A stretch of DNA of 64,000 nucleotides from Blastococcus sp. HT6-4. Its GTDB lineage: Bacteria; Actinomycetota; Actinomycetes; Mycobacteriales; Geodermatophilaceae. The DNA is taken from contig NZ_CP155551.1 of the NCBI RefSeq assembly GCF_039679125.1, positions 248,001 through 312,000 of the forward strand, given 5' to 3'. Below are positions 1 to 64,000 of this stretch, one piece after another. The notes under the pieces are model-generated. The model did no database searches. It saw only the letters and a program-made list of their open reading frames with translations, and was not told the origin of the DNA. The translations under genes were made by a program, and so were the position numbers. Numbering within the stretch: position 1 is the first letter of the stretch; each line of letters starts with the position of its first letter.

Positions 1-18
1 TTCGACTGTCACCCATCC

Positions 19-783
19 GTGACGAGGCAGCTCCTTGCGGTGAGGATGCGATACCCGCCAGTCTTCCGCCGCGACGCCAGGACCGGTGTCGAGCTCCGCC
101 TCCTGCTCGACACTTTCGGACTCCTGACAAGTTCATGTACTGCGGAACCTGAGTGGCAGTGGTCTAGGAATCGGTTGGTCGCCAGCGATCGAGGTCGCTG
201 TGTCCCTGCATCGGAAAGTTGGTGCGGCATGAGGCCGCTCACCTTTGGCGTCGAACAGAGGGAGAATTGGAGCGAGTGGGTTCTGGACCACGGCCTGCCC
301 GAGTTGCCAGGTCCGGATCTTCGTGCGGGGCAGTCTGTACCGGTGGCCTACTGGGTCGGCCCAACCTCGGGCGCCGTCCTCCACGTCCTGCGTGTACCGC
401 AGGGAAGCGGGGATGATGCGGCTCTTCCGGCATGGCTCGGTCCGGATCTCTACACACGCTCCCATGGCGCGTGGAAGCCGGAACTCAGTAGTGACGGTGC
501 TTGGGGCTGGGAGCCCCCGCTCGCGAGGATCGCCGTGCCTGACGCGCACGTTGGTCTGACAAGTTCGGCAAGCGGGTCGGTGGGCAGAGGCGGGAGCAAG
601 GCGCTGGTGCTTCTGGTGGGCGCTGAAGCGGCATTCGCTGAGGTACATCAGGCCGATCACTTGACCAGGCGGCCCGTGGAGGCGCCGGTCGGAGTGTTCG
701 TGGTTTGTGGCGACTACGTGCACCCTTTGACCGTCCGGGTCCTCAATGCGCGTGGTGGCGTGCTCGGAGAGGTCTATGGGTGA
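19..783 (+). CDS. Hypothetical protein, unrecognised, possibly 5'-incomplete
   Basis: I do not recognise this 254-residue product. The listed start is a GTG, but the reading frame stays open to the left edge of the window, so the true start may lie outside. No signal peptide, membrane segment or catalytic motif is visible. Tryptophan is frequent in the N-terminal half, and the C-terminal third resembles a beta-rich fold (runs of V/L/G). Third-position GC is visibly less extreme than in the flanking housekeeping genes, which hints at recent acquisition. It is followed 54 bp later by the 3' end of the leftward groES-like gene, so the pair is convergent. That the ORF is real rests only on its length and the absence of a better frame. 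Confidence 0.5.
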   Translation: MTRQLLAVRMRYPPVFRRDARTGVELRLLLDTFGLLTSSCTAEPEWQWSRNRLVASDRGRCVPASESWCGMRPLTFGVEQRENWSEWVLDHGLPELPGPDLRAGQSVPVAYWVGPTSGAVLHVLRVPQGSGDDAALPAWLGPDLYTRSHGAWKPELSSDGAWGWEPPLARIAVPDAHVGLTSSASGSVGRGGSKALVLLVGAEAAFAEVHQADHLTRRPVEAPVGVFVVCGDYVHPLTVRVLNARGGVLGEVYG

Positions 784-837
784 GCGTCGGCTGCCGTCGG
801 TGATGGCAATGGTGACCGCTGAAGCAGTTGGAGTGGG

Positions 838-1230
838 TCAGAGGTAGAGGCCGGTGGATTCCTCGATCCGCTCGGCGGCGACGGCGTGCACGTCGCGCTC
901 GCGCAGGATGATCAGGTCCTCGCCGTGCACCTCGACCTCGTGCTGGTCCTCGGGGGAGAAGAGCACCTGGTCGCCGACCTTGACCTGGCGCACGCTCGGG
1001 CCGACGCCCTTGGCCTCGCCCCACACCAGCCGCTTGGCCACCTGGGCCGTCGCGGGGATGAGGATGCCGCCGCTCGAGCGACGGTCGCCGTCGTCCTTGC
1101 GCAGCGCGACCAGGACGCGGTCGTGCAGCATCTTGATCGGCAGGCCGCCGCCCCGGGCCGTGGCTGACTCGGAGGCGATGTTGTCGGGCACGTCGATCCA
1201 CGCTACCCGCCCGGTCCTCCGCGGCGTCAT
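838..1230 (-). CDS. GroES-like co-chaperonin (Cpn10 family)
   Basis: The 130-residue product carries a Cpn10 fold from about residue 33. It has the family pattern MLHDRVLV, then a mobile-loop-like RRSSGGILIP, then VKVGDQVLF, and a beta strand ending in the ILRERDVHAV region. GroES heptamers normally cap GroEL. This shorter-looped variant, with an extra N-terminal tail and the C-terminal STGLYL, is an actinobacterial paralogue with no groEL beside it, so its partner is unknown. It is the last gene of a leftward operon 18 bp downstream of the metallopeptidase. The ATG at 1230 is used; a start nearer residue 33 is also possible because the N-terminal tail matches nothing I recognise. Confidence 0.8.
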   Translation of the reverse strand: MTPRRTGRVAWIDVPDNIASESATARGGGLPIKMLHDRVLVALRKDDGDRRSSGGILIPATAQVAKRLVWGEAKGVGPSVRQVKVGDQVLFSPEDQHEVEVHGEDLIILRERDVHAVAAERIEESTGLYL

Positions 1231-1248
1231 GTGCTCAGGACGCCGGGG

Positions 1249-3159
<1,911 letters not shown>

Positions 3160-3166
3160 TTCCTGC

Positions 3167-5023
3167 GTGGAGGCGAACAAGGCGACATTTCAGCCAGGCG
3201 CGGAACTGCTGACCGACCTTGCTGAGCTGCGTGCTGAGGTGGACGTCTGCCTTCGCAGGCTGGCCGACGGCGAGCTGCCCACCGACGTCGAGCGCGAACG
3301 AGTCGATCTGAAGGAAGAGGCGGGGCGTCGAGGAGCTGGCGGCGTCCTCCTCGACGGGACTCCTCGCAACACCAGTGCTGCGACCCAGCTCGCAGACGAG
3401 GTTGCATGCATGGCGAACACGCCAGGCGGTGGCGCTCTCATCGTGGGAGTCAACGACCGCACCGGTGACCTCATCGGAACCGATCTTGATCCCGAGTGGC
3501 TCAAGCACCAGATCTACCGGCGCATCGACGTCGCGCCACAGGTTGAAGTGCGTTATGAGCGCGGGATTCCCTTGGTCGTCCTGCTGGTGTCCGAAGCGCG
3601 AGAGCCTGTGGAGGACACGGGCAATCGGTTGCGTTGGCGAGTGGGTGCGAACTGCGTCCCCGTTGATCGTAGTGCCTGGTGGGTGCACCGGCAGGACCGT
3701 GTTGGTTGGGACGAGATGGCTCGTCCTAGTCGCATGACGGTCGATGACATCTCTCCCGGTGCTGTCGCAGTGGCGCGCGACTACCTACGTGGGCGCCCAG
3801 CCAATGACGGCCTGGCAGACGAGTCCACTGAGGAAGTGCTGCGCCGGCTGGGCCTGCTGACAGTCGAAGGGACCCTCACGCAGGCGGGTGCACTCCTGTT
3901 CTGTCCCGCACCTAGGGCATGGCTTTCCTGGGCCCGGTGGGATGTTCAGGGAGGGGAGGTGCTGGCAGCTACCGATGCACGGGCTGGCACGAGCCTGCTC
4001 GAGCAGGTGGCTCAGACCGAGGCGTTACTGGACGGCGCCAATGACCGCGTGACTCTTCCCGGTTCCTTCTCGGAGCGGCTTGTTCGACTCTTGCCTCCTC
4101 GAGCCGCGCGGGAAGCGGTGTTGAACGGCGTGGTCCACCGCGACTGGCATCAGGCAGAGGCCACAACGGTGACCTGGGTGGAAGCCGACGCCTCCCTGGA
4201 GGTCGTCTCGCCCGGTGGCTTCGTGGGGGGAGTGAACGCTGGAAACGTGCTGACCCAGCGCTACTCCCGGTCTCCTGCCCTGGCCGACGCAGTCCGCGCG
4301 CTCGGGCTTGTCGATAAGCAAGGTATCGGTGTGGACCGGATGTATCGGGAGATGGTCACGCTTGGGCACCGCCCCCCGCTGCTTGTCGAAGAGCCCGGGC
4401 CTCGCGTACGAGTCAGGTTGACGGGTGGCAAGCCCGTGGTGCCTGTGATGCGGTTGGTCGACGAGATCGAACCACGTGAGCGGCAAACGGACGTTCGTGT
4501 AGCCATGATCCTGCATACGTTGCTCCACGAGCCCTTCATCACGGCCCAGCGCGGAGCTGAGGTACTTCAACGGACCGTCGAAGAGGCCGACGAGGCACTG
4601 CACGTCGCAGGCTCGTGTGTTGTCGGCGGCAGCCCGTTGATCGAGCCCTATCGGGATGTTTGGGTGCTCTCACGAGCGAGTACGGAGCTGACGCTGCAGG
4701 CGGCTGGTGATTTGGCCGTACTCAAGCGCCAGGGTGTGCTGACCTATCTCCGGCCCGATCCGGTCGAGGCCACGCGAGTGGTTCGCCGGTGGCTCGCCGT
4801 GCACGATCGAGTTTCTTCCGGTGACTATGCAACTCTCACGGAGTTGACCTATGCCGGTGCGCGTCGTGCTCTTGAAAGGATGGTCACAGACGGGCTCCTC
4901 GAGCGTGGCGAGACCGCCGGTCGTAACGCTCACTTCCTGCCGGCAGGCGTCATGCGGTCTGGCCCGAGGAAGTCGGACCAGTCTGATGTCCCGTCGGCCG
5001 AGGCGTTGGAGGTAGACGGCTAG
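3167..5023 (+). CDS. AlbA_2/Schlafen-type ATP-binding transcriptional regulator (AAA_4 / HATPase_c_4 family)
   Basis: A 618-residue protein with the layout of the AlbA_2 + HATPase_c_4 family. At about residues 45-150 is a Schlafen/AlbA_2 domain ([11 protein letters not shown], then [20 protein letters not shown]). At about 300-390 is a GHKL-like ATP-binding segment with [14 protein letters not shown] and KQGIGVDRM. The C-terminal 150 residues are winged-helix-like ([20 protein letters not shown]). Such proteins are usually regulators, sometimes linked to stress or defence. Codon use is less GC-extreme than in serS downstream. The start is GTG 3167, with no ribosome-binding site and a palindromic operator directly upstream, which points to leaderless, self-controlled expression. 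The stop is TAG. Confidence 0.8.
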
Positions 5024-5058
5024 CCGAAGCCTCGTTCAGACTTCTCTACGATCGGTTC

Positions 5059-6360
5059 GTGATCGACCTGCGGCTCGTGCGCGAGCACCCCGACGTCGTC
5101 CGTGCCAGCCAGCGCGCCCGGGGGGCCGACGAGTCCCTGGTCGACGCGCTGCTGGCCGCCGACGTCGCCCGGCGCGAGGCGGTCAAGCGGGCCGACGACC
5201 TGCGCGCCGAGCAGAAGAGCGCCTCCCAGGCGGTGAAGAAGGCGAGCCCCGAGGAGCGGCCCGCCGTCCTGGGCCGGGCGCGGGCGCTGGCGGCGGAGGT
5301 CAAGGAGGCCGAGGAGGCGCAGCGCGCCGCCGACGCCGCGCTGCGCGACGTGCACGTGCGCATCCCCAACGTGGTGGCCGACGAGGTGCCGCCCGGCGGG
5401 GAGGACGACGCGGTTCCCCTGCGCACCGTCGGCGAGGTGCCCACCTACGACTTCGAGGTGCGCGACCACATCGAGATCGGCGAGAAGCTCGGCGCCATCG
5501 ACATGGAGCGCGGTGCGAAGGTCTCGGGCTCCCGGTTCTACTTCCTCACCGGCCCGGGCGCGCTGCTGGAGTTCGCGCTGGCGCAGCTGGCCATCAGCCG
5601 CGCCGTCGCCGCCGGGTTCACCCCGGTCATCGCCCCGGCGCTGGTCAAGCCGAGCGCCATGGAGGGCACCGGATTCCTCGGCGAGCACGACGAGGAGGTG
5701 TACCGGATCGAGCGGGACGACCTGTACCTCGTCGGCACCTCCGAGGTGGCGCTGGCCGGGATGCACCAGAACGAGGTGCTCGACCTCTCCAACGGCCCGA
5801 AGCGCTACGCCGGCTGGTCGTCGTGCTTCCGGCGGGAGGCCGGGTCCTACGGCAAGGACACCCGCGGCATCATCCGCGTGCACTGGTTCGACAAGGTCGA
5901 GATGTTCAGTTTCGCCCGGCCGGAGGACACCGCCGCCGAGCACCTCCGGTTGCTGGCCTGGGAGGAGGAGTTCCTCCAGGCGCTGGAGCTGCCCTACCGC
6001 GTGGTCGACATCGCCGCCGGCGACCTGGGCACCAGCGCCACCCGCAAGTACGACATCGAGGCGTGGTTCCCGACCCAGGGCACCTACCGGGAGCTGACCA
6101 GCACCTCGGACTGCACGACCTTCCAGGCCCGCCGGCTCAACATCCGGTACCGGGACGACGAGGGGAAGACGCAGACCGCGGCCACGCTCAACGGCACGCT
6201 GTGCGCCATCGCCCGGACGATCGCCTGCCTGCTCGAGGTGCACCAGCGCGCCGACGGCTCGGTGCACGTCCCGGTCGCCCTGCGTCCGTGGCTCGGCGGC
6301 GTCGAGTCGCTGACGCCGGGCATGACCCTGGCGGCGCCGGTCCCGCCGGCCACCGCATGA
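5059..6360 (+). CDS. serS: Serine--tRNA ligase
   Basis: A 433-residue cytosolic class II aminoacyl-tRNA synthetase that charges tRNA-Ser (and tRNA-Sec, relevant to the formate dehydrogenase at the end of this window). Residues 1-110 form the antiparallel coiled-coil tRNA-binding arm (charged, Ala/Glu/Lys-rich). Motif 2 is [20 protein letters not shown] (about 255-275). Motif 3 lies at about 375-410 and includes [18 protein letters not shown]. Length is typical. The start is GTG 5059, 35 bp after the AlbA-type gene. It is followed by two HAD phosphatases in the same direction. Confidence 0.98.
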
Positions 6361-6439
6361 GCCCGACTCCGCGCCGCCGTCCGCTCCTCGCTCGCGGGGC
6401 TCGCTGCGATGCTCCCGCGGCTGTCGTCGGGCGATCCGC

Positions 6440-7348
6440 ATGAGCGGACAGCCCCCGAAGGCCCTGCAGGCCTACGGCGTCCTCCCCGGCGCCGACCAGG
6501 TGGTCGAGCTCGGGGACCTGGGGTCGTGGCGCCCGAAGCTGGTGGCCAGCGACCTCGACGGCACGCTGCTCGACGCCTCCGGTGAGGTGAGCCCGCGCAC
6601 CCGGGCGGCGATCGCGGCGTGCTGGGACGCCGGCATCCCGGTCGTCGGCGTGACCGGCCGGGGCCCGCGGCTGCTGGAGAGCGTGCGCGCCGCCCTCGAC
6701 GGCCGCGGCATCGCCGTCCTCTCCCAGGGCGGGTTCGTCGTCGACCTGGAGCGGGACGAGGTGCTGCGCGCGGTCGCCCTGCCGCGGACCCAGGCCATGG
6801 CCGTGATCGAGCGGATCGAGGCGGTCACCGGCGAGCTCGTCATCGCGGTGGAGGACGCCGCCCAGCAGGGCGAGGCCCGCGGCGCGCTGCGGGTGCAGCA
6901 CGGCTTCGACTGGCCCTACCCCGAGGACGCCCAGCTCGTGGCCAAGGACGATGTCCTGCCGGCCGAGGCCGTGCTGAAGGTCTTCCTGCGCTCGGCCACC
7001 ATCGGCCAGGACGAGCTGCTGGCGCTCGCCCGGACGGTCGTCGACCCGGCCGACGCCGAGCTCACCCACGCCGGCCTCGGCTTCATCGAGGTGCTGCCGC
7101 CCGGGATCACCAAGGCCACCGGCCTGGCGATCGCCCTGGAGCGCCACGGCGTGGGCTTCGGCGACGTCCTGGTCTTCGGCGACATGCCCAACGACCTCCC
7201 GATGCTCACCGCGGTCGCCGAGGCGGGTGGCCGGGCGGTCGCGGTCGCCAACGCCCACCCCGCCGTCCGCGCCCTCGCCGCGCAGCTGACCAGCGGCCAC
7301 CGCGCCGACGGCGTCGCCCGCTACCTGGAAGAGGTCCTCGGTGTCTGA
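6440..7348 (+). CDS. HAD-superfamily hydrolase, Cof type
   Basis: A 302-residue haloacid-dehalogenase-like phosphatase of the Cof/YbhA type. Motif I is ASDLDGTLLDASG (about residue 34), motif II is GVTGRG, and the motif III/IV region is FGDMPNDLPML near residue 245. A C2-type cap lies between. These enzymes usually dephosphorylate small phosphosugars or flavin/pyridoxal phosphates; the substrate cannot be read from sequence. ATG 6440 is used. It is followed after 11 bp by a second HAD gene of the same architecture, evidently a tandem paralogue. Confidence 0.9.
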   Translation: MSGQPPKALQAYGVLPGADQVVELGDLGSWRPKLVASDLDGTLLDASGEVSPRTRAAIAACWDAGIPVVGVTGRGPRLLESVRAALDGRGIAVLSQGGFVVDLERDEVLRAVALPRTQAMAVIERIEAVTGELVIAVEDAAQQGEARGALRVQHGFDWPYPEDAQLVAKDDVLPAEAVLKVFLRSATIGQDELLALARTVVDPADAELTHAGLGFIEVLPPGITKATGLAIALERHGVGFGDVLVFGDMPNDLPMLTAVAEAGGRAVAVANAHPAVRALAAQLTSGHRADGVARYLEEVLGV

Positions 7349-7359
7349 CCGGATGCGCG

Positions 7360-8163
7360 ATGTCTGACTGGAAGCCCCGGCTCATCGCGAGCGACATGGA
7401 CGGCACGCTGCTGCGCTGGGACGACACGGTCAGCGAGGCGACGGTCGCCGAGCTCGAGCGGTGGCGGGCCGACGGCGTTCCGGTGGTCCTGGCCACCGGC
7501 CGCCCGCCGCGCTGGATGCACCGGATCCGCGAGGTGCTGCGCTCCGGCACCGCCATCTGCTGCAACGGAGCCGTGCTGCTCGACCTCGAGAGCTTCGAGA
7601 TCATCCAGGAGGAGCCGGTGCACCCCGACGTCCTCCGGTCGGTCACGGCCGAGCTGCGCCGGCGGCAGCCGGACACCTGGTTCGCGGTCGAGTACGGGCT
7701 GGAGTTCCGTCACGAGCCCATCTACAAGCCGCGGTGGGACGTCGACGCTCCGGGGGTCGCCGAGGCGACGCTGGAGGAGATGCTGGCGCAGCCGGTCGCC
7801 AAGCTGCTGGCCCGCCACGAGACGCTGCCGCGCGACGAGTTCGTCGCGCTGGTGGAGGAGGTCATCGGCGGCCGGGCGACGGTCACGTGCTCGTCGACCG
7901 ACGCCCTCGCGGAGATCTCCGCGTCCGGGGTGACGAAGGCGTCGGGCCTGGCCACGGTCGCCGACCGGCACGGTGTCGGACCCGAGGACGTCGTCGTCTT
8001 CGGCGACATGCCCAACGACATCGCCGCGTTCCGGTGGGTGCGCGACGGGGGTGGCCGGGCGGTCGCCATGGCGCACGCCCACCCGGACCTGCTCGCCGTC
8101 GCCACCGACGTCACCGGGACCAACGACGACGACGGCGTCGCCCGGTTCCTCGCCGGGCTGTGA
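7360..8163 (+). CDS. HAD-superfamily hydrolase, Cof type (tandem paralogue)
   Basis: A 267-residue paralogue of the preceding HAD protein. Motif I is ASDMDGTLLRWDD, motif II is VLATGRPPRW, the motif III lysine lies in GVTKASGL, and motif IV is VFGDMPNDIAAF. The start is the ATG of MSDWKPRL at 7360. A far longer open frame upstream is only the shadow of the first HAD gene. The two genes are probably co-transcribed with serS. The substrate is unknown. The conserved FGDMPND block in both copies indicates that both are catalytically competent. Confidence 0.9.
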   Translation: MSDWKPRLIASDMDGTLLRWDDTVSEATVAELERWRADGVPVVLATGRPPRWMHRIREVLRSGTAICCNGAVLLDLESFEIIQEEPVHPDVLRSVTAELRRRQPDTWFAVEYGLEFRHEPIYKPRWDVDAPGVAEATLEEMLAQPVAKLLARHETLPRDEFVALVEEVIGGRATVTCSSTDALAEISASGVTKASGLATVADRHGVGPEDVVVFGDMPNDIAAFRWVRDGGGRAVAMAHAHPDLLAVATDVTGTNDDDGVARFLAGL

Positions 8164-8303
8164 AGCCACAGGTCATGGATTGGGTGCAACCTATTTGCTC
8201 GGTGGAGTGGCTCCAGAGTTCGGCTTGACTCCGCCGTGCGGGCGCCGACATCGGGGGGTGCGGGGCGCCGGGCTCCGCGACTTCTAGTCAGCGGAGCACC
8301 CCG

Positions 8304-9899
8304 ATGCTGAAGCGCCTGTCCATCAGCCGCCGACTCGCCCTCGGCTTCCTCGTCGTCATCGTGTGCATGGCCGGCCTGACCGCCACCGGCGTGTGGCGCG
8401 TCGAGACGATCAACAGCCACCTGACGACCATCAACGACCTCAACAGTGTCAAGCAGCGCTACGCGATCAACTTCCGTGGCAGCGTGCACGACCGGGCCAT
8501 CGCCCTCCGCGACGTCGTCCTGCGGGGCGACCCCGACCTGATCCAGCAGGAGATCGACGAGATCGACGTCCTCGCCGCCGCGTACGCGGACTCCGCCGGG
8601 CCGATGGGCGAGCTGTTCGCCGACCCGGCCAACGTCAACGACGACGAGGTCGCCGCCCTGGCGGAGATCCAGCGGATCGAGGCCGAGACCATGCCGCTGA
8701 TCCAGCAGGTCATCGACCTCAAGCTGGCCGGTGCCACGGACCAGGCTCTCGCGGTGCTGCTTCAGCAGGCCGACCCCCTGTTCGTCGACTGGCTGGCGGC
8801 GATCAACGTCCTCATCGACATGGAGGAGGCGATGAACGCAGCGCTCAGCACGGAGGCCCGTGACACCGCGTCGAACTTCCTCCTGCTGATGGTGCTCATC
8901 TGCGCCGCCGCCGCGCTGCTCGCGACCGTCATCGCCTGGCGGACCACCAAGGGCATCACCCGGCCCCTGGCCGAGGCGGAGGTCGCCATGGCCGCCGTCG
9001 CGACGGGCGACCTCACCCAGCGTCTGGAGGTGCGGTCCCAGGACGAGGTCGGGCGCATGGCCCACTCGATCAACGCCGCGCTCACCTCGATCGGCGAGGT
9101 CATGGAGACCTTCCGTTCGGCGATCGAGGCCCTCACGACCGCCAGCCGCCGCGTCGGCGATCTCTCGCAGCGGATCTCCACCGGTGCGGAGGAGTCCTCC
9201 GCCCAGGCCGCCGTCGTCGCCGCGGCCGCCGGTGAGGTCTCGCACAACGTGCAGACGGTGGCAGCCGGATCAGAGGAGATGGGTGCCTCCATCCGGGAGA
9301 TCGCGCACAACGCCACGGAGGCCGCATCGGTTGCCGGCCGGGCCGTGACCGCGGTCGAGACCACGACCGACACGGTGTCGCGGTTGGGCGAGTCCAGCCG
9401 CACCATCGGCGACGTCGTCAAGGTCATCTCCTCGATCGCGGAGCAGACCAACCTGCTGGCGCTCAACGCCACGATCGAGGCGGCGCGCGCCGGGGATGCC
9501 GGCAAGGGCTTCGCCGTCGTCGCCAACGAGGTCAAGGAGCTGTCGCAGGAGACCGCCCGCGCCACGGAGGACATCGCCCGCCGCGTGGAGGCGATCCAGA
9601 GCGACACCAGCGGCGCGATCACGGCGATCGCCCAGGTCGCCGAGGTGATCACGCGGATCAACGACTACCAGACGACGATCGCTTCGGCCGTGGAGGAGCA
9701 GACGGCCACCACCAACGAGATGAACCGGAGCGTGGCCGAGGCCGCTGCCGGATCCGGCCAGATCGCGGCCAACATCGACGGCGTCGCCGCGTCCGCCAAG
9801 GCCACCACGGAGCACGTCGAGGCCTCGCGGGAGGCCGCTGACGAACTGGCGCAGGTGTCCGGCCGGTTGCAGTCCCTCGTCGGCGGCTTCCGCTTCTGA
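8304..9899 (+). CDS. Methyl-accepting chemotaxis protein (4HB sensor)
   Basis: A 531-residue transmembrane chemoreceptor. A short cytoplasmic leader precedes TM1 (about 13-32). A periplasmic-side helical 4HB_MCP-like sensor spans about 35-190, with TM2 at about 192-212. A HAMP domain lies at about 213-265 ([20 protein letters not shown]), and a long coiled coil carries the signalling tip [18 protein letters not shown] (about 393). It relays ligand or energy state to CheA/CheW. ATG 8304 is preceded by a GCGGAG-like ribosome-binding site. No che gene is in the window. A near-perfect terminator follows at 9911-9965, separating it from the second receptor. Confidence 0.95.
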
Positions 9900-9910
9900 C
9901 GCACGGGCGC

Positions 9911-9965
9911 CGGGCCCGGCAGCCACCGATCCGGCCGCGCAGCGGCGCGGTGGCCGCCGGGCCCG
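9911..9965 (+). terminator. Large hairpin terminator after the first MCP gene
   Basis: Arms 9911-9927 and 9949-9965 are 17 nt each and complementary except for one mismatch (CGGGCCCGGC...CCACC against GGTGG...GCCGGGCCCG). A smaller GCCGC/GCGGC hairpin is nested in the loop. It begins 12 nt after the stop codon. There is no T-run, as is common in this phylum. Confidence 0.75.
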
Positions 9966-10108
9966 TTCGCGCTCACCCCGGCGGGCGCGCCGAACGGATG
10001 AGTGGAGCGGCTACATCACTGTCTCGACTCAATTCCGGACCCGTGTCGGCCGACACAACGGTCAGACGACCGCCGGTGGAGCGGTTCAGGTTCCGGAAGA
10101 GGCCCGGC

Positions 10109-11761
10109 ATGGACGCCGCTGTCACACCATCCCGTCCGCAGACGCACGAGCCCGAGGCGGGAGCCCGCGGCCTGTTCTCCCGCATCGGGCTCCAGGGGCG
10201 GATGCTCGCCGCCATCCTGCTGGTCGCCCTGACCACGCTGGCGGTCGGGCTGATCGGCGCCTCCCGCATGACCGTCCTCAGCGACCAGGCCGAGCAGGTC
10301 TACGAGGAGGGCACCGTCCCCCTCGACGACATCCGGCTGCTGCAGTCCTACTGGTGGGAGTACATGGCCCACTCGGCGCGGGGTGCGCTCACGAACATCG
10401 CTCCCGAGGCGGTCGCCGCGTCCCAGGCGAAGGCTGCTGAGGCGCAGGCGGTCATCGAGGAGCTCACGGCCACCGTCAGCGCGGCCCCGCTGGGCCCCGG
10501 TGCGCGTGCCTCGTTCGAGCGCTTCGAGCCCGCCGTCGCCAGCTACTTCCAGGCGCTGGGCCGGATGATCGCCGCCGGCCAGTCCGGTGACCCCGCGCAG
10601 CTGGCGCAGATGGGCGCGATCATCGGTGAGCTGCAGGCGGCCGAGGCCGAGGCGGTCGCCGCGCTGACCGAGGCCGCCGACGTCCAGTCGGAGTTCGCCC
10701 ACCAGGTGGCCGACGACGCCATCGCCGCCGCCGAGTCCGCCCGGACGCTGACCTTCGTGGTGATCGGCATCGGGCTGGTCGTCTCGGTCGGGCTCGCGGT
10801 GCTGGTGGCCCGCAGCGTCAACCGGCCGGTGCAGCGGATCAGCGAGGTGCTGGACCGGGTCGCCGACGGTGACCTCAGCGTGCGGGTGGGCCCGACGGGT
10901 GGTGCCGAGCTGTCCCGGGTGTCGGCCGCCCTGGATCGCACCCTCGACTCGATCGGTGGTGTGCTCACCCTGGTCAACCACTCCGCGGAGCGTCTCGGCG
11001 AGGCCTCGCACAAGCTGAACGTCGCGTCGGAGGCGATCGCCGACAACGCCCGGACGGCGGCGGGTCAGGCCGACGAGGTGGTGGCCTCGGCGGGTGCGGT
11101 GGCCTCGAGCGTGGACACGGTGGCGACGGGGTCGTCGCAGATGGAGTCGGCGATCCGGGAGATCGCGCAGAACGCGAGCGAGGCGGCGCGGGTGGCGGGT
11201 CAGGCGGTGTCGGTGGCGGAGACCACGACGCGGACGGTGGGCAAGCTGGGTGATTCGTCGCAGGAGATCGCGACGGTGGTGAAGCTGATCAACGGGATCG
11301 CGGAGCAGACGAACCTGCTGGCGCTGAACGCCACGATCGAGGCGGCGCGGGCCGGTGAGGCGGGTAAGGGTTTCGCGGTGGTGGCGTCGGAGGTGAAGGA
11401 GTTGGCGCAGGAGACGGCGCGGGCGACCGAGGACATCTCGCAGCGGGTGGAGGCGATCCAGGCCGACACCGCGGGTGCGGTGGATGCGATCAGCCGGATC
11501 AGCTCGGTGATCGGTGAGATCAACGACTTCCAGGCGACGATCGCGGCGGCGGTGGAGGAGCAGACGGCGACGACGAACGAGATGAACCGGAACGTGGCCG
11601 AGGCCGCGAGTGGTTCGCAGGACATCGCCGCGGCGATCTCGGGTCTGGCCGCGGGCACGCAGGAGACCAGCCAGCGGGTCGAGGACGCTCAGCGCGCGGC
11701 GGTCGAGCTCGCCCAGATGAGTGGTGAGCTGCAGGAGGCCGTCCGCCGGTTCACCGTCTGA
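10109..11761 (+). CDS. Methyl-accepting chemotaxis protein (second copy)
   Basis: A 550-residue chemoreceptor with the same order as its neighbour: cytoplasmic N-terminus, TM1 at about 35-55, an Ala-rich helical sensor, TM2 at about 215-235, HAMP, and a signalling tip [20 protein letters not shown]. The start ATG 10109 is chosen because GGAAGAGG lies 7 nt upstream; an earlier in-frame start would lack this. The signalling half is nearly the same protein as in the first receptor, but its codon usage changes sharply near 11040. Before that point codons end mostly in C; after it they end in G or T (GCG, GTG, GGT). This suggests recombination between receptor genes. Confidence 0.93.
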
Positions 11762-11770
11762 CGACAGCCA

Positions 11771-11829
11771 GGATCAGGTGACCTGATCATCGATCGTCCT
11801 CCCTCACGGCAGACCGTGAGGGAGGACGC
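11771..11829 (+). repeat. Left 59-bp inverted repeat (with palindrome and terminator-like hairpin)
   Basis: The arm starts GGATCAGGTGACCTGATCAT, itself a palindrome (GATCAGGT-G-ACCTGATC, 11772-11788). It continues with a 14-bp hairpin whose arms are 11796-11809 and 11814-11827 (GTCCTCCCTCACGG / CCGTGAGGGAGGAC, loop CAGA). The hairpin could also terminate both convergent genes. Confidence 0.75.
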
Positions 11830-11871
11830 TCTGCGTCGCGGGAGGACGCGGTCCTGGTCGTCGCGGTGGGA

Positions 11872-12879
11872 TCAGGCGACCGCGCCGGTGGCGTCGGCCC
11901 CGGGCTCCGCTCGATGGACGACCCGGAATCGCCGGGGACCGGCCAGCGGTCGGGCGAGCAGCTCCCGGAGACGGGCGACGGGTCCCTGGAGCCGCGGTAG
12001 GTCCGCGTTGACGACGCGGACCACCCGCACGTCGAGGTCGCGGATCCGGTCCTCGCGACGCTTCTCCTCCCGGGCCACCTCGGCCGGGGTCCGGCCCCCG
12101 CGCGGTTCGTCGTACTTGACGCATCCGTCGAACTCGACGGCGACGCCGGCGTCCGCGTACCAGGCATCCACCCGCGCGACGAAGCCCCTGGGCCCGTGCA
12201 ACTCCACCTGCAGCTCGGGGCGGGGCAGCCCGGCCTCCAGCATGGCCAACCGTCCGCGCGTCTCGAGCGGTGACTCGGCTCGCCCGTCGGACAACCCCAC
12301 GGCTCGCGCCGCCGCACCGATGCCGAGCCAGTGGCTCTGCCGGAGCACCACGTCCGTGAGGTCGGATCGGCGCACACGTTCCTCGAAGATCGCGGCGTCG
12401 ATGGAGACGACGGCGTCGACGAGGGACCACTCCCTGGCGCAGTCGACGAGAGTGCGAGCCACACCGGTCACCGTGAACGGTCCGGTATCGACGACGTCCT
12501 CCTGCGGGAGCGCGGCCGCGGCGATCCGGTACCCGCGGCCGATCCGCCAATGATCGGGATCTGTCAGCCGGACGACGTCGTCGACGGTCCGGGGCAGGAC
12601 GAGGCCGTGGGACCGCGCCGCCGAAGAGTGGCTGAGCACCGGCCCGGCGCCGAGCGCGGTCAGCGTGGCGACGGCAGCGAGGAGGTGACGAGCGCGGTCG
12701 TCGCCCAGTGCAGCGGCCCAGACCGGCGCGGGCACGTAGATCCCCCGACGCAGCCGGTGCCACGCGCCCGAGCCGACGGCCGCGCGGATCTCGTCAGGGC
12801 GGTAGCCGGCGCGGCGGGCGTCGGCGACGGTGAAGACGCCGCCGCGGCGTCGAGCGGCGGACTCGAGGACCGGATGCAC
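11872..12879 (-). CDS. AbiEi-type N-terminal domain fused to DUF559 (Vsr/PD-(D/E)XK-like endonuclease fold)
   Basis: A 335-residue protein. Residues 1-50 resemble the AbiEi_4 winged-helix region of type IV antitoxins (RRGGVFTVADARRAGY, then GAWHRLRRGIYV). The C-terminal third is DUF559-like: FVARVDAWYADAGVAVEFDG supplies the D...ExDG pattern, followed by KY and the basic helix AREEKRREDR. Function is unproven; fusions of this type are abundant orphan genes in actinobacteria. No AbiEii nucleotidyltransferase toxin is adjacent. The start is GTG 12879 (VHPVLESAARR), where similarity begins; upstream in-frame sequence is the inverted-repeat flank. The gene lies entirely inside a pair of 59-bp inverted repeats. 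Confidence 0.8.
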   Translation of the reverse strand: MHPVLESAARRRGGVFTVADARRAGYRPDEIRAAVGSGAWHRLRRGIYVPAPVWAAALGDDRARHLLAAVATLTALGAGPVLSHSSAARSHGLVLPRTVDDVVRLTDPDHWRIGRGYRIAAAALPQEDVVDTGPFTVTGVARTLVDCAREWSLVDAVVSIDAAIFEERVRRSDLTDVVLRQSHWLGIGAAARAVGLSDGRAESPLETRGRLAMLEAGLPRPELQVELHGPRGFVARVDAWYADAGVAVEFDGCVKYDEPRGGRTPAEVAREEKRREDRIRDLDVRVVRVVNADLPRLQGPVARLRELLARPLAGPRRFRVVHRAEPGADATGAVA

Positions 12880-12981
12880 GCCACCAGTCTGTGAAGCGGG
12901 GGCGCTCCGGGGAACGGTCGGCGCGCATCTGTGGACAGCCGTCGTCCACCCACACCCCGCAGCGTCCACCGACACCCCGCA

Positions 12982-13040
12982 GCGTCCGCCCTCACCGCGG
13001 ACGGCGAGGGAGGACATCCGATGATCAGGTCAGCTGATCC
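12982..13040 (-). repeat. Right 59-bp inverted repeat
   Basis: This is the reverse-complement partner of 11771-11829 (47/59 identical). The outer 20 nt (13021-13040, ATGATCAGGTCAGCTGATCC) differ from the left end at one base. The same order recurs: an outer GATC palindrome, then a CCCTC...GAGGG hairpin (12989-13010). Just inside, CACCCCGCAGCGTCC occurs twice in tandem at about 12953-12988. Confidence 0.75.
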
Positions 13041-13053
13041 GAGCTGCGTGCGG

Positions 13054-13602
13054 TCAGAGGTACTGGCCGCCGCCGGGGCGGAAGTCGTGCTGCTGGGCCG
13101 GCGCCTGGCCGCCCGGCAGGGCCTTGCGGCGCATCTCCTCCAGCTGCGCGCGGGCAGCCATCTGCTGGGCGAACACCGCCGTCTGGATGCCGTGGAAGAC
13201 GCCCTCCAGCCAGCCGACCAGCTGGGCCTGGGCGATCCGCAGCTCGGCGTCCGACGGCGTCTCGCCCTCGCTGAAGGGCAGCGTGATGCGGGTCAGCTCC
13301 TCGCGCAGCTCCGGTGCGAGCCCCTGCTCCAGCTCCCGGATCGACGACTCGTGGATGTCCCGCAGGCGGTTGCGGCTGGCGTCGTCCAGCGGGGCCGCAC
13401 GCACCTCCTCGAGCAGCTGCTTGATCATCGTCCCGATCCGCATGACCTTGGCGGGCTGCTCGACGAGCTGGCTCGGGTTCAGCTCGCCGTCGCCCTCGTC
13501 GTCGGCCGCCTGCGGCACGGGCAGGGCGCCCACCGGGCGGCCGTCGGGCCCGACCACGACGACCTGCTGCGGACGTTCGCTGCCGTTCTCCGGTGAAGTC
13601 AT
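13054..13602 (-). CDS. bpa: Bacterial proteasome activator Bpa (PafE)
   Basis: A 182-residue ATP-independent activator that caps the 20S proteasome and admits unfolded substrates. The central helices (RIGTMIKQLLEEVRAAPLDDASRNRLRDI, about 55-85, then REELTRITLPF) form the dodecameric ring in the family. The protein ends in GQYL, the C-terminal docking signature that inserts into the proteasome alpha ring. The N-terminal 40 residues are disordered and acidic. The start is ATG 13602 (MTSPENGSE). It shows that the organism carries the actinobacterial proteasome system. It is convergent with the MCP gene across the inverted-repeat unit. Confidence 0.93.
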   Translation of the reverse strand: MTSPENGSERPQQVVVVGPDGRPVGALPVPQAADDEGDGELNPSQLVEQPAKVMRIGTMIKQLLEEVRAAPLDDASRNRLRDIHESSIRELEQGLAPELREELTRITLPFSEGETPSDAELRIAQAQLVGWLEGVFHGIQTAVFAQQMAARAQLEEMRRKALPGGQAPAQQHDFRPGGGQYL

Positions 13603-13713
13603 GGCCTCCATCCTGCCCCGTCCCGCCGACGGCCGGTGGTGGGGCGGGGGAGCCGGCCGGCGGACGGCCGGGACGGCGCGTGGGTGCCGGGTGGACGAAC
13701 TAGGGTGCGGCGC

Positions 13714-14937
13714 ATGTCTTCGGGGGCCGGACGACTGGACGTCGCACGCGTCCGGGGCCTGTTCCCCGCACTCTCCGACGGCTACGTGCACGCCGACGGT
13801 CCCGCCGGGTCGCTGGTGCCCGAGAACGTCGCCCACGCGGTCGGCTCCGCGATGCGCATGCCGGTGGCCGACCGCGGCGGTGTCTTCCCCGCGTCCGGCC
13901 GGGCCGAGGCGCTGGTGTCCGCAGCCCGCGCGGCGGTGGCCGACCTGGTCGGTGGCCGGCCCGGCGGCGTGGTGCTCGGGCCGAACATGACGACGCTCAC
14001 CTACGCGCTGGCCCGCACGCTGGCCCGCACGTGGCGGCCGGGCGACGAGATCGTCGTGAGCCGGCTCGACCACGACGCCAACATCCGTCCGTGGCTGCAG
14101 GTGGCCGCCGCCACCGGGGTGACCGTGCGGTGGGCGGAGGTGGACATCGAGACCGGGGAGCTGCCCGCCTGGCAGTTCGCCGAGCTGCTCAACCGCCGCA
14201 CCCGGCTGGTGGCGGTGACCGCCGCGAGCAACGCGCTGGGCACCCGGCCCGACGTCGCCGGGATCGCCGCCCAGGCCCACGCCGTCGGGGCGCTGCTCTA
14301 CGTCGACGCGGTCCACGCCGCCCCGCACGTGTTCCTGGACAAGACGTCGCTGGGCGCGGACTTCGTGGCCGTCTCCGCCTACAAGTGGTGCGGTCCGCAC
14401 GTCGGCGCCGTGGTGGCCGACCCCGAGCTGCTGGAGCAGCTGCGGCCGGACAAGCTGCTGCCGTCGCCGGACCGGGTGCCCGACCGGTTCGAGACCGGGA
14501 CGCCGCCGTTCGAGCTGTACGCGGGGGTGAGCGCCGCCGTCGACCACCTGGCCGGGTTGTGCGGGGAGACGGCCGGTTCGCGGCGGGACCGGCTGCGGGC
14601 GTCGATGGGTGCGGTCGCCCGCCACGAGGGCGACCTCTTCGACTGGCTGGACCAGGCGTTGCGCGCCATGCGGCACGTGCTGGTGCTCGGCGCCCCGGAG
14701 CGAGCGACGCCCACGCTCTCCTTCACCGTCGCGGGGATGCGGCCGCGGCAGGTGGTCGCCGAGCTGGCCCGCGCCGGCATCTGCGGCTGGGACGGCGACT
14801 TCTACGCCCGGGAGCTGTTCGACGCGATCGGGGTGAACGAGGTCGGGGGCGCGGTGCGGCTGGGCCTGATGCACTACAACACCGCCGACGACGTCGGCCG
14901 GATGATCGACGCCGTCGCCGCGCTGCGCCCCCGCTGA
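13714..14937 (+). CDS. Cysteine desulfurase-like class V aminotransferase
   Basis: A 407-residue PLP enzyme of fold type I, close to the cysteine-desulfurase-like family of VC1184 type. The PLP lysine is in AVSAYKWCGPHVGA (about 225). Upstream are the cofactor-contact segments VVLGPNMTTLTYALART and YVDAVHAAPH. The cysteine-bearing active loop of true IscS/SufS is not apparent, so the substrate may be another amino compound. The start is the ATG of MSSGAGRLD at 13714; the ribosome-binding site is weak. It is convergent with the quinone oxidoreductase 7 bp away. Confidence 0.88.
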   Translation: MSSGAGRLDVARVRGLFPALSDGYVHADGPAGSLVPENVAHAVGSAMRMPVADRGGVFPASGRAEALVSAARAAVADLVGGRPGGVVLGPNMTTLTYALARTLARTWRPGDEIVVSRLDHDANIRPWLQVAAATGVTVRWAEVDIETGELPAWQFAELLNRRTRLVAVTAASNALGTRPDVAGIAAQAHAVGALLYVDAVHAAPHVFLDKTSLGADFVAVSAYKWCGPHVGAVVADPELLEQLRPDKLLPSPDRVPDRFETGTPPFELYAGVSAAVDHLAGLCGETAGSRRDRLRASMGAVARHEGDLFDWLDQALRAMRHVLVLGAPERATPTLSFTVAGMRPRQVVAELARAGICGWDGDFYARELFDAIGVNEVGGAVRLGLMHYNTADDVGRMIDAVAALRPR

Positions 14938-14944
14938 GCCGTCC

Positions 14945-15937
14945 TCAGTCGCCGGCGACGAGCAGCACCTTGCCGACGTGCTCGCTGGACTCGACGACGC
15001 GGTGGGCCTCGGCGGCCCGTGACATCGGCAGCCGGCGGTCGACGATCGGCCGGACGACGCCGCGCTCGACGTCGGGCCACACGTCGTGCTGCACCGCGGT
15101 GACGATGTCGGCCTTGCCGCCGGGCCCGGTCGCCGGCCGCGAGCGCAGCGCGGTGGCGTGCACCGAGCCGCGCTTGCGCAGCAGCGCGTTGATGTCGAGC
15201 TCGGCCTTGGCGCCGCCCTGCATGCCGATGATCACCAGCCGGCCGCCGTCGGCCAGGACGTCGACGTTGCGGGCCAGGTACTTCGCGCCCATGTTGTCGA
15301 GGACGACGTCGACCCCGCGACCGTCGGTCGCCTCCTCCACCCGCTCGACGAAGTCCTCGTCGCGGTAGTTGACGCCCACCTCGGCGCCCAGTTCGCGGCA
15401 GACGTCGAGCTTCGCGGCGGTGCCGGCGGTGGTGAACACCCGGGCGCCGGCGCGGGCGGCGAGCTGGATCGCCATGGTGCCGATGCCGCTGGAACCGCCG
15501 TGCACGAGGAAGGAGTCGCCGCGCCGCAGGCCGGCCAGCATGAAGACGTTCGACCAGACGGTGCAGGCGACCTCCGGGAGGGCGGCCGCGGTGGCCAGCT
15601 CGACGCCCGAGGGCTTGGGCAGCACCTGGACGGCGGGGACGGCCACCCGCTCGGCGTAGCCCCCGCCGGCCAGCAGGGCGCACACCTCGTCACCGACCGA
15701 CCAACCGGCGACGTCCTCGCCGATCTCGCTGACGATGCCGCTGCACTCCAGGCCCAGGATGGCGCTGGCGCCCTTCGGCGGCGGGTAGAAGCCCTGCCGC
15801 TGCAGCAGGTCGGCGCGGTTCACCGCCGTCGCGGCGACGTCGATGACGACCTCGCCGGGGCCGCAGACCGGGTCCGGGACCTGGGTCCACTCGAGGACGT
15901 CGGGGCCACCGGGCTCGCTGATCGTCACCGCACGCAT
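14945..15937 (-). CDS. NAD(P)H quinone oxidoreductase, PIG3 type (zinc-independent MDR)
   Basis: A 330-residue medium-chain reductase. The N-terminal GroES-like fold contains VNRADLLQRQGFYPPP (PIG3 signature) and LGLECSGIV. The NADPH-binding Rossmann domain has VHGGSSGIGTMAIQLA at about 145-160. There are no zinc-binding cysteine clusters, as expected for quinone reductases of this branch. It probably reduces quinones by NADPH in the cytosol. ATG 15937 is clear. It is separated by 169 bp, including a strong hairpin, from the acyl-CoA synthetase upstream. Confidence 0.9.
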   Translation of the reverse strand: MRAVTISEPGGPDVLEWTQVPDPVCGPGEVVIDVAATAVNRADLLQRQGFYPPPKGASAILGLECSGIVSEIGEDVAGWSVGDEVCALLAGGGYAERVAVPAVQVLPKPSGVELATAAALPEVACTVWSNVFMLAGLRRGDSFLVHGGSSGIGTMAIQLAARAGARVFTTAGTAAKLDVCRELGAEVGVNYRDEDFVERVEEATDGRGVDVVLDNMGAKYLARNVDVLADGGRLVIIGMQGGAKAELDINALLRKRGSVHATALRSRPATGPGGKADIVTAVQHDVWPDVERGVVRPIVDRRLPMSRAAEAHRVVESSEHVGKVLLVAGD

Positions 15938-16060
15938 GCCCCGACCTTAGGGAGCCCCGTGGGGGCGCTGCTCGCCGAGCTGTGCACGGGCGCGGTCGTC
16001 CGGGGGGCGATTCCCGCCCGGATGCGCATCCCGGCGCGCACAGCGTGCCGGGAACGCGCG

Positions 16061-16097
16061 ACGGCGCCGCGCCCCCGAGGTGGGGACGCGGCGCCGT
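16061..16097 (-). terminator. Hairpin terminator after the acyl-CoA synthetase gene
   Basis: Perfect 11-bp arms ACGGCGCCGCG (16061-16071) and CGCGGCGCCGT (16087-16097) are extended inward by a CCCC/GGGG pairing. It lies 10 nt beyond the stop of the leftward acyl-CoA synthetase and between that gene and the next leftward gene. Confidence 0.75.
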
Positions 16098-16106
16098 CGG
16101 CCGTGC

Positions 16107-17702
16107 TCAGCGGTTCTTGAGGTCCTTGCGCAGGATCTTGCCCGCCGCCGACTTCGGCACCTGCTCGATGAACTCGACGAACCGGATCTTCTTGTGCGGG
16201 GCCACCTTCTCGGCCATGTAGGCCATGACGGCGTCCTCGGTGAGCTCCGAGCCGGGCGCGCGGACGACGAAGGCCTTCGGCAGCTCCTCGCCGCTCTCCT
16301 TGTCGGGGACGCCGATGACGGCGGCGTCGGCGATCTCCGGGTGGTTGATGAGCACGGCCTCCAGCTCGGCCGGGGCCACCTGGTAGCCCTTGTACTTGAT
16401 CAGCTCCTTGACCCGGTCGACGACGGTGTAGAAGCCGTTCTCGTCCACGACCGCGACGTCACCGGTGCGCAGCCAGCCGTCGCTGTCGACGGTGCCGACG
16501 GTGGCGTCGGGGTTGTTCAAGTAGCCCTTCATCACCTGGGGCCCGCGCACCCAGAGCTCACCGCGCTCACCCTCGGCGGCGTCCTCCCCGGTGCCCGGGT
16601 CGACCAGCCGGCACTCGGTGTTGGGCACCGCGAAGCCGACCGAGCCCTTGGGCACCTCGCCGCTGAAGCCCGGGGGCTCGGCGCCCGGGTCGGGGGTGGT
16701 GTGCGAGACGGGGGAGAGCTCGGTCATCCCGTAGCCCTGGCCCACCTGGACGCCGGTGTCGGCACCCTTGCGCAGCCGGTCCTGGGCGGCCAGCGCCAGC
16801 TGCTCGTCGAGCGGGGCGGCGCCGGAGAGGATTGAGGTGAGCGACGAGAGGTCGTACTGGTCGACGACCGGGTGCTTGGCCATCGCCAGCAGGATCGGCG
16901 GCGCCACGAAGGCGCGGGTGATCTTGTGGTCCTGGATCGTCCGGAGGAAGTCCTCCAGGTCGAACCGCGGCAGCGTCACGACGGCGCCGCCCCAGGCCAG
17001 GCCCTGGTTCATCAGCACGGTCAGGCCGTAGATGTGGAAGAACGGCAGGACGGCGATGATCCGCTCGTTCTCGCCGAGCTGGATCAGCGGCCGGCACTGC
17101 GCCACGTTGGCCACCAGGTTCCGGTGGGTCAGCATGACGCCCTTGGGCAGACCCGTGGTGCCGCTGGAGTAGGGGAGCGTGACCAGGTCGTTGGCCGGGT
17201 CGATGTCCACCTGCACCGACGGGGCGTCGGCGCCCAGCAGGTCGAACAGGTTGGCGTGGCCCTCGGCGCCGTCGAGGACGATGACCTCGTCGACCGGGGA
17301 CTTCTCCACGGCCGCGCTCGCGCGGTCCATGAACAGCCCGATGGTGATCAGGATCTTCGCGCCGGAGTCCTTCAGCTGGAAGGCGATCTCGTCGGGCGTG
17401 TAGAGCGAGTTGATCGGGCTCATCACGCAGCCGGCCGCGGCGATGCCGTGGAAGACCACGGGGAACCACGGGGTGTTGGGGCAGAAGACGGCGACGACGT
17501 CACCCTTGCGCAGGCCCCGGGCGTGCAGGTTGGCGGCGACGCGGTCGACGTAGGCGGCCAGCTGGCCGTGGGTGATCACGTCGCCCTTGAGCCCGTCGAT
17601 CAGAGCCGGGGCGTCGGGCCGGTCCTTGCCGGCCGCGAGGACGAACTCGGGTACGGAGACGTTCGGGATCTCGACGTCGGGATAACGGCTGGCCAGCGCC
17701 AC
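16107..17702 (-). CDS. AMP-dependent acyl-CoA synthetase / 4-coumarate--CoA ligase-like
   Basis: A 531-residue ANL-superfamily ligase that activates a carboxylate to its acyl-CoA via the adenylate. The P-loop A3 motif is LPYSSGTTGLPKGVMLTHRN (about 180-199). A5 is QGYGMTELSP. A8 is DGWLRTGDVAVVDENGF, and the C-terminal catalytic lysine is in PKSAAGKILRKDL. The substrate could be coumarate-like aromatic or medium-chain fatty acids. The start GTG 17702 is decided by an AGGAGG 8 nt upstream. It lies near a thioesterase and folP2. In Mycobacterium tuberculosis fadD6 is next to folP2, so this may be the equivalent (inference). Confidence 0.92.
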   Translation of the reverse strand: MALASRYPDVEIPNVSVPEFVLAAGKDRPDAPALIDGLKGDVITHGQLAAYVDRVAANLHARGLRKGDVVAVFCPNTPWFPVVFHGIAAAGCVMSPINSLYTPDEIAFQLKDSGAKILITIGLFMDRASAAVEKSPVDEVIVLDGAEGHANLFDLLGADAPSVQVDIDPANDLVTLPYSSGTTGLPKGVMLTHRNLVANVAQCRPLIQLGENERIIAVLPFFHIYGLTVLMNQGLAWGGAVVTLPRFDLEDFLRTIQDHKITRAFVAPPILLAMAKHPVVDQYDLSSLTSILSGAAPLDEQLALAAQDRLRKGADTGVQVGQGYGMTELSPVSHTTPDPGAEPPGFSGEVPKGSVGFAVPNTECRLVDPGTGEDAAEGERGELWVRGPQVMKGYLNNPDATVGTVDSDGWLRTGDVAVVDENGFYTVVDRVKELIKYKGYQVAPAELEAVLINHPEIADAAVIGVPDKESGEELPKAFVVRAPGSELTEDAVMAYMAEKVAPHKKIRFVEFIEQVPKSAAGKILRKDLKNR

Positions 17703-17790
17703 GGATAATCCTCCTCGCACGGTGTTGTGGCGCCAGTCTCACACCTCCCGTGTCGGCGCTCACAAGGGGGTTACTGGCGGGTTCGCCCGA

Positions 17791-18216
17791 TCAGCGGGGC
17801 CACAGCACCGACTGCGTGCAGCGGAACAGCGCGATCGTCTTCCCGGAGTCCGCGTTCGTCACCACGGCGTCCCACACCTGCGTCGTCCGGCCGGCGTGCA
17901 CGTTGGTGGCCGTGCAGGCGATCCGTCCCTCGCGCGCGGTGCTCAGGTGGTTGCTCTTCAGCTCGATCGTGGTGAAGCCGGTCGAGCCCTCCGGCAGCAG
18001 CGCCCGCGTGGGCAGGCCGCAGCTCGTGTCGGCGAGGGTGACCACGGTGCCGGCGTGCAGGTAGCCGTTGGGCGCCAGCAGCTCGGGCCGGACGTCGAGG
18101 TGGCTGGTGAGCCGGCCGCGCTCGTGGGTGTCGATGACGATGCCGAGCAGCCCCGGGAAGGTGCCCGGGAGGAGGGCGTTGAGCTCGTCGGCGGTGAGGA
18201 ACCCGGTGGCGGACAT
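17791..18216 (-). CDS. PaaI-family hotdog thioesterase
   Basis: A 141-residue single hotdog-fold protein. The family core is LLAPNGYLHAGTVVTLADTS (about 46-65), where the Asn/Gly and His-Ala-Gly face the thioester. It is followed by TTIELKSNHLSTAREG and the C-terminal strands. It likely hydrolyses acyl- or aryl-CoA. It lies immediately upstream of the acyl-CoA synthetase on the same strand (about 90 bp), which suggests a turnover role for the same acyl pool. ATG 18216 is the start. Confidence 0.88.
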   Translation of the reverse strand: MSATGFLTADELNALLPGTFPGLLGIVIDTHERGRLTSHLDVRPELLAPNGYLHAGTVVTLADTSCGLPTRALLPEGSTGFTTIELKSNHLSTAREGRIACTATNVHAGRTTQVWDAVVTNADSGKTIALFRCTQSVLWPR

Positions 18217-18373
18217 GCCCGAAAACGTAGCGGCAGCGGCGTCGGCGGCAGTGCGGGGTGGACCGGTCGCGGGGGCCCGGAGGGTCTCCCGACCGGGACA
18301 TGGGCAGCGGCTCGACGGCAGTGGGGGACGGCAATTGGTCGCGGTGCGGTCCGGAGGACCGCGATGTCACGGT

Positions 18374-19276
18374 TCAGGCGAGGCCGCGGACGGTGCGCAC
18401 GGGCGGCCGGGTGCCCTGGATCGAGGCCACCATGTCCAGCGTCTGCCGGGTGGGCGCGACGTCGTGGGCGCGGAACACCCGGGCGCCCAGCCAGGCGCTG
18501 ACCGCGGTGGCGGCCAGCGTGCCGGTGAGCCGTTCGTCCAGCGGGACGTCGAGGGTCTCGCCGACGAAGTCCTTGTTCGACAGGGCCACCAGCACGGGCC
18601 AGCCGGTGTCCGCGAGCTCGCCCAGCCGGCGGGTGGCCTCGAGCGAGTGCCGGGTGTTCTTACCGAAGTCGTGCCCCGGGTCGACCAGCACCCGGTCGCG
18701 GTCCACACCGGCGGCGACGGCGGCCTCGGCCAGCGCCGTCGTCCGCGTGACGATGTCGGCGACGACGTCGTCGTAGGCCACGCGGTGCGGCCGGGTGCGG
18801 GGCGGCAGCCCCCCGGCGTGCGTGCAGACGATGCCGGCGCCCGCCTCGGCCGCGACGGCGGCGAGCGACGGGTCCACGCCGCCCCAGGCGTCGTTGACGA
18901 CGTCGGCGCCGGCCGCCAGCGCCTCGCGCGCCACCTCCGCCCGCCAGGTGTCGATCGAGATCGGCAGCGCGGGGTGCGCGGCGCGGATCGCGGCCACGAG
19001 GTCGACGGTCCGGCGCACCTCCTCGGTGGGGGAGACCTCCTCGCCGGGCGCGGCCTTCACCCCGCCGACGTCGACCATGTCGGCGCCCTCGGCGACCACC
19101 TGGTCGACCCGCTCGACGGCGGCGGCCAGCTCGTAGGTGGCCCCGCGGTCGTAGAACGAGTCGGGGGTGCGGTTGACGATCGCCATGACGACGAACCGCC
19201 CGTCGGGCACGTCGAGGGCCCCCAGTCGCAGCAACCCGCTCCCCGTCCCATGGTCGTGTGTGGTGGAGTCAGCCAA
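18374..19276 (-). CDS. folP2: FolP2-type dihydropteroate synthase homologue
   Basis: A 300-residue TIM-barrel protein of the dihydropteroate synthase family. The hallmark segment reads VMAIVNRTPDSFYDRGATY instead of the canonical folate-pathway NVTPDSFSDGG. This is the form found in mycobacterial FolP2, which has been reported to lack dihydropteroate synthase activity. VDVGGVKAAPGEEVSP and VLVDPGHDFGKNT give the other barrel loops. The start is taken as TTG 19276, with no clear ribosome-binding site; a downstream start is possible. In mycobacteria folP2 neighbours gpgS and fadD6. Here gpgS lies 39 kb away, while an acyl-CoA synthetase is still close. Confidence 0.85.
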   Translation of the reverse strand: MADSTTHDHGTGSGLLRLGALDVPDGRFVVMAIVNRTPDSFYDRGATYELAAAVERVDQVVAEGADMVDVGGVKAAPGEEVSPTEEVRRTVDLVAAIRAAHPALPISIDTWRAEVAREALAAGADVVNDAWGGVDPSLAAVAAEAGAGIVCTHAGGLPPRTRPHRVAYDDVVADIVTRTTALAEAAVAAGVDRDRVLVDPGHDFGKNTRHSLEATRRLGELADTGWPVLVALSNKDFVGETLDVPLDERLTGTLAATAVSAWLGARVFRAHDVAPTRQTLDMVASIQGTRPPVRTVRGLA

Positions 19277-19304
19277 CCAGACCGTTCACGAGGAGGCAGA
19301 GCAG

Positions 19305-19766
19305 ATGGCGCAGACGACGGCCGAGGGCGTCGAGGGGGTCCAGGGCCTGGTGGGTCAGCACCTGGGCCACAGCGACTGGGTGACGATCACGCAGGAGCAG
19401 GTGAACCAGTTCGCCGAGGCGACCGGTGACCACCAGTGGATCCACGTCGACCCGGAACGGGCGAAGAAGGAGAGCCCGTTCGGCGGGCCGATCGCGCACG
19501 GCTACCTGACGCTGTCACTGCTGCCCGCGCTGATGCCGCAGATCGTCGAGATCACCGGCTTCCGGATGGGCGTCAACTACGGCACGGAGAAGGTGCGCTT
19601 CCCCTCTCCGGTGCCGGTGGGCGCCAAGGTGCGGGCCGGGGCCACCCTCGAGGCGGCGACGCCGTTCGAGGGCGGCGTGCAGATGAACCTCGCCGTCACC
19701 GTGGAGATCGAGGGCGGCAGCAAGCCGGCGATGGTCGCCACCGTGGTCTACCGCCGCTACCTGTAG
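19305..19766 (+). CDS. MaoC-family (R)-hydratase/dehydratase
   Basis: A 153-residue single-hotdog hydratase of the MaoC family. The hydratase motif is FAEATGDHQWIHVDPERA (about 47-64), with catalytic Asp/His, followed by SPFGGPIAHGYLTLSLLPAL and NYGTEKVRFPSPVPVG. It likely hydrates enoyl-CoA to (R)-3-hydroxyacyl-CoA. ATG 19305 has AGGAGG at 19291-19296. It is divergent from folP2 with only 28 bp between the starts. A closely similar paralogue sits at 51389-51847. The stop is TAG, followed by the dispersed palindrome at 19780. Confidence 0.92.
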   Translation: MAQTTAEGVEGVQGLVGQHLGHSDWVTITQEQVNQFAEATGDHQWIHVDPERAKKESPFGGPIAHGYLTLSLLPALMPQIVEITGFRMGVNYGTEKVRFPSPVPVGAKVRAGATLEAATPFEGGVQMNLAVTVEIEGGSKPAMVATVVYRRYL

Positions 19767-19779
19767 TCCGCGGCCACCA

Positions 19780-19839
19780 GGCATAGGAGGCTTTGCCTAC
19801 GGATCTGACCCCGGAACCGTAGGCAAAGCCTCCTATGCC
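19780..19839. repeat. Dispersed intergenic palindrome, copy 1 (23-nt arms, 14-nt loop)
   Basis: Arm 19780-19802 (GGCATAGGAGGCTTTGCC then TACGG) is exactly complementary to 19817-19839. The loop 19803-19816 ends in CGGAA. A second copy at 56593-56652 has the same arm and loop lengths. Here it lies between convergent maoC and the serine hydrolase, so it could act as a bidirectional terminator. Confidence 0.85.
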
Positions 19840-19849
19840 CCATGGCCGG

Positions 19850-21103
19850 TCAGGTGACGATGGCCTGGTTGACCAGCTGGCGCAGGTAGTTGCGGATCGG
19901 CAGCGTGCTCGAGGGCAGCAGCTGCGTGTAGAAGCTGACCGTGAGGTCCTCGACCGGGTCGACGTAGAACGCCGTCGACGCCGCCCCGCCCCAGCTGTAG
20001 TCGCCCACGTTCGAGACGACGCCGTAGCGCGTCGGGTCGATCACCATCGAGAAGCCGAGCCCGAAACCCACCCCGCGCAGCGGCGTCTCGGCGAACAGCG
20101 GCCGGCCGAAGGTCTCCAGGTCCTGGTCGCCCGGGATGTGGTTGCTGACCATGTGCGCGAGCGTGCGCGGGCCGAGCAGCCGGCCGCCGTCGTAGGAGCC
20201 GCCGCGGCGGAGCATCTCCACGAACCGCAGGTAGTCGCCGGCGGTGGAGACCAGCCCGCCGCCGCCGGAGAGGAACGCGGGCTTGCCGTGCGCCGCCTGC
20301 CCCATGGCGTCGAGGGGGGCGAACCCCGTGGCCGCACCGCCGGGCCGGCCGGGGGTGGCGGCGTAGAGGCGGGCCAGGGACTCGACGTCGTCGCCGTCCC
20401 GCAGGCCGAAGGAGGTGTCCCGCATGCCGAGCGGGGCGAAGATGCGCTGCTCGAAGAACTCGTCGAGCGGCTGTCCGGAGATCACCTCGACGAGGCGGCC
20501 GAGGACGTCGGTGGAGACGCCGTAGTTCCACTCGCTCCCCGGCTGGAAGACCAGCGGGACCGAGGCCCACTGCCGGCACACCTCCGCGGAGTCCGCACCC
20601 GGCGGCGTGCCCCACTCGTGGCCCATCGCGCGGTACATGGCGTCGACCGGGTGGGCGTGGTGGAAGCCGTACGTGAGCCCCGACATGTGGGTCAGCAGGT
20701 GCCAGACCCGGATCGGCTCGACCTGCGGGCTGGTCACCGGCTTCATGGCCGACCCGGCCACGTACACGCGGGTCTCGGCGAACTCGGGCAGCCACCGGGC
20801 GATCGGGTCGGTGAGCTGGAAGGCGCCCTCCTCGTACAGCATCATCGCCGCGACCGAGGTGATGGGCTTGGTCATCGAGAAGATGCGCCAGCGGGTGTCC
20901 TCCTCGACCGGGAGGCCCTCCTCGACGTTGCGGAAGCCGGAGCGCCCGACGTGCACGAGCTTCCCGTGCCGGGCGACCGTGACCAGGAAGCCGGGGAGCT
21001 GGCCGTCGTCGACGTACCGGGCGAGCCGGGCGTCGATGCGGGTCAGCCGGGCGGGATCCATCCCCACCTCGGCCGGATCGGTGCCCACCTGCAGATCGCT
21101 CAC
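19850..21103 (-). CDS. Serine hydrolase, class C beta-lactamase / penicillin-binding-like
   Basis: A 417-residue protein of the beta-lactamase/esterase family. The SxxK nucleophile motif is FSMTKPITS (about residue 75). The tyrosine-loop equivalent is SEWNYGVSTD (about 195), and SWGGAASTAFYVDP near the end corresponds to the KTG-like strand. No signal peptide is visible, so an intracellular esterase or peptidase is more likely than drug resistance. The start is GTG 21103 (VSDLQVG), with GGAGG just upstream. It is convergent with maoC across the 23-nt-arm palindrome. Confidence 0.87.
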   Translation of the reverse strand: MSDLQVGTDPAEVGMDPARLTRIDARLARYVDDGQLPGFLVTVARHGKLVHVGRSGFRNVEEGLPVEEDTRWRIFSMTKPITSVAAMMLYEEGAFQLTDPIARWLPEFAETRVYVAGSAMKPVTSPQVEPIRVWHLLTHMSGLTYGFHHAHPVDAMYRAMGHEWGTPPGADSAEVCRQWASVPLVFQPGSEWNYGVSTDVLGRLVEVISGQPLDEFFEQRIFAPLGMRDTSFGLRDGDDVESLARLYAATPGRPGGAATGFAPLDAMGQAAHGKPAFLSGGGGLVSTAGDYLRFVEMLRRGGSYDGGRLLGPRTLAHMVSNHIPGDQDLETFGRPLFAETPLRGVGFGLGFSMVIDPTRYGVVSNVGDYSWGGAASTAFYVDPVEDLTVSFYTQLLPSSTLPIRNYLRQLVNQAIVT

Positions 21104-21238
21104 GCCCACCTCCGGGTCCCGGGTGCCGTCCGCCGCCGGGCGACGCCTCGACCGGCATCCTGACTCACGCCGTTGTGAGCCCGGACACACGGGGGTCGCG
21201 GCGTCCGCCCGGCGGCGGACACGGGGTGTCGCGGTCGA

Positions 21239-21523
21239 TCAGACCGGGACGGAGCTCGCGGCCTTCTTCAGGTTCGAGCCGGCGGTCACCTTGACGGTGT
21301 TGGCCGCGGGGATGTCGATCGACTCACCGGTCTGCGGGTTGCGGCCGGTGCGGGCGGACCGCTGGGTCCGCTCGACGGTGATCAGGCCCGAGACGGCGAC
21401 CTTCTCACCACGGGTGATGGCGTCGACGAGCTCGTCCTGCAGCCCGTTGAGGACCGAGTCCACGGTCGAGGCCGGGACGTCGGCGCGCTTGGCGATGGCG
21501 GAGACCAGTTCGGCCTTGTTCAT
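21239..21523 (-). CDS. HU-family nucleoid DNA-binding protein
   Basis: A 94-residue histone-like protein. It has an N-terminal dimerisation helix MNKAELVSAIAKRADVP and the DNA-binding beta arm VERTQRSARTGRNPQTGESIDIPA, with the arm-tip proline context RNPQTG. It bends and compacts DNA as a homodimer. Unlike mycobacterial HupB it has no lysine-rich C-terminal tail, ending at SSVPV. The ATG is preceded by GAGAGGAAG. Its upstream region is a 317-bp gap. Confidence 0.95.
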   Translation of the reverse strand: MNKAELVSAIAKRADVPASTVDSVLNGLQDELVDAITRGEKVAVSGLITVERTQRSARTGRNPQTGESIDIPAANTVKVTAGSNLKKAASSVPV

Positions 21524-21840
21524 GTGCTTCCTCTCGTAGGCGGTGGCGGTGCCATGTGGTCGGCACGCAGCCGGCTCCTTCCCCCGGACGCGCGGCGCGC
21601 GGGCGGGGTGCCCCGCGGTCCGCACAGGTGGCGCGGCGTACGGGGCGCCCGGTCTCGGGGAGTCCGGGCCGGGGGCACGGTGTCATGCCGCTCGCCGGTC
21701 TGGCCAGCGGGGGGGCCCGGAAGGCCCGCAGGTGACACGCCGGTCACAGCAGTCCCGGGCGTGCGAGGGTGCCGGTCGGGGCGGTCCGCGGACACCGCCG
21801 AGTCCTGCGACGACGGCGACGGGGCCCCGCGGCCGCGTGG
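21524..21840. other. 317-bp intergenic region upstream of the HU gene
   Basis: It holds the promoter side of the HU gene and the 3' side of the leftward EAL gene. A weak palindrome GTGAC-N6-GTCAC lies at 21732-21747, and GTCCGCGGAC occurs near 21785-21794. I see no gene and no convincing terminator. Confidence 0.4.
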
Positions 21841-22938
21841 TCAGCGGGCGGTGCGCGCGGCCGTCGCGAGGTCCTCGATCCGGAGCAGGCCGAGCACGTG
21901 CCCGCTCGGATCGGTGCAGACGACGGGATCGAAGCGGTACGCCGGTGGGCGGGCGAGCGCACGCCGCAGCGCGTCGCCGACGTCGGTGGACGGGTGCACG
22001 CGCAGGGAGACCGGGGCGGTGTGCACCTCGCCGGTCCGCGGATCGCCGAGCAGCAGGCCCGTCGGCTCGCCGTGCGGGCCCACGAGCACGGCCGGCGGGA
22101 GACCGGGCGGGTCCTCGTCGAGGACGCACTGGCGGACCGGGCGGAGGAGGCCGGCCACGCTGTCGGTCAGGCGGGCCCGGGCCGCGTGGGTGCGCACCAG
22201 CCGGGCGACGCCGGGGTCCAGCGGGAGGAACGCGGGAGCGGGCCGGCCGAGCAGCCAGCCCTGGGCCAGCGGCACGCCCAGGCGGGTCAGCACGGCCAGC
22301 TCGGCCGGGGTCTCGACGCCCTCGGCCAGCAGCAGCGCGTCGATCCGGCCGGCGAACTCGCCGATCATCTCGGTCAGGGCCGTGCGGACGGGGTCGCCGT
22401 CGACGTCCGAGACGAGGGCGCGGTCGAGCGCGACCAGCTGCGGCCGGACGGCGGCCAGCTGCAGGAGGCCCGAGCAGCGACCGCCGACGTCGTCGACCGC
22501 GATCAGCGCGCCCCGCTCGCGCAGGGCGTCGGTCTGCCGGCGCAGAGCGGACAGGTCGTCGACCGGCGTGTGGGCGGTGAGCTCGACGACGACGCGGTGC
22601 AGGTCCCGCCGGGTGGACAGGGCCTGCTGCAGGTCGGCGGAGCCGAGCAGGTGCGGGCTGACGTTCACCGTCAGGAACGTGTCCGGCGGCAGGCCGTCGA
22701 CGGCGGCCAGCGCCTTGTGCACGGCCAGCGCCTCGAGCTCGGCGGCGAGACCGATCTCGGCGGCGGCGGCGAACCAGGCGTCGGGGCCGGCCGAGCCGGG
22801 GAAGCGTGCCAGGGCCTCGTAGCCGACGACCGTCGCGGCAGCCAGGTCGACGATCGGCTGGAAGACGAGCGACAGGTCGTCGGCGTCGGCGAGCAGCGGC
22901 CGGCAGTCCGGGAGGTGGGCCGTGCGCGTGCCGGGCAT
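21841..22938 (-). CDS. EAL-domain protein with degenerate catalytic residues and C-terminal CBS-like region
   Basis: A 365-residue protein. The EAL barrel spans about residues 20-240: YEALARF, TVNVSP, VDDVGGRC, LLAEGVET and AQGWLLGRP preserve many landmarks. The usual ELTE reads ELTA, and the usual KID lysine is lost (LVALDRA). The C-terminal 110 residues look like a CBS-type pair. It may bind c-di-GMP rather than hydrolyse it (inference). No GGDEF domain or membrane segment is present. It is divergent from the SpoIIE-type phosphatase (175 bp), so the two may belong to one signalling unit. ATG 22938 has no obvious ribosome-binding site. Confidence 0.85.
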   Translation of the reverse strand: MPGTRTAHLPDCRPLLADADDLSLVFQPIVDLAAATVVGYEALARFPGSAGPDAWFAAAAEIGLAAELEALAVHKALAAVDGLPPDTFLTVNVSPHLLGSADLQQALSTRRDLHRVVVELTAHTPVDDLSALRRQTDALRERGALIAVDDVGGRCSGLLQLAAVRPQLVALDRALVSDVDGDPVRTALTEMIGEFAGRIDALLLAEGVETPAELAVLTRLGVPLAQGWLLGRPAPAFLPLDPGVARLVRTHAARARLTDSVAGLLRPVRQCVLDEDPPGLPPAVLVGPHGEPTGLLLGDPRTGEVHTAPVSLRVHPSTDVGDALRRALARPPAYRFDPVVCTDPSGHVLGLLRIEDLATAARTAR

Positions 22939-23113
22939 GGAGGGGGCATCGGCCGGTCGCGGGCGATGCTTGAACCCGGGTGCTCACCCGCGGGGGGACA
23001 CGCCGCCGACGGTGGCCGGGAAGGCGCCGGGACCGTTCCGCGGCGCAGTCGTGCCAGCATGTGCGTCCGACGCGCCGCCGGGGTGTGCCGGCGGCAGGGG
23101 TGGGGGGGGATGC

Positions 23114-25870
23114 GTGACCACGTCTCGGCCCGCCGTCCCCACCGATCCGCCGGACGTCGACCCGCTGACCGACCCGCTGCGGATCGCGGCGGCCCGGCGC
23201 CTGCTGCTCGAGGTCCCCGGCCCGGCGGCGTTCGACCGGCTGTCGGCGCTGGCCGCCCGCCTGCTGGCCGCCGCGCACGCCAAGGTCACCCTGTTCACCG
23301 ACCACGACGTCGTCGTCGGCGGGTACGGGCTGCCCGCCGGCGTGGTCGGGGGCCCGGCGCTGCTCACCGGCGCCCTGTCGGCGATCACCGTGCGCCAGGG
23401 GAGCCCGCTGAGCGTCTCGGCGGCCACCCGGGACGACCGGGTGGCCGCGCTGCCCGCCGTCACGTCGGGAGAGATCCGCGCCTACCTGGGTGTCCCGCTG
23501 ACGGCCGCCTCCGGCCAGGTGGTCGGGGCCCTGGCCGTGTACGACCCCGCGCCCCGGGAGTGGTCCCACGACGCCGTCGAGCTGCTCGAGCAGCTGGCCG
23601 CCTCCGTGGTCGCGGAGCTGGAGCTCTCGGCCGCGCAGTCGGCGGTCGGCACCTCCCGCGCCTGGCTCGAGGTGGCGCTCGAGGCCGGCTCGGTCGGCAT
23701 CTGGGAGCGCGACCTGCGCACCGGGGCGGTCCACTGGGACGACCGGTGCGCGGCGCTGTTCGGCCTGGACTCCGCGGTCGAGCACGAGTCGATGGACCGG
23801 GTACTCACCGACCACGTGCATCCCGACGACCACCCGGCGATCGTCGAGGCGATGCGGGCCGCGATCGAGGAGCGCGGCGACTACACGGTCGAGTTCCGGG
23901 TGGTCCGGGAGGACGGCGTCGTCCGCTGGGTGCTCGCCCGGGGCCGGGTGGTCACCGACGCGGCGGGGACCCCGGCGCGGGTGCTCGGCACCGTCCTCGA
24001 CGTCACCGACGCCCGCGCGCAGGCCGGGCAGCGGCTCACCGCCGTCCAGCGCGCCGCCGCCATCGCCGAGGTCGCCGCCGAGCTCGCCAACGCCGCGCGC
24101 CTGGACCAGCTCGCCGACGTGGTGCTGCGTGGGGCGCAGGTGCTCGGCGCCCGGTCCAGCGCGCTCGCCATCACCGACTCCCGCGGCGGGTCGCTGCGGT
24201 TGCACATGACCGGCAACCTGGTCTCCGCCGTGCGGGACGGGCGGCCGGACATCGGCCTCGCGGACGGGGTCGTCCTGCCGATGGACGACGCGCTGCCGGC
24301 CCAGTTCGTGGCCCGGCACGGCCGCCGCCTGCTGCTCGGGGACCGGGCCGAGGCGCTCGCCAGGTTCCCGGCGATGGAGCGGGTCGTGGATCTGCTCGAC
24401 CTGCGGGCGATGGCGGCGATCCCGCTGCGCGTGGAGGGACGGGTGCTCGGCAGCTTCCTCGCCGGCTGGACCGTCGAGCACGAGTTCTCGCCCGACGACG
24501 TCGACGTGCTGGAGGCCCTCGCCGCCCAGATCGCCCTCAGCGTCTCCCGGCTGCAGGCCGACGCGCAGCGCGCCGCGGCGGTCGAGGCCATGGCGCGGGC
24601 CAACCAGCGGCTGCGGCTGCTCGCCGAGGGCGGCCGGGTGCTGTCCGGCACGCTGGACGTCGACCAGCAGATCGGCCAGCTCGCCTCCCTCGTGGTGCCC
24701 GACCTCGGCGACTGGTGCTGGATCGTGGTCACCGACGAGCAGGGCCGCCTGCACGACGTCGCGAGCAGCCACCGTGATCCCGCCCGGCGGGCGGAGGTCG
24801 AGTCCTACGTGCGCGGCATGGTCGCGGCGATGACCGAGCAGTCCGCGGCCCGCCGGGTGATGGCCACCGGCCGTCCGGTGCTGCTGCCGGAGATCGACCG
24901 GGAACACGTGGTCCGGGCGCTGCCCGATCCCGCTGCCCGCGCGGGGTTCGACCGGCTGGCGGCCACCTCCTCCGTGGTGGTGCCCCTGGTGGCGCGCGGC
25001 CAGGTGCTCGGCGCCCTCGGCCTGTTCGCCGGGGAGGGCCGCGGCCCGCTCGGCGAGGCCGAGGTGGACACCGCCGTGGAGATCGGCCGGCGGGCGGGCC
25101 TGGCCCTGCACCAGGCGCGGCTCTACGGCCAGCAGCGGGAGCTGGCCGACGCGCTGCAGCGCAGCATGCTCACCGAGCCGCCCCCGTCCGAGCACGGCGA
25201 GATCGTCGTCCGGTACGTGCCGGCGGCGGAGGGCGCCGAGATCGGCGGCGACTGGTACGACGCCTTCCTGCAGCGCGGCGGGACGACGGTGCTGGCGATC
25301 GGCGACGTGGTCGGGCACGACACCCGCGCCGCGGCCGCGATGGGGCAGGTCCGCGGCCTGCTGCGGGGGATCAGCTACTCCGGTGGCGGCTCACCGGCGG
25401 AGGTGCTCAGCGAGCTCGACCGCGCCGTCCAGGGGCTCGCGCTGGACACCATGGCCACCGCGCTGGTCGCCCAGCTGGATCCCGAGCCGGGCGACGGGGC
25501 CGGCCGGATGCGGCTGCGCTGGGCCAACGCCGGCCACCCGCCCCCCGTCCTGCTGGCCTCCGACGGCAGCGTGGTGCTGCTCGACGGCAAGCAGGCCGAC
25601 CTCCTGCTGGGGGTGGCCCCGGAGACCGAGCGCGAGGACCACGTGGCCGTCCTGGCCCCGGGGTCCACGGTGCTGCTCTACACCGACGGTCTCGTGGAGC
25701 GGCGGGACCGGGACATCGACGTCGGCACCGAGCAGCTGCTGGACGTCCTCGCCGAGTGCGCCGGGCTGCCCCTCGGCGAGCTGTGCGACCGGGTGCTGGA
25801 GCGGATGTTCCTCCCCGACGCCGAGGACGACGTCGCCGTCCTCGCCGTCCGGCTGCGCCCGGAGGCCTGA
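23114..25870 (+). CDS. GAF-PAS-GAF-GAF sensor with PP2C/SpoIIE phosphatase
   Basis: A 918-residue soluble signalling protein. GAF 1 spans about 15-165. A PAS fold spans about 180-310 (AGSVGIWERDLRTG, then HPDDHPAIVEAM). GAF 2 spans about 320-480 and GAF 3 about 500-670. A PP2C-type SpoIIE domain spans about 690-918, with EIGGDWYDAF, IGDVVGHDTRAA, ANAGHPPP and LYTDGLVER supplying the metal-binding aspartates. Such proteins dephosphorylate anti-sigma-factor antagonists and so release stress sigma factors. No kinase or antagonist gene is adjacent, so the target is unknown. The start is GTG 23114, after a G-rich stretch. Confidence 0.93.
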   Translation: MTTSRPAVPTDPPDVDPLTDPLRIAAARRLLLEVPGPAAFDRLSALAARLLAAAHAKVTLFTDHDVVVGGYGLPAGVVGGPALLTGALSAITVRQGSPLSVSAATRDDRVAALPAVTSGEIRAYLGVPLTAASGQVVGALAVYDPAPREWSHDAVELLEQLAASVVAELELSAAQSAVGTSRAWLEVALEAGSVGIWERDLRTGAVHWDDRCAALFGLDSAVEHESMDRVLTDHVHPDDHPAIVEAMRAAIEERGDYTVEFRVVREDGVVRWVLARGRVVTDAAGTPARVLGTVLDVTDARAQAGQRLTAVQRAAAIAEVAAELANAARLDQLADVVLRGAQVLGARSSALAITDSRGGSLRLHMTGNLVSAVRDGRPDIGLADGVVLPMDDALPAQFVARHGRRLLLGDRAEALARFPAMERVVDLLDLRAMAAIPLRVEGRVLGSFLAGWTVEHEFSPDDVDVLEALAAQIALSVSRLQADAQRAAAVEAMARANQRLRLLAEGGRVLSGTLDVDQQIGQLASLVVPDLGDWCWIVVTDEQGRLHDVASSHRDPARRAEVESYVRGMVAAMTEQSAARRVMATGRPVLLPEIDREHVVRALPDPAARAGFDRLAATSSVVVPLVARGQVLGALGLFAGEGRGPLGEAEVDTAVEIGRRAGLALHQARLYGQQRELADALQRSMLTEPPPSEHGEIVVRYVPAAEGAEIGGDWYDAFLQRGGTTVLAIGDVVGHDTRAAAAMGQVRGLLRGISYSGGGSPAEVLSELDRAVQGLALDTMATALVAQLDPEPGDGAGRMRLRWANAGHPPPVLLASDGSVVLLDGKQADLLLGVAPETEREDHVAVLAPGSTVLLYTDGLVERRDRDIDVGTEQLLDVLAECAGLPLGELCDRVLERMFLPDAEDDVAVLAVRLRPEA

Positions 25871-25957
25871 GACGGGGGCGGACCCGCCGCCGCTGCGCCA
25901 CCTGCCGTCGCGGACCTCAGCGGACCTGTGGCCCGGTCCGCTACATGTTGCCCGCGC

Positions 25958-25995
25958 GGTCGGACCCTGCCCCCTGGTGGGGGCAGGGTCCGACC
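25958..25995. terminator. Perfect 17-bp hairpin, bidirectional terminator
   Basis: Arms 25958-25974 (GGTCGGACCCTGCCCCC) and 25979-25995 (GGGGGCAGGGTCCGACC) are exactly complementary around loop TGGT. It lies between the convergent phosphatase and acyl-CoA oxidase genes. Confidence 0.85.
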
Positions 25996-26015
25996 GTGCG
26001 CGGATCACCCCTGCC

Positions 26016-28067
26016 TCACTGGCCGGGCGGCACCTCCAGGTCGGTCGCGGTCCCCTCGGGGGTCTCGGCGTCGTTCGCGGCGCGCAGCTCGGCGTCGCGC
26101 GCGGCCATCGCCTCCTGCCGGTCCGGCTCCTCCTCGAGGATGGCCGCGGCCTTCCAGTCGGCCGGGATGGCGAAGGCATCGACCAGCGTGATCATGTGCG
26201 GCCGCAGTTCCTTGACCAGCGAGTTCACCGTGGCCGTCAGCGTCTTGGCCCGCGCGGGCGTGAGCTGCCCGTGCTCGAGGAACCAGGCCTTGTCCGCCTC
26301 GATGGTCGACAGCGCGTACAGGTCGCAGACGGTGTCGAGCAGCGTCTTCACGGCGGGGTCGGTGGCGCGGTCGACGCCCTCGACGAACGCCTCCAGCACG
26401 ACCCGGTCGATGTGCGCCCGCGCGGTCGACAGCACGTGGTCCTGCACGTCGTTGAACATGTCGAACGGGGCCATGCCCTCGGCCGCGGAGTTCTTCCGCA
26501 GCCGGCGGGTGGCGCCCTCGAGCGAGTGCTTCTCGCGGAACTCGAACATCTTCAGCTGCCAGCCGCGGTCGAGCATCGGCACCTCGTCGTCCCGGCCGGG
26601 GACGGCGTCCACCAGCCGCTGGATGAGGGCGCGCGCCGCCGTCCGCTCCAGTACCGCCTCGCGGACCATGTCGGCGACGAAGCCGACCCGGCCCCAGCCG
26701 TCCAGCGAGCCGAAGGCGTCGCGGTAGTCGGTGAGCAGGCCCTTGGCGACCAGCTGCAGCAGCACGGTGTTGTCGCCCTCGAACGTGGTGAAGACGTCCG
26801 TGTCGGCCTTGAGGTGCGGCAGCCGGTTCTCCTGCAGGTAGCCGGCGCCCCCGCAGGCCTCGCGGCACATCTGGATGGTGCGCGTGGCGTGCCACGTCTG
26901 GGCCGCCTTCAGCCCGGCGGCGCGGGACTCCAGCTCCCGCTGGGCGTGCTCGTCGACCTCCTGTCCGTGCTCGTGCACGGCGGTGTGGATGTCGTGCATG
27001 GTCCCGGTCAGCTCCTCCTGCGCGAAGGTCAGCGCGTAGGTGGTCGCCAGCGCGGGCAGCAGCTTCCGCTGGTGCACCAGGTAGTCGTTGATGACGACCT
27101 CGCGCTCCTCGCCGGGGGCGGCGAACTGCCGGCGGACCTCGCCGTACCGGACCGCGATGTCCAGGGCCAGCTTCGTGGCCGAGGACGCCGAGCCGCCGAC
27201 GCTGACCCGGCCGCGCACCAGCGTGCCCAGCATGGTGAAGAAGCGGCGGGTCTCGTTCTCGATCGACGACGTGTAGGTGCCGTCGGCGGCGACCTGCCCG
27301 TAGCGGTCGAGCAGCATGTCCCGCGGCACGGCGACGTGGTCGAAGCTCAGCCGGCCGTTGTCGACGCCGAGCAGGCCGGCCTTGGGGCCGTCGTCCCCGA
27401 TCGTGACGCCGGGCATCGGGGCGCCGTCCTCGTCGCGGATCGGCACCAGCCAGGCGTGCACGCCGTGGTTCTTCCCCTGGGTGACCAGCTGGGCGAAGAC
27501 GACGGCCATCCGCCCGTCCTTGGCGGCGTTGCCGATGTAGTCCTTGCGCGCGGCCTGGTGCGGGGTGTGCAGGTCGAACGTCTGCGTGGCGGGGTCGTAG
27601 GTGCAGGTGGTGCGCAGCTGCTGGACGTCGGAGCCGTGGCCGGTCTCGGTCATGGCGAAGCAGCCGGGCAGGTCGAAGCTCATGATGTCGCGCAGGTAGG
27701 TCTCGTGGTGCCGGCGCGTGCCGAGCAGCTGGACGGCGCCGCCGAACAGCCCCCACTGGACGCCGGCCTTGACCATGAGCGACAGGTCGGTGAAGGCCAG
27801 CATCTCGATCGAGGTGACCGAGCCGCCGGCGTCGGCCTCGCCGCCGTACTCCTTGGGGAAGCCGAGGGTCACCCGGCCGGACGTCGCCAGCTTCGCCGCC
27901 ATGCGGGTGACCCGCTCCCGGGCCTCGGCCATCGACTCGCCGTAGACCGGGAGCATGTCCGGGTCGTGCAGGTTCTCCCGCGCGTCGCGGCGGACGTGCG
28001 ACCAGCGGCCGTCGAGGGCCTCCTGGAGCCGGGCCGCGTCGACCGTGTTCGGCAGGGTGCTCGTCAC
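26016..28067 (-). CDS. Acyl-CoA oxidase-like / acyl-CoA dehydrogenase (FadE)
   Basis: A 683-residue FAD enzyme that introduces the alpha-beta double bond into acyl-CoA. The flavin/substrate loop is CFAMTETGHGSDVQQL (about 165). The catalytic glutamate lies in TFEGDNTVLLQL (about 430), the form typical of acyl-CoA oxidases, and an oxidase-like C-terminal helical domain follows. Length exceeds ordinary acyl-CoA dehydrogenases (about 380-400). GTG 28067 has AGGAGG 5-6 nt upstream. Its start overlaps the tetR stop (GTGA), so the two are translationally coupled. It is divergent from the thiolase operon. Confidence 0.9.
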   Translation of the reverse strand: MTSTLPNTVDAARLQEALDGRWSHVRRDARENLHDPDMLPVYGESMAEARERVTRMAAKLATSGRVTLGFPKEYGGEADAGGSVTSIEMLAFTDLSLMVKAGVQWGLFGGAVQLLGTRRHHETYLRDIMSFDLPGCFAMTETGHGSDVQQLRTTCTYDPATQTFDLHTPHQAARKDYIGNAAKDGRMAVVFAQLVTQGKNHGVHAWLVPIRDEDGAPMPGVTIGDDGPKAGLLGVDNGRLSFDHVAVPRDMLLDRYGQVAADGTYTSSIENETRRFFTMLGTLVRGRVSVGGSASSATKLALDIAVRYGEVRRQFAAPGEEREVVINDYLVHQRKLLPALATTYALTFAQEELTGTMHDIHTAVHEHGQEVDEHAQRELESRAAGLKAAQTWHATRTIQMCREACGGAGYLQENRLPHLKADTDVFTTFEGDNTVLLQLVAKGLLTDYRDAFGSLDGWGRVGFVADMVREAVLERTAARALIQRLVDAVPGRDDEVPMLDRGWQLKMFEFREKHSLEGATRRLRKNSAAEGMAPFDMFNDVQDHVLSTARAHIDRVVLEAFVEGVDRATDPAVKTLLDTVCDLYALSTIEADKAWFLEHGQLTPARAKTLTATVNSLVKELRPHMITLVDAFAIPADWKAAAILEEEPDRQEAMAARDAELRAANDAETPEGTATDLEVPPGQ

Positions 28068-28801
28068 TGTTCCTCCTGGGACGTCGATCGTGCGGTCGGT
28101 GCGGGTCGGTCGGATCCGCGGCCGGGCATCGGGACGACGCCGGTGAGCCCGGACCAGGCCAGGTCGGTGAGGTGGGCGGCCAGGTCGGCGCGGGGCATCG
28201 GCCGGTCGGCCCGGAGCCACCAGTCGGCGGCGGCGCGGACCAGGCCGATCAGCCCGTGCCCCCACGGTCCGGCGGGTGCGGGGTCGCGGCCGGCCCGCGT
28301 GAGGGCGGTGCGCAGCAGCCCGGCCGCCTCGTCGCCCACGAGGTCGGAGAGGTTGTCGATGGGGTCGGCGTCGACCGGGCGGTCGGTGGGGTGCAGGTGG
28401 ACGACGAACCGGTACAGCTCGGGGTCGGCCTCGCAGAAGGCGAGGTAGGCCTCGACGGCAGCCGTGGTCATCGCCCGCGGGGAGCCGGCGTGCTCCATCG
28501 CCGCCCGCAGCCGGGGGAGCAGCTGCTCGGCGACGCGCGCGCAGACGGCCACGTAGAGGTCGGTGCGGTCGGCGAAGTGCCGGTAGACGACGGTCTTGCT
28601 GGTGCCGGCCTCGGCGGCGATCTCCTCCATGCCGACGCCGGCGCCGTGCCGGCCGATCGCGGCGACGGCGGCGTCGACCAGTGCGGCGCGGCGGGCGCGG
28701 CGGTGCTCGTCCCACCGCGAGCTCCGCCGGTCCCGCACGGCCGCCGCCGCCTCTCCCGACGACGGGGCCGTCGTCTCCGCTCCCACCGCCTCAAGTTTCA
28801 C
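28064..28801 (-). CDS. TetR-family regulator of the fatty-acid oxidation locus
   Basis: A 245-residue TetR-type repressor. The helix-turn-helix runs about 35-80 (ALVDAAVAAIGRHGAG, EEIAAEAGTSKTVVYRHFADR). The C-terminal ligand domain is helical, with WGHGLIGLVRAAADWWL near residue 205. The start is taken as GTG 28801 because an alternative GTG (28810) lies inside the operator palindrome; both are in frame. It sits between the divergent acyl-CoA oxidase (co-transcribed) and the thiolase operon. The simplest reading is a repressor relieved by an acyl-CoA, controlling both directions and itself (inference). Confidence 0.87.
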   Translation of the reverse strand: MKLEAVGAETTAPSSGEAAAAVRDRRSSRWDEHRRARRAALVDAAVAAIGRHGAGVGMEEIAAEAGTSKTVVYRHFADRTDLYVAVCARVAEQLLPRLRAAMEHAGSPRAMTTAAVEAYLAFCEADPELYRFVVHLHPTDRPVDADPIDNLSDLVGDEAAGLLRTALTRAGRDPAPAGPWGHGLIGLVRAAADWWLRADRPMPRADLAAHLTDLAWSGLTGVVPMPGRGSDRPAPTARSTSQEEQ

Positions 28802-28804
28802 GGA

Positions 28805-28829
28805 ACCCACGGTACCGGGTACTGTGGGT
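28805..28829. promoter_or_regulatory. 25-bp imperfect palindrome, probable TetR operator
   Basis: ACCCACGGTACC-G-GGTACTGTGGGT has 11 of 12 arm positions complementary. It lies between the tetR start and the thiolase start (34 bp to the ATG), where it could block both promoters. Confidence 0.7.
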
Positions 28830-28862
28830 ACCGGCCAGTCCCACCCGAGCTCGGAGGTCCTG

Positions 28863-30158
28863 ATGGCTACCCAGAACCCGGCCACCCGCAAGGCCGCGAT
28901 CGTCGGCGGCAACCGGATCCCGTTCGCGCGGTCCAACTCCGCCTACGCGCAGGCGTCCAACCAGGACATGCTCACCGCCACGCTCGACGGGCTGGTCGCC
29001 CGCTTCGGGCTGCAGGGCGAGTCGGTGGGCGAGGTCGTCGCCGGCGCCGTCCTCAAGCACGCGCGCGACTTCAACCTCACGCGTGAGTCCGTGCTCGGCT
29101 CCAGGCTCGCGCCGACCACCCCCGCCTACGACGTCCAGCAGGCCTGCGGCACCGGCCTCGAGGCGGCGATCCTGGTCGCCAACAAGATCGCGCTCGGGCA
29201 GATCGAGTCCGGCATCGCCGGCGGCGTCGACACGACGTCCGACGCCCCGCTCGCGGTCAGTGACGACCTGCGCCGGGTGCTCATCTCGCTGAACAACGCC
29301 AAGACGGTGCAGGACCGGCTCAAGGCGCTGGCGAGGATCCGTCCGGGCATGATCGCGCCGGACATGCCGCGGAACGCGGAACCCCGCACCGGCCTCGCGA
29401 TGGGCGACCACGCGGCGATCACCGCCAAGGAATGGCAGATCGGCCGGGAGGAGCAGGACGAGCTCGCCGCCCGGTCGCACCGGAACATGGCGGCCGCCTA
29501 CGACCGCGGCTTCTTCGACGACCTGGTGACGCCGTTCCTCGGCCTGGCCCGCGACAACAACGTGCGGCCGGACTCGAGCGTGGAGAAGCTGGCGAAGCTG
29601 AAGCCGGTCTTCGGCAAGGGTGACCCCGACGCCACGATGACGGCGGGCAACTCGACCCCGCTGACCGACGGCGCCTCGGCCGTGCTGCTGGCGTCGGACG
29701 AGTGGGCCGAGGCCAAGGGGCTGCCGGTGCTCGCCCACCTGGTCGACGCGCAGACCGCCGCGGTCGACTACGTGCACGGCGGCGAGGGCCTGCTCATGGC
29801 GCCGGTGTACGCCGTCCCCGTGTTGCTGGCCCGCAACGGGCTCTCGCTCCAGGACTTCGACTTCTACGAGATCCACGAGGCGTTCGCCTCCACGGTCCTC
29901 GCGACGATGAAGGCCTGGGAGGACCCGGCGTACTGCAAGGAGAAGCTGGGCCTCGACGCCCCGCTGGGCTCGATCGACCGCGCCAAGCTGAACGTCCACG
30001 GCTCGTCGCTGGCCGCCGGGCACCCGTTCGCCGCGACCGGTGGCCGGATCGTGGCCAGCCTGGCGAAGACGCTGCACGAGGCGGGCCCGGGCAAGCGCGG
30101 CCTGATCTCCATCTGCGCCGCCGGCGGTCAGGGCGTCGTCGCCGTCCTCGAGTCCTGA
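28863..30158 (+). CDS. Acetyl-CoA C-acyltransferase (thiolase, FadA2/FadI-like)
   Basis: A 431-residue thiolase that cleaves 3-ketoacyl-CoA in beta-oxidation or condenses acetyl-CoA. The nucleophilic cysteine is in DVQQACGTGLEAA (about 96). The His of the IHEAFAS block and the second catalytic Cys of ISICAAGGQG (about 420) complete the site. GSSLAAGHPFAATGGR is the family glycine-rich signature. ATG 28863 has GGAGG at 28853-28857. It is first in an operon with fabG4, an HtdX-like hydratase and an acyl-CoA dehydrogenase, a set also found near fadA2-fabG4-htdX in mycobacteria. Confidence 0.93.
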   Translation: MATQNPATRKAAIVGGNRIPFARSNSAYAQASNQDMLTATLDGLVARFGLQGESVGEVVAGAVLKHARDFNLTRESVLGSRLAPTTPAYDVQQACGTGLEAAILVANKIALGQIESGIAGGVDTTSDAPLAVSDDLRRVLISLNNAKTVQDRLKALARIRPGMIAPDMPRNAEPRTGLAMGDHAAITAKEWQIGREEQDELAARSHRNMAAAYDRGFFDDLVTPFLGLARDNNVRPDSSVEKLAKLKPVFGKGDPDATMTAGNSTPLTDGASAVLLASDEWAEAKGLPVLAHLVDAQTAAVDYVHGGEGLLMAPVYAVPVLLARNGLSLQDFDFYEIHEAFASTVLATMKAWEDPAYCKEKLGLDAPLGSIDRAKLNVHGSSLAAGHPFAATGGRIVASLAKTLHEAGPGKRGLISICAAGGQGVVAVLES

Positions 30159-30215
30159 CCCCGGTCCGGCGACAGCGCGAACGCCCCATCCCACCTGCGG
30201 AAAGGTTGACCTCCA

Positions 30216-31571
30216 GTGGCTGACTGGTACACGAACTTCGCCAACTCCGGCCTCGGCACCACGATCACCAAGCAGCTGGGCCTGCCGCGCCCGGCCGAGC
30301 TGCGCCGCTACGAGCCCGGGGAGCCGCTGCTGCCGGGGCCGGTGGTGGTCGGCTCGGCCGGCCAGGGCCGGCTGCGCGACACCGTCACGGCGGTCCTGCG
30401 GGACGCCGGGGTGACGGTGCAGTCGCCGGTGACGGCGGACGGCGGCACCGACGGCGAGAAGCCCGGCGCGGTCGTCCTCGACGCGACCGGCCTGACAGGC
30501 CCCGCCGACCTGGCCGCCGCGCACGACTTCCTGGCCCCGGCGATCAAGCGGCTGCGCCGCTCCGGCCGGGTGCTGGTGCTAGCCGACCCGCCCTCGGACG
30601 CCGACTCCCCGGCGCAGGCCGCGGCCCGCCAGGCGGTGGACGGACTGGTCCGCTCCATCGCCAAGGAGCTGCTGAACGGGTCCACGGCGAACGCGGTCTA
30701 CGTGCCCGAGGGCGCCGAGGGGTCGCTGGCGAGCCCGCTGCGCTTCTTCCTCTCCGGCCGGTCGGCCTACGTCGACGGGCAGCTGCTCACCCTGTCGGCG
30801 GCCGACGTGCCGGCGGGTGAGGACGACGGGAAGCCGCTGGCCGGGAGGGTCGCCGTCGTCACGGGGGCCGCGCGTGGCATCGGGGCGGCGATCGCGAAGG
30901 TCATGGCCCGGGACGGCGCGCACGTCGTCGCCGTCGACATCCCCGCGGCCGGCGACAACCTGGCCTCGGTCGCCAACGAGATCGGCGGGACGGCGTTCCA
31001 GCTCGACATCACCGCCGACGACGCGCCGCAGCGGCTGGTCGAGCACCTGCGCGAGCGGCACGGGGGCGTCGACGTCGTCGTGCACAACGCCGGGATCACC
31101 CGCGACAAGCTGCTGGTCAACATGGACGCCGCCCGCTGGAACACCGTCATGGCGGTCAACCTGCAGGCGCAGCTCGACCTCACCCAGGCACTGCTGGACG
31201 CCGACGGAGTGCTGAAGCCCGACGCCCGCATCGTCTGCGTCTCCTCGCAGTCGGGCATCGCCGGCAACCGCGGCCAGACCAACTACGCGGCGTCCAAGGC
31301 CGGCGTCATCGGCATGGTGCGGGCGTGGGCTCCGGAGTTCGCGAAGCGGGGCGCGACCATCAACGCCGTCGCCCCGGGCTTCATCGTCACCGAGATGACG
31401 GCGAAGATGCCCTTCGGCACCCGGGAGATCGGGTCGCGGATCAACTCGCTGCAGCAGGGCGGCCTGCCGGTCGACGTCGCCGAGACGATCGCCTGGCTGT
31501 CGCAGCCGGGCAGCGCCGGGGTCAACGGCCAGACGGTCCGCGTCTGCGGCCAGTCGCTGCTGGGGGCCTGA
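30216..31571 (+). CDS. fabG4: High-molecular-weight 3-oxoacyl reductase (FabG4 type)
   Basis: A 451-residue two-domain reductase. The N-terminal 200 residues form a degenerate nucleotide-binding domain. The C-terminal short-chain dehydrogenase holds TGAARGIGAAIAKV (about 215-230), HNAGITRDKL, Ser of CVSSQSGIAGNRGQ, and YAASK (Tyr/Lys catalytic pair, about 355). FabG4 proteins use NADH to reduce 3-oxoacyl-CoA/ACP. GTG 30216 follows 57 bp after the thiolase. The next gene starts within 2 bp, so the operon is tight. Confidence 0.93.
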   Translation: MADWYTNFANSGLGTTITKQLGLPRPAELRRYEPGEPLLPGPVVVGSAGQGRLRDTVTAVLRDAGVTVQSPVTADGGTDGEKPGAVVLDATGLTGPADLAAAHDFLAPAIKRLRRSGRVLVLADPPSDADSPAQAAARQAVDGLVRSIAKELLNGSTANAVYVPEGAEGSLASPLRFFLSGRSAYVDGQLLTLSAADVPAGEDDGKPLAGRVAVVTGAARGIGAAIAKVMARDGAHVVAVDIPAAGDNLASVANEIGGTAFQLDITADDAPQRLVEHLRERHGGVDVVVHNAGITRDKLLVNMDAARWNTVMAVNLQAQLDLTQALLDADGVLKPDARIVCVSSQSGIAGNRGQTNYAASKAGVIGMVRAWAPEFAKRGATINAVAPGFIVTEMTAKMPFGTREIGSRINSLQQGGLPVDVAETIAWLSQPGSAGVNGQTVRVCGQSLLGA

Positions 31572-31572
31572 G

Positions 31573-32445
31573 GTGAGCGAGCCCTCGACGGGCCGGACGG
31601 AGCTGGAGCAGCCGCCGAACATGGCGGCGCTCTTCGCCCGGGCCGCGCTCACCGCCCGCGGCCGCGGCGGCGACCTGCCCGACACCCGGCTGGCCCGCAC
31701 CGGCGTGCCGGTGGACGCCGGGCACCTGGCCGAGTACGCCCGCGTCTGCGGGTTCCCGCTGGCCGACACCCTGCCGCCCACCTATCCGCACATGCTCACG
31801 TTCCCGCTGCAGCTGGCGCTGATGGGCGACCGCTCCTTCCCGCTGGCGCTGCCCGGGCTGGTGCACGTGCGCAACCGGATCGACGTGCTGCGCCCGGTGC
31901 GCACCGACGAGGTGCTCGACCTCGAGGTGTGGGCCGAGCGGTTCGCCGGGCACCGCAGCGGGGCGACCGTCGACCTCTGCGCCTCGGTGTCGGCAGGCGG
32001 CGCCGAGGTCTGGCGCAGCCGCTCGACGTACCTGGCGCGCGGCGCGACGGCGCCAGCGGACGCTCCGGAATCCGATGTGACGGTTGTGGTCGGCGACCTG
32101 GACCGGGTGGCCGCCACCTGGCGGATCCCCGCCGACGCCGGTCGGCGCTACGCGACGGTCTCCGGCGACGTGAACCCGATCCACCTGTCCGGTCTCACGG
32201 CGAAGGCGTTCGGCTTCAAGCGGGCGATCGCGCACGGCATGTGGGTCAAGGCCCGCGTGCTCGCGGCGGTGGCCAACCGGCTGCCGGACGCGGTCACCGT
32301 CGACGTCGGCTTCCGCAAGCCGCTGTTCCTGCCGTCGACGGTCACCCTGTCGACGGCGCAGGCCGACGGTGGCTGGGACGTCGCCGTCCGCCATGCGACG
32401 AACGGCAGCGAGCACCTGGTCGGTACCGTCCGCCCTCTCCGATGA
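31573..32445 (+). CDS. MaoC-like 3-hydroxyacyl dehydratase (HtdX-like, double hotdog)
   Basis: A 290-residue protein of the two-hotdog HtdX type. The C-terminal hotdog carries the hydratase motif [15 protein letters not shown] (about 195), with catalytic Asp and His, and KRAIAHGMW. The N-terminal hotdog lacks these residues, as usual. It hydrates or dehydrates medium-to-long acyl-CoA between the reductase and dehydrogenase steps of the operon. GTG 31573 starts one base after the fabG4 stop. Confidence 0.9.
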
Positions 32446-32458
32446 GGAAGGCGCCGGC

Positions 32459-33673
32459 ATGCCCGTCTCGTTCGACCTGACCGAGGACCAGCTCGAGCTG
32501 CAGAAGTGGGTGCACGAGTTCGCCGCGAACGTCGTCCGCCCGGCGGCGCACGAGTACGACGAGCGGGAGGTCTTCCCGTGGGAGGTCCTGCAGGAGGCGG
32601 CGAAGATCGGGCTGTACTCGCTCGACTTCTTCGCCACCCAGTGGTTCGACGAGTCCGGCCTCGGCATCCCGCTCACCATGGAGGAGCTCTTCTGGGGTGA
32701 CGCGGGGATCGGGCTGGCTATCGTCGGGACCACCCTGGCTGCGGCATCCGTGCGCGCGAACGGCACCGACGAGCAGGTCGGGCAGTGGATCCCGGCGATG
32801 TTCGGCACCGAGAGCGAGCCGAAGGTGGCGGCGTTCTGCTCGTCGGAGCCCGATGCCGGCTCCGACGTCGGCGCGATGCGCACCCGGGCGGTCTACGACG
32901 AGAAGACCGACGAGTGGGTGCTCACCGGCACCAAGACCTGGGCCACCAACGGCGGCATCGCCGACATCCACGTGGTCACCGCCGTCGTCGACCCCGAGCT
33001 CAAGGCCCGCGGGCACGCCAGCTTCGTCGTTCCGCCGGGCACGAAGGGCATCAGCCAGGGGCAGAAGTTCCTCAAGCACGGCATCCGCGCCTCGCACACC
33101 GCGGAGGTCGTGCTGGACGAGTGCCGGATCCCCGGCGACTGCCTGCTCGGCGGCCGCGAGAAGCTCGAGGAGCGACTGGCCCGCGCCCGCGAGGGCGTCA
33201 AGAGCGGCCGCACCCAGCCGTCGATGGCCACGTTCGAGCGCACCCGGCCCGCGGTCGGTGCCCAGGCGGTCGGCGTGGCCCGGGCCGCCTACGACTACGC
33301 GCTCGACTACGCCAGGCAGCGGGTGCAGTTCGGCCGGCCGATCATCGAGAACCAGGCGATCGCCTTCCTGCTCGCCGACATGAAGACCTCCATCGACGCG
33401 GCCCGGCTGCTGGTCTGGCGGGCCGCCTGGATGGCCCGCAACGGCCAGCAGTTCACCGCCGCCGAGGGGTCGATGTCCAAGCTCGTCGCGGGTGAGACGG
33501 CGGTGCGGGTGACGGAGAAGGCCATGCAGATCCTCGGCGGCAACGGCTACACCCGCGACTACCCGGTCGAGCGGATGGCGCGCGACGCGAAGATCTACAC
33601 CATCTTCGAGGGCACCTCGGAGATCCAGCGGCTGGTCATCGCCCGCACGATCTCCGGCGTCCACGTGCGCTGA
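32459..33673 (+). CDS. Acyl-CoA dehydrogenase (FadE)
   Basis: A 404-residue FAD-dependent dehydrogenase of normal length. The FAD/substrate loop is [17 protein letters not shown] (about 122-138). [11 protein letters not shown] follows, and the catalytic base is the Glu of [15 protein letters not shown] (about 385). Residues [16 protein letters not shown] mark the flavin-side helix. ATG 32459 has GAGGAAGG 8 nt upstream. It is the last gene of the fadA-fabG4-htdX-fadE operon. Its stop codon directly abuts the stop of the leftward dgcN gene (TGA|TCA, zero-base gap). Confidence 0.93.
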
Positions 33674-34723
33674 TCAACGGGCATCGGGCGGGAGCGCGGC
33701 CAGGACGGCGTCCAGCACCCGCCCGGCGCCGAAGCGGACCACGTCGTCGGTGACGAGCCCGGTCTCCGCGGCGGCGTCGTCGACCGCCCGCCGGGCGGCG
33801 GCGTCGTCCAGGCCGGCGGTGTTGAGCGCGACGGCGGCGACCTGGGCGGGGCGCACCCACCCGGCGGCCTGCTCGTAGCCGCGCACGATCTCCGGCAGCG
33901 GGGGCAGCGCGGTGCCCGGGTAGTCGAAGACGGCGGTCCGCCCCACCCGGTGGCACAGCACCAGGGCATCGGCCGACGACCCGTGCAGCAGGCCGAGGGT
34001 CACCCCGGAGTAGGCCGGGTGGTAGATCGAGCCCTGTCCCTCCAGCCAGAGCAGGTCCCCACGGGTCGCCCCCTCCCGGACCAGCCGATCGGCCGCGCCG
34101 GCGACGAAGTCGGAGATCACGTGGTCGACGGCCATGCCCCAGCCGGAGATCGCGACGCCGGTCTGCCCGGTGGCCACGAAGACCGAGCCCCGCCCGCGGT
34201 CGCGCGCCGCCCGGTCCAGCTCGAGGACGACGCTCATCTTCCCGATCGCGCAGTCGGAGCCGACCGTGTGGACGACGCGGGCCCCGACCGGCTCGGCGAG
34301 CGGGACCCCGAGGTCGGCCGGCACCGCGCGCAGGTCCCGGATCCCGACCCCGGCCGCCCGGGCAGCTGCCGCGAGCTCCGGATCGGCGCCCAGATCCGTG
34401 TGCAGCCCCGCTTCGACGTGCATCCCCAGGCCCAGCGCGGCCAGCAGCACCTCCCGCCAGGCGGCCGTGAGCCGGCCACCGAGCGGCGCGACGCCCAGCA
34501 GCACCGTCGTCGCCCCCAGGTCCCGGGCCGCCGCCACGTCGGCGACCACGGGAGCGGGGGACGCGCAGAAGGGGACGACGTCCACCGCCCGCCGCCCGGC
34601 GTGCGCGGAATCGATCACGCACACCACCTCGCGCGTGCCGTAGCGCAGCACCCCGTGCGCGGTCTTCGCGTAGGACTCGGCGAGCTGCCCGCCGGTCAGG
34701 ACCGCCAGCCGCTCCCCGCTCAC
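33674..34723 (-). CDS. dgcN: DUF1611 protein, D-glutamate N-acetyltransferase DgcN-like
   Basis: A 349-residue DUF1611 protein. The N-terminal Rossmann-like half has VLLGVAPLGG. The C-terminal P-loop-like half has VHTVGSDCAIGKMSVVLEL (Walker-A-like GSDCAIGKMS, about 165) and LWLEGQGSIYHPAYSGVTLGL. DgcN proteins described in marine Pseudoalteromonas acetylate D-glutamate before racemisation by DgcA. The GTG start overlaps the dgcA stop (GTGA), so the two are translationally coupled as in the described pair. The assignment is by family and neighbour; the activity here is inferred. Confidence 0.82.
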   Translation of the reverse strand: MSGERLAVLTGGQLAESYAKTAHGVLRYGTREVVCVIDSAHAGRRAVDVVPFCASPAPVVADVAAARDLGATTVLLGVAPLGGRLTAAWREVLLAALGLGMHVEAGLHTDLGADPELAAAARAAGVGIRDLRAVPADLGVPLAEPVGARVVHTVGSDCAIGKMSVVLELDRAARDRGRGSVFVATGQTGVAISGWGMAVDHVISDFVAGAADRLVREGATRGDLLWLEGQGSIYHPAYSGVTLGLLHGSSADALVLCHRVGRTAVFDYPGTALPPLPEIVRGYEQAAGWVRPAQVAAVALNTAGLDDAAARRAVDDAAAETGLVTDDVVRFGAGRVLDAVLAALPPDAR

Positions 34724-35739
34724 GCCGCCTCCTCCGCGACGAGCCCGAGGCCCGGTGCGTCCGGCAGCACCAGCCGCCCGTCGGCGAGCCCCAGGCCGGT
34801 GAACGGCTCGTCGCTGATCAGCAGGTGGCCGTCCAGGTCGACGAGGTCGGCCAGCGCACCGAGCTGGGCGGCCTGGGCGATCCCGAGCTGCGACTCGATC
34901 ATGCAGCCCAGCATCACCCGCAGGTCCAGCGCGGCGGCGGCGGCCAGCATGCGCTGCGCCTCCCGGATGCCGCCGCACTTGGCCAGCTTCACCACGATGC
35001 CGTCGGCGTAACCGGCCACGGCGGGCACGGAGGCGAGGTCCTTGCAGCCCTCGTCGACGAAGACCGGCAACCGGTCCGGCAGCTCGCGGTAGCGCGCGAA
35101 GGAGTCGAGGTCGGCCGCGGGGAAGGGCTGCTCGACCATCTCCACGCCGAGCTCCCGCAGCTGCGGGGTGAGGTCCCGGGCCTCCTCGAACGTCCAGCCC
35201 TCGTTGCCGTCGATCCGCAGCCGGGCGCCGGAGACCGCCCGGATCGCCGCCAGCCGCTCCAGGTCGCCGGGGCCGCCGACCTTCACCTTGTAGACGGCGA
35301 AACCCGGGGCCCGGCGCACGCGGGCGACGGTCTCCTCCACCGTCGAGATGCCGATCGTGAAGCTCGTCGGCGGGGCGACGCCGTCGAGGCCGAGGAGCCG
35401 CCACACCGGCAGGCCGTACCGGCGGCCGACCCAGTCGTGCGCGGCGCCGTCGAGGGCCATCTTCGCGCCCTGGGGCCCGTCCCAGGCGCGCAGCCGGCGG
35501 GCGATGCCCTCGAGGTCGCGCAGGTCGTCGCCGAGCAGGGCGGCGCCGTCGGCGGCGACGGCCTCGGCCATGCCGGCCACCGACTCGCCCCAGTACGCCA
35601 CCGGCGCCCCCTCGCCGGAGGCCCGGACGCCGCCGGCGTCGACCGTGACGACGAGGACCTCCTCGGTGTCCACCGACGACCGGGCGATGGTGAACGTGTC
35701 GCGCAGGCGCAGCGTCCGGGGTCGGCAGGTGATCTCCAC
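34720..35739 (-). CDS. dgcA: Enolase-superfamily epimerase, DgcA / dipeptide epimerase type
   Basis: A 339-residue mandelate-racemase/muconate-lactonising enzyme. The KxK acid-base motif is YKVKVGG (about 150). The metal ligands are D of RIDGNEGW, E of MVEQPF, and D/E of FVDEGCKD. The opposite-face lysine is in VVKLAKCGG, and EPFTG closes the barrel. This layout fits L-Ala-D/L-Glu epimerases and the N-acetyl-D-glutamate racemase DgcA. The adjacent DUF1611 gene favours the latter. GTG 35739 is chosen; the upstream in-frame extension enters the promoter region. A peptide ABC importer is divergent 176 bp away. Confidence 0.88.
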   Translation of the reverse strand: MEITCRPRTLRLRDTFTIARSSVDTEEVLVVTVDAGGVRASGEGAPVAYWGESVAGMAEAVAADGAALLGDDLRDLEGIARRLRAWDGPQGAKMALDGAAHDWVGRRYGLPVWRLLGLDGVAPPTSFTIGISTVEETVARVRRAPGFAVYKVKVGGPGDLERLAAIRAVSGARLRIDGNEGWTFEEARDLTPQLRELGVEMVEQPFPAADLDSFARYRELPDRLPVFVDEGCKDLASVPAVAGYADGIVVKLAKCGGIREAQRMLAAAAALDLRVMLGCMIESQLGIAQAAQLGALADLVDLDGHLLISDEPFTGLGLADGRLVLPDAPGLGLVAEEAA

Positions 35740-35915
35740 GGGAGCAGTCTCGCGGGCCGGGGCCCGGATGTCCCGCGCGAACGGGTTCCCGCCGTGCTCG
35801 GTATCGATGAGGCAACGATTGCGCTGCAGGTCCGCTTCGGGTGGCCGAGCTGCGCAGACAGCGCCAAGGTCGGAGACGGAACGCAGCACTGCCCGCCGAG
35901 CCTCCGGAGGATCCC

Positions 35916-37454
35916 GTGCGAACGACCCGACTCCTGTCCCTCAGTGCCGCCGGAGCCCTGGCCCTCACCGCGTGCAGCGGAGGTGGGGAGAGCGTCGACA
36001 CCGGGGACGGTGGCGGCGGCGCCGGCGGGGGTGGGGGCGACGTGCTGGCGGTCGCGGTCGGTGCCCAGCCCGACCAGTTCGACCCGCACGTCACCAGCGC
36101 GTACCCGAGCTTCCAGGTGCTGGAGAACGTCTACGACACCCTCGTCGTCCCGAACCCCGACGACCTGACGATGGAACCGAGCCTGGCCACCGACTGGGAG
36201 ACCAGCGAGGACGGCCTGACCTGGACGTTCACCCTCCGCGAGAACGTGACCTTCCACGACGGCAGCGAGTTCGACGCCGCCGACGTCGTCTACTCCTACA
36301 ACCGGATCATGGACGAGCAGCTCCAGAACGCCTACCGGTTCGAGAACGTCGAGTCGGTCGAGGCGGTGGACCCGCAGACCGTCGAGATCACCGTCAGCCA
36401 GCCGACGCCCAACCTGCCGGCGCTGCTCGGTGGCTTCAAGGGCACCGCGATCATCCCCGAGGGCGCCGCCGAGGAGTACGACCTCACCACCGAGGCCGTG
36501 GGCACCGGGCCCTTCACGCTGGAGAGCTCGAGCGCGAGCAGCACCGAGCTCGCCGCCTACGAGGACTACTGGGGCGGCGCGCCGAGCGTCGGTGGCGTCG
36601 AGTTCCGGTACATCGCCGAACCGGCCGCGGCGCTGACCGCGCTGGAGAACGGCGAGGTGCAGTGGACCGACAACGTGCCGCCGCAGCAGATCGAGTCGCT
36701 GCAGGGCGACCAGGACGTCGAGCTGCAGAGCATCCCGAGCGTCGACTACTGGTACATGTCGATGAACTTCGACCGGGAGCCGTTCGGCAACCCGCTGGTG
36801 CGGCAGGCGATCGCCACGGCCGTCGACCGGGAGGCCGTCACCGAGGCGGCCCGCTTCGGCGCGGCGCAGGCCAACCAGACGGCCATCCCCGAGGGCAACT
36901 TCTTCGCGTCGGACTACGCGCCGTTCGACGCCGACACCGAGGCGGCCCGCCAGCTGCTGCAGGAGGCCGGTGTGCAGACCCCCATCACGATGGGGCTGAT
37001 GGTCACCGACGAGTTCCCGGAGACGGTGACCGCCGCGCAGGTGATCGCCGCCCAGCTCGAGCCGATCGGGATCGACGTCGACGTCCAGACCGTGGACTTC
37101 GCGACCTGGCTGGACCGGCAGGCGCAGGGTGACTTCGACACCTTCATGCTCGGCTGGCTGGGCAACCTCGACCCGTTCGACTACTACCACTCCCAGCACA
37201 TCACCGACGGGGTGAACAACTACCAGGGCTACAGCAACGCCGAGGTCGACCGGCTGCTGCTGGCGGCCTCCAGCGAGACCGACCCCGACACCCGCCGCGA
37301 CCTCTACCACGACGCGATCGAGATGATCGTCGACGACGTCTCCTACCTGTACCTCTACAACCCGAACGTGGTCCAGGCCTGGGCGCCCGGCCTGACCGGC
37401 TACACGATCCGGCCGGACCGGGCGATCAACTTCGAGGACGTGGAGCTGCCCTGA
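35916..37454 (+). CDS. Peptide ABC transporter substrate-binding lipoprotein (DppA/OppA-like, SBP_bac_5)
   Basis: A 512-residue secreted lipoprotein. The signal peptide ends in lipobox LALTAC, giving a lipidated Cys near residue 20, then a Gly/Ser linker. The SBP_bac_5 fold follows, with WETSEDGLTWTFTLRENV and YWGGAPSVGGVEFRYI. It captures peptides at the membrane for the importer encoded downstream. GTG 35916 has GGAGG at 35906-35910. It is divergent from dgcA, so a shared promoter region may couple peptide uptake to D-Glu use. Confidence 0.93.
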   Translation: MRTTRLLSLSAAGALALTACSGGGESVDTGDGGGGAGGGGGDVLAVAVGAQPDQFDPHVTSAYPSFQVLENVYDTLVVPNPDDLTMEPSLATDWETSEDGLTWTFTLRENVTFHDGSEFDAADVVYSYNRIMDEQLQNAYRFENVESVEAVDPQTVEITVSQPTPNLPALLGGFKGTAIIPEGAAEEYDLTTEAVGTGPFTLESSSASSTELAAYEDYWGGAPSVGGVEFRYIAEPAAALTALENGEVQWTDNVPPQQIESLQGDQDVELQSIPSVDYWYMSMNFDREPFGNPLVRQAIATAVDREAVTEAARFGAAQANQTAIPEGNFFASDYAPFDADTEAARQLLQEAGVQTPITMGLMVTDEFPETVTAAQVIAAQLEPIGIDVDVQTVDFATWLDRQAQGDFDTFMLGWLGNLDPFDYYHSQHITDGVNNYQGYSNAEVDRLLLAASSETDPDTRRDLYHDAIEMIVDDVSYLYLYNPNVVQAWAPGLTGYTIRPDRAINFEDVELP

Positions 37455-38392
37455 CCGGTTACCTGGTCCGGCGGGTCGGCCAGTCGCTGGTCGTCCTCGC
37501 CGGGGTGAGCGTGGTGGTGTTCGGCCTGGTGCACCTCGTACCGGGCGATCCGGTGCGGCTCGCCCTGGGCACCCGCTTCTCCCAGGAGAGCTACGACGCG
37601 CTGCGCGAGCGGTCCGGCCTGGACCAGCCGCTGATCGAGCAGTTCTTCGGCTGGCTGGGCCGGGCCCTGCAGGGGGACCTGGGCGTCAGCTTCCGCAGCG
37701 GGGAGACCGTCACCTCGCAGATCGCCGAGCGGCTGCCGGCCACGCTCACCCTGGCCTTCGCCTCGATCCTGGTCGCCCTGCTGATCGCGATCCCGCTGGG
37801 CACGATCTCGGCGCTCCGCCCCCGCTCGCTCGTCGACCGCGTCGCCACGGTCATCAGCCAGTTCGGCATCTCGGTGCCCGACTTCTGGATGGGCATCGTG
37901 CTCATCCTGGTCTTCGCCGGGACGCTGGGCTGGCTGCCGTCGGGCGGCTACGTGCCGCTCACCGAGGACCCGGGCGCCTGGCTCCAGCGCCTGCTCATGC
38001 CGGCGCTGGTGACCGGTGTGGTGTCCGGCTCCGTCATCACCCGCTTCGTGCGGTCCAGCATGCTCGAGGCGCTGGGGTCCGACCACGTGCGGACGGCGCA
38101 GGCGAAGGGCCTGCCCACGCGTCAGGTGTTCACCTGGCACGTGCTGCGCAACGCCCTGCTCCCGCTGGTCACGGTGACCGGCGTGCAGCTGGCCTACCTG
38201 CTCTCCGGCGTCGTCGTCGTGGAGATCGTGTTCTCGTGGCCCGGGCTGGGGCAGCTGGCCCTGCAGGCGGTCCAGGCCCGCGACTACCCGGTGCTGCAGG
38301 GCGCGATCCTGCTGTTCGCGGTGGTGTTCCTGGTGATCAACCTGATCGTCGATCTGCTCTACACGGCCATCGACCCCCGGATCCGGCGATGA
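37451..38392 (+). CDS. Peptide ABC transporter permease (DppB-like), apparent CTG start
   Basis: A 313-residue inner-membrane permease with about six TM segments. The conserved first TM reads SLVVLAGVSVVVFGLVHLVPG, and the cytoplasmic EAA loop is SSMLEALGSDHVRTAQAKGL. The first ATG/GTG in frame (GTG 37505) would cut TM1 in half and remove the usual LVRRVGQ leader. The only in-frame near-start codon giving a complete permease is CTG at 37451. It overlaps the preceding TGA as CTGA, the same geometry as the GTGA/ATGA couplings in this operon. I therefore use CTG with moderate certainty. Confidence 0.85.
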   Translation: MTGYLVRRVGQSLVVLAGVSVVVFGLVHLVPGDPVRLALGTRFSQESYDALRERSGLDQPLIEQFFGWLGRALQGDLGVSFRSGETVTSQIAERLPATLTLAFASILVALLIAIPLGTISALRPRSLVDRVATVISQFGISVPDFWMGIVLILVFAGTLGWLPSGGYVPLTEDPGAWLQRLLMPALVTGVVSGSVITRFVRSSMLEALGSDHVRTAQAKGLPTRQVFTWHVLRNALLPLVTVTGVQLAYLLSGVVVVEIVFSWPGLGQLALQAVQARDYPVLQGAILLFAVVFLVINLIVDLLYTAIDPRIRR

Positions 38393-38414
38393 CCAACCGC
38401 CGAGGCCTGCTGCC

Positions 38415-39413
38415 ATGAGCATCCAGCCGACACCGGGGCCCCCGCCCTACCAGGAACCGGACGGCGACCGCCGGCCGGAGACGCCCGGGGAGCCGCCCGG
38501 CGGGTCGCCGCAGCGGGAGACGCAGACCGGGCCGCCGACGCTGCGACCGGCCCGGCCGCAGTGGCGGGAGACGCTGAGCCTGCTGCTGCACAACCCGACG
38601 GCGGCCATCGCCGGGGCCCTCCTGCTGCTGATCGTCGTCGTGGCGGTCTTCGACGAGACGTTCGCCCCCGAGGGGGCCAACGCCATCTCCATCGCCGACC
38701 GGCTGGAGTCACCGAGCTGGGAGCACCCGTTCGGCACCGACGACCTCGGGCGGGACATCCTCAGCCGGGTGATCCTCGGCGCCTCGGTGTCGCTGCGGGT
38801 CGGGTTCCTCGCCGTCGGCTTCGCGCTGGTCGTCGGCAGCCTCATCGGGCTGCTCGCCGGTTACTACGGCAAGTGGATCGACGACGTCCTCATGCGGTTC
38901 ATGGACGTGCTGTTCGCGTTCCCGGCGGTGCTGCTGGCGATCGCCGTCCTCGCCGTCCGCGGCCCGGGGTCGGGCAACACCGCCCTGGCCATCGGGATCG
39001 TCTACACGCCGATCTTCGCCCGCGTCACCCGGGCCAGCGTGCTGGGCGTGCGCGAGGAGGTCTACGTGCGGGCCTCCCGGTCGGTGGGGGCCTCGGACTG
39101 GCGGATCCTCAGCCGGCACGTGCTGCCGAACGCGGCGCCGCCGATCATCGTCCAGACCTCGATCAGCCTCGCGTTCGCCGTGCTGGCCGAGGCGGCGCTG
39201 TCCTTCCTCGGTCTGGGCACCCAGCCGCCCAACCCGTCGTGGGGGCTGATGCTGGCCGAGGGGCGTGGCTACATCGAGCTGGCCTGGTGGCTGGCGTTCT
39301 TCCCCGGGATGGCGATCTTCCTGACCGTGCTCTGCTTCAACCTGCTCGGCGACGGGCTCCGCGACGCGCTCGACCCGCGGCAGCGCACGCTGATGGCCGG
39401 GAGCGGGAAGTGA
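38415..39413 (+). CDS. Peptide ABC transporter permease (DppC-like)
   Basis: A 332-residue permease with a proline/glycine-rich cytosolic N-terminal extension (about 1-55) before TM1. The characteristic FGTDDLGRDILSRVILGASVS follows, then five further TM helices. The EAA motif is EEVYVRASRSVGASDWRIL, which contacts the ATPases. It pairs with the upstream permease to form the translocation pore. ATG 38415. Its stop overlaps the GTG of the ATPase gene that follows. Confidence 0.92.
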   Translation: MSIQPTPGPPPYQEPDGDRRPETPGEPPGGSPQRETQTGPPTLRPARPQWRETLSLLLHNPTAAIAGALLLLIVVVAVFDETFAPEGANAISIADRLESPSWEHPFGTDDLGRDILSRVILGASVSLRVGFLAVGFALVVGSLIGLLAGYYGKWIDDVLMRFMDVLFAFPAVLLAIAVLAVRGPGSGNTALAIGIVYTPIFARVTRASVLGVREEVYVRASRSVGASDWRILSRHVLPNAAPPIIVQTSISLAFAVLAEAALSFLGLGTQPPNPSWGLMLAEGRGYIELAWWLAFFPGMAIFLTVLCFNLLGDGLRDALDPRQRTLMAGSGK

Positions 39414-40483
39414 GCGAGCCGGTGCTGGAGGTCGAGGACCTGCGGGTGCGGCTGCGGACGCCGCGCGGCCCGGCCGACGTCGTGAACGGGCTGAGCTACA
39501 CCGTGGGCGCGGGGGAGACGGTCGCCGTCGTCGGTGAGTCCGGCAGCGGGAAGAGCGTCTCCGTGCTGGCCCTGCTCGGGCTGCTGCCCGCCCGGGTCGC
39601 GACGGTCACCGGCCGGGCGCTGCTGCGGGGCGAGGACCTGCTGACCATGCCGCCCGAGCGGCTGCGCCAGGTGCGCGGGCCGGGCGCCGGCATGGTGTTC
39701 CAGGACCCGATGACCTCGCTGAACCCGGTGCTCACGATCGGCCGGCAGCTGGTCGAGGGCATCCGGGCGCACGGCGACGTCTCGAGGTCCGCCGCCCGCG
39801 CCCGGGCCGCCGAGCTGCTGCGCGAGGTGGGCCTGCCCGATCCCGACGGGGCCCTGGACCGCTATCCGCACGAGCTGTCGGGCGGGATGCGCCAGCGGGT
39901 GGTCATCGCGATCGCGCTGAGCAACTCGCCGTCGCTGCTGATCGCCGACGAGGCGACGACGGCGCTGGACGTCACGGTGCAGGCGCAGATCATCGAGCTG
40001 GTCGAGAAGCTGCAGGCCGAGCACGGCACCGGCGTCATCTGGATCACCCACGACCTCGGGGTGGTCGCCGGCATCGCCGACCGGGTGCTGGTCATGTACG
40101 GCGGGCGCTGCGTGGAGGACGGCACGGTCGACGACGTCCTGGAGCGCCCGGCGCACCCGTACACGCGCGGGCTGCTGGGCTCGCTGCCCGACCTGGCCGC
40201 GCCCGTCGGCCCCGACGGCGAGGTGCCCGAGCTGACCGCGGTCCCCGGGCTGCCGCCGCCGCCCACCGACCTGCCGCCCGGCTGCGTCTTCTGGCCGCGG
40301 TGCCCGGTGCGGGCCGATCCGCGCTGCGAGACCGAGCAGCCGCCGCTGGCGATCGTCTCCCGGACCGCGGGGGACGGGGCCGCCGGCGCGACCGCGTCCG
40401 GGACGTACCGGGGCGACGGGGGTGCCCTGCCGCACCGCGCGGCGACCTGGTGCACGGAGACGGCGGACAGGGGGCAGGGATGA
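39410..40483 (+). CDS. Peptide ABC transporter ATP-binding protein (DppD-like)
   Basis: A 357-residue ATPase. Walker A is [11 protein letters not shown] (about 41), the Q-loop is [11 protein letters not shown], the signature is LSGGMRQR, Walker B is [12 protein letters not shown], and the H-loop is WITHDLG. The C-terminal oligopeptide-transporter extension carries cysteines in [11 protein letters not shown] and RCETEQPP, typical of a 4Fe-4S cluster in Dpp/Opp ATPases. The start is GTG 39410, in GTGA overlap with the permease stop. It works as a heterodimer with the next gene product. Confidence 0.93.
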
Positions 40484-41517
40484 GCGACGACGTGCTGGTC
40501 GCCGCGCGCGGGGTGGAGGTGCACTTCCCGGTCGGCGCGAGCGGGGTCCGCCGGAGGCCCACGGGCCTGCTGCGGGCGGTCGACGGCGTGGACCTCGACA
40601 TCCTCCGCGGGGAGGCGCTCGGGCTGGTGGGGGAGTCGGGCTGCGGCAAGTCGACGCTGGGCAACGCGCTGCTGCACCTGGTGCCGCCCACCGGGGGCAC
40701 GGTGACCTTCGACGGCCAGGACGTCGCCGCGATGGACCGCCGCGGCCTCAAGGAGATGCGCCGCCGGGCCGGGATGGTGTTCCAGGACCCGTTCGCCTCG
40801 CTCGATCCGCGCCGCACGGTGGCGCAGACGGTGAGCGAGCCCCTGGAGGTGCACGGGCTGCGGTCGGGCAAGCGGGAGCGGGCCGCGCGGGTGGGGGAGC
40901 TACTGGAGCTCGTGGGGCTGGACCCCGCGGTGGCCGGCCGCTACCCGCACGAGTTCTCCGGTGGCCAGCGGCAACGCGTCGGCATCGCCAGGGCGCTGGC
41001 CGGTGAGCCGGACTTCCTGGTGTGCGACGAGGCGATCGCCTCCCTCGACGTCAGCGTGCAGGCCCAGGTGCTCAACCTGCTGCGCCGGCTGCAGCGGCAG
41101 CTGGGGCTCACGCTGCTGTTCATCTCCCACGACCTGTCCGCCGTCCGGCACATCTCCGACCGGATCGCCGTCATGTACCTGGGGCGGATCGTGGAGCTCG
41201 GGCCGGCGGCGGCCGTGGGCACCGAGCCGCAGATGCCCTACACGCAGGCCCTGCTGTCGGCGGTGCCGGTGCCGCACCCGGCGCTGGAGCGGCAGCGGAA
41301 ACGGATCGTGCTGCGCGGCGACGTCCCCTCGCCGGCGGCCGTGCCCAGCGGCTGCCGGTTCCGCACCCGCTGCCCCTACGTGTTCGAGCCGTGCGACGAC
41401 GTCGACCCGGCGCTGCAGCCGGCCGGGGTGCCCGGTCAGCTCGCGGCCTGCCACCTGCACGGCGTCGCCGGCACGCCGGTCGAGCGGACGCCGGAGGGCG
41501 TCACCGCCGAACCCTGA
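40480..41517 (+). CDS. Peptide ABC transporter ATP-binding protein (DppF-like)
   Basis: A 345-residue partner ATPase. Walker A is [12 protein letters not shown] (about 49), the Q-loop is [11 protein letters not shown], the signature is FSGGQRQR, Walker B is [12 protein letters not shown], and the H-loop is LFISHDLS. The C-terminal cysteine set [16 protein letters not shown] again suggests a 4Fe-4S site. ATG 40480 overlaps the previous stop (ATGA). It ends the importer operon, 15 bp before the convergent MFS gene. Confidence 0.93.
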
Positions 41518-41532
41518 CCCCCATCGGGGAGC

Positions 41533-42735
41533 TCAGACCGATGTGCCGACCAGCCGGGGGCGGGCGGCGGCCAGGCCGACGACGAGCTGCGCGACCACGA
41601 CGAACAGCAGCGCCACCAGCCCGGGCCGCCAGCCGCCGGTGACCTCGTGCAGCAGCCCGACGCCGAGCGGGCCGGTGGCGGCCACCAGGTAGCCGACGCT
41701 CTGCGCCGCGGCGGACAACCGCCCGGTCTGGGCGGGGTCCCGGGTGCGCTGCAGGATGAGCGTCATGGCCAGGGGGAACGCCGTGCCGGTGCCGATGCCG
41801 TAGAGCAGCGTCCACAGCAGGGGAGCCGCCGCCGGGGCGAGGATCAGGCCGGTGATCCCGGCGAGGACCGGCAGCGTGCCGACGAGCACCCAGCCGCCCT
41901 GGCCGGGTCGCCGGGCCGCGAGCGGGGGGACGACCAGCGACGCGGGGATGCCCAGCGCCGCCGCCAGCGCCAGCAGCCCGCCGGCGGCGACGGGGGAGAC
42001 GCCGGCCTCGGCCTCGAGGATCTCGGCCAGCCAGGTGAGCATCGCGTAGAACGACAGCGACTGGAGGCCGAAGAAGAGCGTGACGGCGAGCGCCACGCGG
42101 TCGCGCAGGACGGCGGTGCGGGCGCCCGCGGGAGCCGGTGGCGGGGGCGGGACGTGGCGGCGCGCACGGGCGAGGGCGGCGACGGCGACCAGGGCGGCCA
42201 GCACCGGCACGCCCCACAGCAGCAGGCCGAGGACGGCGCTGCCGGCGGCGGTGGCCAGCGGCTGCGCCAGCCCGGCCCCGATGCTGGCCGACGCCGCCAT
42301 CGAGGCGACGATCATCCCGACGACGACCGCGCTGCGTGCGCCGTACTCCGCCCGCGCCACCGCGGGCAGCAGGACGTTGGCGATCGCGATGCCGCCGGTG
42401 AGCAGCACCGTGCCGACGTAGAGCCCGGGTGTGGCCGCGAGGCGCACCAGGATCCCCACCGCCAGCAGGACGACGCCGACCAGCACGGCGCGGTGCAGGC
42501 CGACGCGCGTGGCGAGGGCGGGGGCGAACGGCGAGACCAGCCCGAAGCAGACCAGCGGCAGGGCGGTGACGACGGCGAGCGCCCCGGTGGAGAGCGCGAG
42601 CTCGCCGCCGAGCTCGGCGAGCAGCGGACCCACCGCGGCGAAGGGCGCGCGCAGGCAGAGCGCCACCAGGACGAGGGCGAGGGCGGGCAGCACCAGCCGC
42701 CAGGTGGCCCGCGGCCTCCGGTCGGTGGTGGTCAC
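41533..42735 (-). CDS. MFS transporter, CynX/NimT family
   Basis: A 400-residue membrane protein with twelve predicted TM helices. It has the CynX-family opening ALCLRAPFAAVGPLL and a central charged, proline-rich cytoplasmic loop RRHVPPPPPAPAG at about 190-205. CynX relatives move small anions such as cyanate or nitroaromatics; the substrate here is unknown. GTG 42735 overlaps the iclR stop (GTGA), so it is co-expressed with that regulator. It is convergent with the peptide importer. Confidence 0.88.
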   Translation of the reverse strand: MTTTDRRPRATWRLVLPALALVLVALCLRAPFAAVGPLLAELGGELALSTGALAVVTALPLVCFGLVSPFAPALATRVGLHRAVLVGVVLLAVGILVRLAATPGLYVGTVLLTGGIAIANVLLPAVARAEYGARSAVVVGMIVASMAASASIGAGLAQPLATAAGSAVLGLLLWGVPVLAALVAVAALARARRHVPPPPPAPAGARTAVLRDRVALAVTLFFGLQSLSFYAMLTWLAEILEAEAGVSPVAAGGLLALAAALGIPASLVVPPLAARRPGQGGWVLVGTLPVLAGITGLILAPAAAPLLWTLLYGIGTGTAFPLAMTLILQRTRDPAQTGRLSAAAQSVGYLVAATGPLGVGLLHEVTGGWRPGLVALLFVVVAQLVVGLAAARPRLVGTSV

Positions 42736-43535
42736 GAGCCGGCGCGGCGGCCGAGGTCCTGCTCGATCTGCGCCGCCGTCTCCAGGAGCGGGGGCACGTA
42801 GTCGTGCTCCAGCTGGTCGAGCGAGGTGCGGCTGGCGCTGACGGAGAGGTTGACCGCGGCGACGACGGCACCGGAGCGGTCGCAGACGGGCGCGGCCGCC
42901 GAGCGCAGACCCTCCTCCAGCTCCTGGTCGACCATCGCGTAGCCCTGCTCACGCACGGCGACGAGCGTGCGCCGCAGCTCGGCGGCGTCGGTGACGGTGC
43001 GGTCGGTCAGCCGCGCCAGCTCGGCGCGCTCGAGGTACGCATCGAGCTCGGCGTCGGGGAGGCCGGCGAGCAGGACGCGCCCCATGGACGTGGCGTACGC
43101 GGGGAACCGGGTGCCGACGGTGATCAGCACGGTCATGATCCGCTTGGTGTGCACCCTGGCCACGTAGACGACGTCGTCGCCGTCGAGGACCGACAGCGAC
43201 GACGACTCCTCCACCCGGCCGACCAGCGTCTCCAGGTGCGGCTGGGCGACCTCGGGCAGGGTGAGCCCGGACAGGTAGGAGTAGCCGAGCTCGAGCACGC
43301 GGGGCCGCAGGGAGAACTCGCGGCCGTCGGCGCGCACGTAGCCGAGCTGGACGAGGGTGAGCAGGAAGCGGCGTGCGGCCGCGCGGGTGAGCCCGGTCGC
43401 CCGGGCGACCTCGCTGAGCTGGAGCCGCGGGTGCTCGGCGTCGAAGGCCCGGATGACCGCGAGACCGCGGTCGAGGGACTGCACGAACGTGCCGTCCCGG
43501 ACTGGCGCCGGAGGCTCGTCGGGCACGGATGTCAC
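42732..43535 (-). CDS. IclR-family transcriptional regulator (PcaR/PobR-like)
   Basis: A 267-residue regulator. The N-terminal winged helix is at about 18-75 (FVQSLDRGLAVIRAF, SEVARATGLTRAAARRFL). The C-terminal IclR effector domain follows (SLSVLDGDDVVYVAR, TSMGRVLLAGL, AMVDQELEEGLRSAAAPV). PcaR-type IclR proteins often control aromatic-acid catabolism and uptake. It forms an operon with the CynX-type MFS gene and is divergent from the NitT/TauT-like ABC importer. It therefore probably regulates both transporters through the palindromes at 43591 and 43690. Confidence 0.9.
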   Translation of the reverse strand: MTSVPDEPPAPVRDGTFVQSLDRGLAVIRAFDAEHPRLQLSEVARATGLTRAAARRFLLTLVQLGYVRADGREFSLRPRVLELGYSYLSGLTLPEVAQPHLETLVGRVEESSSLSVLDGDDVVYVARVHTKRIMTVLITVGTRFPAYATSMGRVLLAGLPDAELDAYLERAELARLTDRTVTDAAELRRTLVAVREQGYAMVDQELEEGLRSAAAPVCDRSGAVVAAVNLSVSASRTSLDQLEHDYVPPLLETAAQIEQDLGRRAGS

Positions 43536-43590
43536 GGCGCTCCTTCGGTCCGGTCGGTGGTGAGCGGCATCACTCTACGGTGCGCATGCT

Positions 43591-43602
43591 GAACGCGCGT
43601 TC
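43591..43602. promoter_or_regulatory. Perfect 12-bp palindrome in the iclR/ABC intergenic region
   Basis: GAACGCGCGTTC lies 56 bp upstream of the iclR start. Its GAAC/GTTC ends recur in the palindrome at 43690-43706. It is a candidate IclR-binding site. Confidence 0.5.
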
Positions 43603-43689
43603 GGTGTGCGCACGGATACGACACCGTCACGACCGTTTGACGTGACAGCCCTCACGTGCCAGCGTTTCAGCGTTCACATCGCACACACC

Positions 43690-43706
43690 CGTTCGCAGAG
43701 CGAACG
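43690..43706. promoter_or_regulatory. 17-bp palindrome upstream of the ABC importer operon
   Basis: CGTTCGC-AGA-GCGAACG has perfect 7-bp arms and lies 31 bp before the ATG of the substrate-binding protein gene. It is the best candidate operator for IclR control of the importer. Confidence 0.6.
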
Positions 43707-43737
43707 AGTCGTGATCCGGTCGATCGAAGGGGAACCC

Positions 43738-44718
43738 ATGCGCCGCACCGTGGCTGCGCTCGTGACTGCGCCGTTGATGCTGGTCGCCGCCTGCGGCGGC
43801 TCCGACGAGGAGTCGGGCACCGCCACCACCACCGCCGGTGGCGGTGAGGGTGGCGGGCTGGAGCAGGTGTCGGTCGGTGTGATCCCCATCGTCGACGTCG
43901 CGCCGATCTACCTCGGCGACCAGCAGGGCTTCTTCGAGGACTGCGGCCTGGACCTCACCCTGGAGACCGGCCAGGGCGGCGCCGCCATCGTCCCCGCGGT
44001 CGTCAGCGGTCAGTCGGAGTTCGGCTTCAGCAACATCACCTCGCTGCTGCTGGCCTCCAGCGAGGGCCTGCCGCTGCAGGTCGTCGCGAACGGTGTCGCC
44101 TCGACCGGTGAGCAGGGCGAGGACTTCGGCGCCGTCATCACGACCCCGGACAGCGGCATCACCGGCGCCGCGGACCTCGCCGGCCGGACCGTGGCCGTCA
44201 ACACGCTGAACAACATCGGGACGACGACGGTGCGCGAGTCGGTGCGGGCCGCCGGCGGCGATCCGGACAGCATCCAGTTCGTGGAGCTGCCGTTCCCGGA
44301 GATGCCGGCCGCCCTCCAGCAGGGCAACGTGGACGCCGCCTGGGTCGTGGAGCCGTTCCTGGCCCTGGCGACCGACGAGGGCGCGCAGGTCGTGACGTCG
44401 AACTTCGTCGACACCGCCGACGACCTGACCGTGGCCGCGTACTTCACCAGCCAGCAGTACGCGCAGCAGAACCCCGAGGTCGTCGAGTGCTTCAGCTCCG
44501 CGATGGAGCAGTCGCTGGAGTACGCGCAGGAGAACCCGGACGCCGTCCGGGAGATCCTCGGCGAGTACACCCAGATCGACCCGGCCATCGCCGAGGAGAT
44601 GACGCTGCCGGCCTGGCCGACCGAGATCAACCGCGACTCGGTGCAGACCCTGTCCGACCTCGCGGTCGAGGACGGGTTGCTCGACGAGGCACCGGACCTG
44701 GACGCCCTGCTGCCGTGA
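43738..44718 (+). CDS. NitT/TauT-type ABC substrate-binding lipoprotein (NMT1/THI5-like)
   Basis: A 326-residue secreted lipoprotein. The signal peptide ends in LMLVAAC (lipobox), followed by a Ser/Thr/Gly linker. The SsuA/THI5-like fold contains VAPIYLGDQQGFFEDCGLDL and WVVEPFLALATDEG. Ligands of this family include sulfonates, nitrate, pyrimidine precursors and aromatic acids; none can be chosen here. ATG 43738 has GAAGGGGAAC upstream. It is the first of four importer genes and the next start overlaps its stop. Confidence 0.92.
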   Translation: MRRTVAALVTAPLMLVAACGGSDEESGTATTTAGGGEGGGLEQVSVGVIPIVDVAPIYLGDQQGFFEDCGLDLTLETGQGGAAIVPAVVSGQSEFGFSNITSLLLASSEGLPLQVVANGVASTGEQGEDFGAVITTPDSGITGAADLAGRTVAVNTLNNIGTTTVRESVRAAGGDPDSIQFVELPFPEMPAALQQGNVDAAWVVEPFLALATDEGAQVVTSNFVDTADDLTVAAYFTSQQYAQQNPEVVECFSSAMEQSLEYAQENPDAVREILGEYTQIDPAIAEEMTLPAWPTEINRDSVQTLSDLAVEDGLLDEAPDLDALLP

Positions 44719-45566
44719 CCGGGTCGACCGCTACCCGGGCGTCGGCGGACCCCGCCGCGCCGCCGGCCCGCTCCCCGCGAGCGGGCCGGCGGCGGACGGT
44801 CCCGGCCTGGGCCCTGGGGCTGCTCGGCCTGATCGCGCTGATCGTGCTGGTCGAGGTGGCGCCGCGGATCGGGCTCGTCCCGCGGCGCTGGTTCCCGCCG
44901 TCGTCGGAGATCGGCGCGGAGCTGGTCGTGCAGTTCGGCCGCCCCGAGTTCTGGACCGCCGTCCTCGAGACCCTGAAGGGCTGGGCGATCGGCCTGGCCA
45001 TCGCCGCGGTGGCCGGCGTGCTGCTGGGGCTGCTCCTCGGCACCTTCCGGTTCGCCCGGGAGTTCACCGCCTCCACCATCGAGTTCCTGCGCCCGATCCC
45101 GTCGGTGGCGCTCATCCCGATCGCCGTCCTGCTGTACGGCAACGACCTGCAGAGCGAGCTGCTCCTGGTCGTCTACGCGGCCTTCTGGCAGATCCTCATC
45201 CAGGTGCTCTACGGCGTGCAGGACGTCGACCCGGTCGCGCAGGACACCGCGCGCGCCTACGGGCTGGGTCCCTGGGCGCGGGTCCGCCACGTCACCTGGC
45301 CCACCGCGCTGCCGTACGTGATGACCGGGCTGCGCCTCGGGGCCGCCGTCGCGCTGATCCTCGCGGTCACCGCCGAGCTCGTCATCGGCACGGCGGGCCT
45401 GGGCAATCTGCTCTCCACGGCCCAGAGCAGCGGCGCGGTCGTGGCCGCGTACGCGATCGTCGTGACCACGGGCATCCTGGGCGTGATCGTCAACCTCGTC
45501 TTCCGGGCCGTCGAGCGGCGGACGCTGTCCTGGCACCCGTCCCAGCGAGCGGAGGTGGCGGCATGA
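44715..45566 (+). CDS. NitT/TauT-type ABC transporter permease (first)
   Basis: A 283-residue permease with a 30-residue charged cytoplasmic head, then about six TM helices. The family motif is EFLRPIPSVALIPIAVLLYG, and the EAA loop is VAQDTARAYGLGPWARVRHVTWP. GTG 44715 overlaps the preceding TGA (GTGA). It forms the membrane channel with the next permease. Confidence 0.92.
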   Translation: MTGSTATRASADPAAPPARSPRAGRRRTVPAWALGLLGLIALIVLVEVAPRIGLVPRRWFPPSSEIGAELVVQFGRPEFWTAVLETLKGWAIGLAIAAVAGVLLGLLLGTFRFAREFTASTIEFLRPIPSVALIPIAVLLYGNDLQSELLLVVYAAFWQILIQVLYGVQDVDPVAQDTARAYGLGPWARVRHVTWPTALPYVMTGLRLGAAVALILAVTAELVIGTAGLGNLLSTAQSSGAVVAAYAIVVTTGILGVIVNLVFRAVERRTLSWHPSQRAEVAA

Positions 45567-46336
45567 GCGTGCTGCGTCGCCTCGCGATGACCCTCGGCCT
45601 GCCGGTCATCCTGTTCGCCGCCTGGTGGTTCGCCAGCGCCGGCAGCACCAGTTTCTTCTTCCCGCCGCTGTCGGAGATCCTCGACAGCCTCGTCGAGGAG
45701 TGGTTCGGCCCGCGCCTGGTCGCCGACGTCTGGCCGAGCCTCTACCGGCTGGCGGCCGGCTACGCCCTCGCCGTCCTGGTGTCCCTGGCCCTCGGCGTGC
45801 TCATCGGCACCTCGCGCACGGTCCGGGCCCTGACCGAACCGGTCTTCGAGTTCTTCCGGGCCATCCCGCCGCCGGTGCTGGTGCCGATCTTCATCCTGCT
45901 GCTCGGCCTCGGCGACGGCATGAAGATCGTCGTCATCGCCTTCGGCTGCATGTGGCCGATCCTGCTGAACACCGTGGAGGGCGTGCGTGCCGTCGACGAC
46001 GTGCTCAGCGACACCGGCACCGTCTACGGCCTGCGCGGCTGGTCGCGGCTGCGGCACCTGGTGCTGCCGAGTGCCAGCCCGCAGATCTTCGCCGGCCTCC
46101 GCCAGGGGCTCTCGGTCGCGATCATCCTCATGGTCATCAGCGAGCTGTTCGCCGCCACCAACGGGCTGGGCTACGCGGTCGTCCAGGCGCAGCGCAGCTT
46201 CGCCATCCCGGAGACGTGGGCGGGCATGATCATGCTCGGCCTGCTCGGCTTCCTGCTGGCCCTGCTGTTCCGCGTGGTCGAGAGCCGGCAGCTCGCCTGG
46301 TACCACGGCCTGCGCCGCGCCCAGCGCTCCTCCTGA
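45563..46336 (+). CDS. NitT/TauT-type ABC transporter permease (second)
   Basis: A 257-residue permease paralogous to its neighbour. Its family motif is EFFRAIPPPVLVPIFILLLG and its EAA loop is VLSDTGTVYGLRGWSRLRHLVLP. About six TM helices begin directly after a short basic leader. ATG 45563 overlaps the preceding stop (ATGA). Two different permease genes imply a heterodimeric channel. Confidence 0.92.
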   Translation: MSVLRRLAMTLGLPVILFAAWWFASAGSTSFFFPPLSEILDSLVEEWFGPRLVADVWPSLYRLAAGYALAVLVSLALGVLIGTSRTVRALTEPVFEFFRAIPPPVLVPIFILLLGLGDGMKIVVIAFGCMWPILLNTVEGVRAVDDVLSDTGTVYGLRGWSRLRHLVLPSASPQIFAGLRQGLSVAIILMVISELFAATNGLGYAVVQAQRSFAIPETWAGMIMLGLLGFLLALLFRVVESRQLAWYHGLRRAQRSS

Positions 46337-46363
46337 CCTCCTCACCTCCGGGAAGGGTTCCCC

Positions 46364-47224
46364 ATGCTCGACGTCCGCGGCATCAAGAAGGTCTACGAGA
46401 GCAAGGACCGCACGGTCGAGGCCGTCCGCGACCTCACGTTCACGCTCCCGGCCGGGGAGCTCGCCTGCCTGGTGGGGCCCTCCGGCTGCGGCAAGACGAC
46501 GCTGCTGAAGATCATGTCCGGCCTCCTGGACCCGACCGAGGGCGAGGTGCTGCTCGAGGGGCAGCGCGTGCAGGGCCCGCCACCGGGCATGGCCGTGGTC
46601 TTCCAGGAGTACGGCCGCAGCCTCTTCCCGTGGATGACCGTGCGGGAGAACGTCGAGCTGCCGCTGAAGCAGAAGAAGCTGCCCACCGCCCGACGCACGG
46701 AGCTGGTGGAGGAGTCGCTGTCCGCCGTCGGCCTGGGCGAGGCGCACGCGGCCTACCCGTGGCAGCTGTCGGGCGGCATGCAGCAGCGCGTGGCCATCGC
46801 GCGGGCGGTCGCCTACGAGCCGCACGTGCTGCTGATGGACGAGCCGTTCGCGGCCGTCGACGCGCAGACCCGCGCCGACCTCGAGGACCTCATCCGCGAC
46901 CTGTGGCACCGGTTCAAGGTCACGACGCTCTTCGTCACCCACGACATCGACGAGGCCGTCTACCTGGGTCAGCGGGTGCTCATCCTGTCCAACTCGCCGA
47001 CGGTGATCCGCGACGACCTCGCCATCGACCTGCCCGACGAGCGCGACCAGCTCACCACCCGCTCCTCCCCGCGGTTCGCCGAGCTGCGGGCCCGGGTCTA
47101 CGAGCAGATCCACCGGTCCAAGGACGAGTCGGCCGCCGACGGCGGCCCCGAGAGCGCCACGCCGCTGGCGCCGAGCCCGGTCACCGGCCCGGCCCCGGCC
47201 GCACCGGACCACTCCGGCTTCTGA
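46364..47224 (+). CDS. NitT/TauT-type ABC transporter ATP-binding protein
   Basis: A 286-residue ATPase. Walker A is VGPSGCGKTTLL (about 39), the Q-loop is VVFQEYGRSLFPW, the signature is LSGGMQQR, Walker B is LLMDEPFAAVD, and the H-loop is FVTHDIDEA. An alanine/proline-rich C-terminal tail of about 35 residues has no recognised function. The ATG lies 28 bp after the permease and follows GGGAAGGG. It completes the importer operon. Confidence 0.93.
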   Translation: MLDVRGIKKVYESKDRTVEAVRDLTFTLPAGELACLVGPSGCGKTTLLKIMSGLLDPTEGEVLLEGQRVQGPPPGMAVVFQEYGRSLFPWMTVRENVELPLKQKKLPTARRTELVEESLSAVGLGEAHAAYPWQLSGGMQQRVAIARAVAYEPHVLLMDEPFAAVDAQTRADLEDLIRDLWHRFKVTTLFVTHDIDEAVYLGQRVLILSNSPTVIRDDLAIDLPDERDQLTTRSSPRFAELRARVYEQIHRSKDESAADGGPESATPLAPSPVTGPAPAAPDHSGF

Positions 47225-47281
47225 CCGGTTCGCACTGGCTCGACGTCGCGCGCGGGTGAGGCACTAGCCTCGACGGCGCCA

Positions 47282-47368
47282 GGAGGGCTCGCCTAGTGGC
47301 CGATGGCGGCGGTCTTGAAAACCGCTATGGGGTAACACCCATCGTGGGTTCGAATCCCACGCCCTCCG
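47282..47368 (+). tRNA. tRNA-Ser (anticodon UGA)
   Basis: The 87-nt gene folds as a class II tRNA. The acceptor GGAGGGC pairs with GCCCTCC (47361-47367), with discriminator G at 47368. The anticodon stem-loop GCGGTCTTGAAAACCGC presents TGA. A long variable arm (ATGGGGTAACACCCAT) and the T loop GGGTTCGAATCCC follow. CCA is not encoded. A weak -10-like TAGCCT sits at 47265-47270. Confidence 0.97.
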
Positions 47369-47396
47369 CTCTGTGATGTCGCAGGACATCGGCATA

Positions 47397-47425
47397 GCCC
47401 GGACCCACGATTCGTGGGTCCGGGC
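47397..47425 (+). terminator. Hairpin terminator of tRNA-Ser (unit 1)
   Basis: Arms GCCCGGACCCACGA (47397-47410) and TCGTGGGTCCGGGC (47412-47425) are exactly complementary and followed by GTTTGTCATTT, a T-rich run. This fits an intrinsic terminator 28 bp after the tRNA. Confidence 0.8.
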
Positions 47426-47467
47426 GTTTGTCATTTCCGGGTGTGATGTCTCAGGACGTCCCGGACG

Positions 47468-47494
47468 CCCGGACCCACGGATCGTGGGTCCGGG
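47468..47494 (+). terminator. Second hairpin (unit 2)
   Basis: CCCGGACCCACG (47468-47479) pairs with CGTGGGTCCGGG (47483-47494), loop GAT. No T-run follows. It is a duplicate of the unit 1 hairpin and may be a back-up terminator. Confidence 0.65.
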
Positions 47495-47808
47495 GCCCGT
47501 GGGAACGGCCCAGGTGCTCCCCCGCCGCGGCGAGCGTCCGGACGTGGGCCCCGACACGCCGCCGCGGAACGCGCCGGGGTGGTGACCGCCGCCCGCCGGA
47601 GCGCGTTCGCGCTGGTCAGGGCGGGAGAAGTCGACATGGCGCCGCTGCGGGAGGCGGGTCACCGTGGGGCGGCTGGGTCTGCCGCAACGATCCGGTGACG
47701 GGACGCATCGGACCGGCGCGGACACGCCCGGCGGGGGAGCGGAGGAGCCGTACGTTCTCCCCCTGACCGCGGCACGGATGCTGCGGCTAGGGCACAAGGA
47801 GTCCCCAC

Positions 47809-48639
47809 GTGACCATGAGCACGATGCTGGTCTGGCCGGCCACCGCGATGCTGGGCTTCCTCCTGTGCACGGCGCTCGTGGTCGCCCTCGCCACGAGATC
47901 GACCGCCCGGTACGAGTTCGCCCGCAACGGCGCGCACGACCCGCAGCGTGTCGCCGCGGCGCGGACCGACAACCACCCCGCGGGTCGCCGTTCCGCCGGA
48001 GCGGCCGCCGGCGCTCCCGACGGTCAGGCGCAGCCCCAGGCCGTGGCCCTCGCGGTCCGCCACACCCAGGCGCCCGCGGACGGCACCGGGCCCGCGTGGT
48101 GGCTGGTCGGCGAGTCGGCGCAGGTGCTGGCCGGTCCGTTCGCCGACCAGGTCGACGCGGACTGGGCCGCCTTCGGCGGCGGGCTGCCGGCCGTCGCGGT
48201 CTTCGGCGCCCGGCGCACCGACGGATCGGTCGCCCTCCGGCCCTCTCCCCAGGAGCGCGCCTGGCTGCGCGAGCTCGGCGACCAGCTCGACCGGCTCCCC
48301 GAGGACTGGGACGCGTTGCTGTCCGACACCGACCCGCTGACCACGTTGGTCGTGGAGATCGCCGCGGCGCTGGTCGAGGCGGGGCTCCCCCTCCACGACG
48401 CCGGCCGGGGCGGACCGGCCGGCGGGGTCTGCCTCGTACCGGAGACGGGCTCGTGCGGGGTCCTGGTCAGCTGGCGCACGCACGACCGGATGAGCGTGCA
48501 GGGCGTCCACGGTGCCGCGGCCGACGCCGCCGTGCAGCAGCTGATGAACACGGCGGTGGCAGACACGCTGGCGCAGCTCGGGTTCGTCGTCGAGCCGGGC
48601 GGCCCGGGCGGCGGCTCCCTGGTGACGGCGCTGCGCTGA
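47809..48639 (+). CDS. Hypothetical membrane-anchored protein
   Basis: I do not recognise this 276-residue protein. Residues 8-28 (WPATAMLGFLLCTALVVALA) form one TM segment near the N-terminus. A disordered Ala/Gly/Arg linker follows (about 45-80). A globular cytoplasmic or extracellular domain rich in Trp and acidic residues completes it (RAWLRELGDQLDRLPEDWDAL). It may be a single-pass protein displayed on one face of the membrane. GTG 47809 has AAGGAG 7 nt upstream; ATG 47815 is an in-frame alternative. It is convergent with the MenJ-like gene (22 bp). Confidence 0.7.
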   Translation: MTMSTMLVWPATAMLGFLLCTALVVALATRSTARYEFARNGAHDPQRVAAARTDNHPAGRRSAGAAAGAPDGQAQPQAVALAVRHTQAPADGTGPAWWLVGESAQVLAGPFADQVDADWAAFGGGLPAVAVFGARRTDGSVALRPSPQERAWLRELGDQLDRLPEDWDALLSDTDPLTTLVVEIAAALVEAGLPLHDAGRGGPAGGVCLVPETGSCGVLVSWRTHDRMSVQGVHGAAADAAVQQLMNTAVADTLAQLGFVVEPGGPGGGSLVTALR

Positions 48640-48660
48640 GGACCCGGGCGGATCCGTCGC

Positions 48661-49791
48661 CTACGCCGGCCACCCGGGGCGCAGGTGCCGGGTGGCGGCC
48701 GCCAGGGTGCGCGCGGTCAGCCGGCCGTCGGCGAGGCCGAGCGCGACGACGTCGTCGAACACCCGCTGGTCGGCGGCGGCGGCACGGAACGCGGCGTCCA
48801 TGAGCACCGGCCATCGGCTGAGGCGGGACGCGGCCGCCGACGAGCGCAGGTGCCGGCCGAGGCGCCGGTCCAGCGCCCGCCGGTAGACCGCCCCAGCCAC
48901 GGCACCGTGCCCGCTGGCGGCGCCGGCCAGCGCACCGGAGAGCACCGCGTAGAAGATCCCCTCCCCGGTGAGGGGGTTGATAAGGGCGGCGGCGTCGCCG
49001 GCCAGCAGCACCCGGCCGTCGGGCTGGTGCGGCCGGCCGGTGCTCAACGGAAGCCGGTGGGCCCTGAGCTGGGAGCCCTCGACGCCGGGCAGCAGCCGCT
49101 GCAGGCCCTCGAGCAGGCCCGCGCGGGTGGCTCCTCCCGACACCAGCTCGCCGTAGCCGATGTTCGCCCGCCCGTCACCCAGGGGGAACGACCACGCGTA
49201 GGCCGGCCAGCGCTGCTCGGTCGTGGTGATCACCTGGACCCCGCGCCGGCCGGGCAGCTCCGCCCCGTAGCCGCGGATCGCCACGGCCAGCTGGTCGGCA
49301 CGGTTGCGGCCGGCGCCCACCGCCCGGCGGACGACGGACTCCGCGCCGTCGGCGGCGATCAGCACGGCGGCCGTGACGGAACCGTCCACCTCCACGGCGT
49401 CGGGGTGGACGGTCACCTGCCGGACGACGTGCCGGCGCAGGACGGCCCCGGCGTCCTGGGCGGCGGCGATCAGCCGCGCGTCCAGCACGGTCCGGGGGAT
49501 CACGTGGGAGGGGCGGGCGGTGTCCCGCTCGACCGTCGTCCCGCGCGGGGAGGTCAGCCGCAGCCGGGACACGGCCGGGTGACCGTCGGTGACCGCGACC
49601 GGGTCGATCCCGAGGACGGCGAGGACGTCGAGCGCCTCGGCCGCGACGCCGTCGCCGCACACCTTGTCGCGGGGGAAGTCGACCCGGTCGAGCACGAGCA
49701 CGCGGGCCGACGGGTCGGCCCGGCGCGCGGCCAGGGCGCTCGCGGCGCCCGCCGGCCCCCCTCCGACGACGACGACGTCCCAGTGCTCCAC
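48661..49791 (-). CDS. Geranylgeranyl reductase-family flavoprotein (MenJ-like)
   Basis: A 376-residue FAD oxidoreductase. The dinucleotide fold is VVVVGGGPAGAASALAAR at the N-terminus. The DRVDFPRDKVCGDGV block and VLLAGDAAALINPLTGEGI (about 275) are family signatures. Relatives reduce isoprenoid chains, including MenJ, which saturates the beta-isoprene of menaquinone. A menaquinone gene (menB) lies 3.8 kb away, which supports but does not prove that role. GTG 49791. The stop is TAG. Confidence 0.85.
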   Translation of the reverse strand: MEHWDVVVVGGGPAGAASALAARRADPSARVLVLDRVDFPRDKVCGDGVAAEALDVLAVLGIDPVAVTDGHPAVSRLRLTSPRGTTVERDTARPSHVIPRTVLDARLIAAAQDAGAVLRRHVVRQVTVHPDAVEVDGSVTAAVLIAADGAESVVRRAVGAGRNRADQLAVAIRGYGAELPGRRGVQVITTTEQRWPAYAWSFPLGDGRANIGYGELVSGGATRAGLLEGLQRLLPGVEGSQLRAHRLPLSTGRPHQPDGRVLLAGDAAALINPLTGEGIFYAVLSGALAGAASGHGAVAGAVYRRALDRRLGRHLRSSAAASRLSRWPVLMDAAFRAAAADQRVFDDVVALGLADGRLTARTLAAATRHLRPGWPA

Positions 49792-49818
49792 GCGCTCGAC
49801 GCTAGGCAGCGCGGGCCG

Positions 49819-50754
49819 TCACCGCGCGACGGGCCGGGGGACGCCGTCCCAGTTCTGGGCGAGCAGCGCCCGCCAGCTGTCCAGGTCGTGCGCCGCCGGC
49901 TCGGTCCCGGCGATGAAGTCGAGCAGCACCTCGCAGAACCGTTCGGGCTGGTCCAGGTGCGGCCAGTGCCCCGCTCCGGCGAAGATCTCGACCCGGGCGC
50001 TGGGCACCAGGGTCGCGACCGTCTCGGCGTGCACCGACGGCACGATCGGGTCCCGGTCGCCCCAGACGACCAGCATCGGGATCGCGTCGGCCAGGTAGAG
50101 GCGGTCGAGGGCGGTCACCGCCTGGCCGCGCGAGTCGACGACGCCGCGCAGCGTCCGCAGGAACGCTCGCCGCGCCTCGGCGTCCCGGAGGCCTAGCAGG
50201 GCGTCCCCGGCCTCGGCGAGGTCACGGACCTGGCACAGCCCCACGAGGCCGCCGAGCAGGTCGACCGCCCGCATGCCCAGGCGCAGCGGGCCCGAGACGC
50301 CGGCCAGGGCGCCGAGCACCAGTTCCGCGCCCGGCAGGGTCGCGGCCCGCAGCCCGGCCGAGAGCTCGGGGCCCAGCCCACCGCTGCCCACCAGCGCCAG
50401 GCGCTGGCAGCGTTCGGGGAACTGGTAGGCGAACTGCAGGGCGATGCCCCCGCCCAGCGAGTGCCCGACGACGGTCGCCCGTTCGATGTCGAGGACCGTC
50501 AGCAGGTCGCGCATGCCGTTGGCGTAGGCGGCGAGCGAGTAGTCGCCGCGCGGCTTGTCGGACTCCCCGTGCCCCAGCAGGTCCGGCGCGATCACCGTGT
50601 GCGACTGCGCCAGCCCGTCGATGACGCCCGCCCAGGTCTGGCAGTTGTTCCCGATCCCGTGCAGCAGGAGCACCGCCGGCCCGCTCCCGGCCCGGATGAA
50701 GGCGCGCCGGTGCCCGTGGACGACGCGCGTCTCGCGGACCTGCTCGACCGGCAC
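49819..50754 (-). CDS. Alpha/beta hydrolase
   Basis: A 311-residue alpha/beta-hydrolase-fold protein. The oxyanion region is LLLHGIGNNCQTW (about 30). The nucleophile elbow is VVGHSLGGGIAL (Ser about 98), the acid is in VVWGDRDPIVP, and the catalytic His is in GAGHWPHLDQPE. It resembles meta-cleavage-product and lipid ester hydrolases. The substrate is undetermined. GTG 50754 has a G-rich stretch too close to be an ideal ribosome-binding site. It is 27 bp upstream of the MenJ-like gene on the same strand. Confidence 0.9.
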   Translation of the reverse strand: MPVEQVRETRVVHGHRRAFIRAGSGPAVLLLHGIGNNCQTWAGVIDGLAQSHTVIAPDLLGHGESDKPRGDYSLAAYANGMRDLLTVLDIERATVVGHSLGGGIALQFAYQFPERCQRLALVGSGGLGPELSAGLRAATLPGAELVLGALAGVSGPLRLGMRAVDLLGGLVGLCQVRDLAEAGDALLGLRDAEARRAFLRTLRGVVDSRGQAVTALDRLYLADAIPMLVVWGDRDPIVPSVHAETVATLVPSARVEIFAGAGHWPHLDQPERFCEVLLDFIAGTEPAAHDLDSWRALLAQNWDGVPRPVAR

Positions 50755-50805
50755 CTCCCCAGTGGACCACTTCGCTGTTGCGCGTGAGTTACCGAGCCCC
50801 GTCGC

Positions 50806-51381
50806 TCAGGAGGACGACGGCGGGGCGGACCACTTCCGCGGCGGGTGCACGTAGCCCTCGACGAACCGGAGCAGGCCGTCGGCGTCGGTGACCACGCCCA
50901 GCGCGTCGAGCCGCCGGCCGTCGAGGTAGCCGTCGTCGACCATGCGCCGCAGCTGGGCCACCAGCGGCTGCCAGAACCCGTCGATGTCGAGCAGCGCGGT
51001 CGGCTTGGCGTGCAGCCCGAGCATGCCCCACGTCCAGGCCTCGAACAGCTCCTCGAGGGTGCCTGCCGCACCGGGCAGGGCGACGAAGGCGTCGGCGAGC
51101 TCGGCCATCCGCGCCTTGCGCTCGTGCATCGAGTGCACGACCTCCAGCCGCGGGAGGCCGGGGTGGGCGAGCTCGTCGTCGACCAGGTGCTGCGGGATGA
51201 CCCCGACCACCTCGCCACCCGCGGCCAGGGCGGCATCGGCGACGACGCCCATCATGCCGACGTGCCCGCCCCCGTAGACGATGCCGACGCCGGCCTTCGC
51301 CAGCCCGGCGGCGAAGTCGGCCGCGGCGTCGGCGTGGGCCGGCGGGCCGGCGTGCGAGCCGGTGAAGACGGCGATCCGCAC
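50806..51381 (-). CDS. LOG-family protein (TIGR00730, cytokinin riboside monophosphate phosphoribohydrolase-like)
   Basis: A 191-residue Rossmann-fold protein. YGGGHVGMMG (about 36) and MHERKARM (about 85) match the LOG family, which cleaves ribose 5-phosphate from nucleoside monophosphates. The usual PGGxGTxxE reads PGAAGTLEE here, a Gly-to-Ala change next to the phosphate site, which is a tolerated variant in some members. ATG 51381 starts 7 bp after the stop of the MaoC gene. They form a leftward operon with the hydrolase. Confidence 0.92.
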   Translation of the reverse strand: MRIAVFTGSHAGPPAHADAAADFAAGLAKAGVGIVYGGGHVGMMGVVADAALAAGGEVVGVIPQHLVDDELAHPGLPRLEVVHSMHERKARMAELADAFVALPGAAGTLEELFEAWTWGMLGLHAKPTALLDIDGFWQPLVAQLRRMVDDGYLDGRRLDALGVVTDADGLLRFVEGYVHPPRKWSAPPSSS

Positions 51382-51388
51382 CGGCGGA

Positions 51389-51847
51389 TCAGCCGCGGTA
51401 GTAGCGGTAGACCGGCTCGGCGATGCACACCGGCTTGTCGCCGCCCTCGCGTTCGATGACGGCGGCCAGCGTCAGCTGCAGGCCCCCGGCCACCTCCTCG
51501 ACCGACGTCAGGCTCGCGGTGAGCCGCACCCGGGAGCCCACCGGCACCGGCGAGGGGAAGCGCACCTTGTTCAGGCCGTAGTTGACGCCCATCACCGTGT
51601 CGGTCACCACGAGGACCTGCGACGAGAGCGAGGCCAGCAGCGACAGGGTCAGGTAGCCGTGGGCGATCGGGCCGCCGAACGGGCTCTCGGCCTTGGCGCG
51701 CTCGACGTCGACGTGGATCCACTGGTGGTCACCGGTCGCGTCGGCGAAGAGGTTCACGTGCTCCTGGGTGACCTCGTGCCACTCGCTGCTGCCGAGCTCG
51801 GTGCCGACGAGCCCGGGGACCTCGGCCATGGTCGTGGTGGTGCTCAT
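51389..51847 (-). CDS. MaoC-family (R)-hydratase (paralogue of 19305-19766)
   Basis: A 152-residue single hotdog hydratase. FADATGDHQWIHVDVERA carries the catalytic Asp/His, and SPFGGPIAHGYLTLSLLASL and NYGLNKVRFPSPVPVG match the other copy almost word for word. Of two possible ATGs (51856 and 51847), 51847 is preferred because GGAGGA is then 9 nt upstream. It is divergent from the NUDIX gene. The duplication suggests related substrates in two contexts. Confidence 0.9.
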   Translation of the reverse strand: MSTTTTMAEVPGLVGTELGSSEWHEVTQEHVNLFADATGDHQWIHVDVERAKAESPFGGPIAHGYLTLSLLASLSSQVLVVTDTVMGVNYGLNKVRFPSPVPVGSRVRLTASLTSVEEVAGGLQLTLAAVIEREGGDKPVCIAEPVYRYYRG

Positions 51848-51905
51848 GCGCGCCATTCCTCCGTCGGACGTGCGGATGCTTCCCCGCAACCTAGTCCCGC
51901 GCGAC

Positions 51906-51942
51906 GTCGGACCCTGCCCACCCCTCGTGGGCAGAGCCGGAC
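51906..51942. repeat. Imperfect inverted repeat sharing GTCGGACCCTGCCC with the 25.96-kb terminator
   Basis: Arm 51906-51921 pairs with 51927-51942 at 13 of 16 positions; the inner 8 bp (CTGCCCAC/GTGGGCAG) are perfect. It lies between two divergent starts, so it is not an ordinary terminator. Confidence 0.5.
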
Positions 51943-52002
51943 TTCCCGCAGAACACCTCCTGGCCTCGCGCGGTCGGCGCCGCACCGGGTTGACTGGCGG
52001 GC

Positions 52003-52485
52003 GTGTTCGCCTCGACCGACGGCTGGACCGCCTGCAGCCAGGGGCACCGCCACTGGGGGAAGGCCGGTGCGGCGGGCCTGCTGATCCACCGCGACGGCCC
52101 CGACGGTCCCGAGCTCCTGCTGCAGCACCGCGCGTGGTGGTCGCACCACGGCGGCACCTGGGGGACGCCGGGCGGCGCGCTGCACCGGGGGGAGCCGCCG
52201 GAGATCGGGGCGCTCCGGGAGGTCGGGGAGGAGCTCGGGCTCGCCGCCGGCGACCTCGTGCTCGGCGCGCGGTCGGTCGACGACCACGGGGGATGGGCGT
52301 ACACGACCGTGCTGGCGCGCCCGGCCCGTTCCATCGAGGCAGGCGACCTCCGTCTCGACGGCGAGAGCGACGGCGTGGCGTGGGTGTCGCTGGCGGCGAT
52401 CGACGCGGTGCCGCTGCATCCGGGGCTCGCCGCCTCGCTGGACCGGTTGCGGCCTCTTCTCCGGGGAGCCGGCGCCGCGGGCTAG
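52003..52485 (+). CDS. NUDIX hydrolase
   Basis: A 160-residue pyrophosphohydrolase. The Nudix box GGALHRGEPPEIGALREVGEELGL (about residues 56-79) contains the GX5EX7REUXEEXGU pattern with all metal-binding glutamates. TWGTPGGAL precedes it. It may sanitise nucleotides or hydrolyse dinucleotide derivatives. GTG 52003 follows a TTGACT-like sequence. The stop is TAG, 10 bp before menB, so the two are probably co-transcribed. Confidence 0.9.
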   Translation: MFASTDGWTACSQGHRHWGKAGAAGLLIHRDGPDGPELLLQHRAWWSHHGGTWGTPGGALHRGEPPEIGALREVGEELGLAAGDLVLGARSVDDHGGWAYTTVLARPARSIEAGDLRLDGESDGVAWVSLAAIDAVPLHPGLAASLDRLRPLLRGAGAAG

Positions 52486-52495
52486 GTTCGGCTCC

Positions 52496-53383
52496 ATGAG
52501 CGCGCGCGACGACGTCTCCGAGATCTTCGACAGCTCCGCCTGGCACCCGGTGGAGGGCTTCGACTTCGCCGACATCACCTACCACCGGGCCGTCGACGCG
52601 GGCGTCGTCCGGATCGCGTTCGACCGGCCCGAGGTGCGCAACGCCTTCCGCCCGCAGAGCGTCGACGAGCTGATCACCGCGCTGGAGCACGCCCGGCTGT
52701 CCACCGACGTCGGGTGCGTGCTCCTCACCGGCAACGGGCCCAGCCCGAAGGACGGCGGCTGGGCGTTCTGCTCCGGCGGTGACCAGCGGGTGCGCGGGAG
52801 GTACGGCTACGAGCACAGCCAGGGCAGCAGCGGCCGGTTGCACATCCTCGAGGCGCAGCGGCTGATCCGCTTCATGCCCAAGGTCGTCATCTGCGTCGTC
52901 CCCGGGTGGGCCGCCGGGGGCGGGCACAGCCTGCACGTGGTCTCCGACCTGACCCTGGCCAGCGCCGAGCACGCCCGGTTCAAGCAGACCGACGCCGACG
53001 TCGGCAGCTTCGACGGCGGCTTCGGCTCGGCCTACCTGGCCCGCCAGGTGGGGCAGAAGTTCGCCCGCGAGATCTTCTTCCTGGGCGAGGAGTACACGGC
53101 GGCCGACGCCCACGCGATGGGCATGGTGAACCGCGTCGTCCCCCACGCCGAGCTCGAGGCGACGGCGCTGGACTGGGGCCGGAAGATCGTCGCCAAGAGC
53201 CCGACCGCGCAGCGGATGCTCAAGTACTCGTTCAACCTGATCGACGACGGCCTGGTCGGCCAGCAGCTGTTCGCCGGTGAGACCACCCGCCTGGCCTACA
53301 TGGCCGAGGAGGCCGTCGAGGGCCGCGATGCCTTCCTCGAGAAGCGCGATCCGGACTTCACCCGGTTCCCTTGGCATGTCTGA
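52496..53383 (+). CDS. menB: 1,4-Dihydroxy-2-naphthoyl-CoA synthase
   Basis: A 295-residue crotonase-fold enzyme that cyclises o-succinylbenzoyl-CoA in menaquinone biosynthesis. The oxyanion-hole segments are FCSGGDQRVRGRYGYE (about 90-105) and PGWAAGGGHSLHVVSDL. The active-site DVGSFDGGFGSAYLARQVG, with Ser/Asp, is the MenB signature. The protein ends in FTRFPWHV as usual. ATG 52496. The rest of the men genes are not in the window. The stop TGA is part of a hairpin. Confidence 0.97.
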   Translation: MSARDDVSEIFDSSAWHPVEGFDFADITYHRAVDAGVVRIAFDRPEVRNAFRPQSVDELITALEHARLSTDVGCVLLTGNGPSPKDGGWAFCSGGDQRVRGRYGYEHSQGSSGRLHILEAQRLIRFMPKVVICVVPGWAAGGGHSLHVVSDLTLASAEHARFKQTDADVGSFDGGFGSAYLARQVGQKFAREIFFLGEEYTAADAHAMGMVNRVVPHAELEATALDWGRKIVAKSPTAQRMLKYSFNLIDDGLVGQQLFAGETTRLAYMAEEAVEGRDAFLEKRDPDFTRFPWHV

Positions 53384-53410
53384 GGGCAGAAGTGGCCATT
53401 ACTGCCCTCA
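53381..53410 (+). terminator. Hairpin that includes the menB stop codon
   Basis: TGAGGGCAG (53381-53389, beginning with the stop TGA) pairs with CTGCCCTCA (53402-53410) around a 12-nt loop. It may be a terminator, or an attenuator since the next gene starts 31 nt later in the same direction. Confidence 0.6.
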
Positions 53411-53440
53411 GGAGCACGAGATGACGGCGAGGAGGCCGAT

Positions 53441-53773
53441 GTGATCGTCGAGGTGGTGACGGGCACCGACGAGCGTCCCGAGGCCCGGGTGGTGGACGTC
53501 GACGACCTGAGCGCGCTCTACCTGGCCCTGGGGGCGGTCACCGACGAGGAGGCCGCCCGGTCGCTGGAGAGCTCGGGGCTTGGCCGGCTGCAGGACGCGG
53601 AGACCGCCGTCCTCGACGTCGCCGCGCTGCGGGCCGCCGCCGAGCCGCGGGCGACGGCCCCCGACTGGTCGGCGCAGTGGGACCGGATGATCGTCCACGC
53701 CCGGAGCGGTGGCCGGCTGTCCGACGACGGCGCGAACCTCCAGGTCGACGTGGAGAGCGCCGCCAGCGCCTGA
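53441..53773 (+). CDS. Small hypothetical acidic protein
   Basis: I do not recognise this 110-residue protein. It begins VIVEVVTGTDERPEARVVDVDDLSAL and is acidic, with alternating strands and helices and a helical middle (TDEEAARSLESSGLGRL). There is no signal peptide or membrane segment. GTG 53441 has GAGGAGG 6 nt upstream, which supports it as a real gene. It lies 57 bp after menB. Confidence 0.6.
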   Translation: MIVEVVTGTDERPEARVVDVDDLSALYLALGAVTDEEAARSLESSGLGRLQDAETAVLDVAALRAAAEPRATAPDWSAQWDRMIVHARSGGRLSDDGANLQVDVESAASA

Positions 53774-53899
53774 TCGCCGGGGCGGCGGCGGAAGATTGGC
53801 GGACCAGCTCGTACTGGAAGGCCGAAGATCATTGTGATCGCCCCTTCGACCAGCCAGGATGTGCTCCGTGCATACGACCAGCCGGAACGGAACGGCGTC

Positions 53900-54511
53900 A
53901 TGACCGGCACGCCGGGCCGTCCGCTCAGCGCGGAACTGTCCGAGCAGCTGCTCGCCGTGGCCGTCGACATCCTGGCCGACGAAGGGTGGGGACGGCTCAA
54001 CAGCGACCGCATCGCCGCTCGGGCCCGCGCCGGCAAGGCGGGCATCTACCGGCGGTGGCCCACGATGGCGGCGCTGGCCCGGTCGGCCGTCTCGCGGTTC
54101 TCCCTGGTCCCCGTCCCGGAGGACGGCGGCTCGCTGCGCGCCGACCTCCTCGGCCTCGTCGACTGCTGGACGCGGCCGCTGGGCCGCGAGGAACGAGCCG
54201 CGGCCAGCCTGGTGGGCGCCGCGCGGTACGAGGACGAGCTGCGCGCCGGCCTCGACGCCGCACTGGTGCGCCCCCTGGCTGCGGCGGTGGTCGAGATCGG
54301 CAACCGGGCGGCGGCGCGGGGGGAGCGGCCGGACGCATCGCGGCTGGCGCTGCTCGGTGCCGTGCTCGAGGCCTTCTGGTGGCAGCGGTTCACGGCGGCC
54401 GGCGACGGCGCGATGTCGCCGGAGCAGGCGGAGCGGGTGGTCGACGACGTGCTGCTGCCCGTGGTGGAGCCGGCCCGGGCCGTTCGGCCCCGCGAGACAG
54501 CGGGGGTCTGA
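53900..54511 (+). CDS. TetR-family transcriptional regulator
   Basis: A 203-residue TetR-type protein. The helix-turn-helix is at about 15-60 (LAVAVDILADEGWGRLNSDRIAARARAGKAGIYRRW, read as two helices around the turn). The C-terminal part is a short TetR_C_16-like helical domain. A longer in-frame GTG (53834) exists; ATG 53900 gives the usual length and is preferred. Its target is unknown. It is convergent with another tetR gene 63 bp away. Confidence 0.85.
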   Translation: MTGTPGRPLSAELSEQLLAVAVDILADEGWGRLNSDRIAARARAGKAGIYRRWPTMAALARSAVSRFSLVPVPEDGGSLRADLLGLVDCWTRPLGREERAAASLVGAARYEDELRAGLDAALVRPLAAAVVEIGNRAAARGERPDASRLALLGAVLEAFWWQRFTAAGDGAMSPEQAERVVDDVLLPVVEPARAVRPRETAGV

Positions 54512-54574
54512 GGCCCCGACGTACGCGTCCGCCCCCGCGGATCCCTCGTCGGGCCGGGGCGGGTGCGGACCGGA

Positions 54575-55276
54575 TCAGCCGGCGCGGCGTCCCAGGGGCG
54601 CGACGTTCGCCGGCGGCTCCAGGCCGAGCTGGGCGTAGAGACCGCTCAGCAGCCCGTCGGCCAGCGTCCGCACCGCCGCCGCGGCCCCCTCGCGGTCCTC
54701 GGCGTCGTCCACGACCAGCCGCTGCTCGACCACGACCACGCGCGACACCGCGAGCCACAGGGCCGCGGCCAGGGGAGCGGCCACCCGCGGGCAGAACAGC
54801 ACCGGCGAGGTGGCCAGTCCCGGCTCGGGATCGGTCTCCCACGCCTCGGCCAGCGCGGCCGCCAGCTGCCGTTCGGCGTCGAACAGGACCCGCTGCTCGA
54901 AGGCGGCGAGGGTCGGGCTGCTGCGCACCGCGTCGGCGAACGCGCGCCCCTCGGGCGTCAGGTGGAGGCCCACGAAGTACGCGGCGCCCCCGGCGAGGTG
55001 GTCGGAGAGCGCGACCAGCGGCGTCACGCCCGGCGGCCGGTTCCGGACCGCGTCGGCCGGACCGTGGGGCGACGGGATGCGCCCGTCGAAAAACAGCTCC
55101 TCCTTGGTGGAGAAGTGGTTGAACACCGTCTGCACGGCGACGTCGGCCTCGCGGGCGATGTCGGCGATGGTCACGGCGTCGAAACCGCTCGCGGCGAACA
55201 TCCGGTGGGCCACCGCGCGGACGTGCTCACGCGTCTGGGCCTTCTTCCGGGCCCGGCGGTCACTAAGCTCACCCAC
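54575..55276 (-). CDS. TetR-family regulator divergent from alcohol dehydrogenase
   Basis: A 233-residue TetR protein. The helix-turn-helix is at about 10-60 (ARKKAQTREHVRAVAHRMF, TIADIAREADVAVQTVFNHF). The C-terminal domain is Ala-rich. GTG 55276 lies inside an 8-bp-arm palindrome (55263-55290), consistent with autoregulation and a leaderless or very short leader. The alcohol dehydrogenase gene starts 184 bp away in the opposite direction and is the probable target. Confidence 0.87.
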   Translation of the reverse strand: MGELSDRRARKKAQTREHVRAVAHRMFAASGFDAVTIADIAREADVAVQTVFNHFSTKEELFFDGRIPSPHGPADAVRNRPPGVTPLVALSDHLAGGAAYFVGLHLTPEGRAFADAVRSSPTLAAFEQRVLFDAERQLAAALAEAWETDPEPGLATSPVLFCPRVAAPLAAALWLAVSRVVVVEQRLVVDDAEDREGAAAAVRTLADGLLSGLYAQLGLEPPANVAPLGRRAG

Positions 55277-55290
55277 AGCAGGGAGCTTAG
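55263..55290. promoter_or_regulatory. Palindrome over the tetR start, probable operator
   Basis: CTAAGCTC (55263-55270) and GAGCTTAG (55283-55290) are perfect inverted arms around a 12-nt spacer containing the GTG start of tetR. Confidence 0.55.
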
Positions 55291-55459
55291 GCACCTGACG
55301 TGCTCTTTCGGGGGAGTACCGGCCGCCCGGTATGTCGTGGCGCGGATCCGCGCGTGGGGGGCCTGCGCGGGAAGTCCTCGCGGCCACCAGGCACCATGGC
55401 GCCGGGTGATCACGGGCACGGGGTTCGGTGATGCCCGACGAACCGAGGAGGAGCCGCCG

Positions 55460-56575
55460 GTGCGGACGAGAGCTGCGGTGCTGCGCGAGCCGGAGACCGA
55501 GTACGAGATCGTCGAGCTGGAGGTCCTCGACCCCGGCCCCGGCGAGGTGCTGGTCGAGATGGCCTACGCGGGTCTCTGCCACTCCGACGAGCACCTGCGG
55601 CACTCCAACCCCGGCGGGCGGTACCCGATCGTCGGCGGGCACGAGGGCTCCGGCGTCGTCCAGGCGGTGGGCCCCGGGGTGACCGGCGTCGCCCCCGGCG
55701 ACCACGTCGTCACCAGTTTCCTCCCCGCCTGCGGGCACTGCCGGTTCTGCGCGCGCGGCAAGTCCAACCTGTGCGACAAGGGCGCCACGATCGCCAGCGG
55801 CCAGCTGCCCAGCGGGACGTTCCCGTTCCGGCTGGACGGCGAGCCGCTCGGCGGGTTCTGCATGGTCGGCGCCTTCGCCCGGCACACCCTGCTCAGCGAG
55901 TTCTCCTGCGTGCGGATCGAGCCGCACGTCCCGCTCGACACCGCCGCCCTGGTGGCGTGCAGCGTGCCCACGGGCTGGGGGTCGGCGGTCTACTCCGGAG
56001 ACGTGCACCCCGGTGACACGGTTGTCGTCGTCGGCCTGGGCGGCGTCGGTGTCAACGCCGTGCAGGGTGCGGTGCACGCCGGCGCGCTGCACGTGATCGG
56101 CGTCGACCCGGTGGCGATGAAGCGGGAGTTCGCCGAGTCGCTGGGCGCCACGCACACGGTCGCCGACTCCGGCGAGGCCGTCGGGCTCGCCCGGCAGCTG
56201 TCGCGGGGCACCGGCGCCGACGTCGTCGTCGTCACCGTCGGCAAGATGTCCGCGGAGGTGTACGCCGGTGCCGCGGCGTGCCTGGGCAAGGCGGGCACGC
56301 TGGTGCTCACGGCGCTGGCCGACCGGCCCGGTGAGGGCGACGTCTCGCTGAACGGGCAGCTGGCGACGGTGTTCGAGCACCGCATCCAGGGCTCGCTGTT
56401 CGGGTCGTGCAACCCCTTCCGCGACATCCCGGCGCTGCTGCGGCTGCACGAGGAGGGCCGGCTGGAGCTCGACCGGCTGATCACCCGCCGCTACTCGCTC
56501 GACGAGGTCAACCAGGGCTACCGGGACCAGGCCGCCGGCGTGACCGTCCGCGGCCTCCTCGACCACTCCCGCTGA
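55460..56575 (+). CDS. Zinc-dependent alcohol dehydrogenase, NDMA-dependent/MDR type
   Basis: A 371-residue medium-chain dehydrogenase. The catalytic zinc ligands are Cys of GLCHSDEH (about 38) and His of VGGHEGSGVV. The structural zinc is bound by PACGHCRFCARGKSNLC. The coenzyme fold is VVVVGLGGVGVNAVQGA (about 190). The sequence matches the family of NDMA-dependent, mycofactocin-associated alcohol dehydrogenases, in which NAD stays bound. No mycofactocin gene is in the window. GTG 55460 has GAGGAGGAG upstream. It is divergent from its likely TetR regulator. Confidence 0.9.
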   Translation: MRTRAAVLREPETEYEIVELEVLDPGPGEVLVEMAYAGLCHSDEHLRHSNPGGRYPIVGGHEGSGVVQAVGPGVTGVAPGDHVVTSFLPACGHCRFCARGKSNLCDKGATIASGQLPSGTFPFRLDGEPLGGFCMVGAFARHTLLSEFSCVRIEPHVPLDTAALVACSVPTGWGSAVYSGDVHPGDTVVVVGLGGVGVNAVQGAVHAGALHVIGVDPVAMKREFAESLGATHTVADSGEAVGLARQLSRGTGADVVVVTVGKMSAEVYAGAAACLGKAGTLVLTALADRPGEGDVSLNGQLATVFEHRIQGSLFGSCNPFRDIPALLRLHEEGRLELDRLITRRYSLDEVNQGYRDQAAGVTVRGLLDHSR

Positions 56576-56592
56576 CCCCGCCCGACCACCCG

Positions 56593-56652
56593 GGCATAGG
56601 AGGCTATGCCTACGGAATCGCGACGGAAACCGTAGGCATAGCCTCCTATGCC
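56593..56652. repeat. Dispersed intergenic palindrome, copy 2 (23-nt arms, 14-nt loop)
   Basis: Arm 56593-56615 (GGCATAGGAGGCTATGCC then TACGG) is exactly complementary to 56630-56652. The loop again ends CGGAA/A. It differs from copy 1 by one stem base changed on both sides. Each arm also contains a smaller GGCATAG-GAGG-CTATGCC hairpin. Confidence 0.85.
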
Positions 56653-56712
56653 TGCGCGGGGCGAGGGGCGGGGGCGGGGTTGGCGCCCCGGTCCGGTGGG
56701 CAGCCCGGGGAG

Positions 56713-57378
56713 ATGAGTGAGCCCCGCATCGCCGTCCTCGACGTCGACGGCACCCTGGTCGACACGAACTACCAGCACGCGCTCGCCTGGTACCGGGCGT
56801 TCCGGTCGCTGGGGGAGACGTACCCGGTGTGGCGGATCCACCGGCTGATCGGCATGGGCGGCGACCGGCTGCCGGCGGCCCTCGGCGGGGAGGACACCGA
56901 GCAGCGCATCGGTCAGCAGGCCCGGGACCGCTGGAGCGAGGAGTTCGACCGGCTGATCGACGAGATCGCGCCGCTGCCGGGCGCCCGCGACCTGGTGGCG
57001 GCGCTCCGGGAGCGGGGCCACCGGGTGGTCCTGGCCAGCTCGGGCAAGGCGAAGCACGTCGACCACTTCCTCGACCTGCTCGCCGTCCGGGACCTGGCCG
57101 AGGCGTGGACCACCAGCGACGACGTCGAGTCGAGCAAGCCGGCGCCCGACCTGCTGCAGGTGGCGCTGGAGAAGCTGGGCGCGGCCGCAGACACGCCCAG
57201 CGTGGTCATCGGCGACTCGGTGTTCGACGTCGAGGCCGCGAAGAACGCCGGGATGCCGGCGATCGTCGTCCGGTCGGGCGGGTTCGGTGACGACGAGCTG
57301 CGCGACGCCGGGGCGGTCGCCATCTGCGACACGCCAGGCGACATCATGGCCGTCCTGGACACGACCGACCTCTCCTGA
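56713..57378 (+). CDS. HAD-family phosphatase (beta-phosphoglucomutase-like)
   Basis: A 221-residue haloacid-dehalogenase phosphatase. Motif I is VLDVDGTLVDTN (about 8), motif II is LASSGKAKHV, motif III is SSKPAPDL and motif IV is VIGDSVFDVEAA. A small helical C1 cap lies between about 20 and 90. It likely removes phosphate from a small metabolite. ATG 56713. It follows the 23-nt-arm palindrome, which separates it from the alcohol dehydrogenase. Confidence 0.9.
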   Translation: MSEPRIAVLDVDGTLVDTNYQHALAWYRAFRSLGETYPVWRIHRLIGMGGDRLPAALGGEDTEQRIGQQARDRWSEEFDRLIDEIAPLPGARDLVAALRERGHRVVLASSGKAKHVDHFLDLLAVRDLAEAWTTSDDVESSKPAPDLLQVALEKLGAAADTPSVVIGDSVFDVEAAKNAGMPAIVVRSGGFGDDELRDAGAVAICDTPGDIMAVLDTTDLS

Positions 57379-57412
57379 CCCGGCGGCGGAGGCGGGCTCC
57401 CCGGTGGGCGAG

Positions 57413-58246
57413 CTACCCCGTGTGCGGGTAGCGGCCGAGCCGGCGGAGGGCCTCGTCGGGGCGGTCGGTGATGAGGGCGTCGACGCCCAGGCCGATCAGG
57501 TAGTCGATGTCCGCGGGGGAGTTCGCCGTCCAGACGTGCACCTCCTTGCCGGCCGCGTGCGCCTGCGCCACGTAGCCCGGGTCGGCCCGCAGCAGGAACA
57601 CCCCGGGGCCGACGGCGCTCATCGAGCCCGCCAGCAGGTCGGTGCGCACCGGCCGCAGCCGCTTGCCGATGAGCTGCACGGTCGGCACTCCCGGCGCCAG
57701 TGCGGAGACCCGGCGCACTGCCAGCTGGGAGAAGCTCATCACCCGGACCGCCGGCCGGCCGGCCCACTGGGCGGCCCGGTCGCCCTGGACCAGGCCGTAG
57801 TGGCGCAGCGAGCGCACCAGCGCCTCCTCGACGCGCCCGGTGTGCCGGGTCGGGTGCTTGGTCTCGATGGCCAGCCGGACGCTGCCGGGCGTCGAGGTCG
57901 CGTACTCGAGCAGCCGGTCGAGGGTGAGCACGCGGCCGTCCTCGATATCGGGCTCGTCGGTGACTGCGGTGATCTCGTCGTCCCGCCAGCGACGGGCTCG
58001 GCGCCGGGCGCCGAACCGGAACTCCTCCAGCTCCTGGAGGCGCAGCGCCGAGACGACGCCGCGGCCGTCGGAGGTATGCCTGACCCTGCGGTCGTGCACG
58101 CAGACCAGGACGCCGTCGCGGGTCATGCGGACGTCGCACTCGACCGCGTCGGCGCCGACGACCGTGGCGTGCCGGTAGGCGGCGAGGGTGTGCTCCGGTG
58201 CCTCGGCGGTGGCTCCGCGGTGGGCGACGACCTCGGGAGCGGTCAC
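57413..58246 (-). CDS. Glycerophosphodiester phosphodiesterase
   Basis: A 277-residue GDPD-family TIM barrel that hydrolyses glycerophosphodiesters to glycerol-3-phosphate and an alcohol. The active-site motifs are VAHRGATAEAPEHTL (His/Arg), then VECDVRMTRDG (Glu/Asp) and VHD. LAIETKHP supplies a further metal ligand. No signal peptide is visible, so it is cytosolic. The start is GTG 58246. The stop is TAG. It is convergent with the HAD phosphatase. Confidence 0.93.
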   Translation of the reverse strand: MTAPEVVAHRGATAEAPEHTLAAYRHATVVGADAVECDVRMTRDGVLVCVHDRRVRHTSDGRGVVSALRLQELEEFRFGARRRARRWRDDEITAVTDEPDIEDGRVLTLDRLLEYATSTPGSVRLAIETKHPTRHTGRVEEALVRSLRHYGLVQGDRAAQWAGRPAVRVMSFSQLAVRRVSALAPGVPTVQLIGKRLRPVRTDLLAGSMSAVGPGVFLLRADPGYVAQAHAAGKEVHVWTANSPADIDYLIGLGVDALITDRPDEALRRLGRYPHTG

Positions 58247-58323
58247 GTCCGGGGAGGGCGCGGCGCAGGACCAGTCGGCACCCGGAGATCATCCCTGCCC
58301 GGCACGGAGAACGCGACGGGTCG

Positions 58324-59334
58324 CTAGACCGCCAGCCGGGCGCGGTACTCCGGGACGGTCACCATCGGCGGCCGCTCGTCGACGGCGACGGCGCTGCTGC
58401 GCGGCACGAACCCCGCGCCGTCCTGCCGGAACTGGGTGAGCAGCCCGCTCGGCTGCCGCGCGCAGGCCGCCCGCGCCAGCACGGTGGCCACCACCTGCCC
58501 GGCCATCTCGCCCAGCGCCTCGACGCTCTGCGACGTGTGCCGGCGCTCGCCGAGATCGACCTGGGCCAGCGAGCCGAGACCGCCCTGCCGCAGCAGGTCG
58601 ACAAGCAGGCCCACCTCGACGCCGTAGGAGGAGACGAAGGACACCCGCTCCAGCGCCGACCGCCGTCCGGCGTACTCGCCGCCGAGGGGTTGCACGAAGC
58701 CGGCGAGCTCGGGCCACAGCGCGTTCAGCAGCGGGCGGGCGGTCAGCTCGGTCACCCGGCCCCCGCCTGCGGGCACCACGGCGCCGCCGACCTCCAGCGG
58801 GCGGGTGTAGCAACCCTTCACGTAGTGCACCTGCGGGTCGGTGAGCAGCGGGCCGAGCAGCCCGGGTACGTAGTGGCCGACGTCGCCGAGCAGGTCGGCG
58901 TCGAGGAAGACGACGAGGTCGCCGGTCGTCGCGGCCAGCGACTTCCACAGCGCCTCGCCCTTGCCGCGACGGGTGCCGACCCCGGGCAGCACCTCGGTGG
59001 TCGCGACCACCTCCGCGCCGGCCGCGCGGGCGACGGCGGCGGTCGCGTCGGTGCTGTCGGAGTCGACGACGACGAGCTCGTCGACCAGTGGGACGCCGCG
59101 CACCCAGCGGTCGCGCACGTCGGCGACGAGGCCGCCGACGGTGGACTCCTCGTTGCGGGCCGGCAGGACGACGCTGATCCGGTGGCCACCGCGGCGCTTG
59201 GCGTCCAGGAGGGCGGCGGCGTCGATCGCGGCCAGGGAGCGGGCCGTGGTGGTGCGCTGCTCGAACCAGGCGCGGGCGTCGGGTCTCACCGCCTCACTGT
59301 CGGCCAGGCCGGCCGCCCGCGCCAGGCCGGGCAC
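58324..59334 (-). CDS. gpgS: Glucosyl-3-phosphoglycerate synthase
   Basis: A 336-residue GT81-type glycosyltransferase that joins UDP-glucose to 3-phosphoglycerate, the first step to glucosylglycerate and methylglucose lipopolysaccharide. ISVVLPARNEESTV (about 53) begins the GT-A fold and VVFLDADLLG is the DxD-like motif. GKGEALWKSLAATTGD, ATGGGRVTELxARPLL-like PAGGGRVTELTARPLL, and QPLGGEYAGRR match the family. The start is GTG 59334; GTG 59289 is a possible alternative. The stop is TAG. In mycobacteria gpgS follows folP2; here they are apart. Confidence 0.95.
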   Translation of the reverse strand: MPGLARAAGLADSEAVRPDARAWFEQRTTTARSLAAIDAAALLDAKRRGGHRISVVLPARNEESTVGGLVADVRDRWVRGVPLVDELVVVDSDSTDATAAVARAAGAEVVATTEVLPGVGTRRGKGEALWKSLAATTGDLVVFLDADLLGDVGHYVPGLLGPLLTDPQVHYVKGCYTRPLEVGGAVVPAGGGRVTELTARPLLNALWPELAGFVQPLGGEYAGRRSALERVSFVSSYGVEVGLLVDLLRQGGLGSLAQVDLGERRHTSQSVEALGEMAGQVVATVLARAACARQPSGLLTQFRQDGAGFVPRSSAVAVDERPPMVTVPEYRARLAV

Positions 59335-59378
59335 CGCTGTTCACCGGCTCGTCACGGAGGTGTTCCCGGCGGGCGCGG

Positions 59379-61955
59379 TCAGGCAGTGGGGACCGAGCAG
59401 AGCAGCCCGGCGAGGTCCTCGGCGGTGAGGTCGTGGGGGAGGGCCCGGCCGTGGGCCAGGTGGGCGCCCGCGGCGAACACCGCGTCCCGCAGCTCGGGGG
59501 TGCTGGTGCCACCGGCGATCGAGGTCAGGCCGAACCCCCTCGTGGTGCGGGCGATGGCGCTGAGCACCTGCAGCGCCCGCTCGGGGTCGTCCCGGCCGGA
59601 CAGGGCGGTGAGGTCGACCCGGACCAGGTCCAGGGCGATGCGGGCGAGCAGCGCGAAGAGGCTGTGGCCCATGCCGTAGTTGTCCAGGCACAGCTTCACG
59701 CCGGTGCGCCGCACGGCCTCGAGCTCCGGGATCAGCGCGGCCGAGGAGATCATCAGCGTCTCCTCGGTGAAGGAGAGGACCAGCCGCCCGGGGGGCAGGC
59801 CGGAGGCGGCGAGGGCGCCGGCGACCGTGGTGGCCAGCCCCTCGGCGGTCACGAAGCCGGCGGGCAGGCTGACCGCCACGCAGATCCGGTCGTCGGGCAG
59901 CCCGGCGGCCATCCGGCAGGCCTCGTGCAGCAGCCACGTCTGCAGCTCGGCGCTGCGGCCCTGGCGCTCGGCGTAGCCCCACAGCTCCAGCCCGCGCACG
60001 GTGTCGTGCAGCGGGTGGGACCAGGTCGGGAGGGCGTGCACGTGCTCGATCCGGCCGTCCGGCCCGCAACCGGCGTCCATGCGCACGGTGAACTCGCCCT
60101 CGGCGACCACGTGGTGGAACTCGTCGTTGATCTCGACCGCGGCCGGCTCGTCGTCGTCAGCCAGCCGCACGCAGCCCTTGCCGGCCTGCTTGGCGGCGCG
60201 CAGCGCGGTGTCGGCCGCGCGGAAGGCGGCCTGCCCGCCGGCGGCGGTGAGGGCGGCGGCACCGACGCTGGCGCCGGTGGCGAAGGTGACGTTGCTGGAG
60301 CGGAAGGGCATGGCCATGACATCGACGACCCGCTGGGCGACGTCCTCGCCGTCGGCCAGCTCGCCGGTGACCAGGACGGCGAACTCGTCACCGCCGAGCC
60401 GGGCGACCAGGTCGTCCTCGCGGACGACGGTGCGCAGCCGGCGGGCGACGTCCACGAGCAGCTGGTCACCGGTCTCGTGTCCCGCGATGTCGTTGACGGC
60501 CTTGAACCCGTCGAGGTCGATGACCAGCAGGCAGCGGTCCTCGGACGCGGGCGCGGCCAGCTCCCGGAACAGCATGGCGCGGTTGGCCAGGCCGGTGAGG
60601 TGGTCGGTGTAGGCCATCCGTTCGAGCTCGCGCTCGCGACGGCGGCGGGTGGTGACGTCGCGGAGGTACAGGACCCGCCGGGCGCTGCCGGGCCGCTCCG
60701 AGGAGGTCACCTCCAGGTCGCGGGTGTGGCCCGCGGCGACGGGCACGCGGAAGTGCAGGGGCGGGCCCTCGCCGGCGGCGTGGTCGCGGGTGGCCTGCCG
60801 GACGGTCTCGCGGTCGTCCGCGACGACGAGGTCCAGCAGCGAGACGGCCTGCTGCGGCTCGCTGCCGATGCCCAGCAGCCTGCGCGCCGCGGGGGAGGTG
60901 AAGAGCAGCCGGAACTCGCCGTCCATGATCGCGATGCCGTCGGAGCTGGCCTCGATGAGCTCGCGGAAGTCCTCCTCGCTGCGCACGAGGTCCTCGGTGA
61001 TGCGGCCGTCCTCGCGGATGCGCAGCACCAGGCGGGCGGCCATGAGGGTGAAGACGATGCCGCAGCCGAGCTCGGCGGCGGGGCTGAGGGGTGCGCCGCG
61101 CTGGACGCTGGAGAGGATGGCCAGCGGCAGGCCGAGGACGGCGGCGATGACCAGCGACAGCCCGACCGGGCTCACCTGCGGCGCGGCCTCCCGGGCGCTG
61201 CGTCCGGTGAAGCGCAACGGCGCGCGGTACGGGGCGAGGGCGACCGCCAGCAGCGCGACGGCGACGGCGACGTCGGAGGTCGCCGTCCAGATCCATACCG
61301 GGGAGACGATGGCCATCGCCTCGGCGCCGGCACCGACCGACTGCGCGGCGATACCGACCAGCAGCGTCGTCGCCGACCGGCGCAGGGCGGCGGTCGAGAC
61401 GGTGCAGAGGGCGCCGGCGCCCCCGAGCATGACGGCGGCGTAGGCGCCGTAGAGAAGCACGAGCGAGCGCAGGTCCTCGGGTGCGCCCACCGGGTTCCGG
61501 AGCGGGGTGCGCAGGACCTCGGTGATCACCAGGATGGCGGTGATCACCACCGCCCCGTCGACGACGAGCGCGCTCCACCGGGTGCGGATGACCCGGCGGG
61601 CGAGCATCGCGCAGGTGACCAGCGGGGTGCTGGCGCCGACGACGAGGACGACGTCGTCGATCCCGAACCCGTCGAAGGCCGGGCCCGGGAAGGCGCCGGC
61701 CAGGAACTGGGCCACGGCGAAGCACAGCGCCCCGGCGGCCGCAGGCCACCAGGGGCGCGCGGCGGCCGCTTCCATCCGGGAGACCCGGCGCAGCACCATG
61801 ACGGCGCAGCTCGTGGCGAGGCAGCCCAGCACGAGCTCGTCCCACTGCATGCCGGTGCCGTCGGGGGCGCTGAAGGGGACGGTGACCGCCAGGCCGAGGA
61901 GCCCGAGGGCCACGGTCCAGCGCAGCTGCCGGGGCAGCTCGCGCAGCCAGGTCAC
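59379..61955 (-). CDS. Membrane diguanylate cyclase: 7-8 TM - PAS - GGDEF - degenerate EAL
   Basis: An 858-residue protein. About 1-330 is a multi-pass membrane sensor. A PAS fold follows at about 345-450 (FRELIEASSDGIAIMDGEF). GGDEF is at about 455-615, with an intact RLGGDEFAVL (about 520) and an RxxD inhibitory site (REDD) five residues before it. The EAL-like domain (about 630-858) has lost its motifs: no EAL, DNYG for DDFG, RVD for KID, AGGT for EGVE. It should therefore make c-di-GMP but not hydrolyse it. GTG 61955 is chosen because it precedes the first membrane helix. Confidence 0.92.
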   Translation of the reverse strand: MTWLRELPRQLRWTVALGLLGLAVTVPFSAPDGTGMQWDELVLGCLATSCAVMVLRRVSRMEAAAARPWWPAAAGALCFAVAQFLAGAFPGPAFDGFGIDDVVLVVGASTPLVTCAMLARRVIRTRWSALVVDGAVVITAILVITEVLRTPLRNPVGAPEDLRSLVLLYGAYAAVMLGGAGALCTVSTAALRRSATTLLVGIAAQSVGAGAEAMAIVSPVWIWTATSDVAVAVALLAVALAPYRAPLRFTGRSAREAAPQVSPVGLSLVIAAVLGLPLAILSSVQRGAPLSPAAELGCGIVFTLMAARLVLRIREDGRITEDLVRSEEDFRELIEASSDGIAIMDGEFRLLFTSPAARRLLGIGSEPQQAVSLLDLVVADDRETVRQATRDHAAGEGPPLHFRVPVAAGHTRDLEVTSSERPGSARRVLYLRDVTTRRRRERELERMAYTDHLTGLANRAMLFRELAAPASEDRCLLVIDLDGFKAVNDIAGHETGDQLLVDVARRLRTVVREDDLVARLGGDEFAVLVTGELADGEDVAQRVVDVMAMPFRSSNVTFATGASVGAAALTAAGGQAAFRAADTALRAAKQAGKGCVRLADDDEPAAVEINDEFHHVVAEGEFTVRMDAGCGPDGRIEHVHALPTWSHPLHDTVRGLELWGYAERQGRSAELQTWLLHEACRMAAGLPDDRICVAVSLPAGFVTAEGLATTVAGALAASGLPPGRLVLSFTEETLMISSAALIPELEAVRRTGVKLCLDNYGMGHSLFALLARIALDLVRVDLTALSGRDDPERALQVLSAIARTTRGFGLTSIAGGTSTPELRDAVFAAGAHLAHGRALPHDLTAEDLAGLLCSVPTA

Positions 61956-62208
61956 GAGGTCACCGCCAGGGAACCGGCCGTGGTGCCTCGCGGCCACCCC
62001 GGCGGCGGTACGCCGGGCCGCCGGGCGCGCCCTGGGATGGGCGCGGCCGGGAACGCAGCCGCGGGCTGCCCCGGATCGGGGGCGGTGGTCACGCACTCGT
62101 TCTCGGTCGGGAGCACCGGCGGCTGTAGCTGAACTGCCTGGTCCGTCACCCGTCCGGGGGACCGCCGCCGGGTCGCGGCGCGGCCGGGCAGACGCCACGA
62201 TCTTGCGC

Positions 62209-62445
62209 ATGAGTTCAGGGCAGCGGTCCGACCGGCTCCCCGTGACCCGCGCGGGCGGCGACGAGCGGCGCCGGGTGGTGCTGCTGCAGGAGACCGCCGA
62301 GGTGCTGGCGGAGCGGGCGCGGCGCGCCGGCGACCCCACCCAGGCACAGGTCCTGCTGCGCCGTTCCGCGCAGCGCCGGGCGCAGGCCGCCCGGCTGGCG
62401 GCCGGGGGGCCCGTCCCGGCACCGGACCTGACCGAGCAGGCCTGA
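62209..62445 (+). CDS. Small hypothetical protein, Arg/Ala-rich helical
   Basis: I do not recognise this 78-residue protein. After a 20-residue polar start it forms one long amphipathic helix (RRVVLLQETAEVLAERARRAG, then QVLLRRSAQRRAQAARLAA). It may bind nucleic acid or a partner protein, but nothing in the sequence says so. ATG 62209. It is divergent from the GGDEF gene (253 bp). Confidence 0.55.
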   Translation: MSSGQRSDRLPVTRAGGDERRRVVLLQETAEVLAERARRAGDPTQAQVLLRRSAQRRAQAARLAAGGPVPAPDLTEQA

Positions 62446-62494
62446 GGGCGCGCCCTCGGCGAGGCGCCGGGGCGCGGCTGGCTACGGTCGTCGG

Positions 62495-62755
62495 ATGGTC
62501 CGTCGGTTGTGCGCCCTGGTCGTCGCGGCCGTCGTCTCGGGCTTCGCCCTCCTCCTGATCACCGGCGACTACGAGAACGACGGTCCGGTCCTGGTCGCCG
62601 TGGGCGGTGGCCACGGCGTGCACGCCGGCGACCTCTTCGTCCTGGCGGGGTGGGCCGCGGCGGTGACGGCCCTGTGGGCACTGGTCGCGCTGCCCGCGCG
62701 GCGCCCGGGCCGGGGAGACGCACCCGACGGTGGGCCGGCCCGCGGACGGTCCTGA
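62495..62755 (+). CDS. Small hypothetical membrane protein (two TM)
   Basis: An 86-residue protein with TM1 at about 4-22 (RLCALVVAAVVSGFALLLI), a short acidic loop, and TM2 at about 45-66 (LFVLAGWAAAVTALWALVAL). A hydrophilic, Gly/Arg-rich tail follows. No family is recognised. ATG 62495. It lies 49 bp upstream of the formate dehydrogenase gene and may be part of the same unit. Confidence 0.6.
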   Translation: MVRRLCALVVAAVVSGFALLLITGDYENDGPVLVAVGGGHGVHAGDLFVLAGWAAAVTALWALVALPARRPGRGDAPDGGPARGRS

Positions 62756-62804
62756 TCCGGATGGTGGGTCCGTCGACGCGCCGCGTCGGGCGGCGGGTGG
62801 CAGA

Positions 62805-64000
62805 GTGACGCGCGTGAAGACCTGGCTCGAGAGCTGGCCGGTGTACCGGCAGCTGACCGGCTCGGACCCGCTGGGGCGCGGCAGGGCGGCGCGCAGCAAG
62901 GCGACCGAGGCCGTCGTGGCCCGCACCGCGACCGCGGACCGGGTGGTGAAGAGCGTCTGCCCGTTCTGCGCGGTGGGCTGCGCCCAGGACGTCTACGTGA
63001 AGGACGAGAAGATCGTCCAGATCGAGGGCAACCCGGACTCGCCGATCAACCGCGGCCGGCTGTGCCCCAAGGGCAGCGCCAGCAAGCAGCTGGTCACCAG
63101 CCCGTCCCGGGTCACCACGGTGAAGTACCGCCGTCCGTTCGGGACGGAGTGGGAGGACCTCGAGCTCGACACGGCGATGGAGATGATCGCCGACCGCGTC
63201 CTCGAGGCCCGCCGCAAGGGCTGGCAGGACCGCGACGACGAGGGCCGGAAGCTCGGCCGGACCATGGGGATAGCGAGCCTCGGAGGGGCGACCCTCGACA
63301 ACGAGGAGAACTACCTCATGAAGAAGCTCTACAGCGCCATGGGCGCGATCCAGATCGAGAACCAGGCCCGCATATAGCACTCCGCGACGGTGCCCGGTCT
63401 GGGCGCCTCGTTCGGTCGTGGCGGTGCCACGAACACCCAGCAGGACCTCGCGAACGCCGATTGCATCGTCATCGAGGGTTCCAACATGGCCGAGTGCCAC
63501 CCGGTGGGCTTCCAGTGGGTCACCGAGGCCAAGGCCCGCGGCGCGAAGGTCATCCACATCGACCCGCGGTTCACCCGCACCAGCGCGATCGCCGACCTGC
63601 ACGTCCCGCTGCGCATCGGCACCGACATCGCGTTCCTCGGCGGGCTCATCAACCACGTGCTGAGCAACGACCTGTACTTCAAGGAGTACGTGGTCGCCTA
63701 CACGAACGCCGCCGCCCTGGTCGGTGAGGAGTTCGTCGACTCCGACGACCTCGACGGGCTGTTCTCCGGCTTCGACCCCGAGACCGGCACCTACGACGAG
63801 ACCAGCTGGCAGTACGAGCCGGACGAGCCGCCGCACTCCGGTGCCGACGATCCGGCCGAGGCCGCCGAGCAGGACCGCTCCGACGACCTCCCCGCCGTCC
63901 AGGAGTCCGACCGCGCCCAGGCGGCCGGCAGCGGCGGCCCCCCGATCCCGGCCAAGCCGAAGCGGGACGAGACGCTGCAGCACCCGCGCACGGTGTTCCA
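62805..64000 (+). CDS. fdoG: Formate dehydrogenase alpha subunit with in-frame TAG at the selenocysteine position (incomplete at window end)
   Basis: The molybdopterin-dependent catalytic subunit of formate dehydrogenase, FdoG/FdnG class, truncated by the window edge. The 4Fe-4S motif is CPFCAVGC (about 51) with its last Cys in GRLCPKG. Codon 191 (63375-63377) is TAG, exactly where homologues have Sec or Cys: upstream ENQARI, downstream HSATVPGLGASFGRGG, as in the E. coli QARVUHGPTV region. The same frame stays open to 64000 with family sequence (SNMAECHPVGFQWV, IDPRFTRTSAIADLHVP). A SECIS hairpin follows. Geodermatophilaceae have been reported to use UAG for selenocysteine. No Tat signal is seen, so it is probably cytosolic. 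GTG 62805 or 62814 starts it. Confidence 0.92.
63375..63406 (+). promoter_or_regulatory. UAG Sec codon and bacterial SECIS hairpin
   Basis: After TAG (63375-63377) there are 18 nt, then the loop GGTCT (63396-63400). In E. coli fdhF the same GGUCU follows UGA by 18 nt. The stem is GTGCCC (63390-63395) with GGGCGC (63401-63406), six pairs including one U-G. This is the feature SelB recognises to deliver Sec-tRNA. Confidence 0.9.

Follow-up and report, generated by a model that had tools for sequence, protein, structure and literature searches.

How is the alpha subunit of formate dehydrogenase made in the soil actinobacterium Blastococcus sp. HT6-4, given that the frame of its gene, fdhA1, contains a TAG codon? 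The locus lies at the end of the window, that is the whole stretch of 64,000 nucleotides that was analysed, and the source genome consists of a single contig of 4,297,415 bases (4.30 Mb). Annotation with the standard code cuts this and related Sec genes at TAG, here leaving a truncated ORF (Table 1). Both before and behind the TAG the frame is open, and the surrounding residues read R-I-U-H-S, which we take to be the catalytic Sec/Cys position of FdhA. The complete gene from the GTG at 62805 (genome C1:310805-314107; locus L013:3805-7107) yields 1100 residues when read through the TAG, and this product matches the NCBIfam formate dehydrogenase model NF041513 over residues 7-1074 with 1911.7 bits (cut-off 1400). 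The initial annotation had placed an amber codon at the Sec/Cys position of an FdoG-type enzyme, with the same frame and its homology continuing behind it, and both statements hold. Its codon number, 191, is right if translation starts at the GTG at 62805; this start is possible, but the GTG at 62814 is probably the likelier one, because the matching GTG of two relatives, G030 and G060, is immediately preceded by an in-frame TAG. Counted from 62814, the TAG is codon (and residue) 188. The additional TAG of G030 and G060 was also considered as a second Sec codon, which is ruled out by its place directly before the GTG start.

At the same codon of the 112 compared fdhA loci (the best matches among the matches listed, some being one gene entered twice), TAG was found in 70 and TGA in 42, and a sense codon in none; the exact position of the TAG was verified for these loci. 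The TAG at 63375 is therefore not due to chance or to a sequencing error. A pseudogene, or an error in the sequence, would account for a frame that is interrupted by a stop codon, but it is extremely improbable in view of the same TAG in 70 family loci (among the matches listed), the open frame downstream, the covarying hairpin described below and the assembly of the genome in a single contig.

Table 1. Positions of the features described in the text. Plain ranges are window positions; C1 is the contig of the source genome.
Feature	Position	Strand	Basis or remark
fdhA1, Sec formate dehydrogenase alpha subunit (predicted)	62814..64000, past the window end to C1:314107	+	NF041513
Truncated 215-aa ORF, standard-code reading	62730..63377	+	
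ATA isoleucine codon directly 5' of the Sec codon	63372..63374	+	70/70 TAG loci (among matches listed)
In-frame TAG	63375..63377	+	Inferred Sec codon, interrupts fdhA1
Bacterial SECIS upper hairpin, 7 bp, apical loop GGUCU at 63396-63400	63389..63407	+	Fold and alignment
tRNASec, anticodon CUA	C1:1309686-1309777		RF01852, 65.7 bits, gathering 47
MaoC-like (PF01575) gene, stop TAG	19167..19766	+	Pfam
FAD-binding protein (PF01494) gene, stop TAG	48661..49791	-	Pfam
NUDIX protein (PF00293) gene, stop TAG	52003..52485	+	Pfam
GDPD-family (PF03009) gene, stop TAG	57413..58246	-	Pfam
Family 2 glycosyltransferase (PF00535) gene, stop TAG	58324..59334	-	Pfam
LHW52908 tRNASec-UCA	Contig C17, L080:1169-1263	-	81.8 bits, G73
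LHW52908 AhpD-like CxxU gene, TGA-interrupted	Contig C17, L080:1579-2157	+	

The sequence downstream of the TAG folds into a bacterial SECIS hairpin, the GGUCU loop of which begins 18 nt past the codon. The single-sequence fold (−18.7 kcal/mol, z −1.9) is weak on its own, because 11 of 200 shuffles were equally good. The alignment of 26 distinct TAG-gene sequences was more informative: the 7-bp upper stem was paired in 99.5% of 182 cells, and 18 cells had changed on both sides, with a covariation score of 0.293, counts that are inflated by kinship among the 26 rows. Each of these three values was reached by 0 of 500 shuffles; the numbers of pairs changed on both sides and of further pair types were ordinary (reached by 102 and 45 of 500 shuffles, respectively). 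When the partner column was slid, at most 59.9% of the cells were paired, versus 99.5% in place. The stem covaries at synonymous positions: a Val codon and a Gly codon vary in concert at their third bases (C-G, G-U, G-C and U-A), and these two bases are paired in 26/26 distinct TAG sequences. Lower pairs, which extend the hairpin to 63384-63411, are poorly kept. Overall, the SECIS hairpin is real, and the alignment rather than the single fold decides this; the loop and its 18-nt spacing are as initially annotated.

A single tRNASec with a CUA anticodon was found in the source genome (Table 1), and no second one remained at E 1e-9. The other RF01852 match above the cut-off is an ordinary tRNA-Ser (TGA) within the window, and seven further matches in the whole genome fell below it. 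The tRNASec-CUA sits between selD, which is divergent, and selA-selB; the models TIGR00474 (selA), TIGR00475 (selB) and TIGR00476 (selD) gave 423.3, 288.2 and 387.8 bits (cut-offs 267.9, 242.25 and 125). A genome search for this tRNA and these three genes had been suggested in the initial annotation, and all of them are present, in one cluster, so that the UAG-Sec claim withstood this genome-based test. ARAGORN labels the CUA tRNA as tRNA-Pyl, and a table of a 2013 Pyl survey has Geodermatophilus obscurus as a candidate, with the entry 'No UAG-anticodon' (PMC3639795), both of which would suit a UAG read as pyrrolysine. We consider this scarcely credible: the tRNA scores 65.7 bits against the tRNASec family and is part of the selD-selC-selA-selB cluster, the same codon is TGA in 42 of the 112 homologous loci (among the matches listed), and the source genome has no PylS above the cut-off (best match 22.7 bits, cut-off 178.15). 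Comparably weak PylS matches occurred in 13 of 14 control genomes.

The UAG is thus very probably read as Sec in the fdhA1 formate dehydrogenase. As far as can be judged from sequence, the explanation as a whole is almost certainly correct, namely that fdhA1 is a selenoprotein gene with UAG instead of UGA as the Sec codon, read by means of the tRNASec-CUA, the sel genes and the hairpin. By analogy with the known E. coli pathway, SerRS would charge the tRNASec-CUA with serine, and SelA would turn the Ser into Sec using selenophosphate from SelD. SelB would then bind both the Sec-tRNASec and the hairpin 18 nt past the codon and bring the tRNA to the UAG, where its delivery would compete with release factor 1, rather than with RF2 as at UGA. 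UAG codons without such a hairpin would still act as stops.

Three further TAG selenoprotein genes were found in the source genome by a search limited to their families. The first, fdhA2, is 71% identical and has one internal TAG, with the same ATA-TAG-CAC sequence and GGUCU loop. The second is an AhpC-like gene with the motif W-U-P-Y-C (PF00578, 42.5 bits, cut-off 26), in which a hairpin was folded after the TAG (a fold without shuffle control), and the third belongs to the UGSC family (NF041046, 139 bits, cut-off 125). That all four Sec genes found in this genome use TAG could mean that UAG has been reassigned to Sec genome-wide and is no longer a stop, in line with the 'genuine codon reassignment' of the initial annotation. 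This is very unlikely, as UAG terminates fdhB, the gene after fdhA1, and five Pfam-matched ORFs of the window. A coding-bias screen of window ORFs of at least 100 aa gave 45 ORFs, ending in TGA (37), TAG (8) or TAA (0). All five TAG-ended ORFs that were given to Pfam scored above the cut-off (Table 1), and of the remaining three one is fdhA itself and two are doubtful. In the AhpC-like gene, an internal TAG is followed 193 codons on by a terminal TAG, an arrangement also seen in G008, and the relative in G007 has TGA at the position of the terminal TAG; one codon therefore has two meanings in one message, which are presumably told apart by the hairpin. Since UAG ends fdhB, the five window ORFs and the AhpC-like gene itself, its use is context-dependent recoding to Sec and not reassignment, and this part of the initial annotation has to be withdrawn.

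The codon directly 5' of the Sec codon is ATA in fdhA1 and in every TAG locus (Table 1). In the 42 TGA loci (among the matches listed) the preceding codon is ATT (35), ATA (4) or GTT (3). ATA and ATT together make up only 5% of the Ile codons near the site in TAG loci and 4% in TGA loci; because they are rare among Ile codons yet prevail at the site, an A or U just before the fdhA Sec codon looks selected. ATA was also considered as a general rule for UAG decoding and rejected, as AhpC-like genes have TGG and UGSC genes GAT or GAC at this place. ATA before UAG thus holds only for fdhA, and shared descent may account for it, the 70 loci being one clade.

The distribution of the system was assessed in 112 Geodermatophilaceae genomes. 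An FdhA match at E 1e-60 was found in 101 of them and a tRNASec in 108; a pattern for CTA-anticodon tRNASec (one mismatch allowed) matched in 101, and all matched letters were CTA. No tRNASec was found in G067, G071, G097 and G098, four drafts of 72-82% completeness. All listed FdhA rows that cover the site have TAG, the draft row G098 also having TGA, and G030 and G060 the second TAG discussed above. ARAGORN, run on 30 tRNA loci of the family, gave CTA for 22 and TCA for eight; seven of the latter come from the genera g5, g6 and g7 and one is an extra locus in G058 (Geodermatophilus sp. LHW52908). A UCA tRNASec and selA are kept in seven genomes of three genera (G066, G068, G069, G070, G072, G073 and G074). 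The search for selenoprotein genes in these genera found none: the nine g5-g7 genomes were without an FdhA match at E 1e-60; UGSC matches were present in two of the seven g5-g7 genomes given, without a stop, and the AhpC matches from these genera (four genomes given) had no internal stop. Among 394 genomes of the class, a strict pattern for tRNASec-CUA, which divergent forms may escape, matched only two, both of the same genus as the source genome and the sole family members in that set.

A quick maximum-likelihood tree was built from 110 FdhA proteins (midpoint-rooted for drawing); one branch with an SH-aLRT of 100 split 69 TAG rows from 41 TGA rows. The TAG side includes both paralogue clades, and its named rows are Geodermatophilaceae, save one labelled 'Frankiales bacterium'. 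The SelA tree (midpoint-rooted; 13 rows, from 4 CUA and 7 UCA genomes of the family plus 2 plasmid outgroup sequences) had the four CUA rows on one side of a branch with support 100/99. A change of the tRNASec anticodon in place would be the simplest reading, because the UCA tRNASec of G070 (g6) and G073 (g7) differ from the CUA tRNASec of the source genome at only 12 and 10 of 92 positions (80/92 and 82/92 identical). A single switch from UGA/UCA to UAG/CUA would suffice to explain the compared relatives; most simply, the fdhA codon and the anticodon would have changed once each, within the Geodermatophilaceae, from an ancestral UGA/UCA. Going from UCA to CUA takes two base changes, conceivably by way of UUA, an anticodon that would read both UAA and UAG. 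With UCA sister genera at hand and a one-branch switch in each tree, it becomes possible to test in what order the steps came: tRNA before gene, gene before tRNA, or by way of a two-tRNA stage.

A few genomes of the family show peculiarities of their own. As a point against the explanation given for fdhA1, the tRNASec-CUA is kept in G079, yet both fdhA copies (L075 = C4:1769-2885 and L076 = C12:814503-815451) are without the segment that holds the TAG and the hairpin, and their frame is broken at this place; the copies share the right break point and differ in the left one, and the loss may be real or an assembly artefact. The drafts G036 (C25:205-296 and C168:20822-20913) and G095 (C376 and C481) each matched the CUA tRNASec pattern twice. 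In G087, two UGSC copies carry TGC (Cys), at C1:2917496-2917930 and 2912838-2913275, and a third match carries TAG.

LHW52908 has a native set of tRNASec-CUA with selA, selB and selD, an fdhA with TAG and a UGSC gene with TAG. Its contig C17 additionally carries a tRNASec-UCA and, at a distance of about 0.3 kb, an AhpD-like gene (Table 1). Aligned with the CUA tRNASec of the source genome, this tRNA agrees with it at only 66 of 95 positions. In the AhpD-like ORF, codon 98 of 192 is TGA and lies within the motif N-R-C-F-Y-U-M-E-S-H; the ORF matches Pfam CMD (28.1 bits, cut-off 23) and, across the TGA, the peroxidase-related enzymes of TIGR01926 (112.6 bits, cut-off 81.8); the match to the NCBIfam AhpD-related (seleno)protein family (CFYUT) was 51.7 bits, below the cut-off of 175. 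The hairpin after its TGA does not stand out from chance (z −0.9; equalled by 34 of 200 mononucleotide shuffles). A crude SECIS rule gave nine hits on C17, and of the two given to Pfam only the AhpD-like gene was above the cut-off. The G+C content of the contig is 0.64 in the first 6 kb, 0.72 in the next 12 kb and 0.76 in the rest, and transposase-like genes lie near the tRNA-gene pair. Bases 9001-12000 of C17 match pieces in 8/8 other genomes given of the genus Geodermatophilus (g3) and in a single g2 genome, which assigns the contig to that group, at least in this region; there was no match to these bases in the source genome. The contig end may be misjoined. Among 394 genomes of the class, LHW52908 itself was the only one with the AhpD-like gene at E 1e-25, and the gene had no match among plasmids at 1e-20 or among viral contigs.

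Judged from these features, the second tRNASec of LHW52908 looks foreign. Tentatively, LHW52908 might use both codons, UAG via its native tRNASec-CUA (fdhA and UGSC) and UGA via a horizontally acquired tRNASec-UCA (the AhpD-like gene), both served by the one selA copy found; we regard this as possible but somewhat doubtful. If true, a mobile selenoprotein gene could pass between hosts with different Sec codons by bringing the matching tRNA along. Two or more G73 tRNASec predictions are given for 151 genomes in PMC5330540, and tRNASec species with other anticodons are likewise known. No description of UAG and UGA as Sec codons in one bacterium was found in the literature searched, a scope that leaves out the full text of Mukai 2016, so that newness is not shown. 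As a separate observation, selB-selA-selC(UCA)-selD-fdh clusters lie on a plasmid from Arthrobacter sp. YA7-1, typed as conjugative (L183:837-8115), and on one from Tsukamurella tyrosinosolvens (L184:900-8099), and thus Sec genes can travel by plasmid in actinobacteria.

UAG-Sec with a tRNASec-CUA in Geodermatophilaceae was reportedly described by Mukai et al. in 2016 (Angew. Chem.), and Sec insertion has reportedly been shown by others for relatives. Overall, UAG-Sec in this family is real and already published, and what the present analysis adds is the family-wide map of the switch and the two-tRNA candidate LHW52908. The latter may be an extant example of the two-tRNA state, although its second tRNA seems foreign. 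Which codon means Sec depends on the tRNA anticodon together with the mRNA hairpin and not on the codon itself. In Santesmasses et al. 2017 (PMC5330540), UAG-Sec with tRNASec-CUA is reported for Geodermatophilaceae, Blastococcus included, with FDH, a UGSC-motif protein and AhpC as the genes, which agrees with the family and the earlier description named in the initial annotation. The system described here has the same tRNASec-CUA, the same three kinds of TAG gene and the same family; three such genomes are given there, whereas 112 genomes of the family were searched here, and UCA sister genera and a two-tRNA genome were found. Pyrrolysine decoding likewise has UAG read by a CUA tRNA; unlike in that system, there is no PylS above the cut-off here, and the tRNA, which lies next to sel genes, is a tRNASec. 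The UGA-Sec formate dehydrogenases of Pseudonocardia, Amycolatopsis, Streptomyces and further actinobacteria are the same enzyme, with the same Sec position and hairpin spacing, and the loop is GGUCU in 23 of their 28 distinct sequences (among the matches listed); they differ in the codon, which is TGA after ATT in 35 of 42 loci (among the matches listed), whereas the source genome has ATA-TAG.
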